Assembly: GCA_036924285.1 (NCBI GenBank)
Contig: JAYKYS010000005.1
Coordinates: 5,208,001 to 5,272,000 of the forward strand
Source of the DNA: Asterella californica
Lineage: Eukaryota > Streptophyta > Marchantiopsida > Marchantiales > Aytoniaceae
Direction of reading: 5' to 3'
Length of the DNA: 64,000 nt
Part shown: one piece after another, positions 1 through 64,000 of the stretch
Layout of the letters: every line of letters starts with the position of its first letter
Numbering within the stretch: position 1 is the stretch's first letter
The notes under the pieces: model-generated
Seen by the model: the letters and a program-made list of their open reading frames with translations, nothing else
Databases searched by the model: none
What the model was told of the DNA's origin: nothing
Program-made: the position numbers and the translations under genes

Positions 1-394
1 ATAAATTTTTATTGGCACTTTCATTTCTAGTTTCTAAGAAGCTATGAGTAAGTACATACGTACTTTTCATTGTTAATTCAGCACTGTGGTGAACGTTGTA
101 CCTTTACATAGCTTCTTTCTGTAACTCTTGATAGTACATAACACTTCTTGTAGTGAGTTTTAATATTTACAAAGTGATGTTAGAGTAGTAGTTTAAGAGA
201 TGCCCCGAAGGAAAAACTTCTGAAATAAGTGACCATGTTGTTCGAGTGAGTTTCTGGCTCGAAAAAGAGTTTAAGAAACAAAAAAATTGAGACAGATGTA
301 GCGGGTGTTAGTTCTTCCAAAACTGTTCAAGAAAGATGTATTCGGAAAGGTAAGGCAGATTCAGTTGGAGTGAAGAGAAGGAAGTGGAAAGATT
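1..394. other. AT-rich flank, nothing recognised
   Basis: No motif, RNA gene or convincing reading frame is visible. It lies directly upstream of the hAT-like transposase fossil and may be part of that transposon's 5' region, but no terminal inverted repeat could be identified. Confidence 0.4.
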
Positions 395-1190
395 CTTGAA
401 CTATAGATTATCCATGGGCAGAATTTGATCTTGTGCAAGCGTTGGTCTTTTGCAAGATTTGCAAAGAGATGAAAAGAGAAACTAAGTTTGCTGCAGATGG
501 GTCTGTTAATGTCAAGACCAGTGCCTTTGTCTGATCTTGTTGGTACTATGGAACACATTAAACTAGTATATGCTCGGATGCATGGTATAGAAGCTATGCA
601 GAAGTGTATAGCTTCCGCTAATAAGAGTTGTGATGCTTTATTAGAGCTGCATACTTCATCGGAAAAGAATCTCTGGCATTTACAAAATTTTCTCCAAGTT
701 GTGTAAGTTGTTGAAGAAAACGACTGAAAATATATCTATCTCTTTGTACTAGGATGATAAAGCATGTAGTGAAGTGATGTTTACATACTCCGCACGTTCT
801 GCAACGTAGAGTCTTGGAGAAAGTTCAAGTCTCTTGTTTCTATGGTATTACTATATATTAGAGTACAGATATTTCAGTCACATCTCATCTGGTTGTTTTT
901 GTACATTTCTTGAGGATGGCAGGATCCGTATTGTCTTTTTGGGTCTGATCCATATTACAAGTAAAGCTGTTGAGATCATTTCTAGTTGTTTGCTCTTGTC
1001 TTTGAAGGAGTGAGGACTAGAATATGAGTGCATGGTTGCTTTTGGATCGGATGACGCAATCACCATGATGAGGATTCGAAATGGAGTAGCTGCTCGTCTG
1101 AAAAATATAGTAAATCCTTATCTAATATCTTGTCGTTGTGTGGCTCACAAGACTAACTTAGCATCTTTAGGTGCAGCAAAACTGCCCTAG
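395..1190 (+). pseudogene. hAT-like transposase fossil (DUF4371 / ZNF862-like type)
   Basis: Conceptual translation with frameshifts gives features of the hAT-related transposases that start with a BED/TTF-like zinc finger. Near 440-560 there is FCKICKEM, then FAADGSVNVKTSAF, then VGTMEH, which fits a C-x2-C...H-x4-H finger. Around 905-1190 the frame reads DGRIRIVFLGLI, then AFGSDDAITMM, NGVAARLK and CRCVAHKTNLA. These match the family's block of FGSDGA...GVAxRLK...HCVAHRLxLA, which includes one of the catalytic acidic residues. Several stops and frame changes (for example at 522 and 1009) rule out function. The rest of the catalytic domain and the C-terminal dimerisation motif were not found in order downstream. 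Confidence 0.6.
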
Positions 1191-1529
1191 TGCAAGAAGA
1201 TAAGCAAGGAGGTAGATCCACGTTTCAACCTTGGTTCAGAGAACCACGTAGGGTTCTTTTGTTTCCGACTTCTCCGTCAAACCGTTAAGTCCTACTCACA
1301 ACATTCACAACTTAAGTCGGATGCAGACGTTCTGTTGTTCGCATCTATGCTCGATCTTGAGACTGAGGGTCACGACATCAATATTGTGAAATTGTTTACC
1401 TCTTAATTCAGAAGGCATGCGTTTCAAAAACACTCCAAGACTACCAAAATCAAACAAAATGTGATAACTTGTTCTTTCATCAAGCACAATTGCATTAAGA
1501 TCAGTACTTTTCATCAAAAAATTTACCTA

Positions 1530-1690
1530 TATCTCTGAAATTGTAGTGGAGATCTCTGATCTCATACTGGACACATCTACCAAGTCACCTTGAAAAGTCT
1601 TGCTCAATTTTGCTAAACAATCCAATATGTCAGCTAGAAAATATAAGATGTAAAAATCAAAAAACTGCACAACTTCTTGTACAACTTGCT
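1530..1690 (-). pseudogene. inverted piece of a hAT-like transposase
   Basis: On the minus strand the frame reads YFLADILDCLAKLSKTFQ followed by DLVDVSSMRSEISTTI. That is the segment which in DUF4371-type hAT transposases follows the HCVAHRLxLA block. Here it lies about 350 bp further on but on the opposite strand, so either the fossil was rearranged by an inversion or a second copy is present. 1191-1529 between the two pieces shows no recognisable protein. Confidence 0.45.
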
Positions 1691-3340
1691 CGCTACAACT
1701 TCATCTGTCATTTATTCTGGTTTTGAATTTTTACAGAGTGGTAGTGAAAGAGGCACTTCAATTTCTTGAGAAGTTTGAGACCTTTTGGTCAAGTGGTTTG
1801 TGAGATATTGGACAGCAAAGTTATGTCGAAATGTATTATGAGAGGTTGAGAGGAAGATTGAGTGAATATCACATTTGAGTTGATTGTGAGAGATGTGTTT
1901 GACTTGGATCTGAAACTTTCTGGAGTTGTTAAGGAGACATTGAAGAACTTGGAGGTCGAATTTCAGCTTCATAGCATCAAGAAGGAAGGAGTTATTGCAT
2001 GTTACATTTCACTAGTAGAGATTTCGATATCGTCTGATTTCACCATCTTTGGTGTCATGTTGTGAGCTCAATATTACTTGGATTCGTGCATGCCATACCT
2101 TGTTGGAGAGCTGAGGAGATGAAGTTTCTGAAGATGTAAAGGTTACTATCAGTTGACTAGTACAAAGACCGAGAGCTGTAAAATAACATAGTATAGTTTT
2201 GTGAATGCTACAAAAATAGTGAACTTTGGAAAGGCATAATTATCAACTCATGAATGATCTCTCTGAATGTAATATCTTAATAGTGAGCCTATTCTACAAG
2301 CTAACTATTGGGTTTGGTTTTGTCGCATTCAGAGTTATGGTTAAGGAGTGACAGTGAGGTAAAGTTGAGATATTTTTGTGTAAAAAAGCGCAAGATTTAA
2401 GATTCTTTTGGATAACATGTCCACTTGGAGGTTTTTTAGTGCTTCAATGCACTTAATCATGAGTATGGAGAGTTGTCATTAGTATTGTCTATGTTTGGAT
2501 CCTCTTCATACTCACATGCTTGTTTGGACGTCTAATAAGTTTAGATTGGATTTGCGTGTGGATGTTACGTTTAGTTTTTTTTTCTGTTAGAGGTGCTGGT
2601 ATTTCTCTTGTGGTGACGCTAGAGTGATGACCAGAAGACCCAAGAGTGCTTGCGGTGATGGCAGGAATATGTTGTCCGTGTTTGTTATCCAAGTTCTATC
2701 TCTAGTTGAGTGAGAGAGATATTACCGAGAGAACGTGAGGATATCTACAACGAGATAGGTTCAAAGTGTACTTGGGGATCAGAATGAGATTTGGATGGTC
2801 ACTGGTTTTGAGTCGTAGAGTGCTGCACATACTCTCCACAGTCAGATATCCAATGTATTCTCAGATAAGAAAACACGTCACTCGACAACATAAGTGAGGG
2901 TTTTCATCGTACTATTTTCTCATACTATCAACCAAGACAAAAAGACATTCAAGAGATAATCATCTTTGTCCATGTCATTGCTGTTAGGAAGAAAAGAAGG
3001 AGGATGAATAGCATTAAAGAGATTCTTTGTGCATACTTTTTGGGGGATCATCAATCATCAAACAATCTCGAGTAAGTTGAAAGAGTAGAGTTGAGAAAAG
3101 TCCTTCAGATATAGAAAATTATCAGTGACAGCTTCTCTGTGTGTCTTGAATCTCACACACATTTCTATGAGAAAATCTTATATAGTTGTAAAATTATCCA
3201 TATTATTATAAGAATGAGGACTGAACATTTATAATAAATCAAAAGATATATGAGAAAACCACAAGGATCTTTATGTATGAAATTTATACTAAACTGATTT
3301 CAATCAAACATGAGTGAAGGAAAATAGATTGCAGTGAACT
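1691..3340. other. anonymous sequence, possible transposon remnants
   Basis: Contains short open frames such as 1862-2065 (+), none with a recognised motif. It may hold the decayed 3' part of the hAT-like element, but I could not identify the family's C-terminal dimerisation motif. No RNA gene or strong repeat seen. Confidence 0.3.
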
Positions 3341-3349
3341 TACTTTACT

Positions 3350-3640
3350 TTATGCGATCTCTGGTGGCAAGTACTTCTTACTTTCCATGGATCGAAGGAT
3401 GAGCTTGCAATTTTTCAATGTGCGTGCTGTCCAAATCAGAACATAGAACTCTTTGCAGTATGTTGTCATAAACTCGTGTACTCTTTTTAGAACCACATAG
3501 CACATATATTTATCTTGACATATTTTGACTTTGTACCCTTTTTCTTTACCACTTTGAAGTTCTATCTCATTACGACCAATTTTCTTCCAAGATGAACGTT
3601 TTCCTCCTAGCATCACTTGGATTGACTAGTCAGGGATAAA
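3350..3640 (-). pseudogene. FCP1/NIF-like (HAD phosphatase) domain fragment
   Basis: The 88-codon frame contains VHEFMTTYCKEFYVLIWTAR and then TLKNCKLIL. This resembles the FCP1 homology (NIF) domain block of the form R-P-G-V-x-E-F-L...F-D-V-x-I-W-T-S-R-x-x-x-N-x-x-x-I-L, where aspartate-based CTD phosphatases carry conserved residues. The catalytic D-x-D-x-[TV] motif expected upstream is not visible, and the frame is interrupted by a stop just upstream at about 3630. Either a captured gene fragment or a degenerate paralogue; similarity is judged by eye only. Confidence 0.35.
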
Positions 3641-3676
3641 AACTCTTGGAAGAACAAACACGAGCAAGTTCAGCTT

Positions 3677-3862
3677 TCAATGCTTGCAACTCTTCACCTT
3701 AACGAACGATTGCAGTTTCTTGACTTTGCACTCGCTCGTTAATTTCCTCTCTTTTTGTTTGACGTCAAATATTCTCGTGATTATTGTTTCCTCCTCATGC
3801 ATCTTCTTCTTGAGACGCTTGTCAAGTTCTTCTTCTTCCTTCGTCTTGCTTGCAAGACGCAT
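3677..3862 (-). other. Lys/Glu-rich coiled-coil-like frame
   Basis: 61 codons beginning MRLASKTKEEEELDKRLKKK, strongly charged and heptad-like. It lies on the same strand just upstream of the FCP1-like fragment and could be another exon or captured piece of the same source gene. No family is recognised; low-complexity composition alone could produce it. Confidence 0.25.
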
Positions 3863-3949
3863 TCAAGAGTTGGTTGAGTAGATGAACTTCATAACTCTCA
3901 GAAAATCACATGGTAAAAGTAAGAGATAAAGTTGAGTGTAAACGAAATA

Positions 3950-4270
3950 CATTTCACACTCAATCTACAATGTGATATGCATCCAATCGCACTAAGATTC
4001 AATGCAGTGCGATCGGACATCTGATCATATTGAATATTCAATGTGACGTATGTTCTCATCGATCACAGTATCGCATTGAAGTGCGACCCAAGTTCTTATC
4101 AGTATGCAATGCGATCAACCATCGGATCGGACTACAGTGCGACCAATCATCGGATCGGACTGAAGTGCGACCAAGCTAGTTATCACAATGAATATTCAAT
4201 GCGACTTGCGGTCTTATCGTACTGCATATATAGTGCAGTGCGATCAAATGTCAGACATAAATCTCCAAGA
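3950..4270. repeat. degenerate short-period repeat rich in GCGATC/GTGCGA words
   Basis: Words such as cagtgcgat, caatgcgatc, aagtgcgacc and atcggatcggac recur irregularly on both strands with spacings of about 20-40 bp. Irregular repeats of this type are typical of subterminal regions of DNA transposons, but no terminal inverted repeat or target duplication was found. Confidence 0.5.
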
Positions 4271-5199
4271 AACCTCTGATGTTTACAAAAGATCTTAAAA
4301 TACTTCTAAAGAGCTTACAACACTATACACTATTTACAGAACTACATACAACAATATACGGTTTGCAATACTTTGTTGTTTACATACAATAATACACGAT
4401 TTGCAATATTCTGTTGTTTACAGAACTACATTTGTGAAACATAGCTTTCGCTGAAAAGCATGATAGATGTCATCGCTTCATATGTCCACAATGCCTATTG
4501 CACCATCAACACCATCAACGCTCGTTGTCTCATGATCTAGAACTTTTGAATCTTCAACGACTTGATCTTCTCTCATGATACCAACGTATATCATAATATG
4601 AGTAATTGCTATTCTCAAGAAGATCTTCATCGTCACGCTCTTTTTGGATTCTCGAACGTGTCTTTGAAGATGCAAAAATTCTCCTTCTATGTTATTTATC
4701 ATCAGTTGTGTCAAGTCATAGTCTCTACTCGTCGACTTTAGTCTTCACATACAATACCAATTGACATGTAACCGCTTTAGGTCTTCTCCTCGTTAAGATA
4801 ATTATGTTTAGGCATTAAAAAATAGCTCCCCACTTTAGAAACTCACATTCTCTTGCATAATATCATTTGTCTATCTTATCATAGTATGGAAACCAGTTCT
4901 CAATTTGGACATGTCTTACGAATAAAGGTATTTTGACTCCATCGGAAAGAGAACAAAACATCTTTGATCAAGTCGACGTTTAACACTACCTCCGTATCTT
5001 CGATAGTTGTAGTGTGTGTTTGAGAATCTTACGCGCGTAGGAAAGCATTACACAATCCAATCTGTAAATGCATAACAAAAAAACATGCAAAGAAAGAGTT
5101 GACGACAAACGACAGTCAAAAGATAAACATCATGCTTACTAAACTTGCATATATGCATCGCTTGAATGTCTCAGATCCGAAGTCTAAGTTATTTACTAC
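4271..5199. other. anonymous sequence with a small duplication
   Basis: A segment of about 50 bp (acatacaa...tttgcaata...ttgttgttta) is present twice in 4340-4425. A 78-codon frame at 4478-4714 (-) has no recognised family. No RNA gene or promoter can be supported. Confidence 0.3.
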
Positions 5200-5487
5200 C
5201 GAAGCACTCTATAACTTCAATTGAAATACAAAGGTTCATAGTCAACATCTGCTTACATCTGGCCGTGTAAACTCGAATGACAATACTATCAACAAGCCAA
5301 GCTTGTCTACGACATCTTTGTCTATGTCGCTCAATGCTCTTCGAATGTCTTCTTTGTCCATCCATGCCCATCTGATTCGAGATTTACTATCATCTTGTAC
5401 ACGAAAAGTGATCAGAAACGGTCTTTCTTCACTTCATACTCGAGCAATACCTTCTTCTTGTATCGATTTCTTCTTACGAGGAGCCAT
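5200..5487 (-). pseudogene. unrecognised coding-like fragment starting MAPRKKK
   Basis: From an ATG at 5487 the frame reads MAPRKKKSIQEEGIARV, a TGA, then continues in the same frame with SEERPFLITFRVQDDSK and RWAWMDKEDIRRAL before running out near 5230. A basic start followed by a continued frame after one stop suggests a decayed coding region. No family is recognised. It lies on the same strand as the fragments at 3.35-3.86 kb. Confidence 0.3.
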
Positions 5488-5869
5488 GACTACTAAACAC
5501 AATAACAACACATGAACGTTTGACACAAACTTTATAACAATAATAATGTTATAAGAATGCCGACATGAACTGTACGAGCATACCTTATAAGACCCACTTT
5601 GAAAAGGAAGCAATAAAGCAAAGTTCAACTTTCACAAAATTTCCATGAATTTACGTAAAATATTTGGAAATAACACAAACAAAATTAAAGCAAATATGCG
5701 TTCCGAGTGGCTATAGCACTGTAAGAGCTCTAATCCAAAACTGTAGCGCGGTGAGAGTTCACATCATGTTCCCAAAGGTTTTTGACGCAGGAAGGAGAAG
5801 CAACAAGTTGAACCCTAGAATCTAGAAATTCCTATTCCACACAGTGCAAATTCTGCCACGTTCTTGCTC

Positions 5870-6120
5870 AATGTGATGTTTGTCAAAATCGCATTGAGTG
5901 CAGTGCAATTTTTGCACCATTCCCACTAAATGAAAATACACGTGAAATTGCATTGAGTGCGAATGTGCGTGCAATCACACTAGACTACACTTTAGTCCAA
6001 TGTGATTTCTAGCCATCCGCATTGTGTAGTCTAGTGCAATTTTTGCACATTCACACTCACTGCGATTGCATTCTCTAGATCCTCCCACTAGAATTCACCC
6101 TCCATTGATCTACTCATCGC
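5870..6120. repeat. second block of degenerate GTGCAA/GCATTG repeats
   Basis: Words such as gtgcaatttttgcac, gcattgagtg, gtgcaatcac and caatgtgat recur, with a near-palindromic pair around tagtctagtgcaa and actagactacac. It resembles the block at 3950-4270, so the two may flank one unit of about 2 kb. The intervals 5488-5869 and 6121-6358 hold nothing recognisable. Confidence 0.4.
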
Positions 6121-6358
6121 ACTAAGAAGTATTTTGATTCACAAATCAGCTCGAGTAAACTCAAATCACAAGATTTCTACTCTATGATATCATTGTCTAA
6201 ACCTTCGTTGATTTCAACTTACTAACAACGATTTTAGAACTTGCAACCAACTGAAACACAACAATTTTATTAAACAACGACTCATTTTAACAACGATTAC
6301 TACGAAATGAAGTGCCGAATACTTGAAATAAACCCAAAAGCGTTTGCACTAGTGATAC

Positions 6359-7149
6359 TTGACTGCTCAACTTTTTGGGAAGAATAGCTTTCTTGTTGTC
6401 ATCGATGTTGAGTTGAAAAATGATTTGAACGATACGTTGATATGTACAAGAAAGCTAAGGAAATCCAAGATGACACATGAGGTGGACTTACTAACTGGTT
6501 TGACAATGGAGGACAAGTTGAAAGAGAAATGTCCTCTTTCTATAAGATGAACGTAGTGTTTGGTAGTCGAGCCAACAATGATCCTCTTGCCGTAAGTTCA
6601 TTTGGAATATCATCAGAAGAAGAATTACTAGGATATGATTCTCAACGTCAAGCAGAGAATACTCTTCTTAGTACGATATTGAGAATAGACTTCCTCGTTA
6701 TGAGGAAGATGACGATGACGATGCCGATATGGATATCTCACAGTGTGGAAATCAAACTTACAAAGAGGACATGAGTCTGATCGTTGAGGAGAGGACTATC
6801 AATGATGAGAAAGAAGAAGAAAGACACGATGAAACAAGTTGTGGAGCTGTTTCTGATATACCTTCGACCGCTACCGAAGAAACATCTAGAAATCTCAGAG
6901 CCGGATTCACCAAGAATGTGAAAGTGGAGTGTTAATTTGTGCGAAGAGACTATCAGAGAGACAGTGCAGTATAAAAAAATTTTCGTTGAATATCGCATGA
7001 CTACACTAGAGGAAAAGAAAACAGCTAGAGAAAGTCACGAGAAAGAGGAGAGTAGGAAGAGACATTCCTCTTTGTTTGTTGAATTACATAAAGCTGATAA
7101 GTCTTTCGAGGAAATTAAAAAAATTATCGAGAAGCTCGATAATATGTAA
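6359..7149 (+). other. chain of overlapping coding-like frames, charged C-terminal helix
   Basis: Three frames in sequence (6359-6550, 6529-6774, 6729-6935) and one at 6937-7149 look like pieces of one coding region with frameshifts. The last has a strongly charged helical stretch (EEKKTARESHEKEESRKRHS) and ends with FEEIKKIIEKLDNM. This layout resembles the accessory Myb/SANT-like ORF of plant PIF/Harbinger-type transposons, whose C-terminus is often coiled coil, but no tryptophan-rich Myb repeat is visible. The assignment is speculative. Confidence 0.25.
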
Positions 7150-7323
7150 CTTTCTGAAACAAAGTAAAGTTTTTGTAGGGTTATTTTCCTTCTACTTCCA
7201 TAGTTAACTTGGCAATGTTATGATTCAGCTGTGGTCTTTCATATTCACAAGTCCATGTCATCGATGTAGGTACATGTGGGAAGACTAGAATCTCGAGGTT
7301 TCTCCCTTTTAAGATTTAGATCA

Positions 7324-7471
7324 TATCTCTGTGCGTATTGTGTACAGTTGGTTGGAGAAGATAAAATCGAGGATGCGAATATGGCTTCCTCTCGCATATC
7401 TTTATGCGTATTCGCACTCAGTTGGTTGGAGAAGATAAAATCGAAGGTGTGAACACGGCTTCCTCTCCAAG
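7324..7471. repeat. tandem duplication, period 74 bp, two copies
   Basis: The word cagttggttggagaagataa occurs at 7345 and 7419 within two diverged copies that both end with ggcttcctctc. No coding potential is linked to it. Confidence 0.7.
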
Positions 7472-9719
7472 ACGAAGATCAAGTACAACTCGAATTTAGA
7501 TGTTACAGGACCTGTGAAGCTCGTGTTCTAGAGTATTCGTGTTTAGAGAGATTGAGGCGCATTAGCAACACGAAGTTCCATGAGTTGGAGTCATTCAAGC
7601 TGGAAGAAGTTTTTCCGCAGCGGGATATCACAAGCAACAAGGAGGTGCTCATCAATTCCAGTGCGAAGAGTCATTCAAGGTGCGTTTAAGATATGTCACA
7701 ATTTTCTCATAATCATCGAGATCAAACGAATATGTGCTTTCTTCATCACTTCAAGATTTTTAGGAGCCATTGCAGTAATAAATGTATCGAGATGGTCCGC
7801 ACATGGAAATACGTCCGAGTCTACATCAAACTTGACCTCCTCACATAAGCTGTCCATTTTTGCAAATATATGATTCATGATCAAACGAAAAGATAACTCC
7901 TGCAACAAGATTGTTCCGTCACTTACTCCACTACTTCATTGACTAAATGCTATATTTCGAAATGTGAGCGGTTTGATCCTCCTCGTGCAGACTATCATTT
8001 GGAGGCATTAAAATCTGAAGTATATATTCTGCATGCGGATAAGTTTGACATCCCTCCTTAGATGACCGCGGGTATGAAATGTAGTACTGTGACAAAGTTA
8101 GAACCATTGAACTTTAAGTAAGACCGTGGTCAAGTTATGACAGAGATTCGACTATTTGTTAGAGAATAATTCTTCCAAACTTTGACACCTCATAATCTAC
8201 CATCTGTTGCTCGTGGCTCTTAGAGGTTGATTCTTCCGTCGATACCGTTTTAAGTTGAAACAAATGCTCAACACTCTAGAACTTGAGTGTGTACTACTTA
8301 GGCCAGTTGAACGGATTATGATCGAGATATGACTTCTAATCGAAAAGGTTGATTATATGCAATGAAGATTCTTCCTTGTTACACAAGCCTTATGTTAGTA
8401 GATGTGGATCTATCCCAGTGCTTGGATAAGTTTTTAGTGAAGATCGGAAATTTTCTTATCTTTTGTGACTCAAAGCGATGAATATTTATTTTTATCGATA
8501 CATATCTGAAATTTTGACTTTACAAGCGGATGTCTATCAGGTATTGAAATTTTTTCAAGAGAACATTTATGTATGTTCATCATACGAAGATAGTATTAAT
8601 TTCTATTCTTCGCAAAAAAGAACATGCATTTTCTTTTCTCTCGCTTAAAGAAAGCTGTCAAATGTTGTTTACCTCTCGATCATCTAACTCCACTCATCAA
8701 CAATAGAGTTGAAAAAAATTAAAACTGTATGTCATGCTTACGTGTAAAAGATATATATTTGTGACTTCAAGACATGTCACTCAGTAGAAAACAATTACTC
8801 TCCATCAGAGATTAAACCCGCAAGACCTCCCCACTTGGAGGTTGGTGATCTCATCCCCCGTGATGTGTCAACACAACACGAGGGCAATCCTACAATATAA
8901 AACAACCTTAACAAGCAAACAAGAATCAGCTTCTATTAACACACCATACAGAATTATCCTACAAAAGAAATGAATCCAAACAAACCCTCAAAGAATATCA
9001 AATAAATATTAAGATCATTGATATACATTGTTACTGTGAATCACGAAAGCTGAGCTAAACTGAGACAAATGAACTTTTGGTCGTACGTAAAAATATCTAT
9101 AGTGATCTGAAGTCTTCCAAAGATGAGTGGCGTCAATTAACAAATCATCAAAGTTCTCTTCATGCCCCTCAAGTGTCACTTTTGTCTGCACTTGTAGATT
9201 TCTAGTTTGTAGAGCATATCGGTGCTTAGTCTTTATGAATATTCTGAATATAAAAAGTCCTCTCGCAAATGGAAGTGGAGATGTACTTTATTCTAGTGAT
9301 GTCTACTAAGACTAATAAGTTAACAAACTTCTCACCATAAATCGAATAACTGCCAAACCTCGTGAAATCCTCTATTCTGTCACTCTGTCATGCATTGTAT
9401 CTTAAATGTATGAAATTTGACAGACATTGCCAATGCATCAACTACAAGACCATACTCACATATTGACTTACCATAAAATGCACACAATTGGTCCATCTCT
9501 CTGAATCCTCAGTTTCGCATTCTAGAGAGATTGTGACACATGTTGGGGGTTAAATTCTTTTTAAGCACATACAACACTATTATCCTCAAACATGTACACA
9601 TAGCCTCAGCAAAGATTGTCTGGAAATTTAAAGCGTCCTCAATATCTTTTCCAGTTCTATCTTTTTGAAGATCAATTTTTGCGCATCTATTGCATTATTA
9701 TGCGATCGGAAGCTCTTGC
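7472..9719. other. anonymous sequence
   Basis: Small frames (for example 7696-7908 on the minus strand, 70 codons) show no recognised family. The stretch around 8815-8875 is more GC-rich (cctccccacttggaggttgg...tgtgtcaacacaacacg) and could be the edge of an LTR element, but no partner repeat was found. No RNA gene seen. Confidence 0.3.
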
Positions 9720-11170
9720 TCAGTAGGTCACGAAACTCACAACGCTAACCTCCAAATCACAATCACACGTTAGCGTTCATGTACCACTTACCTTTATCCT
9801 GTCTGATCCGAATTGGAGCCGAACCGTCTCAAGCTATGTATTCTCCTAAGTCCCGACCTAGACCTTGTTATGTTGATCTCAAAACATGAGCAAGTCATAA
9901 CATGACTTGAGACGGACTTCTCATAAAGACAAGGGTCTTAAACGATACCTCCAGCACACCTAGCGGTCCAACCGCCCACGATGTTTGCATGGGTCTAGGT
10001 TCCCGAACAGTAATCTAATCCGCCGTCTCATTCTCTGATCTTGCTCCAGCCCTTGGGTCGTTCTTAAGTCAAGACATCCAAGTCTACACCAGAACACGTA
10101 TTGGCACCGGCCCAACCATCACCTCATGCCTCCAGAGTCCATCCGTCAAACCTTCGGATCGGATGACTCGTCCTGACCCACCTAGGCATCGAGCCCTCTC
10201 ATATATACTTCTGGATATCGACGGTCATGTCCTCATCTTTGATCTTTGAAAATTATACCACAATCCGTTCACGTGATCGATCATAATTATCAGCTCCAAG
10301 GTCAGTTCGAGGAGTTCTGCGTACCACTTGAAAGCTCTCAGAGACCTTTCTAATGATATTTTACTCGTCTCGAGATCTTACGTGGAGCTCCGTCCACGAC
10401 CCAAAACGTCACTAGAGCTCTAACACTTAGAAGTTTTTTGAGGAACCGTGGTCCAGCGTCAGACTTGGACCATGTGGGTCGGAGCCCATCTCATATCTAT
10501 GTCTCGGTCATGCATTTTGGTTTGTTTCCATACTTGTCTCTTTAAGTCAGCGGTCATCTGGTGTCCTCTTGGTATATGCCCCTTTAGCTTCTATGCAAGA
10601 GAAATTATCATAACCAAGCTCTCGGAATGACCCAAACCTTAACTATCAATGACACAAGACGATATGCAGACGCTTGCGCACAAAAACAGCGATATCTTTT
10701 AACCCAATAACCCAAATGGTCCGAAATTTCACATGTAAGTAGCTGACTGTATATTCCCTGATCATATAGTTTCATAGCCAAAATCAGCCCAAAGCTCTCA
10801 ATATCGCTCTCAATGTCCCTTGATAACAATCACTCACTCTCATAACCTCCGATATGAGATACCCAACTTCAACGAACCATAACTTTGTCATTCCAACTTG
10901 AAATAGATCAATCTCAAAGTCCATCAGCAAGCCCATCTCGAGTGCTTTCCAGCAATGGTCAATTCCTCTGTAACAACCTCAGAGAACTCTCAGAAAGTGC
11001 AAAAAATCTCACAAAAATAAAATTGATCACGAATTTGACCCCTTCATCTTCAATCGATAGAAACTTTGTCATGCGAGCTCTGAATTGAGCAGTCTTTTAG
11101 TCCACGAGCACCTCGTCTTCCAAGCTTTCCAACCAAATCCAGTAAAGATAGTTTTTATATCTAGTTTATG
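9720..11170. other. LTR/leader-like non-coding sequence
   Basis: Lacks frames longer than 73 codons. Its style (strings like agctctcagagacctttctaa, ccataactttgtcattccaac, tcgagtgctttccag) resembles the plant LTR and leader sequence seen elsewhere in this window at 39.3-40.2 and 49.8-50.3 kb. No terminal TG...CA pair or second copy was found, so a solo or degraded LTR is only a possibility. Confidence 0.25.
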
Positions 11171-11789
11171 CTACTGCTAGTCACGGTTCATGCTACATCA
11201 TGCTTTATGTATCCAATTCTATATCACCACGTTACCAGTCCAAGCGGAGTCTCATTATTTGTACACGACAATAAGTTCTCAATAAGTGCTGTTGATTACA
11301 CATGCATCTATAAGAAAATCGTGGAGATAAACCTCATTGCATTCCGAGACTTAACGCACTGATCACAAAAGATGAGAAAACGCACTGCGTGCGTTATGCA
11401 CAATGTAGAAAGAGCTACAGCTCTTAGAGCAATTATGCACAAGGTCATAGTAAGAGCAACAACCCTCAAAGCGATTGAGCACACAGTCACACTTATAACA
11501 CAAAAATTGAGTCCAACTTGAAACACAACACACCCATGGTGAAATAGAGACTTGTGCTCTAAGATGAGATAAGATTTACAATCTGTGCACGATGTAAACC
11601 AATTGTTCTTGAACTTCATGTGAACATATAACTTTATCTTATTTATCAAATGTGAATTAATAAATTTATAGTTGTGAATGTGAGTAGTTGCACTTCTTGT
11701 CATAATACGTTTCTCATCGAACCTGGGTTTCTGCAAAAAGACAATAAAGTATCATCTATCAACTCGATACAATCCGAAATCCTTTTGTT
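11171..11789. other. anonymous sequence with small internal duplication
   Basis: Around 11385-11490 a motif of the form gagcaat-atgcac-aag-gtcata-agagcaac recurs with variation. The 142-codon minus frame 11308-11736 (HNYKFINSHLINKIKL and a Cys/Val/Leu-rich tail reading ALRVVALTMTLCIIALRAVA) reflects that repeat rather than a known family. The missing DDE part of the neighbouring transposase fossil was not found here. Confidence 0.3.
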
Positions 11790-12424
11790 GCAAAAGCATC
11801 GAAGATTATCTTCCTCTCTTCACGATTTGATCATTGATCAGTCCTTGCAATGTCGACTCAAGAGCTCTCATTATCCTCTTTGTATAAAGAAACATTGTAT
11901 CGCGATTGATTCTTCACAAAAACAAAGACCTTCCAACAGCAACATTGTTTCTATTGTGACTGAATCTATCCAATGCAACCGCAAGTTGTAATGACACTGG
12001 AGCTTGCTGGATGCGGACTTGGTTCTGAAAAACATGATGTCCTTCAATCAAACTCACCAATCGAGCAAAACTCCTTCTATCCAATAGTAATATGTCTAAA
12101 AGAATCAAGAGGAATATTTTCAAAATAATTCTTGAAAAAATCTTTGCTTTTTGAAAAAGTAAAATGACCATGTCGTTCCAAGTACCGAGAAGTACCCAAT
12201 ATTTGATATAAGTCCAGAAATTCTTCATCAGAATCTCAATCCAACACATCATCTTCATCACTAGAACTTGTGAACGCACTATTCTGTAATCTTATTTTTC
12301 TTGACTGCGTATCGACTTTTCTCTTATCACCCTCCTCGGATTCTTCAGAACTCTCAGAACTTTCTGAACTAGAAGACGCTAACATCACACGCATCTCCAT
12401 GATATCTTCTAAGTTTCCTAACAA
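11790..12424 (-). pseudogene. PIF/Harbinger-like transposase, N-terminal fossil
   Basis: Reading right to left there is an acidic Ser-rich N-terminus (SSSSESSESSEESEEGDKRK), a stop at about 12234, then DSDEEFLDLYQILGTSRYL, FENIPLDSFRHI, a frame change, SFARLVSLIEGHHVFQNQ, QAPVSLQLAVALDRF and, further on, FLYTKRIMRALES. This order (acidic leader, SRESFxxLVxLIExHPVF, QxPVxxQLAVALxRxG, TVxLYTxRxxxAL) is that of Harbinger/DDE_Tnp_4-type transposases before the catalytic core. At least one stop and one frameshift are present and the DDE core is missing. Confidence 0.55.
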
Positions 12425-15400
12425 TTATTTTCTTTCTGAAACGCTCCTTGATACGCTTGCTTGTAGCATAAAATATCCACAAGAATGCCTATAGCCTTGA
12501 TTGGGTTTCTAAGAACATCTATATTCTCCCGTCCTATATACAAATGTTCAAATTCGGTGCAGCTACATTGCCTAATGAATTGTAAAGTAGAGAAGCATCG
12601 ATCGGTTCACTTTATCAAAGCAGATTCTAACCCGTAGTTTGCTACATGTACTTGGTAGTGAGTAAGTCTGAGAAGTGTGTCACATGATCAACGTAAGGGT
12701 TTGGTACTCGAAGAACGTTGCTCTACACTATGCTTGCTCCAATTTCTCTACAAAAACATCATGCTGTAACAAGATTTGAGCACGTTCACGTACTTCACAA
12801 AGGTTCTATTTGTGGTTCTCTGTCCTTTTCAACATCTTTCGATATCAACATTTCTGCTACTTACTTATTCAATTTTGTCCCACCACCACCACAAGAAATT
12901 AATTTCCACCCTGAAAGACTTGCAGTGTTGTCCTTAGTGCTACTAGTATATCCTCATTTTGTAATAATGCATCTGATGTCAGCTGTAGAAGGAGAGTGAC
13001 CAGGGAAAGTTCAAGATGTAGAAGAAGCTTCATTACGAATAGTGGTTTAACATCTTGATGGTGTAATTTCCAAGCAGCACAGAAGAAGTGCAGTTCAGTG
13101 TAATACGGTTTAGTTTAAAGTCGTAGTAGTTTGTAAGAAAGAAAGAGGAGCGGCGCGTTAATACCTCACTTTCAGCAAAGCTTAACTGGCGCCCAAGCGT
13201 TCAACTAGGTAGTTAGTTCGTTGATTCAGAACTCCTAGAACGAGCAAAGGTACTTCGTCGACATATTTGGAGAACTGTATTTTCGAGACTCACATTATAC
13301 ACAGTCTGATCTACTATGAGAAACAAAATATAGAAGCAAGCAAGTGCGAAAGAAAGTGTATTAGGAGAGAATAACCTCGGTAAGCTCCGTCTTTCACTAT
13401 ATACACTATCAGTGTAAAGAAAAAAATCCCAATGGTGGATACTCTTAGACAATGCACGATAATAATCTAACACGTTCTAAACACTAATTATAACTAAGAA
13501 GTACTAATCTAACTATATTTATGATGAATTGTAAGTGTCAAAATTTCATGTGTAAATTCGAACTTAGACCAACAACAACAAGTGGTTGTTTTGACCACGA
13601 AGGTACATGGAGGGAGCGATGGAAGAATATTCAGAATCGCCTTTTACCTAAGAGGAGCAGCTCCTCTGATGGACGATGCTTCATCATGGATTCTACATCA
13701 ATGAGCAGGCCCGAAAGATATGTGACGAGGACGTGCACAACTACAAGTGCATAATACAAGCGGAGGACATCAGTCATTTGTTCGTAAACTATGCAAAAGC
13801 AGCGACAGTTTGAACACAAGTCAATCAATCTGGATAATCAATGAGATTCTATAATAGGAGAATTTGTCAGTTGTAACGAAAACTGATCGACAAAGTTCTG
13901 AAATGTAAACACCAAAAACTTGTAGTGGTTGCGGTCGTAATGGATTTATATGGTCTATTTGGATCTCTAGGAATCATGAGAGGTTTGGAAAATAAAATCG
14001 AAGAGGTGTCTATCTACTCATGCATCAAGATGACGACAAAATAATTCACTACCATGTTCTGAGAACGATCATCTGCTAGACAAAGAAACGCTCGACTGAA
14101 GAAGTCTGATTGAATTTTTGGACCTCAAATATATGAGTTGGCTACACAGATGGTTAGTTCAAACTAAGGATATGCTCCTTATCAAGGATATGCTCCTGTT
14201 ATATAACTACATACTTAAATAATATTTACTCATAATGTATTCTCTTGTCGAATTTAAATAATATTTGAGCACACTCATTAATGTATTCTCTTGTCGAATA
14301 CTGCGGAGAAACATTTTGGTCTGCCGCTCACCGACTGACAGATATGTTCAGATTCTGATATGCAGTTCATTACTTCATTGAGCACCGTGCACGGTTGGTT
14401 TCATGCATCAGTCGCCAACTTGAAATCTGATTACTGTATCTTCTTCAGGCAAGGCGGAATCCGAGATAACCAATGCTCGGAATTACTTGGAATTTCAACC
14501 TCCTACGTTCACTAAATCTCCTCCTGCACTTCAAACGTGTACATGTGAAAATTCATTAATTACTGGAATGATTAATAGGGAATCTCAATAAGCTGATCTT
14601 GTAAAATACTAAGGGTACTACGGGAAGCATCTCTTCCAAAGGATAGAAGAGGTCAGCCTGCTCATAAATTTATTATTTCATTCTTTCGGTGGAAAGGGTT
14701 AGGTAATAAATTTATGTCTTGATTTAATTAATGTGATTTTGGTTATCCAGTACTGGAGTTATAGTTTGGGGAGTTCGCATCTATACTTTAAATTGTTAAC
14801 ATTTAACATTATTATTAATTTTTAATTTTTCAGTTTGACTTACCTAGAATTTAATAGTTAAAGATTTTATAATAACACAAATTGCAGAAATCTTATCTCT
14901 TGTTATCGTAAGATTGATGTAAATTCAAGTATAATGGAATTGCGTTCTATTTATTCAACCACTCAATTTGATTAGGTGCAAAACTCAGAAACGGTAAACT
15001 CTTCAAATTGTATGGTTTTCCTAACATAGTTGATGTACATATGCTTGTTTACAACTTATATTTAGAATTTTTATTTTACTTTTATTCCTGTAAGTTTAAA
15101 ACTCTGAGCCAGGAAAAAGTATAAATACCAAATGGAACAAAGTTACCTTAGAGCTATTCAAATTTTCTTATGGGAACTTTTTCTTTTTCATGACGAGAAA
15201 TGTATGAAAGAACACTGAGACTTCTTAAACCGCAAGTTTCACTATATAAGGTACCATCCTTCTCCAATCAGGACCTCTCGTAGTCCTTTGCACTCTGGCC
15301 ATGAGCTGCACAAGCATTTGCCCTCCGGGTTGTTACGTTCTTTTATCACAAGGACCTCTTCGGCTGTTCTCTCATTGGGATCAAGAAACTTCTAACAAAC

Positions 15401-17175
15401 AACAAATTTGTCGTGTAAACAGTAGTCACTCCTCTTGGCCTAACCGTGCTGGTGAATAACAAAATCATTGTTACGTAAGAATAGATGGTTAGCAGATAAG
15501 ATACAGACGTGCCAAAAATTGTTAGACTGAAATCTAGAACCAGAACTAAAGATCCGTTATTACCAATCTTAGATATCTATGAAGTCTAAGATCAGTCACC
15601 CAAAAACACTCGGTATCCATCACCTCAAAGTATACTGTCCACTAACGCATGATACTGACCGTCACAAACGCAGTATACTCAACTCCGTCATGATCCGCTA
15701 TCCACAAACGTTCTATTTTGTTTCCAATGCAAGAGTAAAGTTCTTCTCAGGATCTCCATGACTGTTCAAAATTGTCAAAAAACTACCCGCTCATCGCTAA
15801 CTTCTCACTGCTGACTTGCCACTACTTTCTGCGAGAACCATGTAGTTGCTTCAATTTTCAAAATCGCGAGTGAAATCTGCAAATACATCCAGAGCCACCC
15901 ACAACCACAATGACCGTTGTTTGTTACTGCAGTCCACGAGGAAGAGAATAACCGTCACGGCTATTAACTTTGACACCCCTATTATTACGAGATCCAAAAC
16001 GGATGTCTTAGCGGCCGTCGCAGACAAAGTAATACAGAGTAACAGCATAGAAAAGAACACACGCGGAATCAGTGTCGCAGTAAACCATCACAGCCAAGGG
16101 TGCAGGATGTGCTGTTCTCAAACGTATAATTACTGCATCTCATCTCACATACAGATTTTTGTACTCGGGCACTCGTAGAAAACACGAGTCACTTCCAAGT
16201 ATTTCTACCTCGATAGAGAAAAGAAACCTATTTCTCTCTACTTTTATCGTTCACTTCGCACTTCACAACACCTCCACTAAACAAGAAAAGTAGAGAGAAA
16301 ACATCCACTTTCTTTCAGGCAATCTGGTTAGTCCTTCCCATTATGGCAATGCGTGAGCCTCACTTTTCATGCTAATAAAGTAAGCAAAGCTAACTTGCAG
16401 CATGCAGAAAAGGTCAGGTCTAGTTTCCATGTCTATGGACGCACCGAATAATTTAGCGGATGGAATTTGCCCCGCCGTTCTTTGTTCCTTGTCTTCTCTG
16501 TGGCAATCCGCATTTTGTCCTGGATGCAAGTGGATGCACACGCATGAATATTGAGTAACCGTGAAAACGGTTTCAATATACAACATATTCTGTTTGATAC
16601 AGCTAGAACCAACTACAGAAGCAAACGATAGAACGAGTTGTAGGTAACTTCTGCGGCCCTCGGCCCTAGCTTCATTAAAGTAAGGAAGATTTCTTTGGAG
16701 AAAGTAAACTCAAATTACTTAAGATATCTGCGGGTTCGGATTGGACCGATATGACCAAATATACCCGTTTTCTTATCAGAAACTAGTAGCAAATAACGTT
16801 TGCTAAGTTATTTTAATCAATCAGACAGCTTCGTGACGTCGATTTGGAACCATTGAGCATGCAAACTTTGTATAATACAATTGGATTAGAATCTAAGACT
16901 ATAGATCGAACTACACAGAAACCTAACCTTTAAAACGAATCTCAACTCAATTATTATCATAAAGTACGGAACTCCAAGTTTTTACCGAACCAAATGAGTT
17001 AGAATCCGGATCTAAACTCATTCCTCTCACCTTCCCAGATTTCACCCTTAACAATTAAATATGAAAAGTAAATACGGAAAACTCAGATGAGCGCTGCAAC
17101 GTGCCATTTGATCTTTGGAAACATATCGCATGTTTCCGATGGTCAAGTGAAGGGTAGAGGAAGATAAGTCGAAAT
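12425..17175. other. anonymous sequence
   Basis: No recognised gene, RNA or element. Short direct repeats occur at 14220-14315, where aatttaaataatattt and attctcttgtcgaat are present twice. Frames at 12718-12999 (+), 13521-13754 (+) and 15846-16178 (+) show no motif. At 16205-16300 an inverted pair (tctctctacttttat and aaaagtagagaga) could form a loose hairpin. Confidence 0.3.
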
Positions 17176-17481
17176 GTGACCCCGACTGAGTGCAGATCAG
17201 GCTTACTTGAGCACTCTAGAAGTGACTTCGAGTTCTTCTGTTCTCCAGCCAGATGGCAAGAAACACCACCGTACGTCCGCGCCGCAACGATTGGAAAGGT
17301 TACTTGCTTACGTAAACATATGAATATTTTGCTCTCCTGGGAAGGATATGCTTATCTGTACGGACTCCTGAATGACGAAAATGTAGGCCATTTGATGTGT
17401 GAACGACTCTTAAACTCATTCAGAAAGTGTATACCTAGAGAATGGACGCTTTTCACCCCCGACTCATGTGATGCACGTTGA
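17176..17481 (+). other. 101-codon open frame, no recognised family
   Basis: Begins MTPTECRSGLLEHSRSDFEF and ends with CIPREWTLFTPDSCDAR. It has an ordinary amino-acid mix and is longer than most frames around it, but has no signal peptide, membrane segment or motif I recognise, and no conserved neighbour. It may be chance or an exon of an undetected gene. Confidence 0.15.
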
Positions 17482-19133
17482 ATGCAGCCCACTATGGAAT
17501 GGGCCAGGCTCTCTTGTAATTATTGCGCGCTTGAGAAAAATGTTCGTACATCAAAATGACTCGTCGGAACTACAGTCGCCAGCGCTCAAGAACAGGAACA
17601 TAGAGTGAAGCTTTGGAGCAGATTTTACTCCGGACATTACAGCTCCTACAGTCCCCAATCACTGGAATTTACTCCCTCAGTCCGGCCCAGAAGTGTGTTC
17701 GCTTGTTGAGCTCCCTTTTCACACGTTCTTGGTAAACCAATAGCTTTGGACCAACTAAATCAAAAAGTTACAAAAGTAAAGTTTTTGTTTATGGAGAGTG
17801 GACATTATAAAATATTCTCAAGTGTAAAAGTCAATGTTGTATGAGGTAATGCTATTCAAGTGACCCAACTGTATACTGCGCACTTGCAGCTACACAGAGA
17901 CCGGCCTGGTAAAAGATCCCAGGAAGGAGTGACATTTCTAGAAATGAAAATTCGAATCTGATTATGGTAAATACTCGCGGTCGGCACAAAAAAAGAACAG
18001 CACCGTTTGACGAGATGAGTCAAGTTACCGAAATAAAAAGTAACACCGAAATTAGAGTTTCAAAGGAGATTGTTTCATTCACATGCTAGTAACTTATGGG
18101 GCTTGTGGTATGTTGAACATTATCATGTTGTTCTCTAACTCTCGCTTTTATCTAAGGACTGAAGATTTGGCTCTCAGTGACACGTATGAATGAACGACTA
18201 GAATCGAAGAAAAATCAAGATGCAAAGGACGCAAATGATCCCATACAGTTGTCTAGTTAATTCTCTCGTTGAATGTCTCGGATTTGCACTTCGAAATTGT
18301 AGATTCTCGCTTTGAATGTCTCGGATCTCTATCGCTGGCGATGGCAGAAACCCGACTGTTAATATTCGTATAGGTGAAACAATCACAACCTCGGTTCGTG
18401 GCTAATGGGACACCCAAGAATAATGAAACTCCAGTAAAATCTGGATACGACTTATTGGAAAGTATGAAGAATACACTTCCTTCGTTATAAACCTTAGATT
18501 ATAAAATGCATGAATAACATTCATGTTTCGACCAGGTTCTCGGAATCAGCTAAGACTGTAGGTGCTCGACTGCAACCAGGATCAGCACCGGGACGATAGC
18601 GGGGAAGGGACTGAGGGAGGTCGAATGTCCCTTGCGGGGGACTGAGGGAGAAAACTATCTGAGCTTTGGAGCCAAAATATCAACTTGAGAAGCTTTTGTT
18701 GCCCGCTTTGCTATCAATGCTTCCGGATCCGCGCGAGAAAGTGAAAGGAAGACGTGCTATTCTGCACTCCATGCCAACCACGAGGGAAGGAGCGCTGTCA
18801 GTTCTTGCTCTTGTAACAGAGCCTGTTAGGTTTCAAAAAATCACATAATATCGTATAATATCGTATGCTAACAACACCACCGTGGAAACGGGACCAGAAT
18901 TCCTCCTGGCAACAGCTCCTCCATCTGGTGACATTGCAGTACGCCAAGTGAAAGCAGTACACGTCATACTGTACGTTATGCACGCTGCTGGGGATTTTCT
19001 TACATCCAGTGTGAACACCAGAAAGAGAGCGGGATTTACTTGTCGTGTATCAATGTATCAGACGGTTAGAATGGGGAGAGAAGGACAGAGTCGCTGTGAA
19101 CCCGGAGATTGTGCTTAGAGCTTACCATGAGAG
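17482..19133. other. anonymous sequence
   Basis: A phrase ctttgaatgtctcggatctc/cgttgaatgtctcggatttg is duplicated at about 18263-18330, and gggactgagggag twice at 18607-18650. No gene or RNA can be supported. Confidence 0.3.
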
Positions 19134-19266
19134 GCTCTATCTTTTTACACTACGTTCTCTAGAAGTGAATTTTCATTACTCATCAGAGAATTTTAACAGA
19201 CTCTCTATCTTTTTACACTTCGTTCTTTAGACAGTGAATTTTCATTATTCATCAGAGAAGTTTAGA
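19134..19266. repeat. tandem duplication, period about 67 bp
   Basis: Two diverged copies of ctctatctttttacact...cgttct...gtgaattttcatta...catcagagaa lie head to tail. Confidence 0.7.
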
Positions 19267-19567
19267 CATTTGGGAACCGGTGTCGGGCTACATACGTAGC
19301 CCGATATATACGCTACTTGACAATATGCTCTCGCGTTCTGACGAGTTTCCCCTGAATATGAGGTATCACAACACTTATTTGCTCACAATCGCTATGTGGG
19401 TGCGCTCAATTTTAACAGGGACGGTTGGTCCACAGGAGAGCAATTGCAATAAGCGATGTTACTTCATGTACACTTGTTGTATGCAAGAATTTTGACTACC
19501 CTGTGTGTGACATCTTAGAGGTGATTGACGACCTTAGAGCTATTGATAGCGGGGATTAGCAGGTGGG

Positions 19568-19623
19568 CCATCGCCCCGAAGGGCAAAACAACCTTCGGGG
19601 CGATGGTTGTTTTGCCCTTCGGG
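19568..19623. repeat. double foldback with two alternative hairpins
   Basis: ccatcgccccgaagg (19568-19582) is the inverse complement of 19592-19606, and cccgaagggcaaaacaa (19575-19591) is the inverse complement of 19607-19623. The four arms overlap, so the strand can fold in two mutually exclusive ways. No coding assignment; the unusually GC-rich arms stand out from the neighbourhood. Confidence 0.75.
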
Positions 19624-22600
19624 TCTTTCTTTCCCTTTGGCGGTTTGATGGGGTATTTCCATCGGTTTGCTATTCATTGCGTCGCGTGTTCTCTGTGAAC
19701 CCGGAGAGGGGAAGGAGTTTAGATTCGGATAACCCCGCAATCCCATCGCAAGCATTGCAACTTGTTGAAGACTAGAGGGTGTCATTTCTTCCCCACAGGT
19801 AACCCAAGCGGACTTCTTTCCATCACGGGCAATACTCGCAGACTATGAATAACCACGTCGGGAGATACCGTGCTTATACATATAGGTTAGGTATACGGTT
19901 GCCGTGAATGCATGCCGCGGACTATGAAATTTAGATTTTTCCAGTTAAGTTATATACAGTGTAATCTAAGAAAACCGATCGCCTTTCCGGCGTTCACTGG
20001 ATTACGCGTGGATTACTATGCGGACCTGTCCGTGAGAGAGCTCAGTGATCCGTGAAGGGGGACATTTTTTTCCGAAACAAAAACCCGCGGGTAGTGTAAT
20101 TTTACTGAAAGCCTATAAATGACACCCCCTACTGTACAGACTTTGCGTTTGCCCGTGCGTTACTTCTGCCCGTGCATTTACGACCGCTGGTTTGCGTTTA
20201 GATTCTAAGCTTCCCTTGGTATCATCCTTGCGCCGAGGAGAGGGGTTCTCGGGTGTCGAAATAAGCAACAAGTTAACTCTACTCATATTAATTACCCGTG
20301 CATAGAATAATATATCATTATTTATAATTTTATGCAGACTCTCACGATATCAATACATGAGTAGAGTTACTCTAAGTCAAAGTAAAAGCGAAGACTATGG
20401 ATACCAAAAGGATAGGTGTCAAAGTTAAGAGTGAAGATACTGTCGAGCCATCAGAAATCACCGTTTATCATGTTTTAATTAACGGTTAACTTTATTTGTA
20501 ACTCTTTTTTACCGTAGTATTTTTAAGAAAATAAAATCACATAAATGTGACTCATAGCAAAAATGAAAAAAGGCACAGCTCCTCTCACGGCTCATAGAGA
20601 ATAGAGATTTCTGTAGTGGTTGTGCGTACCTCCGAGAGCAAAACACATCAAAGTTGAATATTTTATATCTATATGTTACAAATCTGCTGGAAAGAAAACT
20701 TTGACAGTATGCATAAATATGCATGCTTTCTGAGTTTGAGAGCAGACAAGCAAAAGGAAACAAAAATTAAAGAAAGACTCTTGATAGAAATTGATAGAAA
20801 TTGGTTGATCACGACTAGAATATGTTATGCATTCAGAAAATATAACATAAAGTCTTGAATAGATTAGTCTCAGTTGATAGCATGTTCGGTGTATTTCAGC
20901 AAAACAGACATATCTTAGTATATATTTCTAAAATAAATTAAAACAAATTTTTTGATAAACATTAAATGTTAACCAAAGAGAATGATACGGGAAAGCAGGA
21001 CATGACCTCTAAGCCATTAGCAGACCGGAACGCTTCAAAAGATACAAAGTCCATGATCCATTGACTAATTATACATTCATTTGTATTTACTGTATAATGT
21101 TTACTAAACCTATTATCTAACCCTAACCCTTCCTGTATGCACAGGTACCACACCCCTCCTCGGGAGGAGACGCCTTACTTCACGCAACCCACTCCTTATA
21201 GTGCTTTTGTTAACGTAAAACTTTTATCGTCTAAACACTTGATCTACCTTTTTCTTTGTACTTAGCGGGACTTTGATGAGATTTTGGCCAGTCTGACTAT
21301 AAAATGTTGAAGCAGAAGGTTGTGTTAACGTGCTTCAAATTATAGACCTAAGGACTGTTTTGAAGTGAAAATTATAAGATAGTTCAACTGAATTTAAACG
21401 TTAATTGCTTTATGAAACCCTTCACAATCTATGATAATTCTGAAAAAAGAATACATTTAGTTTGAGGTTCAATATCCTTAAATTCTTTATTCTTGAAATT
21501 GTTGTTATGAATCAGTGTTCGCCCAGCTTTTCTGGTGAATCCCTCTAGTAACCGGTATTTAATTACAGAAGAGACTGCTTAAAAGAATATATTCCCGGTT
21601 AAATACAATAGCTATTTTTTATTTCTTGAAGAAACAGTTTTCGGTGTCAGTTTTGAATCGATTATCATTTAGGTTTCTCGGTGTTTTAAAAAATCGTGCC
21701 GGTTGAGAATACACTAAATGCCGGTTCTAGGCGAACTATGTTATGAATCTCTCTAACTGTTCATACTACTTCAGGGATGACCAAAGAAGGTCAACCTCTA
21801 TATGAACATGGGCTTTTCTAATCGTGACAGACAGAAGATATCATGGGAACAACAGGAATTACCTTAACTTGATAACCACTCTAGTGACCATGACAGTCTT
21901 GGATTCAGTGTGTTGTTATCGGTTATCAATGTATAGCATTGTGACTTTTAATACTACATAATTAATTTGTCTGGGAATGTAAAGCCAAAGTCCTACTTCA
22001 ATGTGAGAAACTGTTGCAGATTGACGAGAACTTTGCCACCCTATACCACTTTTACTGTCCACTCCCTTTAATGACCTTTAAAAAGTTGTCGCGTTCGTGA
22101 GGAATAGCATTTGTTTTATGGAATTGTTGTAAGACGGGCTTTCCTTTACTAGCACTTCTGTTTATCATAGAACTTCATGTTACCATATACACATATACCT
22201 TCAGTCTTCATTGTCGCTATTCTAAAACTCAAACACAGAGTGAATGATTCGAACTAAAATTCCATCTCGGAAAAGAAATAATTCTAAATGAATTTTATTG
22301 GTGTATTAATTCGAACTCTAGGGTTCGGATATTCTAGTTCCATAAACTTTCATCCGATAAGGCGAATCCAACTTTTCCCATAGCAAAAATTACAAGAATT
22401 CAGATGAGAAAATATAAGACCAAAATGTCAAGCTTTCTCAAAGACTGTAGAACGTTATCGCATTCAATTATATTCAACTGTGTTCAAGAGACTTCATTTA
22501 CCAGCATACACTCCAAACATCCAATGACTGTAAATTTTACCAAAGTTCCATAAAAGCTAAGTTTGAGTGACCTTAATGAAATAATAAAACGTAGAAGCTA

Positions 22601-22865
22601 AGTTCGAGTGGACTTAATGACATAAAGAAGTGTCTGACTCAAACCTAAGACAGAAGCTTCTCTAACAAGAAGAGATTTTCTGTCTAACGGGAAGAAGGAA
22701 AAGAATCCATAATGTGTCGAAGCAGCTTTGAAAAAATTTGTGGATCGATTACGAGCATATTTGTCAACTGATAATACTATATTATTTTTTAAAACTTAGA
22801 ATTGTTTCGTTCGAATATTAAGCTTCTCTACTGCAAAAACTCACTGCCAAAACAGACAAAAAGCT
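19624..22865. other. anonymous, AT-rich sequence
   Basis: No recognised gene or RNA. A diverged direct repeat (agaagctaagtt[ct]gagtg...cttaatga) lies at 22555-22625. A short ctaaccctaaccctt at 21118 is too short to be telomeric. Confidence 0.35.
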
Positions 22866-22993
22866 AATGAAAAGCTTCCATATTATAAAATTTCACGGAA
22901 AAAAAAAGATAAAAAGAAAATGAAAAACTTCCATATCAGAAAAATCCACGGCAAAAAAATATAAAAGTAAATGAAAAACTTCCATATTACAAG
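22866..22993. repeat. tandem repeat, about 56-bp unit, 2.5 copies
   Basis: aatgaaaa[ga]cttccatat...cacgg recurs three times with A-rich spacers directly beside the LINE insertion site. Confidence 0.65.
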
Positions 22994-23026
22994 AATTCAC
23001 AAAAAAACAAAACCCATCGGCAACCT

Positions 23027-23042
23027 CTTGGCCAAAGTAGTA
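23027..23042. repeat. putative LINE target-site duplication, 3' copy
   Basis: cttggccaaagtagta directly follows the poly(A) tail. It matches 24882-24897 (cttggccgaagtagta) at 15 of 16 positions, placing the 5' end of the LINE at about 24881. The alternative is chance similarity within the ORF. Confidence 0.5.
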
Positions 23043-24881
23043 TTTTTTTTCAAAGCGAGAAGCGGGTTAAGCCCACGACACTGAAATAATTAATAAAACA
23101 AGAATTACAAGAGGGTATCGGGAGGCGGCCCGGTGAACGGCCCGTGACCATATCCACCGAGTCTTGTGAATTTCTATTCACCACAGTCGCTTCCCCGCTA
23201 CTACAAATTGTCCTACTATATCTATTGTGCTCCACGTCACCTTCGCTATGGTGACAGCTCCCCTCACTTGCGGTCGGAATATGCACATTCAAAAAGGAAT
23301 AATTCTGGGCCGCGCTCCCGTAGAGAACCTCACGCTCCTCCGAGCTGCTCTCATCCGCCATGCTACTAACCTCGCTCCACTCTCTCCTGCCGATCTCTGA
23401 ATTGGACTCCGATCTCCTGTCGTTCCACCTACTTTCTGCCACCGTCGTTCTTGCCGACTGCTGTCGACAACTTGTTGTAGGGCGTTTGGGATTCTGCCTA
23501 ATCTTATTTCAATTTCAACCTACGTGTCGCTCCCCGACTTCTAATCTCGTTCCAGGTAATTCTTTCCTCCCTTTCTTGCTCCAGTTCATTCTCGGTAGTA
23601 TTCGTCAGTATGGTACACCGAGTGAATTCCCGGTCAATGTTCCTGCTGACCTCTAATCCTACGTTGTCGTCTTCCCGTAGCTACACATTTGTGAGCTCGA
23701 ACGATGAATTGCTTCCTTCACCTCCAAGAATTCTCATCAAAGCGGCGCACCGGATGAGTTCCTGCGTCAGTCGCCTACTGCGGTTTCTGCCCTGCTACCT
23801 TCGAAAGTCCTCGTCGTCCGCCTGTCCTTACCACTTCTCTATTAAGCTAAGTGTCAGCTCCCAGTTACGTCGTTCCCTCTATCTGCTGTTTTCTCTTCTT
23901 TGCCTCTAGTCTCGCTTTCCTAAGAATTCCCGTTATCGAGTTGAAATTCCTCTGTTTCAAATGAATTGCATTCCTTTCCATCCACATCGTCATGGTTAGA
24001 TGTTCGAACACGCATAGTGCCGCCGGATTCCGTCTGCTTTTCTTGATAACGTGGTCCATCGCTTCTAACAATGTACTTCCTTGACCCGTCATTATCGTGG
24101 TTCCCATCACAATCCTTTCAGACGTTTCCCTTCGCTCTGCAGTTCTTCCACAATCCCAGAAACAATGCTCCAGCATTTCCATACCTCTATCGCACCCTTT
24201 ACATCTTCCATCCGATGTGCGATTTTTGTGCACGCGAGAGCGTGAATAACCCCCTCCTAGCTAGTCTCCAAACCCATATATTGTATCGTAAGCCTTTCGT
24301 CGCCCACAGCTGTTTCCACCAATCCGTCCATTCATCCACTCTCCTTTCTGATCCCCAGCGTTCCGACAGTTTATCCTCCTTACTTTCACTTTTCAGTAAA
24401 CTGTACCATTTCACAGTCGTCCTAGACCAACATCCTGGATCTTGGCTTTCTCCTATCCACCGCCACCCTTCACAATCCTCCAATCTTTCTTCTTGGCACC
24501 GTAACTTCTCCGTCCAGTCATCTAAGCTCTTCAGTTGTTCTAACTCTATCCCAGAGACCATCTTATTTCGGTCCCGTACTAATTGCCCCACCTTCATCAT
24601 TGTGCCATCCTTAGCTCAACTAGAAGGGAAACGCCTAGTCTTATTAAATACTTTTTCACTATCTTCACATCAAAACTCATCTCTCCTCCGTATTCTATGC
24701 ATAGACGGGCAAACTGATCCGGGGATAAGTTCACCGGTATACCCCATCTTACAAAATAGAAGATAAGCTTCTTCCTGATATCTAGCCAACTCTTGACCAT
24801 CATGTGGACGATTGCCGATCCCTGTACCTTTAGCCTCTTCAGTAGGATTATCCCTTCCTGCGCAAACCATTTCCTCCTCTC
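23043..24881 (-). mobile_element. 5'-truncated L1-type LINE
   Basis: Minus-strand frames (24881-24597, 24600-24199, 24233-23865) give the C-terminal part of a plant LINE ORF2: RRKWFAQEGIILLKRL, then VKSWLDIRKKL, WWKQLWATKGLRYNIWVWRL, and a zf-RVT-like Cys/His cluster CKGCDRGMEMLEHCFWDCG. They lie in different frames, so the copy is dead. The 3' UTR of about 0.8 kb ends with the phrase GGCTTAACCCGCTTCTCGCT followed by a poly(A) run (23050-23043). The reverse-transcriptase and endonuclease domains are missing, consistent with 5' truncation on insertion. Confidence 0.75.
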
Positions 24882-24897
24882 CTTGGCCGAAGTAGTA
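24882..24897. repeat. putative LINE target-site duplication, 5' copy
   Basis: cttggccgaagtagta, partner of 23027-23042. Just outside it, 24915-24964 holds a 25-bp unit (aaaa[ac][ac]tttaccga...) in two tandem copies. Confidence 0.5.
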
Positions 24898-26218
24898 ACA
24901 CTCTCCCATGGGCCAAAAATATTTACCGAACATTCTACCAAAAACATTTACCGAAGATTCTAACTTTGACAAGGACTAATACAACGTGCAATATTTTTCG
25001 ATATCATATCTATTAATAATATAATAATCTTTCAGTATAACTTACTCTGTTTTGAAAAGGAATTGCAAAGGTGAACGTCAGTCTGCAAGACTGGTGAGGG
25101 GATACCTTCGACCTGACAGGAAACGGCACTTCGTTCCAATCCGCTGATCTCAAACTGGCCGACCTGGACTGCCGATGCTAGCTTTGAGAACGTGAATGTT
25201 ACGTCATGGCAGGTTGATATTGCGTGCATCACAACTTTGAGTCATTATCTCACTACGTGTGGCGCTGTGGATCAGGAAGCTGAGAAAATATGTGCTGCTT
25301 CGGTTACTCTTTCCCAGTGCAGAATCAACGAGGCAGATCGTAGGTAAAAGCAAATTGCCAGTTCCGCTCGACAAATGCCAAGTGGTCAGGTCCCATATCC
25401 AAACATCCCAAATCCATAAAGTTCGTATACTCTGTGTGATTACTGCGTGCAAATAGTTATCTATTTGTTGGACTTCCTTACTATGAAGTCTCCCATATCC
25501 CTCAAGTTACAAGGTGGGAACAACGTCGACACTGACGTCAAGAGGAACATGACATCGCCACGCAAAAGGCCACGAAATACCACAAGCAGCCGTCACAATG
25601 TTCAGACGGAAAACACCTACAATAATTGGCATCTCCAACCGTCTGCGTGAACTCCCTAGGCTTCTGCAACTTGATGCATGACTCCTGGTGACAGTATCCT
25701 CATGCTAAGTCCACGGATAACGACTTCACCGGGTATAAAATCCGGCGCAAGTACTATTTTTCCTCATCTCCACGAGTTGCTCAACACCTCAAGCTCAGAT
25801 CGATGATTGATCGTTCAGTCTATACGTCTCTTCACAATTGACAGTAACTCAAATTCAGCCGAGAATCTTGACGAGACGAACCTCTTTGGAATACAAGTTC
25901 CTGAGTCCCTGAATGCAAGGTTCTCTCGCACCTACTCTAAAGTTGTTGCCCTGTGCTAGGCCTCGTCCCCGGGTACGCCGGGGACCAAGTATCATGCAGC
26001 AAACTTTTTACATATCCGGAAAGTTTGTACGAATATGTAAGAAATTTAAGAGGGCGAGTTTGTGCCCTTACTGTACATTGGTTTTAAGCAAAACCAAACT
26101 ATTATAGTAGTATACAGCATCTCCTCAGTAACGAGCCACATTATGTTATCCTCATTAGCTTTATGTATACAGGTCGAAATACTGGCTACTCGATCTCCCT
26201 TGCACTAGGTCTTTCAAC
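24898..26218. other. anonymous sequence downstream of the TatB-like gene
   Basis: The part just left of 26219 should be the 3' UTR of the minus-strand TatB-like gene. No further exons, RNA genes or repeats are recognised; frames at 25204-25456 and 25913-26107 lack motifs. Confidence 0.35.
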
Positions 26219-28233
26219 CTATTTCGAAAGGGATTCTGCCTGTTTTAGAAACTCCAATGTGTCAAAGGCAACTTTTCTCTCCACAATCGCCTCATAAACT
26301 AAATCCGATCCTCCTGGTAATGGGTCTGATAAACGAGCCAAGAAACCAAGATCAGTCGTCATAGAGGACGCTGGTCGGAATATACAACATTCATCCAACT
26401 TGATTGCGGAACACAGAAAGAAAGAAATTAGCCTTAAAAGCCACTAGATACTGCAAGGTAGTACTACGAGCTCCAGTGGAAGAGGCACCTGTTCTGACAG
26501 GAAGAAGTCCAGCACTGACTGCGGAAATTGGCAGGACTGTCACATCTTGCATAGTTCTCTCAGGTGAAGGCCCAGGCACAGGGGCTTGAGCTACAGATTC
26601 CAACTGAATCCTCTGGACATCAACTCTCGTCAAAGAGGGTGGCACAGCATCAAGAGTCCCAGATGTACGCTGAGATGCTGACGTCGCATGTTGCAAACTG
26701 ATCTGGGAGGCAATCTTTGCATAGAAGAACAGGAAATATTACTGCCTACATTTGAGTGAAAAGTAGAAGCTGAATCGTTACGTTCACAAAAGGAAAGCGA
26801 ATACGAACTGATGCGGAAGAGTCACTCACCTGTATCCCTAGGCCTAGCCCGTTTACTGTACCCATCGAGTGCTTCGAGTGAAAATCTAAATTTCTGATCT
26901 GTTCTGCAGAACGAAGTCATAGCGTATGAAGAAAATCAGAAAGGAGAAGGCCCATGAATCCTGGGTCGAAAAAGAGCTAATTCTAGTTTAATCTGTTTTC
27001 CGCACTAGGAGATACATCACACAGTCCTAAGTTAGTGCGGGGCCTACTGAGATGAGTAGCAACTGACCACTTCACCTGCTTCGCCCTCAGTAGGATGGCG
27101 AGCCCCCGGAGAATCAACATTCATGATTCGACGAGTCAGAGGTCCGGGGTTGACTACAGATATGCCGCTGTTGATCTCATGGCGAATGGCCTCCAACTGA
27201 GCCATTGTTTCCTGCAGCTCTTTATGTACCTGATGTTGACGCAAATCGACCATATCCATTTTAGAACCCTGACCGATGACATAGGTAGTTTGGTCGCTTC
27301 TTCACGTTTATCAATTTTCAGCGAGAACATCTAACGTCCGAATATATCAAAACATCCGTGCTAATCAGCGAACCTGTGACATCCCTGAACACAGAGAATT
27401 GCGCTCGTCTTAAGTTTCAGTAAATACAATATGAGCGTCCACACTGTTAAATAAGCACAAATTTGCAATATCAATGTCCCACAAGATTAGTTAAATGACC
27501 TGCTTCACTTCAGCACGCTCTATCACCCCACCAAGCGATGCTCTAGCGCTCTGAATGTAGCCTACGGCTTTTCCAGACAATCTCCCAGCCGCTCTCGCGA
27601 TAACAGGAATGTCCTTGGGACCTATAAAGACAAGTCAGCCAAAGTTTGGACTTCGTCAGGACCACGAAACGACAAAATCCATGTTTACCAGGTGGTGTGC
27701 CGTGTAAAGTACATAAGGTGGCATTCCATTTAATAGTTTTGAAGCTGCTAGTGCTATTCCACGTTTCCAGTGAGTGACAAGCACTCTGGATAAAAAAGAG
27801 ATTCAAAAGCACGAACATCAACAGCCGAGCTCATCATCTAGTCTACCGCATAACATAGCACTCTAGTTGAGAACCAAGCATTTGGTGTTTAACTTCAGGA
27901 ATTTTTATTCCTGAAGCTAAACACCAAAACGCATTTGTAGCGAAATTAACTGTTTCAGAAAACGATCACCAAGGCAGGAATTCAACTGGACGGCAAAGTC
28001 AGGAGAAAGTTTTCAGGCATGGCTGCTACTGTAAACAAGATCTGCGGGTTAATGTTTTCTCTCCCGCTAGGGAGACGCTCAGATTACTCCTGCGTAATCA
28101 TCGCAAAGGAAGATATCAAAGACATTTACAATAAGAGCAGGAGTAGATATAAAGTCCCGACTATAGACTTACCAAACACCGCAATTGAAGCGGCCATGAT
28201 GAGTGCGACTTCCCCATACGATAGACCGAACAT
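26219..28233 (-). CDS. TATB: TatB-like protein, mitochondrial type (six exons)
   Basis: Twin-arginine translocase component of the TatA/TatB family; in plants this form is mitochondrial and is thought to work with the mitochondrially encoded TatC in the inner membrane. Exons, minus strand: 28233-28173, 27621-27500, 27229-27076, 26903-26830, 26702-26468, 26313-26219, giving about 246 residues, with phases that join in frame and end at TAG 26221-26219. The protein starts MFGLSYGEVALIMAASIAVF (membrane helix), then the family hinge F-G-P-K-D-I-P and an amphipathic helix (VIARAAGRLSGKAVGYIQ), then VHKELQETMAQLEAIRHEI and NPGPLTRRIM. It later has LPISAVSAGLLPVR and ends GSDLVYEAIVERKVAF. Most introns have GT-AG ends (gtaagt, gtgaag, gtgagt, gtagta); intron 2 starts with the weaker gtcatt. 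The exon 5 start could instead be 26714, and the exon 5/6 join is the least certain. Confidence 0.85.
27881..27928. repeat. 22-bp hairpin inside intron 1 of the TatB-like gene
   Basis: tttggtgtttaacttcagga (27881 onward) pairs with the inverse copy 27907-27928 with one mismatch and a tttt loop. It lies within intron 1 (28172-27622). It could be a remnant of a miniature transposon or a local foldback. Confidence 0.8.
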
Positions 28234-29594
28234 CGGAACATCCAGCTCCTAATACGAGATCTCCCAGCGTGCAATACTCAGCAGGCCTAGCTTCAGAGCA
28301 TCTCCCAAGTACTACTTTCCAACAAGTCTCGTGAAGAAATTCCAACGAATACGAGAAACCAATCGTTCCCGACACCCCTGATCATTCACGCTAATACCAA
28401 AATTGTTGCCGGATCGCAAATCCGAACAGGCGATCCTTCATCCTCATTTCACTGCAGGAGATTTAGATTCAGAGGTTTAGAGATTTAAGAAATTCTTCTT
28501 CGGTGTAATGGTCTTCCTCTTCGAATTGTTCCCGGTTCCGTAATGTTCTGTTCCGGTGTAGGAACCCAGACCCACCTTCCTCGCTGTCCCAAATTTGTCA
28601 GCAGTCCTCGTGTACGCTGACGAACTTAGGTATAGAGGGCGTGTCCAAGCTCGGAATATTCGACCCCGATTCCTCCCCGTGAGGTTCACGAAAGCGTTTC
28701 ATGGGAATGCCGTATGGAAAGAAACGTGGGACCTTCAACCGTATAATGCAAATTACCAAAAGTTGCCCTAGTTCGTGTGAGCCAATTCATCCTCAAAGAT
28801 CCGTATGATCAGTCGTATGATCTTCTCATATATATTCTGATATGTAGGATTTACTCAAAAATTAATTTCGGTGGAAGTGGTGCATGAATAGTTTTGGCAC
28901 TATGGTAATCTCTTTCGCATTCCACCAGAGAGAAATCTTCGACTACCGATGAGTCGGAATTCTTTGTACCTTCCTCTATCATACGCAAATATTAATTAGG
29001 TCAAATCCTCCATGTGAAGATGGTATAACGTTATTTGGGAATTACGACGGAACAAAACTTAAATATTGTGGCTTTAGAAGTACTGGGATAATCACGACAG
29101 ATGGAACGTTTAAAAGCATAAAACAATATGTTGGGCATTTTTCCACATACAAGGAAAATGACGCAAATTCTAAGAGGGGAAAGTTAAATTAAGCGAATGA
29201 TTGGATCTTGATGAGGAATAAAAAGGTTTTCAGTTTATATTCCAATTTAGATTGGAATTTAAAAGTATTTTTTATTTAGAGTGAAAGTAATTTCTAACTA
29301 AAATAACTTAATAAACAATATAATGGTCAAATATGTATATTATCTATATCCAGGTTTATATCTAGGTTCTTATTTATGTCTGACGATATTAAAAAAGTCT
29401 ATATTGTCCATTTCATCTCATTATAAGATTATTTTCCGAGTGGGGTTTACTAACTCAACTTAATTCGGATTACTTCCCGAGTTCAGGTAGCAAGGCTAGC
29501 CGAGTTTGAAAGTCTCTTATGGGCATCTAAACGGAGCGTTCTGTAAATCAAAGGATCCACATTCCAAACCAATTACTGGACTTTGCGACTTTAG

Positions 29595-29635
29595 ATCAAA
29601 ATAGTTTCCAATCAATGATTGAAAACTATTTTGAT
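29595..29635. repeat. 41-bp near-perfect palindrome
   Basis: atcaaaatagtttccaatca (29595-29614) pairs with 29616-29635 at 19 of 20 positions around a single base. Confidence 0.8.
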
Positions 29636-29692
29636 ATAAAAATGATTCTCCAAGTTTCTATGAAACAATTGGAATAAAAGTAAATAACTGTA

Positions 29693-29725
29693 AAGATTAT
29701 ACAACATATTATGTTGTATAATCTT
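29693..29725. repeat. 33-bp palindrome
   Basis: aagattatacaacat (29693-29707) is the exact inverse complement of 29711-29725 with a 3-base spacer. Confidence 0.8.
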
Positions 29726-30353
29726 CTATTCTATTTCTGTATGATCCGGGCGATTATGTCATGCTTAATCTTCAACGATTTAATTCACACACTAATTATA
29801 TCTTTTGTTCTCTTATATATATACAGTAAATATAACTGAATTATATATATTTTTATAAGTCTATATCCGTATCTAGAGAATATACATCGGAAAAATACTT
29901 CTTATCTGCACAAAAAGGATATGAAAATAATCCTAATTCCAAGTTCCACAGCTTTCTTTATAATTCCATGTAAGTTAAACAATCAGAAAATGACCGTAGG
30001 AAAATCAAATAGAATCATAAAATTCTGTAGTTTCAAGCCGTGATTAAGTAAGAACTTAAGTTTTGAGTTTATTTCTCCTTCCTTCATAGAGTCCTAACAA
30101 TTCCACATGATATATCGATTCCTATTTTGTAACAAAAAAGTTATTGTATTTATAACAACCCATTTTCTTAAACAAACTAAGATAGTAGGACATGACTAAC
30201 TAAGGTATTGGAATTTGGATTGGTAAGGATAGTTAGATTACGAACTGTAACCACATAATCTTTATAGATTCAAATAATGATAAAGTTATAATCTTGAAAC
30301 TTCTATGCAAAGTTCTATTTGATTGCACACATATGAAAGGAAGATAAGTTATT

Positions 30354-30673
30354 TGTTGAAGAGTTGTATGAAGATGAATTGCTTGACATTAAGAGATAAC
30401 TTAGAACATTGGTCAATCGATCAGATTGGAAAGATGAGAGGTTTCAGATGTAGAAAGATCGATACTTCGAGGACACTCCAAGAAGAGAGAGCGAAGACAA
30501 GGAAGTAAGATAGGAATGAGATGAGAGAGGCTTTGACTCTCCATGTATATATAGTGGGGGTGAGTACAAAGGAAACTCTAATGATGAGTTAGCTCTCTAA
30601 CTAATTCTAACTACCTTAACCACTATGGCTAATGTTAGCCGATGATCTACTAGAGCTTGGGACTATATCAACA
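30354..30673 (-). repeat. 320-bp LTR, candidate 3' LTR of the methyltransferase element
   Basis: On the minus strand it runs from TGTTGATATAGTCCC to CAACTCTTCAACA, giving the TGTTGA...TCAACA ends typical of LTRs, and carries a TATATATA box (30546-30553) about 120 bp from its start. Immediately upstream on the minus strand is the short purine run AGAGGAG. Position and orientation fit the 3' LTR of the element at 31.3-38.5 kb, but no second copy was found to the right, so the assignment is uncertain. It could also be a solo LTR of another family. Confidence 0.5.
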
Positions 30674-30678
30674 CTCCT

Positions 30679-30761
30679 CTGTCGTGCGCATACACATCGC
30701 TACACAACATACATCGCTGTCAAAAGAACACCATACATACACATAACACATGGACGATGTC
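30679..30761. repeat. 83-bp direct repeat, copy 1
   Basis: Begins ctgtcgtgcgcatacacatc and is identical to 31049-31131 except for one base. The two copies bracket an LTR (30764-31047). Confidence 0.9.
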
Positions 30762-30763
30762 GA

Positions 30764-31047
30764 TGGATAACAAGGTATGTACTCACTCCACCTGCCAACA
30801 GACACTAGACAATCACTACAGTCGAGCCAAATCCACTCTGTGCTCGCAAAGAATCCAGATCTCACTCTCAAGACTACTCACCATAGCCAGGAGCTTGAAG
30901 GCTCAACTTGAAGAACTGAGGTCTCCAAGCCCCTACCTGCGAAGTATACCCTTTGTGGACACTCTCACCAACTTGCCCTAACGGCCTTATCGGGGTCCGC
31001 CACTTTGTACTCGGTCAACCTAGCCGAGTTACCAAACTGACGTGACA
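30764..31047 (-). repeat. 284-bp solo LTR of the copia family also seen at 40249-40530
   Basis: Shows TG...CA ends and about 95% identity to 40249-40530 by eye (roughly a dozen differences, mostly transitions, plus two single-base indels). No primer-binding site or polypurine tract adjoins it, so it is most simply a solo LTR inserted between the two 83-bp repeats. No clean 5-bp target duplication is evident next to the ends. Confidence 0.7.
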
Positions 31048-31048
31048 G

Positions 31049-31131
31049 CTGTCGTGCGCATACACATCGCTACACAACATACATCGCTGTCAAAGGAACA
31101 CCATACATACACATAACACATGGACGATGTC
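31049..31131. repeat. 83-bp direct repeat, copy 2
   Basis: Partner of 30679-30761. From its right edge to 31328 the DNA is the 3' untranslated part of the methyltransferase element, including a G-rich run on the minus strand at about 31159-31165. Confidence 0.9.
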
Positions 31132-31328
31132 ATACACATACACAAGTGTACCACAATCGCCCCCCTAACTGGCGGTTAGGTCCTTCTAACTCCAGATAGT
31201 TCCATATCTCAACTACGTGATATACACCTTCATGGGTGCAAGGATCAGGAGGCCGGGTGCTACATTGCTCCATCGTTAGTCGCCTGTCTGCAATCCATAC
31301 TACGCAAAGATCTAATCAGCTATTCCTG

Positions 31329-31424
31329 CTATATACATCGAGGACAAACCCACCGTCCAATAGGAATGACAGTGAGAGGTGGAGTCAAACATGACATGTC
31401 CCACAACATGCACCTCAAGCCTGC
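31329..31424 (-). pseudogene. PHD-finger remnant after integrase
   Basis: In the same frame beyond the TGA at 31425 the sequence reads AGLRCMLWDMSCLTPPLTVI and continues PIGRWVCPRCI to TAG 31331-31329. The C-L-x-P-P-L-x-x-I-P-x-G-x-W-x-C-P-x-C phrase is the C-terminal half of a classical C4HC3 PHD finger, and R-C-M-L-W is where the first C-x2-C should be (second Cys now Trp). The middle ligands, including the expected Cys pair and His, are missing, so an internal deletion is inferred. PHD fingers usually read histone H3 tails; here it would have sat at the integrase C-terminus. Confidence 0.65.
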
Positions 31425-32714
31425 TCATACAACTGCCAAGCTTGGGTCAACGGTACCATCGATGTTGGGAAGATGACATGGCGCGCAATTACGCACATGG
31501 TCCTTCCAAACAACACCATCAAGGCCCTCTAACATGAGTACTCCAGAAGGTAACACCTCACGCACTCGTAAAATAGTGCGTCCTGCGGTCACATCCAACG
31601 TCGTCGGTGCAGTCTGCTGCAGATAGATATAATCGTCAGGATGAAACCTGCGAATCGATGGCCGATAACCTCCTCCTCGGATAGTTGCATATCGCAACGT
31701 GTCTCTATGCTGAGCAATCGCTAGATTCTCAAAAGCCATGGGCATAACTCTCCGAAATGTCTCTACTCGTTGAGAACATGCTCTCACCCACATATCCGGG
31801 TCATCAAGGTTCAGCACCTCGGCAGAATCACGACGAATGGCCGAAGGTAGATCTGGATCTCGACCGTATAATAGAAAATACGGTGAGAAGGAAGCCAAAG
31901 ACGCTTGTCGGCTAAAACGGTAGCCCATAGCCAACCATGGTAACTGCACATCCCAAACCCCCAAGTGGCCCTTCTGCAAGCCATACTTACGCAATCCTCT
32001 CTTCACCGTCTGAACTACCCTCTCCGCCAAACCATCCACCTCGGGATGATCTCGAGATGTAGTTCGATGATCAATCAGCGCCTGATCACACAAGATCTGA
32101 AACTCACCAAGGAACTCTGTACCTTGGTCTGTCAGCACTTCAGCTGTTGCTCCAAAACGACTCAACACTCGATCTAAGAATGCATACGCTGTCCCTTCAC
32201 TCGTCTTGTCTGGTAATACCACCAACTCAATCCACTTGGAAAAGTGCTCCACCATCACCAACATATATCGATGGTGACGTACAGTTAACGGTAAGGGTCC
32301 CGCAAAATCCAAACTCCAACGGTAACCCAACCCCATAATCGATAAGGGGTGTAACTGTGGAGTAGGAGCATTAAACGATGCTCGTACTCGATCACAAACC
32401 ACACATCGTGCAACAAACTTTTGCACATCGACGTGCATACCACGCCACCAATATTGTCCTTGGAGTAAGCTATGCGTGCGCTTCACTCCAAAATGTCCCA
32501 ACTCCTCATGAGCATGTCGTACTAATTGTGCCATCTGGGATGGATGTGGCACTATCCGTACTCTCTCATCATCCCACACTCGAAGTACATGTCGTCCTTC
32601 TCGTCGAAATTTCTTCGCTCGTTGAAGGACACGATCTCGCTCCTTGGCACTTACTGTGTCTACCACCACGCCAGTACGTAGATACTCCATCACGGTCACA
32701 TTGTCATGGATATC
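31425..32714 (-). pseudogene. integrase of the methyltransferase element
   Basis: 424 codons in the pol frame. There is an N-terminal HHCC zinc site (HEELGHFGVKRTH, then CVVCDRV, with C99 and C102). The catalytic core has Asp131 in SLDFAG, Asp191 in TDQGTEF and Glu226 in DGLAERVV, the exact D-x35-E spacing of retroviral-type integrases. The C-terminal part has ILRVREVLPSGVLMLEG, then NCAPCHLPNIDG before TGA 31427-31425. This is the most intact domain of the copy. No chromodomain is present; the frame continues after the stop into a PHD-like tail. Confidence 0.9.
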
Positions 32715-33465
32715 TCACTGGTTTGGAACACCATCTCCACCCTCAAGATCTGGAGAGTCGTCATCTACTCTCTCACTTGAGAAAGATACGACTTGGCCCT
32801 CCATACTAGAGTTCATGGCCAACACACAAAGAAAGGCAGATGCATGCCACCTCGGCACTATCTCCTCATCAACCTCGTCATGCCATCGAGCCCCAGTCTG
32901 ATCCTGCTGACTCGTGCATGGGTTACGACTCAACCCATCAGCATCTAGGTTTGCATTTCCCGGTCTATGCACTAACCTGGAAGTCATACTCCTGTAAGAT
33001 CAGAGCCCATCGTGCAACCTTCCCTGTAAGCTTGTCGGACTCCATCAACCACTTGAGCGACTGGTGATAAGTGATGAGAGTAAAGGGGTTTCCAAACAGA
33101 TAACATCGGAAGTGTGCAACAGCCCACACTGCAGCTAAACACTCCCCCTCGTACGAACTGTACCTCGCCTCCGTCGAATTGTTGGAGCGATTGGCATACG
33201 CCACCACAAACTTCTTTTTCTCATCATCATGCTGAGTCAGCACTGCTCCAAGTCCCAACATACTCCAATCAATGTGTAGTTGGAAAGGACGTCTCCTAAC
33301 GGGTCTCCTCAAGATGGGAGCAGATGTCAACCTATCCTTGAGCTCCACGAAAGCTCGCTCTTGCTCATCTTCCCACTGCCACTCCTGGTCCACCTTCATC
33401 AGCTTGGTCAATGGCTTCGCAATTGCACTAAATCCTTTCACGTATCGACGATAAAAGTTCACCAA
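32715..33465 (-). pseudogene. RNase H of the methyltransferase element
   Basis: The thumb and RNase H region begins VNFYRRYVKGFSAIAKPLT and continues FQLHIDWSMLGLGAVLTQHD (catalytic-type D in LHIDWS), VVAYANRS, then YEGECLAAVWAVAHFRCYL and the end LILQEYDFQV. This is read in a shifted frame from 33465 to 32965. A second frameshift near 32980 restores the original pol frame, which gives LVHRPGNANLDADGLSRNP, the family's C-terminal RNase H and connection phrase, and runs to TGA 32717-32715. The two indels compensate each other. Confidence 0.85.
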
Positions 33466-34382
33466 ACTCGACTCACATCAGTGGGGCGTGGAATACGTGC
33501 AATGACCTCGACCTTTGTCTGTTGAACACCCAACCCACCTGGGTAGATGGTGTGACCCAGATACTCTACCAACTCCTGGAAGAACTTGCACTTCCCAGGG
33601 TGTAACTTCAACCCATGAGCTCTCAACCGCTCGAACACATCCCGTAAGTGTCTCTCGTGCTCCTCCACTGTAGCACTATAGACTAAGATGTCGTCAATAT
33701 AGCATCTGACAAAATCCAATCCTGCTAGGATCCTATCCATCACTCTTTGGAATTCAGCAGGGGCGTTCTTCAACCCAAATGGTAAGAACCGCCACTGATA
33801 CAAACAATCTTTGTCGTGAGAGTCAATCCCCCAAAATGCTGTCTTGGGTTTATCTTCCTCTCTCACCGGCAACTGATGATACCCTACTCGAAGATCCAAA
33901 GTACTGAAGACCTTCACATGCCCCACTGCATCAAAGATCTCCTCAGGTGTCGGCATGGCATACTTATCGGACTTCGTCTGCCGATTGATAGGACGGTAGT
34001 CTCCACACATACGCCTATCCGTGTAGTTGCCATACATATCTTTCTTTGCTGGCATAACTGTGGCAGATGCATACTCTCCATGCGACATCTCCACCAACCC
34101 AGCTTCCACCAAGTCTTGAGTCCTACTCTGGATCAAGGTTCTCTCCATGTCACTGTACCTGTAAGGACGTCGAAAGATTGGCGTGTCATTAGCCAAGTCG
34201 ATCCGTATACCCGGTCCCTTCAAGGTACCAAAATCCTTCATACTAAAGACAAAACAATTCCTGTAGCTCTTCAAGAATCTCTGAACTCTTCGTCTCTCCT
34301 CTCTTATAAACTTGGGTCCGATCTCCGGCTCCCAAGTATCCTCTGTCACCATGCTAGAGGTAGAAGACGAAGTCGTTGACTG
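33459..34382 (-). pseudogene. reverse transcriptase of the methyltransferase element
   Basis: Follows in frame after the TAG at 34383. The 297-codon frame has the Ty3/gypsy reverse-transcriptase series: FRRPYRYS, RRMCGDYRPINRQT, FSTLDLRVGYHQLPV (first catalytic Asp, residue 153), FLPFGLKNAPAEFQRVMD and CYIDDILVYS (residues 218-221 are YIDD, the catalytic pair), then EYLGHTI. The polymerase core is complete. The frame ends at TGA 33461-33459 because a small deletion removed roughly R-S-F-L-G-L and shifted the frame; the next residues, VNFYRRYVKGF, are read in the next frame. Confidence 0.9.
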
Positions 34383-34624
34383 CTATCTTGCAGCCTCTGG
34401 AGCAGTTTCCTTCTGCTCACCACCAACAACCTCCACCGCTACTGTGCGAAAAACTTCTGCAGTTCTAGCTGCAAGCTCCACACTATCTCCTATGACATCC
34501 CATGATGTCCAAGGATGACGAACTCCACGTGCCTCGCCCCCAGTCTTTGCCTCCACCAACTTGGTAGGCAAAGAGCTCAAGAGTGCTCGAGCAGTAACAC
34601 CCGTCGATCGCATCCGACGCTGCT

Positions 34625-35600
34625 CAGCCAATCCAAGGCTAACAATCCATGTCAAGCAGTTCAAGTCCATTGCTTGACCCAACACTTGACGACGTGAAGC
34701 CTCCGACACCGAAGCTACTGCCGTCGTATCCGTAGTGAAATCCATCGCTCGCTCTCTCTCATCGGCATTGAGTTCCACCAATTGCCGTAATTGAGCATCC
34801 CACACAAGCTCAGGTCCTCCATCTCTGTAAGCATGTGACGCTGAAAAGCTTACCAAAGTGGGTAACGTTATCATGGGCCGTCCCACTAGGTTCACCACTG
34901 CCATGGGTGACCTATCGACGACTCTCACTACTTGAGATCGTCGTCCTGCATCCAAGATGCTATCAACCGTGAGATGCGCTGGTCGTCTCACTCCATCGTG
35001 TGCGCGCTTAAGCACCTCTCTCGGTAACAAGTTCGTCTACCACAACCGTGGACGATGTGCACGAGATCCTACTCTCGCTGCATCCAACAACACTGCTGGT
35101 CCAACCCAAGACCGAACCTGGTGCACACTCGTCATCATATGTGCACGAGCATCACCCAACAAAGGAACATTCTCCAAGATGTACGCTGGAGAATCCATCT
35201 GATGCATCTGGAGATGTCGTAAGATTTGTAACATCTCCCAAAACATCCTAGATCGTGGGTCATGCAAACCCTGACCTCTCCCAGCACGCGTGTGACCTTG
35301 ACATGACCACCCCGCTATTACCAAGTGAATGGTGCCAACAAACGTGAGATCCTGCGCCCCCAGCAGCAAAATATCTGATGGCAATGCTTGTTGGTATCCC
35401 CTAACGGCTGATATAGACAACAACTCAGGATATCTCTGCACCAAACGTGCCACGTGACGCAATGAGACGCGTCTTGCGACCTCATCTCTCTCCACATACA
35501 AGTATCGCTGTACTTGTATGCCTGCCTGCAATACCGCAGCCAAACTTGTGCTGATCCCTCCAAATAGCTCCAGCACACACACACCCTCCTTTGGATACTG
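34625..35600 (-). pseudogene. C5-cytosine DNA methyltransferase domain (DNMT3/DRM-like motif style)
   Basis: Transfers a methyl group from S-adenosylmethionine to cytosine C5. Visible motifs in order: I, CVLELFGGISTSLAAVL (about 35582); II, YLYVERDEVARR; IV, IAGWSCQGHTRAGRGQG with catalytic Cys TGT at 35303-35301; VI, YILENVPLL (about 35183-35157); VIII, RAHRPRLW then, past the stop, TN; IX-like, TLVSFSASHAYRDG; an ADERERAMDF block; and X, VLGQAMDLNCLTWIV (about 34685-34641). Motif order is not permuted. The residue before the catalytic Cys is Ser instead of the usual Pro. TAG at 35037-35039 replaces the second Trp expected in motif VIII and splits the domain. The motif VIII and X wording is closest to DNMT3-like enzymes. 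It lies between protease and reverse transcriptase in the same frame, which argues for an element gene rather than a host insertion. Confidence 0.85.
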
Positions 35601-37166
35601 CCATGCAATGAGAGTCGTATCCAACGGTGTTAAGGTCACAGGATCAGTAACAAGAACACCCCGATGTTCCTCTACTGGCGATACAAAGGCTTCACTCCAA
35701 GCCTGCTGCACCAACCGATCAGCATACTGCTGCAACTCTTCATTCGAACTCCAGAGTGGAACATCTAAAGCAGATGGTACTAATGTAGACATGATAGACA
35801 TGTCCTTCACCTCCTCAAAAACCGGAGTATCCTCCGCATGGACATTGTCTTCTAACAACTCACCCGGCCAAGTTATGACCGAACTGAACCCTGCAACGGA
35901 TGCCATCGTCTCTGATGTACGCTCCGTTGTCCCAACTCTAGCACTGAACCGCACTGGTAAGCGGCTCACTCGTCCCTCACCGGACTGCCAACCTGGTCTG
36001 TAAGATGCTGTCTCCGTCCAATAGTCGATCACGAACCCCATAGGGTACAACACAGCACCTCCCACCAATACATCATAAGACTCTGCGGCTGTAACGATGG
36101 CCTTGGCCCTCACCATAGAGCCATCCGTGAGGTGATCTGACCGAACTCTCACTGTCAACATCTCACGTGTCATGTGTAGAGCCGTATCTCCTGATCCCCC
36201 TAGAGATGTCTGCAACTGGAATGGACATCTCTCCACCTCGGACTTCTTTAGACCCAAACTAATACATGCCGCCTTTCCCAACATCAACGGTTGGGCTCCA
36301 GAGTCTAACAAGACCTTCTGGGGTCGATACACTTTCCTTGAAGGTGCCACCAAACAGAAGATATCACTTTTGTTGTCCAACAACACCACACCTGGTGCCA
36401 AACCAGCACGGTCAATCGTCGGCCTAGCTGGTGACTCATTTAACCTAGCAGTCGCCGCTTGCCAAGTACCACTGGTAGCTGTCCTGATCCTCGACTCCAT
36501 GGACACGTCTACCGTCTCTCGCTGAACTACTTCAGCACTAGAGGTAACTACATCCTCTCTCTCACTGAGCATGGCCGCCAACTGGAACACTGGAGCCAAG
36601 TTGACTCCCAATGCCTTCATATCCGTGGCTGAGAATAGTGGGGCTCGCAAAACTGCTGTAGCCGCCCCCAACATCGGGTTCGACGTCGCATCCACAGACG
36701 TCAAGGGTGGACTCACATCACACCCACTCCTGGATGTTGATGCCTCCAACTCTACTGCACCATCGGTAGACCGTTTAGGAACCATAGATGTGGTCTTCAA
36801 CGCCTTCGATAACGTGAACGACTGAGGAAGCTTGGCCTGTCTACCAGCCTCCCAGCGTTGTGGATCCAACTCCACTGACTCACCTCGTGGCTCAGAGACA
36901 CGTACTCCACCTCTAATCAATGCCGCAGATGCCTCAATCTGCGCCACACCAGCCATGAAGTCGAAGTCACCTCCTTCTCCTCCATAAGACGTGGAAGCCT
37001 CTGTTCCACCTGATCTCCGCTGAGCCATAGCCATACTAGCTATCCTCTGCTCCAACTGCTCAATCCGAGCAGCCATACCTGCTTGTGACGTCGTAGCAGG
37101 CGGTGGACCAACTGGTCCTCTCCTAGGTGTTGGACCTCTACCTCCAGCTCGACCACCACGGCCTCC
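35601..37166 (-). pseudogene. aspartic protease region of the methyltransferase element
   Basis: First 490 or so codons of the 679-codon pol frame that starts at 37076, preceded in frame by a Gly/Arg/Pro-rich linker after the gag stop. The retropepsin active site reads VLLDSGAQPLML (residues 255-266; D258-S-G near 36305), with a later SYDVLVGGAVLYPMGFVIDY that fits the second conserved half. About 140 residues of unassigned linker (residues 355-495) then lead into the methyltransferase. The protease would cut the polyprotein, and probably free the methyltransferase, but cleavage sites cannot be read from the sequence. Confidence 0.7.
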
Positions 37167-38530
37167 CTAAGCTCCTCCGCCTCGTCCACGATCAACCTTC
37201 CCTTGCCGTAGCTCAGGATGAAGATCAAAACAACGGTCACTACTGTGACCTGGTCGCTCGCAATGCTCACACTGCCTAGGCACCGCTTGAGACGTCCCAG
37301 ATGTCTCATAACCACCTCTCTTTTGTGGACAATCTTTTTGCTGATGAGGACCATCACAAGTCCAACAAGGACCTGCTTGCTGCTGACTAGAGAAGGACGG
37401 CATGGGCTTCTGCCCACCAGATCCTCCAACACCTCCATGGGATCGCGAGTGTTCAGCACGATCCTTACCACCACCACCATCATGCTGTTGCGTAGCCTGT
37501 GATCCTCGAGAAGAGGAGGTCGCCCCATGTGATGCGTCCCTGCTGAACCCAGCAGTCACCACCCTCTCCTCTACCATGTTGAGCTCTATCCGCTCAGCCA
37601 AACTAAAGACAACCGCTAATGTCGGAGCGGTGTCTCTAAGGAGAGTGGCATCCCTGACTCTCCTACGCAGCTCCCGATCTAGTATCCCATACCAAAACTG
37701 GACTGCCTGTGCTTCTGTCACCCCTTGGATAACGCTGATCAACCGCCTCATGCTAGTAAAAGCCTCGCGTAGGCTCTCTCCAGTCTTCCGCTGGAACTCT
37801 TGCAGACTCTTCAATTTGTCGGTCCGCACACCATGATAATTCTTCCTCAAACAGTAGAAGAACTGAACCACAGGGTTAAACTCTGGTGGTATCTCGGTCG
37901 CACTACCACCTGCTCCACTACTAGTGGACGCACCACTGGTAGTAGAGACTCCGCCACCCGTGGATGTACCACTACTACTGGCACTTGACCTCGTAGGTGC
38001 TACGCCTCTCAAAACTGCACCAGTAGTGATAGAAACGTAGTTGGGAGACCAATGTTGTCTCCAGAACTCAATCTCAACACCGTAGTCTCGTCTGAACTCG
38101 TGGTAATCGTCCATCGACGGTCCCTCCAAGTGCTGAAACAAACCTTTCCACGTCATGAAAGGTGTGAACAACTGTGGGTTCTGCATCTACTGCAGATCGC
38201 ACCAACTGTCGAACTCCTGGATGAAGTCATCCAGCTCAATGATACCCACCGTACTCGAGTAATGTCGAGGTCCCTTCGTGGCCCCATAGATCTCGTCCAT
38301 GTCCCACAACAACGATGTGGTGACACTAGACTCACCACCAGAAAACGCGCTGTCTGCGCCTGACTCGTCCTCTAGAACAACCAACGGCAATGGTGTAAGT
38401 CGTCGGTACCTCACCCCACTCCGTGTATACCCACTGTCCGAGAAGTCTCCACCAGAACCTCCCGAGAACTTCGTGGTGATAGAACCTCACGGACATACTC
38501 TCTAACCAGAATGTCGAAATCCTCGTCACC
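37167..38530 (-). pseudogene. Gag of the methyltransferase element
   Basis: The N-terminal part (about 38530-38414) is in another frame. The main frame begins near 38414, is broken by TAG at 38187, and continues for 339 codons to TAG 37167. It holds a retrotransposon-gag-like helical region (FNPVVQFFYCLRKNYHGV, then WYGILDRELRRRVRD), a Ser/Gly/Thr-rich spacer, and two zinc knuckles, CWTCDGPHQQKDC (C-x2-C-x3-H-x4-C) and CEHCERPGHSSDRC (C-x2-C-x4-H-x4-C), at residues 274-286 and 306-319. Gag should coat the element RNA. The TAG at 37167 separates it from pol in the same frame, which could be a mutation or a readthrough point. Confidence 0.75.
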
Positions 38531-39190
38531 ACCGTAACTACAACTTGCCTATCTCCGCTCTTACTGAGCTCACCTATCTCCTACTAGGACGGTCAAGGTA
38601 AGGGCAACCTGTACCTGCCATCACCACAAGCAGCCTCTCACGGTTTGTTGGTCGTCACTCCAACTGCACCGTGAGAGAAACAAAGATAGTCTGACTGGTC
38701 ATCACTCCAGCCTCACTACCGACAGCACACTAGAGTGAATTCACTCTGGAAATCAAGCGCCAACACAAGCAAACGCGGCGCACAAATAGGAAATAGAATA
38801 TGGAGGGGTTCCAACCACAAGAAGTCCAAACGATAACCCTCCACACTCAAACATTCACATAAAGAGAAACCCAGCCCCACCCGGACTGACGCGTCTTCTT
38901 CGGTGACCATATGCACAATATATGATCACCGACTGTTATAACTTGTATCTAAGATCACTAACTAGATGTCCATATCTCTAGTAGCTCCAAAAATATCAAC
39001 GTGATAGCTCTACTAGCTCATCCAAGACAACTGCTACCAACTGTCTTCATACGCGTCTTTTCGGTATAGGCAAACACTACCACAACAGCAGCTTCCCCCT
39101 AGTACTCTGGGGTCGCCCTACCACTCCTCTAGGAACGTGCGAGCAGGTCTCCTACTATCTTAAACCAGCCCCTAAGTACTTGCACGCATC
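38531..39190. other. 5' leader or LTR area of the methyltransferase element
   Basis: Lies upstream of gag on the minus strand and has no frame of note. It should contain the primer-binding site and 5' LTR, but no copy of the 30354-30673 LTR and no clear tRNA primer match can be seen. The 5' LTR was either lost or is too diverged to recognise. Confidence 0.4.
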
Positions 39191-39310
39191 CCTGTAAGAC
39201 ACCAAGAGCTATTGGTCTAGTGGTACAGCCAAAGTTGAGACTACAGAGTTAAGCGTCCAAGTCCAGAAATAGTGTTGTGATGGGTGACCTACTGGTTTTA
39301 CATCCCACAC
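39191..39310 (+). repeat. 5S rRNA-derived sequence in a retroelement setting
   Basis: agagttaagcg (39245-39255), then 23 bases, then gatgggtgacctactgg (39279-39295), matches the plant 5S rRNA gene A-box to C-box region with the same 23-base spacing as a true 5S gene. Weaker similarity continues upstream (caccaagagctattgg against the ACCAGCACTAATG part). The flanks are not 5S spacer, and the middle has diverged. This resembles 5S-derived Pol III promoters in Cassandra-type TRIM LTRs or in 5S-derived SINEs. It lies on the strand opposite to the neighbouring gypsy genes. Confidence 0.65.
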
Positions 39311-40248
39311 AACTGAAACTTGGATACCTCTCTCACGCACGCCAGCAAGCTGGCCTGCGGCGGGCGCGGACTCAGGCTCAGGCTCCGCCTCCGCACTCCG
39401 CTCTCACGCCTCCGCACTCACGCACCTCTGCTCCTCGAAGCTTTTAAACGCCTCCTAACACACACTCGACACTCCCGCTCACTCTCCGCTCCGCTCCGCT
39501 TGGAGAAGAGTACCCGGGCCAAACACCATAAAGAAGGACGAGTACGACGAGAAAACACCCGAAACAGCAACTCAGGGTCAAAATTGCACCAAATTGTCGA
39601 AATCAGTCAATTTGGAACTCGCAGACGGAATTTACGTCAGATTTTGACCAACCCGCGACCTTCTTCGGCTTGTAACTTCGTCGATCCTTCACCAAATCGA
39701 ACGATTTTGGTTGCCTTGGAATCGTCTTCCCGGCGCACCTACTGCACTTCTCAGATCCAAAAATTATCGACCCAATCCAACCTGACACTCCTCGACGCAC
39801 TTCTGCTGACCTAAAACCCGTCACAAAACCCGTCACCAGAAATTTTGACTTCTCATAACTCAAAAACGGCTCGACCAAACTTCGTGAATCTTCCTGCACT
39901 ACGATCGTCTTCCCAGCGCGCTTCCAACGAGCCCACATCGACTTGACATTGTCGACTGTTTCGTCCGCACGCCCAAATACGCACTTCAGCCCGAAAATGA
40001 TCACTTCAACACATTCCGTGAAATTTCAGCAGCGCTTCCGCACTACCTCACCGCCAAATCGACTGCGAACAAGTTCAGACGACACCCATACTCACAGTGA
40101 TCGATCACAACACCCAAAACGAACTACTCCACGCACGTGCGCACCCGCAAATCGAAGATATCAACGATCTGTCAACTCCGGAGATACCACCGGCAGCAAT
40201 CTACGACCTGAAATCCTAAACCAGACCTCTCAATCCGAGTTCTTCAAG
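39311..40248. other. GC-richer LTR/leader-like sequence
   Basis: Frames at 39320-39814 (+) and 39603-40004 (-) have no family; the sequence is made of diverged internal repeats (tcgtcttcc[ca]gcgc at about 39721 and 39909, and tgaatctt/cgatcctt-type units), as in plant LTRs. The right edge meets the copia LTR at 40249. Confidence 0.35.
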
Positions 40249-40530
40249 TGATAACAAGGTATGTACTCACTCCACCTGCCAACAAGCACTAGACAATCAC
40301 TACAGTCGAGCCAAATCCACTCTGTGCTCGCAGAGAATTCAGATCTCACTCTCAAGACTACTCACCATAGCCAGGAGCTTGAAGGCTCAACTTGAAGAAC
40401 TGAGGTCTCCAAGCCCTACCTGCGAAGTATACTCTTTGTGGACACTCTCACCAACTTGCCCTAACGGCTTTACCGGGGTCTGCCACTTTGCACTCGATCA
40501 ACCTAGCCGAGTTACCAAACTGACGTGACA
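40249..40530 (-). repeat. 282-bp 3' LTR of the copia element at 40.5-42.1 kb
   Basis: TGTCACGTCAG...TTATCA on the minus strand. It directly follows the copia RNase H C-terminus and a purine run (GAAGAGG) at 40531-40537, as expected of a 3' LTR. An 8-bp direct repeat (CTTGAAGA) lies on both sides, two bases away on the upstream side. Its family copy is 30764-31047. Confidence 0.65.
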
Positions 40531-42110
40531 CCTCTTCAAGCTCGACTCAACATCCTGTACTCCTAGACAATGTCTGAAAGCATCAAACTTATCTCTAGGC
40601 ATTGCCTTAATGAATATATCAGCAACCTGATCTCCTGCGCTCACATAACTGAGCTCAATCTCTCTTGCAAGGACCTTCTCTCTATGAAATGATAATGCAC
40701 CTCAAGGTGCTTCGTCCTAGCATGAAAAACAAGATTACTAGCTAACTTCATGCTACTAATGTTGTCTATATATACAACAACAGGATATGTACACTCCACA
40801 CAAATATCAGATAGCAGACATCGAAGTCAAATTGATCCGCATGTTGTGTTCGTTGCTCCTCGGTACTCTGCTTTTGTGGATGACAACCCATCTTACAGCA
40901 GCGCTTCCAAGTCCAAAAGCGTAACTTGACATAGATCTCTTGTCGACGCTTCTTGTCCAATCAACATATGTGTAGTCATGTAACAACAGTGGTCCATAGT
41001 ATCGATAGTGAAGTCCGTACTGCATCGAGAACTTCACGTAGCGGAGGATCCGCTTGACAACCTCCAAATGTGATCTTCGTGGTGACTGCATGAACTGACT
41101 GATCAGATCGACATCATAGCTCAAGTCTGGTCTGGTGATCGTCAAGTAGATAAGACTCCCAAGCATCTGTCTGTACATGCGTGGATCATCAAGTAACTCA
41201 CCATCCTCTGCTCCTAGCTTTACCCCTTGCTCTAGTGACGTAGCAATGGGTTTGCAATCAAGCATACCAAATCTCTCAAGCATACTGAGAGCACAATGTC
41301 GCTGTACAAGCCAAACATCCTTCTCATCTCTAATGAACTTTACAGCAAAGAAATACTTGAGTTCTCCTAAGTCCATCATCTCGAACTGATCCTTGATCTG
41401 GGAAATAAGCTCCTCATAGTTATCAGTAATGATCAAGTCATCAACATAGATGGTGATCACAACAATCCGGTCTCGTATTCTCAATGAATACAAGGTAGAG
41501 TCTGAATTACAAAGGTGGAAACCAAGAGACTGCAAGTAGGATTTGATCTTTGCATACCATGCTCTTGATGTCTGTTTCAGACCATAGAGGGCCTTCTGTA
41601 ACTTACACACGAGAATGGCACTTAGGATTCTCATAACCTGGAGGTTGCTGCATGACCTTGAAGACCCACCTACAACCAATCGCTTTCTTATCCTCAAGTA
41701 AGTCCCTCCCAAGTCTGTTGGTGATGAAGCGCAACAAGTTAAGCTTCCATAGCACTTACCCATTGGGCTTTGTGCATCGCCTCCTCAAGTTCAGTTATGG
41801 CCAATGTTCTTCAGGAATAAGAACTCGGTTCTTATTCCTGAAGAACATTGGCCATATATGCATGATGCGCAACAAGAAAACCTTCATGCATATACCTACT
41901 CACTGGATGTTTTGTCCATTCAGATCCGCGAGAGATAATCGGTGCACTAGTCACCTCTCCTTGCATCTGATCTGACATAGACGCCAAGGTATGAGACAAA
42001 ATATCCAATGGATATGAAAGATCCACATATCTGGACGAGTCAAACATACGTTGCAATAGCACGCGCTCATCTTGTATAGAAACTACACTAGTTCCACTAG
42101 GCTATGTTAC
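40531..42110 (-). pseudogene. Ty1/copia pol fragment (reverse transcriptase and RNase H)
   Basis: Copia-order motifs: SEWTKHPVSRY and HHAYMANVLQE near 41990-41840, a decayed KKAIGCRWVFKV, QQPPGYE, then in the main frame LQKALYGLKQTSRAWYAKI, VVITIYVDDLIIT (YVDD catalytic pair), MDLGELKYFFAVKF, MYRQMLGSLIYLTITRPDLS and FMQSPRRSHLEVVKRILRY. RNase H follows in shifted frames and ends with HARTKHLEVHYHF and AFRHCLGVQDVESSLKR beside the LTR. The stretch between WVFKV and QQPPGYE, which should carry YKARLVAKGF and the following motifs, is deleted, and gag, protease and integrase are absent. The element is dead. Confidence 0.85.
41797..41855. repeat. perfect 28-bp inverted repeat inside copia pol
   Basis: atggccaatgttcttcagga... 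(41797-41824) is exactly complementary to 41828-41855, with a tcg loop. One arm is part of the copia coding sequence (ANVLQE region); the other is an inverted duplicate of it. Confidence 0.9.
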
Positions 42111-42185
42111 GTGGATTTCAACGTTAACAACAACTCTATGTGCAACTGATTCTGATTTGAAATCAGTGATTTCTCCAAATCCTTG

Positions 42186-43402
42186 ACGCATTGGTTAAGA
42201 CGGTTCGTGAAGAGGCGGATCGGGAGGTGTGTACTGAGGAAAATTGAGATGCAAGGAGAGGATTTGGAGGACTTCAATAACTTGTGAAGGAGAGTTGGAC
42301 CGTTTGAATCGTTCCATAGTCCAAGCTTGCTGTCCTTGGATCCATCGGGATAAGAACGCCGAGTTCTTCAGGAAATTGAAGACGATACGAAGTTTCATCT
42401 TCAATCTGGACGGTTTGAGAATTTTGAGTCAAATTGGCTCGCAGGGAAGCGCTTACATCAGATTATTGTTCGTCTATGATCTGAGATTGGGTTGTTCTTC
42501 GCGATTGGTGAGTCAAGCTCTTCGTTTTTTGTGTCTACGCGATCAAAGAGTCTTCATCTACGCATAGGAGAAGACCGTATGTGGATTGCGTTGTTGGTTT
42601 GGGTGTGGTGAGCAAGTTTGAGTCGCATGGAGTCGATTTACGTCAGTTTTTTGTGTCATACGATCAAATTTCTTGCGTGGTTTTGCGAGGGGAACTCCAA
42701 ACAGTTTGTTTGGAGTCTCGTTGGGTTCAAGGTAGTTAGATCTACCTACCATAGAAGACAGATATCAATTCAGATGATCCGTTTGTGCGATGTGTGCGGT
42801 TTTAAGCCGCAGGGAAGAGTTTTTGAAGATTCAATCACCTGCGATCAAAAATCGGTGGTATCTCGGCTGTTGGGAGTCGGATCTGATAGTCCTTGAGGTC
42901 AACGGAGTCAAGGAAGAAGACCCTATCGACATCTGAAGTCCGTTTGGCGAAAAGAGGAAGTTCTCAGATAGGTCGTTTTCGATTCATTTGCTACGGTTTT
43001 CATCCTTTGGAGTTCGTTAAAGATCTAGTTGACTATATACAGCTTGTGGTAGCTAGCTTTAGCTAATAGCTTGTACATTGATGTGGTTTGGACTTGGGTT
43101 TCAATCGTGTGATACTAGTGCAGCTCTTTTTGTTAGCAAAGGGAAGTTTCTCTTACTTTGAGCTACGCTTCGTGGTTTTGGGTCAAGGTTGAGATTCAAG
43201 GGTTCATTTTAGGGGCTTTGAAGCAGATTACAGACCGCTATGGTCTGTTTCTCAGTTTTGTGTTCTTAAGAAGAAAGAATAGGCATTATATGTGCATTGA
43301 GAGTTTTTCTCTGCCTTGTCTCCGTTCAGCACAATACATCTCCACAGCTAGGAACCTCACGTTTTCCTAGACATCCTTCACGCAAAATCCCTCACAATAA
43401 CG
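42186..43402 (+). repeat. truncated LTR of the 48.6-kb element family, opposite orientation
   Basis: The inverse complement of about 48609-49555 aligns along the whole stretch with many substitutions, ending with the LTR terminus (tcctagacatccttcacgca at 43367). Its translation mirrors that of the LTR copy (YVSFL...FLAWFC.GNSK). It is cut at its left end next to the copia fragment. This is an older member of the family than the nested pair. Confidence 0.7.
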
Positions 43403-43439
43403 GATCAGCAAGAATTTGTCTATTTTGCAAGTTCTGGAG

Positions 43440-43860
43440 GATTTCGATTAGAGATCGTGGCAAAGATGCTAAGCGTGGACGGGATCACCGACAACAAAAG
43501 CAGTCGCAGCAGCAGAACCAGCAACAGTCTAGTTCTTCCAACAACAACCAGAGACGTGCGCCTGGTTCTTGCAACTACTGCAAGAAGCAAGGCCACAATG
43601 CGAATCTGTGCTACAAGAAGCAGAACAATCAAAGATAGCAGTACGACAACAACCTCCAACAAGGTAACAACAACCAGCAAGGCTATGCAGTCACTGAACA
43701 AGTCTATTCGGAGCAGTTGCTGATTACAACACATCAGAGTTATGCGGCTTTCGAGCCACAGACTGACTGGATGATCGACTCCGGCACCACCAATCACATG
43801 ACTCTCCATTGGGAGTGGTTTAGTTCACTCGAGCATGTGGAGACTCCGTAGTTTACAATT
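43440..43860 (+). pseudogene. Ty1/copia Gag zinc knuckle and protease fragment
   Basis: After a Gln/Ser/Asn-rich spacer the frame has the copia zinc knuckle CNYCKKQGHNANLC (C-x2-C-x4-H-x4-C), a stop, and QTDWMIDSGTTNHMT, the copia protease site (DSG). It breaks off about 25 codons later at a second LTR-family fragment. It lies on the plus strand, opposite to the neighbouring copia pol fragment, so it is a separate copy. Confidence 0.8.
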
Positions 43861-43882
43861 CCGAAGTCTAAACTTATTGGTC

Positions 43883-44125
43883 TTGGATCCATCGAGATCA
43901 GAACATCGAGTTCTTTAGAAAATTGAAGACGATACGAAGTTTCATCAAGCGATTTGGGAGATGTGAAAGAAATTGGTTTGCAAGGAGACGCTTATGTCAG
44001 ATTTTCGTTCAACTGCAATCTGAAGTTGGATTGTTCTTTGTGATCGATGAGCCAAGCTCTTTGTTCTTGGTGCCTATGTGATCAAGGAGTCCTTATCTAC
44101 ACAAAGATGAACAAGAGTCCGTAGA
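43883..44125 (+). repeat. second LTR fragment of the 48.6-kb element family
   Basis: ttggatccatcgagatcaga... to ...atgaacaagagtccgtag matches the inverse complement of about 49185-49420 and also 42330-42570. With 42186-43402 it brackets the copia Gag/protease fragment. 44126-44488 holds nothing recognisable. Confidence 0.65.
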
Positions 44126-44488
44126 AATGATTAGAAAGATAACATAAGATTGTAATATAGTCAAAAATGACAGTTTCGCGAGGAACGTATCGATAATCGT
44201 AAGCTTGTATCAAGACCGACTGTATCTGCGAGAAGAAGTAGCAAACTGGATAAGCAATACATATAGCAATGAGAAAAAGAACATTACAATCTAGGCAGAA
44301 AAGATATAAACATTGCAAAGTAGCGATAGCTGTAGAGGAATAGATAGCGATGAACACAAACGATTGTATCTACGACAAGAGGCAGAGAATCTGATAAGAA
44401 AACATAGTAGTATAGCTAACATCGGGTAAAATAGAGCATGACATCAAGAAGGTCACAGCAAAAGCATGTGATACAAAGAAGGAAGGCC

Positions 44489-45394
44489 TGTAACGACATA
44501 TGTTACACATAAGAAATTTGTTTATTAGTAAGATATTTACTTATAACTAAGTGTTGAGAATGTTTATTTACTGCTCAAGTACTTTAAGGAGATATCAAGT
44601 TATTCATGACTAGCTAAAGTTAGTTATGGTTAAACTTAGTTGTACTTTTGAGCAGAATTCATATATTTCCTGAAGAGTGAGCACTACTATCTTGTCATCT
44701 TGTCTAAAAGATAGAAAGGAGGTGAAAAGTATCCATTATCTCCTTTTTGACTTGATATTAGTGGTGGGATTAAAGTTGTGGACTTTATGGACATTAAAAC
44801 AAGAAGAGATTCCACATGTCTCCTTTTTAGTGGGTCCTAGTGTAGAGAGTGGGTGGAAATTTGAGATTCTTTGAGAATATTTCAAAATCCTTCTAGAAGT
44901 TGTTGACTTTGAAAAAATAAACCCATGTGAAAAGATAAGAAGCCCATGTGATTAATGCTTTTACTTACGTAATATCTTAGTAATATCTGAGAAAAATAGT
45001 TACGATTGAGCTATCGGAGGATATCAAAGTAAAAACATAGAATGTATAAATAGAGGAATAGAGAATAGCTCCTCATCCTTGTTTTCACATCGTCGTAATG
45101 ACAACTTGAGCAATATAGAGAGAGTGTGATATTTTAGCATGTGAGAACTTGAGAGACTTCGTTAGAATGGAAAATTTTAGTTGATTAGTTTATGGAGAAT
45201 TTTAGTTTATGAGTATGTGAATGATTGAACTTAGCATTTTTCCTTCAAGTTCATGATGTGCTTTCATCAAAGCCATCAGAGGTGATCTTTGAGTGAGAGA
45301 CAAGCCCGACATGTTGCAGATTCATCGATGACTATCGTGGAGGTTGAGAGATTGAGGGGTAGTTGATCGATAGGACCGCGGAGGGTTTATCTTT
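44489..45394 (+). repeat. probable 5' LTR of the Athila/Tat-like gypsy element
   Basis: Begins TGTAACGACATATGTTACA, has a TATA box (tgtataaatagagg at about 45049) and lies directly before a primer-site-like sequence. The right edge is estimated because no 3' LTR survives for comparison: the element is cut at 56443. Confidence 0.5.
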
Positions 45395-45395
45395 T

Positions 45396-45413
45396 TGGTT
45401 CCGTCGTCGGGAC
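45396..45413 (+). promoter_or_regulatory. primer-binding site, tRNA-Asp-like, diverged
   Basis: TGGTTCCGTCGTCGGGAC resembles the TGGCGCCGTTGCCGGGGA primer site that Athila/Tat elements use with tRNA-Asp, differing at several C/T positions. Confidence 0.5.
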
Positions 45414-46716
45414 CTCACTTGAAGAGATCTTTGAAGGATGTTTAGAATTCAATTTTATATTCGACAAAAAGAGATCATGAGAGAGCACATGGAGAGAGCG
45501 TTGGAAAGAGAGAGAGAGCTAATGCGATGTTAGCCACTTTAGAACCTTTCGTGTATCCGTAGTGATCTATGACGCTTTCGAGGTCATTCTTTATATCTTC
45601 TTCACTTAGAAAAGGTTTGAGTAGAGTTGAAAGTGGATAGAACAAGAGTTGTATAGAAAAGAGGAGGAAGAAGTTATTAGAGGAGAAAAATTCAGGATTT
45701 TATGAATTCTGCTCTTTGGAAAATAAGTACAGCCGCTGTCAGATTTTCTGTGTTTTTTATTTTCTTGTGAAACTTTCCAGTATTCTAGCTTGGCCGATAA
45801 GCTTCTTAGATAACATAAATTATGGGAAGTGGAGGTCTGGTGAGGGAGATATAAATTTTCAAAGTTGAAGGGGTTAATTCATGAAAGTTTAGACATTCTG
45901 CTCTCTAACAATTATGTACAGTCGCTGTCATCTTTTCTGTGTTTTTATTTCCCTGTGAAAATTTCAAAGATTGTAGCTTGTCTGATAAGCTATTAGAAGA
46001 AGCAAAAATCATGAGAAGATGAGTTTTAGAAAGATAGATAGAATTTTTCAAAGTGGAGGGGGTTGACAATCATGAGTGAAGTCAAAAAATACAACTTTCA
46101 TTTTTGTGAAACTTCTACAATCAACACCATTTCTTCTGATCATGGAAGTTTCTATTGAAACTTCATGAGTTAGTAGGCTGGAGGTTGAGCTACTGGAGGC
46201 CATAAAAATCTTCGAGAGATCTCTTACTGACTAAGAGATATACGTTTCGATATACAAAGAGATCTTGAAAATATTTCTTGAGGAATCTAGTTCGGATGCC
46301 GAGGTGGAAGAAGAGACGTTTAGGAGTTCGAACGGAGACGGAGAAGCCAAAGTTAAGTATAGATGAGTTGCGAACACGCATCTATAGCACTTAGAGTGCC
46401 CTCTTTACTCTATATCAAGAAGCTTCCCATACCATTGGCGCAAATGTGAAGAAAATTGAGTTGAAAATATCATTCACTGTGGAGGCCACAAATGCTCTTG
46501 GTGAAGTAGAGTTGGACCTTACAAGAGTGAGTTTAAGATGTCTGTTGTGATTAGTACAGACGATGGTCATGAGGATCATATCTTAGACAATTAATTTTAG
46601 ATTGGATTTTATTTTGTGTATAACATGTATAATACACGATTTCTAATATAAAGGTCGAACGAGTTAAGAAAGTGATGTAGAATTTTTTTTCTCAAAGTAT
46701 TTTGTCCACGTAATGA
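45414..46716 (+). other. leader of the Athila/Tat-like element with tandem repeat
   Basis: A unit of about 189 bp (attctgctctt...gtacag.cgctgtca...) is present twice at 45706-46075 with divergence. No frame of note except fragments on either strand. Confidence 0.5.
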
Positions 46717-47049
46717 TTGAGAAAGCGCAACAACATGAGTGGAAGTTCAAAAGACTGGAAAATTAGATTTAGAAATCTTTCTCAAGGTTTAGATGTCATA
46801 ATAAGTGTCGAAGAGAGCTCGAGAGAGATTATCGTTGAGTTTGAGAACACTAATACAAAATTTAAAGTAGAATCTCCAATGAGAAGAGTAGAAATCGATT
46901 TGTGGTGTTATTTCTATAGAGGGTTGGGACATAAAGTAATGAATTGTCCAACTAGGATCAAAGCAAAGAGAGCCAAAGGAAAGCGGGAGTTTATTGATTT
47001 AAGTCTTCGAGTGGGTCCATCTTCACCAACGCCAATTCATCTTCTATGA
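46717..47049 (+). other. 110-codon frame with a degenerate zinc knuckle
   Basis: Starts MRKRNNMSGSSKDWKIRFRN. It later reads WCYFYRGLGHKVMNCPTR, which matches C-x2-C-x4-H-x4-C except that the second Cys is Tyr. It precedes, rather than follows, the Gag core, so it may be a displaced Gag piece or a leader ORF of the element. Confidence 0.4.
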
Positions 47050-47417
47050 GAGGATCCTTGTCCAAGTTGTGGAGTGGGTGATCTATCAAGAGGACGTAGA
47101 TGTGGCCGTTTTACTTACATCAATGTCGAGAAGTTCGATGAGACTCAGAGAGCTGAAACGGGAGAAGTTGTCAACTTCAAAGGAGGATTCGACTGAGTTG
47201 TCATGGAGATCGTCATTCGGATAGTGGAGAAGACGGTGATGCAACTCAGGCTCATGATTACCTTGGGAGAAGAAATTACACAAGAGGTGTTGTTACAACC
47301 ATTTCTTTTTATTTTATCTATGGTAGATTATTCTCGAATGGAATTGATGATGTTCGTACTCTTTTAACGAGTCGTTATTGCACGAAGATTAGAAGAGGAG
47401 AAAGAATAGTTACAAAA

Positions 47418-48480
47418 TGAGGAAGCTATCAGTGTTTCATGAGAAGGATAATGAAGATGTAGAGACGTTTGTTTGAGACTTCAAAAGAGGTTGCATCGGA
47501 AACAACGTGAGAATGAAAGAAGAATAGGTGTTGTTACAACCAGAGTTTTTAGAAGATTTTGCTCTTACGTGGTATGAAGATCGAGTGAAGAACAAAACAC
47601 CTGGTGCAGTTGAGGACACATGGGAGACGTTGAGTAACACACTCATCGAGGAGTTTCTACCAGAAGAGAGTTATGAGAAGCTCATGATGGAGCTCACTCA
47701 TTTGAAACAACGAGACGACGAGAAAGTTTGACAATATGCCGAAAGGGTAGATAAGTTGGAGCAACGATTTTGGGCGGTCCTACGGAAGAGTGGGGACAAT
47801 ATGAAGCTAACAATGGTGAGGATTGTAGCAGTTCTGATCAAGAACTTGGTGGAAGAATTGAGACCTTCAATTTGAATCCACGCGAGGTACGAGAAGCCAG
47901 CAACCAAAGTGGAGGTCATCATGATTGCGACAAATATGGAAGAGAGTTTGGATGAAAGAGATATCATCCAACCTCATAATGCCGCTCTGGTGTAACCACA
48001 ACGATAGCATCTGCACCATCACAATTGATGATCGCTTCAACGTCAACTCCTACTCCAACGGTGGTGTCAAGACCATTTGTCCCTACAACTATGTCTACTA
48101 CCGTCTCTGATTTTCATGCCGAGATGAAGAGCATCACCGATATTCTTGCGGATCTCAAGATAAACGTGGTACAATTACGAGAATGGAGGAACAAAGGTGG
48201 AGGAAAAATGATACGACAACAATTCCAACTGAAGAAATCAATGTAACTATGGAGGCAACCAAGGAATAACTTTGGACGTGTGGAGGTTCTCATTTCCAAC
48301 GAAACTGTTTTAGCAACGGAGCAAGAGGTGCTGAAGTTGTCAGAATGAATGTTGGTGGAGGAAATCCATCATAAGCACGAGACAAGAGAGTGACTACTAT
48401 CGATGTAGTGCGAGATCCTATCTATGAGAAGAGAGAGAGCTCGAACTCTTCTCATGTCCCGGTGGAGCTTTTAGCTCAAG
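47418..48480 (+). pseudogene. Gag of the Athila/Tat-like gypsy element
   Basis: Retrotransposon-gag core: FALTWYEDRVKNKTP, then TWETLSNTLIEEFLPE, LMMELTHLKQRDDEKV, a TGA, and QYAERVDKLEQRF. Three or more stops (about 47475, 47527, 47729, 47872) break it. The next element domains resume only at 54531, after the nested insertion at 48609-54526. Confidence 0.75.
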
Positions 48481-48608
48481 AAAGAAAATGAACTCGATTT
48501 TTTAATGAACCGATTTTCATTGAGGAGTCACCAAGTAGAAGTACTCTCTCGAGTACTATTTCAAGTACACCAAAGGAGTCAAGAAGAAAGTTGACGATGA
48601 CGGTATCG

Positions 48609-50335
48609 TGTCGGATATTTTGTGCGTGAAGGATGTCCAGGAAAACGCGAGGTTCCTGGCTGTGGAGATGCTGTGTGCCAAACAGAGACAAGACGGAGAA
48701 GAACAACCACGAAAAGGAATGCTGCGATATATACCACTCTGAAAGTATGTACACTGTCGATTCTTTCTCCAAACAGCATAAAACTATCTGGGAACTTTCT
48801 CCTTTCGCCAAACGATCTTCAAATGTTGATAGGGTCTCCTTCCCTGACTCCGTTGGCCCAAGAAACCTTCAGATCCGACTCCCGATAGTCGAGATATCGC
48901 CGATTTTCGGTCGCAGGTGACCGAACCTTCAAAAACTCCTCCCTGCGGCTTAAAACCGCTCACACCGCACAAACGGATCGTCCAAACTGATATCCGTCTT
49001 CGCTGGTAGGTAGATCTGGCTACCCTAAACCCAACGAGACTCCAAACAAGTCGTTTGGAGTTCCCCTTGCAAAACCACGCAAGAAATTTGGCCGCAGGTT
49101 GCAAAAAACTGACGTAAATCGGCTCCCTGCGGCTCAAACTTGCTCACCACACCCAAACCAACAATCCAATCCACGTATAGTCTTCTCCTATGAGTAGATG
49201 AAGACTCCCTGATCGCGTAGGCACCAAGAACGAAGAGCTTGGCTCACCTATCGCGAAGAACAGCCCAACCTCAGGTCGGAGGTGAACGAAAATCTGATGT
49301 AAGCGCTCCCCTGCGAGCCAATTTCACTCAGAACTTCCAAACCGCCCGATGAAAACTGGTATCGTCTTCAATTTCCTGTAGAACTCGGTGTTCTGATCCC
49401 GTTGGATCCAAGGACAGCAAGTTTGGACTCCGGAACGGCCCGAACGGTCCAACTCTCCTTCACAGGTAACTGAAAACCTCAAATCTGCTTCCTGCGTCTC
49501 AATTTCTCTCAGAACACAACCCCCGACCCGTCTCTTCCCAAACCGTTTGAACCAGTGCGTAGCCTGCATAGATCTGAACCCAACGACGCCTTGCGCGCTT
49601 GCATTGGACTTCCAAATCTCCCGCACCGTCTGCTGACAGGTCGCAGGCGCAAGCAAGCCCCTAAGCTGCCCCCTTGTTACAGTCTGTACGTACGAAGTTC
49701 AACCCTCAATAATAAGAAGCAGGCCCCTTGCATCTTTGATATAACGCCTGAAGCCCTAAATACCCAGTCAGCAAGTAACTAGGGGCCTAGCTTGATTTTA
49801 CCTTTTTCCGAATCGCATAACTTCTTCTCTGGATGTTCAAACGAAATAAACAAGATGCCCATGGAAAGCTGACAACGAGCTCTATCCATCTATGCGATAA
49901 AAGTAAAGATCCGAAGTTGCGCCAAAAGCTCGTAAGCTGGGGCCTAGCTTGTTTTCTCCATCTTTCGAGTCCTGTAACTTCTTCACTATGCGTCCAAACG
50001 AAGTAGACAAAGTGCCTATGAAATGCTGACAAGGAGCTCTATCCACTGGTGCGACAAAAACGAAGATCCAAAGTGGTGCCAAAAACCCGTAAGCTGGGGC
50101 CTAGCTTATTTTCTCCATCTCTCGAGTCTTGTAACTTCTCCACTAGGCGTCCAAACGAAGTAGACAAAGTGCCTATGGAAAGCTGACAAGGAGCTCTACC
50201 CATCTATGCGATGAAAATGGAGATCTGAGATTGCGTCAAAAGTCCGTAAGCTGGAGCCTAGCTTGTCTTCTCATGAGTGACTTTAGAGTGACAAGCATCG
50301 AAGTTTGAATTTCAGGTAGGAGCCGGTCCACGACA
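48609..50335 (-). repeat. LTR, left copy (3' LTR)
   Basis: 1,727 bp, partner of 52800-54526. Contains a threefold 157-bp tandem repeat near its right end. Open frames inside it, for example 48784-49137 (-), recur in the other copies of this LTR and are not thought to be genes. Confidence 0.9.
49782..50260. repeat. 157-bp tandem repeat, three units, inside the LTR
   Basis: Units start with gggcctagctt at about 49783, 49940 and 50098, and the series ends with gagcctagctt near 50255. The same array is in the right LTR at about 53974-54450. Confidence 0.85.
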
Positions 50336-51034
50336 CTACATCCACCCCCTCCAAACCTGTGCATCCTCCGGTATGCACCAGAGATACCAACCAAGGAGTG
50401 GACTGGCACGTACACTCATTCCCATCTTCTCATCCTCCTCCCATCTCGATCAACCTCATCCTCAAGTCTGCAACTCGATCGTCATCTTGAAGTTGCAATC
50501 TTGCCATGATCCTCCCTAGATCCATGCTCATCGATCTTCACCTTGAACCTCCCATCCAATCACCCCCTCTAAATCTACACATCTTCAATATGCGAAGACA
50601 TAGAAAGAATAACCCATCATACCATAGAAATGTCTTCCATCCGTCATGTAGAACCTCATTGTCGAGGTTGTGACCCAAGTGTCGTAGTAGACATCCCCCA
50701 TCCTGTCAATCATCACCCGTATCTTGACAGTAACCCTCAACCTCAAGCATGTACATGTTGTTGTACGTATCCAACTCTTCTTTTTTGTTTTTCTGAAAAA
50801 AAAGAACCACACTGCTGCAACCAAAATCATCAACTGCAACCATCATTGTCTCGCTGTAGAATAGTATCTTCCTCAACCATCATCCTCCCTGATATCTTTT
50901 TCTGAAAATCCTCACAACCTCCCAAGCATCATCCTCTCAACCTTCCTGAAAATATTTACAATCTCCCAAGCATCATCCTCCCAACACAAATCATCTTCAG
51001 CAATGGCTTCTCCCCTGTAAGCCATCGTTACCCA

Positions 51035-52646
51035 TCATCTTATACCCGTAGCCTCAAGAGCGTCCGTCCATTCTCCTTCGTCCTCAGCAAGTTGCTCGTC
51101 CTTGATGATGTCAATGTAGACATCATGGACTTCCCTTGTAGTAGCAACCAAGACCTCCCGTGAAGTGAATCCAACCTTCAGATCTTGAATGCGCTCCTCC
51201 CAACCTCCCTTCACATCCATCGTCGTCATATCCGCATCTGGTTGTTGTTTGTCTGCAACCAGATCACCCACGTCCGCTATCTGCACCTCAACCATCTCCT
51301 CCGGTTGTGAAGGATCGCCCTCCATTGCCTGTTCAGGAAGAATAGTTTCTTGTTGAATCCTATCCTCCTGAGCTAGCCTCCTTGAAGAAGTATCTTGTTG
51401 GTCTTTCTTCTCGCACTGCATCGTGGATGCAGTATCCAACCTGAGCTCGTTTAGATCCTCGTGCTCATCCAAACCATCTCTATGGAGATCATGCTCAATC
51501 TCCTCCACCCTAGCACCATAATTTGTAGCTTCGGTAGCTACAACTGCATGTGTCGCAAGGCAATCATCCACAAACTTCTTCATCCCTCCTTTACCAACGT
51601 TGGCTTGAAGGAGAGTACCCGTACTTGTGAATGCAACCTTTCCATCTTCCCAAGAAATAACCTCACGTTGCAAAGACTCTGCAAAGTCGATGCAATCGTC
51701 CCGTTGATGGTCAGTACCATCACACCACATACACTGATGTACCCAAGATGGTTTGGGTACATCAGTCGATGATCCCTTATTCTCCAACCTAGTAATCTTA
51801 GCTTGCAGATCTTGCATATTTTGCTGTAGGTCCTCGATGGTTGGATCCTTCTTCTCTACAACCGCAACTGGAAGTTGAACCTCAGATATTGTCTGAACTG
51901 GTGTGGTAGTCAACGCTGCAGGTGTCAACCTTGTAACTCTTTCCCTTGTCTGTCTCCGGACAAGAAGCTCAACCGCTTCATGCACAACCTCCCAATTTCT
52001 TGTTAACCCTTCTTCTTCCTCCTCATCCTCCAGAAGTAGCTCCAACTGTTCTTGCCATGGTTCATCCGCAGCTTGAAGAAATAGTTCTGTCTTGTAGCTC
52101 TCCAAGGTTAGCTTGTCCACCCGAAGTAGTTGAGAGAATTGTCTCTCGAACTCCTTTAACAGCTCTGCAGGCTGTAAACCCTTGCTGGATCCGTTGACCC
52201 ATCCCAAAAAAGATTTCTTGGTTACTCGATCTGAGTTTCCCAAGAAATACTTCTCCATCAGTGCATGTGAAAATGTATCCCAGTTCCTCCCAAAACGCTT
52301 TGACCTTCACATGCTCCCTTATCTCAGGCACCGCAGCGAGTTCGAATGTCTCGATCATCTCCTTCTCCGATACTTGATCCAATTCCATCTCCATCTTGTA
52401 ACATCTCAAGTACTCAGAGATGTCTCTCCCACCAAAAAGATCAAACTTGTCGATCACCCTTCCAAGCGCTTTCTTCCCCAAAGCCTCCTTTTGTTGCTTC
52501 CCTTGCTCTTGTCGCATAAACAAAGTGAAGGCTTGAAACAATCGTGCAGTTGCTGCATCCAACTGCACCCCTGGTATCCCCTCTGATCTATCCATTCCGT
52601 CCAAAGTCATAGCTCGTCCTATCCTCTCATCCTCCCATGATCCCAA
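51035..52646 (-). pseudogene. gag of the nested non-autonomous element
   Basis: Two frames joined by one frameshift near 52275. The first (from 52646) has KFDLFGGRDISEYLRCYKME and FELAAVPEIREHVK. The second (407 codons to 51035) has EKYFLGNSDRVTKKSFLGWV, a zinc knuckle CMWCDGTDHQRDDC (C-x2-C-x4-H-x4-C), GKGGMKKFVDD, then a long acidic tail ending EDEGEWTDALEATGIR. The element at 56.4-63.4 kb has the same Gag type. Only one lesion was found, in line with the young LTRs; it may still make the C-terminal part. Confidence 0.75.
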
Positions 52647-52799
52647 CCGTCTAGAAATCCATCATCCCAGGTCCACAACATCCTCCCGAACAACCAAACC
52701 CATCTTCATCCTCGTTCATGATTGCTGATCTCTTCTGTCCAGTTCTGACACACAAATATCTCCACCCCGGACCTTCACGTCGAGTTCACCACCATATCG

Positions 52800-54526
52800 T
52801 GTCGGATATTTTGTGCGTGAAGGATGTCCAGGAAAACGCGAGGTTCCTGGCTGTGGAGATGCTGTGTGCCAAACAGAGACAAGACGGAGAAGAACAACCA
52901 CGAAAAGGAATGCTGCGATATATACCACTCTGAAAGTATGTACACTGTCGATTCTTTCTCCAAACAGCATAAAACTATCTGGGAACTTTCTCCTTTCGCC
53001 AAACGATCTTCAAATGTTGATAGGGTCTCCTTCCCTGACTCCGTTGGCCCAAGAAACCTTCAGATCCGACTCCCGATAGTCGAGATATCGCCGATTTTCG
53101 GTCGCAGGTGACCGAACCTTCAAAAACTCCTCCCTGCGGCTTAAAACCGCTCACACCGCACAAACGGATCGTCCAAACTGATATCCGTCTTCGCTGGTAG
53201 GTAGATCTGGCTACCCTAAACCCAACGAGACTCCAAACAAGTCGTTTGGAGTTCCCCTTGCAAAACCACGCAAGAAATTTGGCCGCAGGTTGCAAAAAAC
53301 TGACGTAAATCGGCTCCCTGCGGCTCAAACTTGCTCACCACACCCAAACCAACAATCCAATCCACGTATAGTCTTCTCCTATGAGTAGATGAAGACTCCC
53401 TGATCGCGTAGGCACCAAGAACGAAGAGCTTGGCTCACCTATCGCGAAGAACAGCCCAACCTCAGGTCGGAGGTGAACGAAAATCTGATGTAAGCGCTCC
53501 CCTGCGAGCCAATTTCACTCAGAACTTCCAAACCGCCCGATGAAAACTGGTATCGTCTTCAATTTCCTGTAGAACTCGGTGTTCTGATCCCGTTGGATCC
53601 AAGGACAGCAAGTTTGGACTCCGGAACGGCCCGAACGATCCAACTCTCCTTCACAGGTAACTGAAAACCTCAAATCTGCTTCCTGCGTCTCAATTTCTCT
53701 CAGAACACAACCCCCGACCCGTCTCTTCCCAAACCGTTTGAACCAGTGCGTAGCCTGCATAGATCTGAACCCAACGACGCCTTGCGCGCTTGCATTGGAC
53801 TTCCAAATCTCCCGCACCGTCTGCTGACAGGTCGCAGGCGCAAGCAAGCCCCTAAGCTGCCCCCTTGTTACAGTCTGTACGTACGAAGTTCAACCCTCAA
53901 TAATAAGAAGCAGGCCCCTTGCGTCTTTGATATAACGCCTGAAGCCCTAAATACCCAGTCAGCAAGTAACTAGGGGCCTAGCTTGATTTTACCTTTTTCC
54001 GAATCGCATAACTTCTTCTCTGGATGTTCAAACGAAATAAACAAGATGCCCATGGAAAGCTGACAACGAGCTCTATCCATCTATGCGATAAAAGTAAAGA
54101 TCCGAAGTTGCGCCAAAAGCTCGTAAGCTGGGGCCTAGCTTGTTTTCTCCATCTTTCGAGTCTTGTAACTTCTTCACTATGCGTCCAAACGAAGTAGACA
54201 AAGTGCCTATGAAATGCTGACAAGGAGCTCTATCCACTGGTGCGACAAAAACGAAGATCCAAAGTGGTGCCAAAAACCCGTAAGCTGGGGCCTAGCTTAT
54301 TTTCTCCATCTCTCGAGTCCTGTAACTTCTCCACTAGGCGTCCAAACGAAGTAGACAAAGTGCCTATGGAAAGCTGACAAGGAGCTCTACCCATCTATGC
54401 GATGAAAATGGAGATCTGAGATTGCGCCAAAAGTCCGTAAGCTGGAGCCTAGCTTGTCTTCTCATGAGTGACTTTAGAGTGACAAGCATCGAAGTTTGAA
54501 TTTCAGGTAGGAGCCGGTCCACGACA
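52800..54526 (-). repeat. LTR, right copy (5' LTR)
   Basis: 1,727 bp, same length as the left copy. Differences noticed are at about 53637, 53922, 54161, 54317 and 54427. Confidence 0.9.
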
Positions 54527-54570
54527 CGACAACGGATTTCATCATTTCATCTTCTAAAGCGAGATATGAT

Positions 54571-54915
54571 GTGCTTGAAGATGTAGGTGCTCAAAAAATC
54601 AACATCACGGTTGAGAAACTTATCGCACTCAGCCCCAGTTTACGAAAGGAACTCAGAGGAGGACTGAGTTCTAAGAGAAGCAAGAAGAAGAAACTCAAGA
54701 GCAAGACATCAAAATCTGTGGGAGTTGGTGTGGTGGATGTGCATGCTTCATATGTATACACTAAGGCTTCAAAGATTGAACTCCGATTGAATGATCACTA
54801 CGTCTCTGTCGTATTGGTGGATGGAGGGTCAGCTGTAAATGCCATATTAGAGAGGTTGATGAAGAAGTTGGAGATGGAACCAACTCGCCCAGCTAGCATT
54901 GTTGTGGATGGCTAA
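54571..54915 (+). pseudogene. protease of the Athila/Tat-like gypsy element
   Basis: Resumes the element broken at 48608. The frame includes VSVVLVDGGSAVNAI, the D-G-G-S form of the retropepsin active site used by Athila/Tat elements, and ends at a TAA after VVDG. Sequence up to 55320 continues the connection in other frames (FLLGRFWLRAVRTTKKWH near 55020). Confidence 0.7.
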
Positions 54916-55319
54916 CAAGCAACGAGTAAGATCTATTGGTGTGTTAGAGAAGGTGGTTGTGTCTATGATGGGAGTTCAAACATTGTCCTTTCAAGTACTA
55001 AAGGACTCTAGTTATGATTTTCTTCTAGGTAGATTTTGGTTGAGAGCTGTGCGTACCACAAAAAAGTGGCACAAGAGATATTTACAGATTAGACCTATAG
55101 ATCATAGAGTGATAGTACCTCTCTCGGGTGTTGGAGTGATGACTTACGGAGGATGATCAGAGTGTCTCATAAGTAGATACGGAAGATTCTTACGATCAAG
55201 AATCCTCGTCTGATGATGAAAGATTTGGTCGAGATGAATCATTACATCAACTTAGTGCTATTGACTTGTTGTCTCGACCAGTAGTGGAGAAAGATCCTGA
55301 CAAAGAAGAGTTGAGTGAA

Positions 55320-56443
55320 GTAGAGATTGTGAGAAGACTCTCTACCCTGAAGTTTAGAATCAATGTCATTCAAGATGAGAAAAGTAGATTCCTAGATATA
55401 TTTTAGAAATATATCCATGTGTTTGCTTTCAGTTGTCGACATAAACAGAGAAAGGTCAATCGTACAATGGCAATGATGGTCAAGGAAGAGATAGACAAGT
55501 TGAAGAAGGCAAGTTTCATCTACGAGGTGGAGAACTGAGGATGAGTTTCACCCATTGTGATTGTCAAGAAGAAGAATGATAAGTTGCGAGTGTGCATAGA
55601 CTATAAGAACATGAATGCAATTACCAAGAAGGATTATTATCCTCTGCCATTTATAGATGAGATTTTGGAAAAAGTCGTTGACTGGTACATCTTTGGTGAT
55701 GGTTATAGTGGATATAACCATATCAAGATAGCACAAGAATACCAGCAGTTGACTACTTTCACTACTCCTTGGGGAACATTTGTATTTCGGGTGATGTCAT
55801 TCAGACTGTGTAATGCTCCGGTCGCGTTTCAGAGGTTCATGAACAAGGTGTTTGAACCATTCATAGGGAAGTTTGTCCGTTATTTCATTGATGATTTTTG
55901 CGTGTACGGAAGAAAGGAGGACCACTTTGATCATATGATCAAAGTTTTGCAACGCATGGAGCAAGCCAACGCTTCTCTAAATCCAAAGAAGTGCATCTTT
56001 GGTTGCAAAGAAGGTCTACTGTTGGGACACATCATTTCCAAGAATGAGATGGCGGTAGATCTTGAGAAGGTGAAGAAGATTGTGGATCTTTCATTTCCGA
56101 TCAACTTGACAAAGTTGAGGGAGTTTCTTGGCATGGTTGGATATTATCGTAGGTTTGTCTTGTCCTTCTCGAACAAAACAATAGCTTTGACGATGTACAT
56201 GAAGAAAGAAGTTGATTTTTGACTTGATAGTGCATGATCAGAAGGCAAAGTAAGCATTTGAGGAGCTGAAAAAGACATTGGTGACAACTCCTATACTTGC
56301 TAAACTTGAGTGGAGTAAAGCATTTATGCTGTATACGGATGCCTCCAATGTAGCAATGAGATGTACATTAAGTCAGTTAGATGGAGATGGACATGATCAT
56401 CCTATAACTTATGCTAGTAGCCAGATGGTTCTTGTTGTCGAGG
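55320..56443 (+). pseudogene. reverse transcriptase and RNase H start of the Athila/Tat-like gypsy element
   Basis: The main 221-codon frame (55557-56222) has VKKKNDKLRVCIDYKNMNAI, YYPLPFIDEIL, YSGYNHIKIA, TTFTTPWGTFVFRVM, LCNAPVAFQRFM, YFIDDFCVYG (catalytic FIDD), LGHIIS and EFLGMVGYYRRFV. The phrase TTFTTPWGTFxxRVMxFxLCNAPxxFQR is characteristic of Athila/Tat. RNase H begins FMLYTDASNVAM and HPITYASSQM and is cut at 56443 by the next element's LTR. Stops at 55406, 55536 and 56221 show decay. Confidence 0.85.
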
Positions 56444-57355
56444 TGAGAGTTTCTTGGAAAGGGCGGAACCTTCTGACTGTGAAGACTGTATATGTCTACT
56501 GAAGGAAGCGTTGGGCTTCTAGCTGTGGTTGCTAACTCAAAGGGGTAGGCTTCAGGTTACAAGGTGGCACTGTAAAACACTCATACATGTCTCTTGGCTC
56601 CTCTGATATATTCAGGAAACAAAAAATCAGGTTGAACTAGTAATGATAAGGTCAGACGGTGAACTTTGACACTTTGGAATAAGAAATATGTGAAGGTTTA
56701 GACTTCTAAACTTCTCCTACATGTAAAAGAGGCCCCACTGGACACACCCACAAAGTTTTAGCATGAGATCAAATTCTAGCACCGAGATGTGGACAGAAAA
56801 ATTTTGAGTAAGAAAATTACGGCAATTTCTAGTATCCAGATAGCTATTTCGACCTAGAACAAAGAATTGGCTTGATCACTTTCTATGATTCTTACAGGAT
56901 TTGGAGTCTACAGGATGTTGAACGTCTCTGTGAAATTTGGACTCCTGATTGTACACAGTTCTCCAGATCTCAAACTCTGAAGTTGCTGCCCTAGATTGAG
57001 AGCTTTTCAGCACCCCTCTACTTCAGCGGTCGCCCTGAATTACTCACTCACTCAAATGACTTGAAACTGTTTGGATAGTCGTAGCCCGGCTGACAGTGAA
57101 TGCAACCACGAAGGTTTGAAGCGATTTCCTCAATTCTATTGCAATTGACACTGAAAACTCCAAAATCAACAAAAGTGATGCAATTCTAGCACAATCCGAA
57201 CTTCAATTTGGCATAACTCCTTTGTTATTGCTCCAAATCGATCAAGAATTTCACTGACTTGCTCTATCTTCCCGTGCTCTCAGATTTCACAGTGTCCTCC
57301 CCAAATGCTCAAACTCCTCTTTAGACCTCTGCTTCTAAGTTTAGAGTTTTGCAAA
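56444..57355 (-). repeat. LTR, left copy (3' LTR)
   Basis: Matches 62662-63420 throughout, apart from one 174-bp gap in the right copy and scattered substitutions. Shared words include gaaatatgtgaaggtttaga and tctagattgagagctttt. Confidence 0.75.
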
Positions 57356-57780
57356 AAGATAAAGTTGGACCAATGAGAGTTCATAGCTCCACTTGGCTAT
57401 CCTTTAGTGCTCTAATCCACATGGTAACTTAACTTCACTCATAGGCTACCACCTCAACCCCCTAAAATGCCAACGTAAATCTTAAACTACCTAAAATGAC
57501 ACGCAACCCTGAAAGATAACTTAAATCAGCTAGAAAGCGTGCATGGGCGATAAGTAAGTACAACTCATGAGCTAAAACTCTATAAACATGGTAAACCTAA
57601 GTTATGTACTTTGAACATCAAAGATAAGTATGAATTCACTTGCACAAGCGTGCGAATGGTTGAACAAGATAAATAGCATACTATCAACCTACTAGGACTC
57701 AAAACATATAACACAACGATGTTAACATATGCATAAAGGACTAGGAGTAATATTAAGCTAACTTCTTCGACTACTAACTC
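57356..57780. other. non-coding stretch between LTR and RNase H
   Basis: Where integrase would be expected in this element; none is recognisable. It may be the rest of the LTR plus the edge of the deletion. Confidence 0.5.
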
Positions 57781-58137
57781 TCAAGTGCCGAAGTAGAAGC
57801 GTAACTCCTCGTTGAACGACAGTGGTTCCAAGTCTGAAGTCTGCTGACCAACTTGGCACCAAACGTCTCTCTTCTCTTCATTCTCCACCTCTACAAACAT
57901 CTCATCCTCATATGTATAACGAGCCCTAGACAACATATCTACAACTGGATTGTCCTTCCCTGCTATATGCTTTAGCTCAGGATTCAGACTCCGGACATAA
58001 ACAATCCATCGCAACATTGCTATGTATGGAGTATTACAGTTTGCTATCATACCCAACAAAGACAAACAATCTATTTCTAATATCACACGGGCTCCTATCA
58101 AGAACTCTCGATCTACCTTCATAGCAGTAACAGCTCT
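57781..58137 (-). pseudogene. RNase H, C-terminal part
   Basis: Reads MKVDREFLIGARVILEIDCL, then GMIANCNTPYIAMLRWIVYV, KHIAGKDNPVVDMLSRARY. It continues the frame of the reverse transcriptase after a TAG at 58138-58140, where a Trp is expected from the family phrase QVKREL-W-x-A-x-T-A. The frame ends with FNEELRFYFGT. Confidence 0.75.
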
Positions 58138-59733
58138 CTACAACTCACGCTTCACTTGAGAATAGTTACGTTGTCTATCTGTTAAGATCCGAGCTCCATA
58201 CCTTGAAACAAATCGCACACCTTCTGTATCTTCTTGACCAACCGCCCATCCAATCGCTTTTGGACTCGTATCAACAGTCAATACCACAGGTCTCTCGCTC
58301 TCGTAGTTAAGCCTCCTTAGTACAAGTGGAGACTTCAGAATCTCCTTCAGTTGCTCCATTGTCTCCTGATGTTCTTGCCGCCAAGTAAACCTCCTCCCCT
58401 TTCTCAGAAGTGCATAAAGAGGCTCGGCAATGTGTGCATAATGAGAAATACTCACACGAAAGAACACACAAGCTCCCAAGAAACGTCGAACCTCAGTGAT
58501 GTTAGTACAGTCAGCTATTCTTGCTATAGCATCTACCTTCTTTGGGTTCGAACGCCTTCCAAAAGTACCACACAGATGACCCACCACCACAATCTCTGAC
58601 ATTCCAAAGCGAGATTTGGTACCTGACAGAGTTAGGTGTACCTCTTCCAAACGCATCAGAATCTTTTCTACATCTCGAATGTGGTCTGCAACGAACTTTC
58701 TACATCCATCCGTAGCTTCGTCTTTGTCTTCCATCGGACATCCTTTCATGAGAATATCATCCAGAAACGGGATAGTGACCTCAGGTACAAACTCTCGTAA
58801 TACCTTATGCATCGCATTCTGCATATGGGCTATTGAGTTTGTCGCACCTTGAGGAAGAGTACACATCCGCATCAGTCTCAAAGATGTACGCATGGTAGTC
58901 AAGTCTCTACTCTCCAAAGCAAGCTGAAACTGATCATAACCTGAAAACAGATCTCCAATAGAATAGATTGACCTTCCAGCAAACGCCTCAGCTACTTCAT
59001 CAACCACAGGTCCTGTCTAGACGTTTCGAATCGTGATGTTGTTGGCAAGCTGCAAGTCTTGGATGAAGCGTAGAGCTCTTGTCTTCTTAGGTACTGTGAA
59101 CCATCGGCTAGAGTACGGAGCCATAGATGGTTCAAGAATACCCATCTGTATCCTTTCCTTCAACAACTCAATGACCTTCGTTAGTAAGGCACGAAGGAAT
59201 GAAATCGGCTTCAAGTCCCAAGGTACGTGAGGAACAGTGAAGATAACCATCGGAGCTATCACACTAGGATCCACACAACCAATCTCTCCAGCTGAGAAAG
59301 AAAATGCATTACCATGACTAACTATCACCTTCTCGAAAGTTTGCTTTTCCACTTCAGTCAAGAAGCCACCTCCTCCTATCTGAAGCTGCTCGAGTGTCTG
59401 CTGAGTAAACTTGTGTCCTACTTGTGTAGGATTTCTAAGCACAGGCTCAGCGGTCATCAACTCCATCTGCTGTCGTGAGTCAACGGATAACTGGGTCGCC
59501 ACAAGCTTCACCTTCCTTGCTACAGCTTTATACTTGGCGTGTACTTCCGCTTCTTGATGAGAGCCACACCAACAGACTGCATCCTTCCATCCATTCTCCA
59601 GTCTCGGATGAGGACGATACTGCAAGTCCGAGACAATCTCCTCATAGACTTCACGAGAATAGATGGGGAGGACCACCCTACCTCCCATTTGCTCCATCAA
59701 CTTATCTACATCATCGAGCCAACGAACAAAAGA
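58138..59733 (-). pseudogene. divergent reverse transcriptase and RNase H start
   Basis: One frame broken by TAG at 59017 and 59734. Upstream half: VIFTVPHVPWDLKPI, GILEPSMAPYSSRWFTVPKK, ALRFIQDLQLANNITI. Downstream half: YSIGDLFSGYDQFQLALESR, CTLPQGATNSIAHMQNAM, TIPFLDDILMKG (FLDD catalytic motif), VVVGHLCGTFGRRSNPKKVD, EVRRFLGACVFFRV, then VVLTVDTSPKAIGWAVGQ starting RNase H. This is a Ty3-like polymerase well removed from the classical plant lineages in the LPxG block (CTLPQGATNS) and in FLDD. Confidence 0.8.
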
Positions 59734-60035
59734 CTATACACTTACGAACTCCTCATAAAGATCAGAAATCATCTCTTCTTCCTTCAGAACTTCTGTACAG
59801 CGCAGATCTGCTGCATATTTCTCCATCTGCCTTCTACTTTTCTCAGTCAGATCATCTACTCGCGTGAACTCACTCCAATCATCAGAATTGAAAGTCATCA
59901 GACTAGATTTCCAACTATGTACAATATAACTACCCTCTGAATCTTGAGCAGCCTCTTCACCAGCCTCATGTGATCTCTCAGGCTGCTCAAGCGGGATCAT
60001 AGTAGCAATAGATTCTTCACTCTTGCTATCTCGTC

Positions 60036-61000
60036 CTACAAGAGTGGTTTCATAAAACCCTTACTCCTACAGATAGGAGAATCTCTCAAGGTCTGTCGGT
60101 TTTGTTTGTGATTCGTACGAACAGTCAGAAACTGCACAGAACGTCTATCATATGAACTACGGATCCTAGCATAATGAGATCCATCATCCATCACCTTGAT
60201 CTCCATTCGAAGTGCAGTGATATAAGGCTGATCAAGAATCACAAGATATGAAGCAGAAGATTGCACGAAGAAGTGCTGATCTACATCCACATCACTTATC
60301 TTCACCTTCACGTTAGGACAAGCGCCGTATAGTTCACCTTTCTGGTTGTTTGTAGCACGTAACACCCAACCATGGTTCAGCTCGATAGACCACTGACCTC
60401 TCTCATACACTTCCCGTGACATGATGTTGATCTCAGATCCGTGATCAACCAAGGCATCAACAGATTCAGGTAAACTCCCAAGGCGAACTCGTGTAGCAGT
60501 CGTAGCACGAGTCCAATGTCTTTTTCTGAAGTCACTATCACTAGCTGGACTCTCTTCACCAACTTCCTCATCGTCGAACTCAATAGTGTTGGTATCAGCA
60601 ACTAGCGATTCTTGCTGGTAGCCTTGGTCATCAACTTCCTGAAAATGCACTTTTCCAAACTCCGCATCATTCACAGAAGCTCCTACCACATCTATCATTT
60701 GACTTTCTACTTGTTCAGACATCATCTGTCTCTTGCGCTTGATGATGTCGATGATCAATTCGTGAAACTCCCTCTTTGCAATACCAAGAACTTCTCGGAG
60801 AGAAAACTCGATTCGTGCATCCAGTATCCTCTGCTCCAAGATGCTCTTCAGATTAGTAGAAGTTTCAATATCAGCCGTCAACTTGTAGGCCGGTCCCTTC
60901 CCCTTCTCTTGGGTAGTAAACCTCCTTCCATCCACAGTTGGCTCCTGCTGGGATCTCTGCACGTCCTCCATCGGAACTGATGCATGTGGAAGAGCTTGAG
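60036..61000 (-). pseudogene. protease region of the integrase-less element
   Basis: Frame from 60971 includes ATTATRVRLGSLPESVDALV followed by DHGSEINIMSREVY. DHG stands where D[ST]G is usual. Later ACPNVKVKISDVDVDQHFFV and YLVILDQPYITALRMEIKVM fit the rest of a retropepsin-like fold. A frameshift near 60055 leads to the linker frame (60000-59734) before the reverse transcriptase. Confidence 0.65.
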
Positions 61001-61196
61001 AAGTAGAGGAGATGTCCCCTGGAGGAGCTGCTCGTCTCCTTGTGACCCTCCGTCTATCCCCAGTCTCCTAAGGAACTCCAGTATCAACTTCAGAGGCTTC
61101 TCGTCGCCTCTTTTCCTCCATAAAAGCATATTGTCAATGAACGTGTTTATCTACATCCAAGAATGCTCTGATAGAAGCAGCATCTACAGGATCTCT

Positions 61197-62590
61197 TTAT
61201 CCTGTGACCCTACGAATAGACTCGACTCCTCTCTTCAGTATCTCAGAAGGAACTGGAGCCACACTCTTCTCAGCAGTCCTATCTAGCAATGTAAGACTAG
61301 AAGAGACTTCAATATGCCCAGCATATACATCAGAATTTACCAACGGTGCCATCAACGCAGTTGTCGTTGCAACCGCAGCAATCTGAGATAGACTCCTCAT
61401 ACCTCCTCGTCCAAACTGCGTGCTCAACGGCTCTCCAGTAGAAGAAAGATGCAGCCTATCGTTCTGATAGCGAACCACACCATCTCGCAAAGTAGCTGTG
61501 AGCTCTTGACAGTCTCCTCGGAAATGATCAAGACTATCACATCATATACATTTAAGAACAGGAGCACCTCCTGACGTGCAGCAGCAGGCGTCAGTGGCTG
61601 CTCCCTTTGCAAGTTAGCTAGCTCCACGTTCAGTTCTCGCATCTGCCGAATAAGATCTTCAATCTATTTCTGTTGACCATGGTTCTCCGTAGGTCTCTAA
61701 ACAAGTGCCCTTTGTGCAAGAACTGACACAACTGGCATCAGAGGAACTGCAGTTGGGACAACAGGTCTGGGAGCAAAGGCCAAAGGCTGCTGTACTTGAG
61801 GAGCAGCATAAGGTTGAGTGACCACTTCTGCAAGCGGACGTCAACTCACAGCCACTCTTCCTCTCCTCTATCTCGTCAGTACAGCCACAGCATCCTCAAC
61901 TCTCCCCCAATCCATAGTAACATCTCCTTCAGCCGATCGATCTGCTAACATGAAGCATAATCTATTTGTCGTAACATCATCGGTAGCTTGCAGGAAAAGC
62001 TCTGTTCTCTTAGCATCTAAGGTTATGCGCTCAAGAGTTGAAAGTTATCGGTATCGCCGATCAAACTCTCTCAGTGATTCATTCAGGCTCATCATACGAC
62101 CAGGTTGCTGCTCAACCCAGTCCAGAAACGTCCTCCTAGTAACTCTTTCTGAATCTTCTTCAAGAAACTCTTCTTGAAGAGATCACTCAAAATTCATCCA
62201 GATTCCAAGATTTCTTCTCTTTACATCCCTAACTTGGTCCCGCAACTCAGGAATGACAGCTAATTCAAAACTTGCTATAATCTCAGCATCAGTAACTCTA
62301 ACCAGTTCCAATCTCTCCTCTATACTCACGCAGATATCTAGAAATATCTCTACCTTCAAACCTTCCATATCTGTTCACAATAGCTTGCAAGGCCTTGGTG
62401 GACTTTAACTCATCCCCTCCAACGATCGGATGTTGTTGGACCAAGGCCGCAAGCGTCTTCAGAATCTCAGCCGTATCCAGACCAGATGCAGATGTCGCTG
62501 TAGCCGTTGGTGTTACAGAAGGTGCTGCAGTTTACGTAGATGCAGCAGCCGTAGAAGTAGCAGCAAAAGCGCCCTTGCGATCCATCTCTT
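61197..62590 (-). pseudogene. Gag of the integrase-less element
   Basis: Starts about 62583 with MDRKGAFAATSTAAAST, a stop, later VNRYGRFEGRDISRYLREY, then in another frame VIPELRDQVRDVKRRNLGIW and ERVTRRTFLDWVEQQPG. The knuckle C-I-stop-CDSLDHFRGDC at about 61549-61510 has TGA (61544-61542) where the related Gag at 51-52 kb has Trp. GRGGMRSL follows. Same Gag family as the nested non-autonomous element. Confidence 0.7.
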
Positions 62591-62661
62591 CTCCTTGTAG
62601 TAAACTCAACCTTGTCAATCAATCACCCCAAGAGCTCTCAGTGGAAGCATAAGATGTCAAG

Positions 62662-63420
62662 TGAGAGTTTTCTTGGGAAGGGCGTAACCTTCTGGCTGTG
62701 TTATGACCGTGAAGACTATGATATGTTTATTCAAGGAAGCACTAGGTTTCTAGTTGTGGTTGGTTAACTCAAAAGATAGGCTTCAGGTTATAAGGTGACA
62801 CTGCAAAACACTCATACAGGTCTCTTGGCTCTTCTGATATGTTCAAGAAGCAAAGTTCAGGCTTAACAAGCAATGATAAGATAAGACGATGAACTTTGAC
62901 ACTCAAGATTGAGAAATATGTGAAGGTTTAGACTTCTAAACTTCTCCTACATGTAAAAGAGGTCCCACTGAGCACACACACGAAGTTTCAGCTTGAGATC
63001 AAAATTGTACACGGTTCTCCAGATCTCGTTCTCTAAAGTTGCTGCTCTAGATTGAGAGCTTTTTCATACCCCCTCTGCTTCAGCGGCCGCTCTGAATTAC
63101 TCACTCACTAAAATGACTTGAAACTTTTTAGACAATTGTAGCCCTGTTGACAATGAACGCAACCAGGAAGGTTTGAAGCGATTTCCTCGATTCTGCTGCA
63201 ATTGACACTGAAAACTCCAAATCCAACAAAAGTGATGCAATTCTAACTCAACTCGAACTTCAAATTGGCATAACTCCTTGTTTATTATCCAAATCGATCA
63301 AGAATTTCATTGGCAGTGCTTGGCATGACGAGCTCTATCTTCATGTGCTCTCAGATTTTGCAGTGTTCTCACCAAATGCTCGAACTCTCCTTTAGACCTC
63401 TGTTTCTAAATTTAGAGTTA
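62662..63420 (-). repeat. LTR, right copy (5' LTR), truncated
   Basis: Partner of 56444-57355. Truncated on its outer side at about 63420, where the sequence changes to an unrelated coding-like stretch. No target duplication can be checked because the outer end is lost. Confidence 0.7.
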
Positions 63421-64000
63421 GCCGAAGCGAAGTGGTCATTCATCTTGAGAATTGACGAAGCGGGGAAAGAAAGAGATCTTCTATTTGTCAATACTTCGGT
63501 GCACGCACCAGTGGAGACGATCTGAAGCTTTCCTCGGCTCTTCAAGGAGTTATCTCAAAAGAGAAACGATTATCACATCGGTGACTTTCTTGATGCAAGG
63601 AAGAGAGAGGTAGCCGATGCGATCATGGTGATCTTCTGGCTGAAGAGGACAACCTACATGTCCAATTGGCAGATTCATTTCATCGAGGAGCTCTTCGTCA
63701 GAAAATGAGCGCACTGGACAAGGATTCTTTATCGACATGTGCAGAAGTTGTGGGTCGAAGATGATATGGTCTACATCGGAGCATTTGTCTCGATCTTCTA
63801 CATAGGAATGAGATTATTGACCGAGGCGGACAAGACGAAGTTGAGATTCATCGTCAAAGCCGAAGAAGATGAATTCAAGGTCGAACCAACTCCACAACGA
63901 GATGTGTCGATGGAAAAACTCTTCGACGAAGTCATGGACGAAGAGATAACCACCGAAGAAGTGACGATGATAACAGCGAAGGAGCTTGAGATCATCAATT
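63421..64000 (+). pseudogene. coding-like region of unknown family running off the window
   Basis: One forward frame stays open for about 193 codons except for TGA at 63523-63525 and 63706-63708. It reads FLDARKREVADAIMVIFWLK, then YMSNWQIHFIEELFVRK, a TGA, LYRHVQKLWVEDDMVYIGAF, and an acidic end (EEITTEEVTMITAKELEI). The sustained frame and balanced composition suggest a decayed protein gene, perhaps the N-terminal ORF of another retroelement, but no family is recognised. Confidence 0.4.

What the first reader, a model, noticed from the sequence alone, without database searches (positions are those of the whole stretch)
34625..35600. Ty3/gypsy element that carries a C5-cytosine DNA methyltransferase inside pol
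Motifs I, II, IV, VI, VIII, IX-like and X of a C5 methyltransferase are read in the pol frame between the protease and the reverse transcriptase. Gag, RT, RNase H and integrase lie on the same strand and mostly in the same frame. A retrotransposon that encodes a DNA methylation writer could methylate its own cDNA or its insertion sites. Retroelement-borne DNMTs are, as I recall, reported in dinoflagellates and charophyte algae. The protease-MTase-RT order and a plant-like genomic setting next to a TatB-like gene would be worth establishing as a lineage.
Basis: partly seen in the sequence, partly recalled or inferred. Interest (0 to 1): 0.93.

Follow-up and report, generated by a model that had tools for sequence, protein, structure and literature searches.

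The report
Jumping gene carrying DNA methylation writer
This stretch of what is likely a liverwort genome holds a decayed copy of a common jumping gene that encodes a DNA-methyltransferase domain next to its copying machinery, with which it likely methylates its own DNA copies before they insert; relatives in other liverworts, a peat moss and green algae suggest that this partnership is ancient.

The parts
30680..40530 (-). whole element, ends TGTC...GACA, flanked by the 4-bp duplication CCTC (30676-30679 and 40531-40534 on the + strand)
40249..40530 (-). A1, left terminal repeat (no B part here)
   Evidence: 95.8% identical to A2 over 285 columns
37167..38486 (-). Gag remnant in two open pieces (38486-38187, 38186-37167) with two CCHC-type knuckles (37367-37329, 37271-37230)
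   Evidence: knuckles read from the sequence, no Pfam hit
35888..36398 (-). aspartic protease region, DSGAQ at 36305-36291
   Evidence: motif; extent set by hand from the intact copy; some related proteins carry PF13650
34608..35603 (-). C5-cytosine methyltransferase domain, DNMT3-type fold; broken here by a stop at 35039-35037 and Pro-to-Ser at 35306-35304
   Evidence: fold from intact copy
34377..34385 (-). UAG CAG UCA: stop between the methyltransferase ORF and the RT ORF, in a type I readthrough context
   Evidence: UAG-CAG-UCA in 16 of 16 intact copies, UAG in 20 of 20 further copies
33459..34382 (-). reverse transcriptase (CYIDDIL 33704-33684)
   Evidence: PF00078 E 3.3e-33
32965..33477 (-). 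RNase H, in another frame in this copy
   Evidence: PF17917 E 2.2e-33
31425..32714 (-). integrase, zinc-binding and DDE core
   Evidence: PF17921 E 3.2e-17, PF00665 E 2.1e-12
31332..31427 (-). remnant of the PHD finger, internally deleted in this copy
   Evidence: intact form PF00628 E 6.8e-11 in L028
31157..31165 (-). purine-rich tract just before B1, possible plus-strand primer
   Evidence: read from the sequence
31050..31156 (-). B1, internal copy of the right terminal repeat
31048..31049 (-). GC between B1 and A2, making the palindrome GACAGCTGTC
   Evidence: same in L043
30766..31047 (-). A2, copy of A1
30680..30762 (-). B2, right terminal repeat (its first ~25 bases are missing in this copy)

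Best explanation
This is a decayed copy of a high-copy Ty3/gypsy-type retrotransposon family that encodes a methyltransferase domain with a predicted DNMT3-type fold between protease and reverse transcriptase and a PHD finger after the integrase, and the enzyme likely methylates the element's own cDNA before insertion. Shown by sequence: the domain order; the intact catalytic residues; the split terminal repeats; the UAG in a type I readthrough context; constraint on the domain; retention of methyltransferase sequence in the 67 copies examined; relatives in bryophytes, a charophyte and chlorophytes. Inferred: because the methyltransferase ends the ORF before the leaky UAG, most of it would be made with Gag, in excess over RT, and be packaged in the particle. 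There it would meet the new cDNA, so that the daughter copy arrives methylated, like resident DNA. The PHD finger resembles readers of unmodified histone H3 (recalled specificity) and would tether the integrase to chromatin lacking H3K4 methylation. Also inferred: the methyltransferase was captured once and later moved from before RT to between RNase H and integrase in the lineage found in chlorophytes.
Against: No activity, packaging, readthrough or histone binding was measured. The Klebsormidium domain gave no methylation in yeast, which its authors call inconclusive because DNMT3B failed too (PMC5890265, section 10). In the tree the retroelement domains do not nest in DNMT3: host DNMT3, DRM and viral-contig enzymes fall together on the other side. 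The excess of silent private changes in the domain is modest (26 silent, 24 replacement; unconstrained C>T/G>A would give about 2.15 replacement per silent), and the decayed window copy shows no higher ratio there (11 silent, 7 replacement, 1 stop). One relative with visible protease and no methyltransferase match (P0206), and probably P0236, show that the domain can be lost. Two homologues are filed under bacterial MAGs (P0050, P0215), which I take for misbinned contigs without testing it.
Confidence: 0.5

Rival explanations
1. The methyltransferase acts after integration: delivered with integrase and PHD finger, it methylates the insertion site or host chromatin, damping both the new copy and its neighbours.
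For: A DNMT3-type domain and a histone-reader-type finger in one element recall DNMT3 with its ADD domain (recalled). In the second arrangement the domain sits next to the integrase.
Against: In the family studied here the domain ends the Gag-side ORF and is separated from integrase by the UAG, which favours abundance in the particle over tethering to integrase.
Confidence: 0.2
2. The domain works against the host or competitors: it dilutes host methylation factors or modifies rival DNA, as proposed for antiviral defence by retroelement methylases.
For: Hypothesis in PMC6338049 (passages).
Against: No restriction-like partner family was found by Pfam in the ORFs scanned; nothing here tests it.
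Confidence: 0.1
3. The substrate is RNA (genomic RNA or tRNA), as for DNMT2.
For: The particle holds RNA; de Mendoza et al. raise RNA for the LINE-type element (section 11).
Against: DNMT3A leads the solved-sequence lists and DNMT2-type tRNA enzymes are far down; the best folds are DNMT3.
Confidence: 0.07
4. Neutral passenger: a captured host gene carried without use.
For: A relative lives without it: P0206. Newest private changes show only modest constraint.
Against: dN/dS 0.18, catalytic residues kept across deep divergence, present in 67 of 67 RT-ranked copies examined (searches corrected, 83).
Confidence: 0.05
5. Two captures instead of one: the before-RT and after-RNase-H methyltransferases were taken separately from related, unsampled host enzymes.
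For: Host green-algal methyltransferases such as ChloroDNMT (PMC12344493, passages) were not in my tree.
Against: All 34 rows form one clade apart from DNMT3, DRM and viral-contig enzymes, and the RT and methyltransferase trees are compatible.
Confidence: 0.2

Closest known systems
KnitGypsy-Dnmt3 of Klebsormidium nitens (de Mendoza et al. 2018, PMC5890265; abstract, passages and sections 9-11 read)
   Same: Gypsy-type Pol with an unrearranged Dnmt3-type domain, key residues kept, low Ka/Ks, terminal repeats arranged as in DIRS elements.
   Different: The paper's main text has no mention of PHD, Marchantia, Sphagnum, Closterium or readthrough. It treats the capture as specific to the K. nitens lineage and reports fewer copies than in Symbiodinium. 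No K. nitens protein was named in my listed hits, so sequence kinship is untested.
SymbioDIRS-Dnmt3 and SymbioLINE-Dnmt of dinoflagellates (same paper)
   Same: Retroelement-borne C5 methyltransferase; the SymbioDIRS domains methylate CG in yeast.
   Different: Other retroelement classes, reported as independent captures.
DNMT3A/DNMT3B
   Same: Fold and linear motif order of the catalytic domain.
   Different: 21-26% identity over the aligned fold; no ADD or PWWP domain found by Pfam in the element; not grouped with DNMT3A in my tree.
DIRS/PAT-like retrotransposons (repeat plan recalled)
   Same: A1-body-B1-A2-B2 split direct repeats.
   Different: Here a DDE integrase and a 4-bp target duplication; no tyrosine recombinase family found in the ORFs scanned.
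Chromodomain-bearing gypsy elements (chromoviruses; PMC2864245 seen in a search listing only, rest recalled)
   Same: A chromatin-reader-type module after the integrase.
   Different: PHD finger instead of chromodomain, plus a methyltransferase.

Membership tests
KnitGypsy-Dnmt3-like elements | RT, RNase H, DDE integrase of gypsy type | tested here: met
KnitGypsy-Dnmt3-like elements | unrearranged Dnmt3-type domain inside the polyprotein | tested here: met
   motifs I to X in linear order; fold
KnitGypsy-Dnmt3-like elements | DIRS-like structure of terminal repeats | tested here: met
   in the two copies whose ends were read (window, L028)
KnitGypsy-Dnmt3-like elements | purifying selection on the domain (Ka/Ks below 0.2) | tested here: met
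   0.18 in 16 intact copies; newest private changes show modest constraint only
KnitGypsy-Dnmt3-like elements | groups with the K. nitens sequences in a tree | not testable with these tools
   no K. nitens protein named among the listed hits
Ty3/gypsy LTR retrotransposons | order protease-RT-RNase H-integrase | tested here: met
Ty3/gypsy LTR retrotransposons | ordinary long terminal repeats at both ends | tested here: not met
   left end A only, right end B-GC-A-B; hence 'gypsy-type' only
DIRS (tyrosine recombinase) retrotransposons | tyrosine recombinase | tested here: not met
   no such family in the ORFs scanned from window and intact copies; DDE integrase instead
DNMT3 family | DNMT3 catalytic fold, motifs I, IV, VI, VIII, X, no circular permutation | tested here: met
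DNMT3 family | branches with DNMT3 in a tree | tested here: inconclusive
   separate clade; few host DNMT3 rows, DNMT3A row incomplete
DNMT3 family | ADD/PWWP targeting domains | tested here: not met
   Pfam scan of intact ORFs finds none
Type I stop-codon readthrough | UAG followed by CARYYA | tested here: met
   UAG-CAG-UCA in 16 of 16 intact copies
Type I stop-codon readthrough | measured readthrough | not testable with these tools
   no translation data

The most novel reading that the evidence does not exclude
A single gypsy-type lineage captured a DNMT3-like methyltransferase before chlorophytes and streptophytes parted and has kept writer plus PHD reader ever since. The domain then moved once inside Pol, so that its position (before RT in streptophytes, between RNase H and integrase in chlorophytes) marks the deepest split of green plants. 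In the bryophyte branch a leaky UAG turned it into a Gag-level component of the particle.
Probability: 0.4. Interest if true: 0.88.

Novelty: new variant of a known kind. Interest (0 to 1): 0.72.

Why it matters
DNA methylation is the usual weapon against transposons, so an element that keeps its own writer under selection asks what it gains. In the papers I saw, cytosine-methylase retroelements are described for one charophyte and for dinoflagellates (PMC5890265); a 2019 review names green algae and charophytes in general among hosts of adenine- or cytosine-methylase retroelements and states that such transposons are absent from land plants such as tracheophytes (PMC6338049, passages). Finding an abundant family with a fresh-looking insertion in a likely liverwort, with relatives in Marchantia polymorpha, brings the question into a genetically tractable model. 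Writer, reader-type finger and leaky stop also give three separately testable modules.

Tried and rejected
One-off insertion: rejected, because relatives and genome copies share the arrangement. Recent capture from a virus or bacterium: an IMG/VR scan gave 57 loci (best segments 23-48% identical), but the 27 of them used in the tree fall with DNMT3/DRM and not in the retroelement clade. DRM origin: the domain is not permuted. RNA structure after the UAG: z from -1.5 to -2.7 in three copies, too weak to claim. Rfam at gathering thresholds found nothing in the window or in two copies. Strand-biased cDNA editing: window-specific G>A exceeds C>T (65 to 35), but the element strand is G-rich, so I do not claim it. 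A clear tRNA primer site was not seen by eye; no primer search was run. In the fold search no DNMT1, CMT or DRM chain is among the 50 shown; that does not exclude them. Literature searches on retroelement DNMTs and on PHD or split repeats in gypsy showed no paper, by title and abstract start, on bryophyte cases or on a PHD-bearing methyltransferase gypsy. They cover only open-licence PMC papers; only 20 of 57 and only 20 of 363 papers were listed.

Full report
OBSERVATION. The window lies in a 517-Mb assembly of 773 contigs. The minus-strand ORFs between 38486 and 31425 carry Gag-like knuckles, protease, a C5 methyltransferase, RT, RNase H and integrase. Pfam DNA_methylase is hit at E 1.6e-5.

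THIS COPY IS DEAD. It has a stop at 35039-35037 inside the domain, SC in place of the catalytic PC, a stop that cuts Gag from protease, RNase H out of frame with RT, and a PHD finger with an internal deletion. Against 16 intact copies it has 130 private differences in 3,801 compared ORF1 sites (sites where at least 15 of the 16 agree), 100 of them C>T or G>A, in all three cytosine contexts (CG 19 of 332, CHG 28 of 417, CHH 53 of 1,334). That is what one expects of a methylated, decaying copy, but the same bias is seen in private changes of intact copies (170 of 240).

THE FAMILY IS ALIVE, OR RECENTLY WAS. PF00145 gave 123 scored matches from 1,250 candidates, at least two of them host genes (L001, DNMT3-like; L002, DRM-like; my reading). 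A relative's methyltransferase domain gave 119 scored from 3,545 candidates, each nearly full length. These counts are lower bounds. I fetched 20 copies chosen for long open frames; 16 have an open first ORF of 1,366-1,381 codons. In L028 the two A repeats are identical over 294 bases.

GENE ORDER IN INTACT COPIES. ORF1: Gag-protease-methyltransferase, 1,370 codons in L022. Then UAG, then ORF2 in the same frame: RT-RNase H-integrase-PHD finger, 1,041 codons in L028. Gag and protease rest on motifs read in the sequence; Pfam names only the methyltransferase in ORF1. The stop is UAG-CAG-UCA in 16 of 16 intact copies, and UAG stands in 20 of 20 further copies. It fits the type I readthrough signal UAG-CARYYA used by tobamoviruses (PMC5382211, passages). 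The copies are close kin, so this is one conserved signal, not 36 independent ones. Readthrough is inferred.

TERMINI. The ends are not ordinary LTRs. The left end has repeat A alone; the right end has B1, two bases GC, A2, B2. The element starts TGTC and ends GACA, and the B1-A2 joint is the palindrome GACAGCTGTC. The 4-bp duplications are perfect: CCTC in the window, TCGG in L028. Window copy and L028 differ by about 21% in A yet share this plan; only these two copies had their ends read. It is the split direct repeat of PAT/DIRS elements (recalled), here with a DDE integrase. De Mendoza et al. [quoted passage not shown] 4 legend). I read B1-GC-A2 as an internal template from which both ends are rebuilt during reverse transcription; this is inference.

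SELECTION. Pairwise dN/dS in intact copies is 0.18 for the methyltransferase, 0.20 protease, 0.25 gag, 0.06 RT, 0.09 integrase, 0.10 PHD, 0.54 for the linker before the methyltransferase and 1.67 for the ORF1 tail (16 copies for ORF1, 10 for RT/integrase, 7 for PHD). The control is weaker: private changes in the domain are 26 silent and 24 replacement, where unconstrained C>T/G>A would give about 2.15 replacement per silent change, and the window copy shows 11 silent, 7 replacement and one stop there (over the whole ORF1: 26 silent, 52 replacement, 3 stops; intact copies 110 and 130). So constraint is clear over the family's history but modest in the newest changes.

RETENTION. Of 68 copies ranked by RT-RNase H alone, 47 have a listed methyltransferase match just upstream: 43 at exactly 244 bp from the list, 4 from the list (corrected by one false entry of mine). 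Of the other 21 I fetched 20: 19 have the domain's end directly upstream and one (L116) keeps only its two ends. One was not examined. None of the 67 joins protease to RT.

RELATIVES. Searching the protein collection with the methyltransferase region gave 57 proteins: Marchantia polymorpha (63-77% identity in the rows covering 71% or more of the query), Sphagnum fallax (52%), Closterium sp. NIES-53 (30%) and unnamed, mostly metagenomic proteins. A second search from one of those gave 113, among them Monoraphidium neglectum and Cymbomonas tetramitiformis, both Chlorophyta, and one filed under a bacterial MAG (P0050). An integrase-PHD search gave 248, of which 120 were listed, among them Riccia sorocarpa, Calypogeia fissa, two Volvox species and another bacterial-MAG entry (P0215). 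The host itself has full-length plastid-type rbcL. Liverwort affinity rests on recall of rbcL/accD and on the element's closest relatives. Nine of the contigs whose length I saw exceed 26 Mb, which would fit n = 9, again recalled.

TWO ARRANGEMENTS. Of 262 proteins from the three searches, 183 hold a methyltransferase match. In 45 it lies after protease or before RT; in 105 after RT/RNase H; in 33 it directly precedes integrase with no RT in the piece. The 18 named streptophyte proteins with the domain (16 Marchantia, Sphagnum, Closterium) are all of the first kind; the two named chlorophytes with a full domain are of the second, and a Volvox piece has a weak match before integrase. A PHD match follows in 202 of 221 proteins with integrase, though one of the three searches used integrase plus PHD as bait. 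One protein with visible protease, P0206, has no methyltransferase match; P0236 probably none.

TREES. 34 retroelement methyltransferases form one clade (100/99*) against 27 viral-contig enzymes, DNMT3A, host DNMT3 and host DRM. Inside it, 20 rows of the second arrangement (two of them pieces that begin at the domain) plus P0057 and P0147 form a group (98/88*); the other 12 rows, all first arrangement, are weakly held (84/46). In the RT-RNase H tree of 59 rows the two arrangements part at 100/100*, with P0057 and P0147 on the first-arrangement side and P0206/P0236 nested in the second; the branch that sets the remaining first-arrangement rows apart has 91/85. As unrooted trees these are compatible. 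With DNMT3 and viral enzymes as outgroup, the position before RT is ancestral and one move explains the rest. Limits: rows were thinned to 59 of 136; the collection was sampled through these very domains; host methyltransferases of green algae are missing; most hosts are unnamed.

PHD FINGER. PF00628 E 6.8e-11 in L028; best solved relatives are PHD fingers of MLL3, CHD4, DPF2 (ubi-d4) and KDM5B. From recall, several of these bind H3 unmethylated at K4, as does the ADD domain of DNMT3. If so, the element unites writer and reader as DNMT3 does, by other parts. Not tested.

HOW IT LIKELY WORKS. Ordinary termination at UAG would yield Gag-protease-methyltransferase in bulk; leak yields the rest. 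The enzyme would then ride in the particle and methylate cDNA before integration, and the PHD-bearing integrase would place it in chromatin without H3K4 methylation. The daughter then looks resident from the start. De Mendoza et al. proposed self-methylation of cDNA; here gene order and the leaky stop give it a concrete route.

KNOWN OR NEW. The kind is known from Klebsormidium and dinoflagellates (PMC5890265; abstract, sections 9-11 and passages read). PMC12344493 (2025, passages) says only that some DNMT3 members sit in retrotransposons, citing that paper. PMC6338049 (2019, passages) lists green algae and charophytes among hosts of adenine- or cytosine-methylase Ty3/Gypsy and DIRS elements, without saying which carry which, and states absence from land plants such as tracheophytes; so a chlorophyte range may not be wholly new. 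PHD finger, leaky UAG, second arrangement and bryophyte range were not found in print in the searches (listings only, partly capped), nor by term in the main text of PMC5890265 (the second arrangement was not a search term).

Noticed in passing
window 40807-41784 (-): Copia-type RT fragment (PF07727, E 5.8e-23) just outside the element's left end; the element sits among other retroelement remains.
   Followed up: no
window 55545-56222 (+), 58138-59733 (-), 60036-61067 (-), 51035-52661 (-): Further RT- and Gag/protease-like ORFs of other gypsy-type elements, judged by eye from the translations.
   Followed up: no
methyltransferase domains of 159 sequences: The residue before the catalytic Cys is Pro in 82, Glu in 69, Ser in 4 and Asp in 3 of 159, although the Cys itself is nearly invariant; unusual for C5 methyltransferases (recalled).
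   Followed up: partly
L022 ORF1 residues 1297-1370: The tail before the UAG has few silent but many replacement differences (3 against 17 variable columns in the last 60; dN/dS 1.67), as if the RNA rather than the protein were constrained.
   Followed up: partly
L042/L043 against window 30680-40530: A repeats differ by about 21% between the two copies while B differs by about 3%, so the two repeat parts seem to evolve at different speeds.
   Followed up: no
L044-L100 (IMG/VR): Viral-contig C5 methyltransferases of DNMT3-like type fall with eukaryotic DNMT3/DRM rather than with the retroelement clade (24 of the 27 used, 98/90*), a hint on DNMT3 origins.
   Followed up: no
L001 (G000:C1:40144011-40147331): Host DNMT3-like gene, at least two exons; its own branch in the tree, far from the retroelement domain.
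   Followed up: partly
body just inside A1, window 40248 downward, and L042: No obvious tRNA primer site by eye, and the first bases of the body differ between window copy and L028; priming is unexplained.
   Followed up: no
P0050, P0215: Two homologues are filed under bacterial MAGs (Minisyncoccia, Spirochaetia); misbinned eukaryotic contigs are the likely reason.
   Followed up: no
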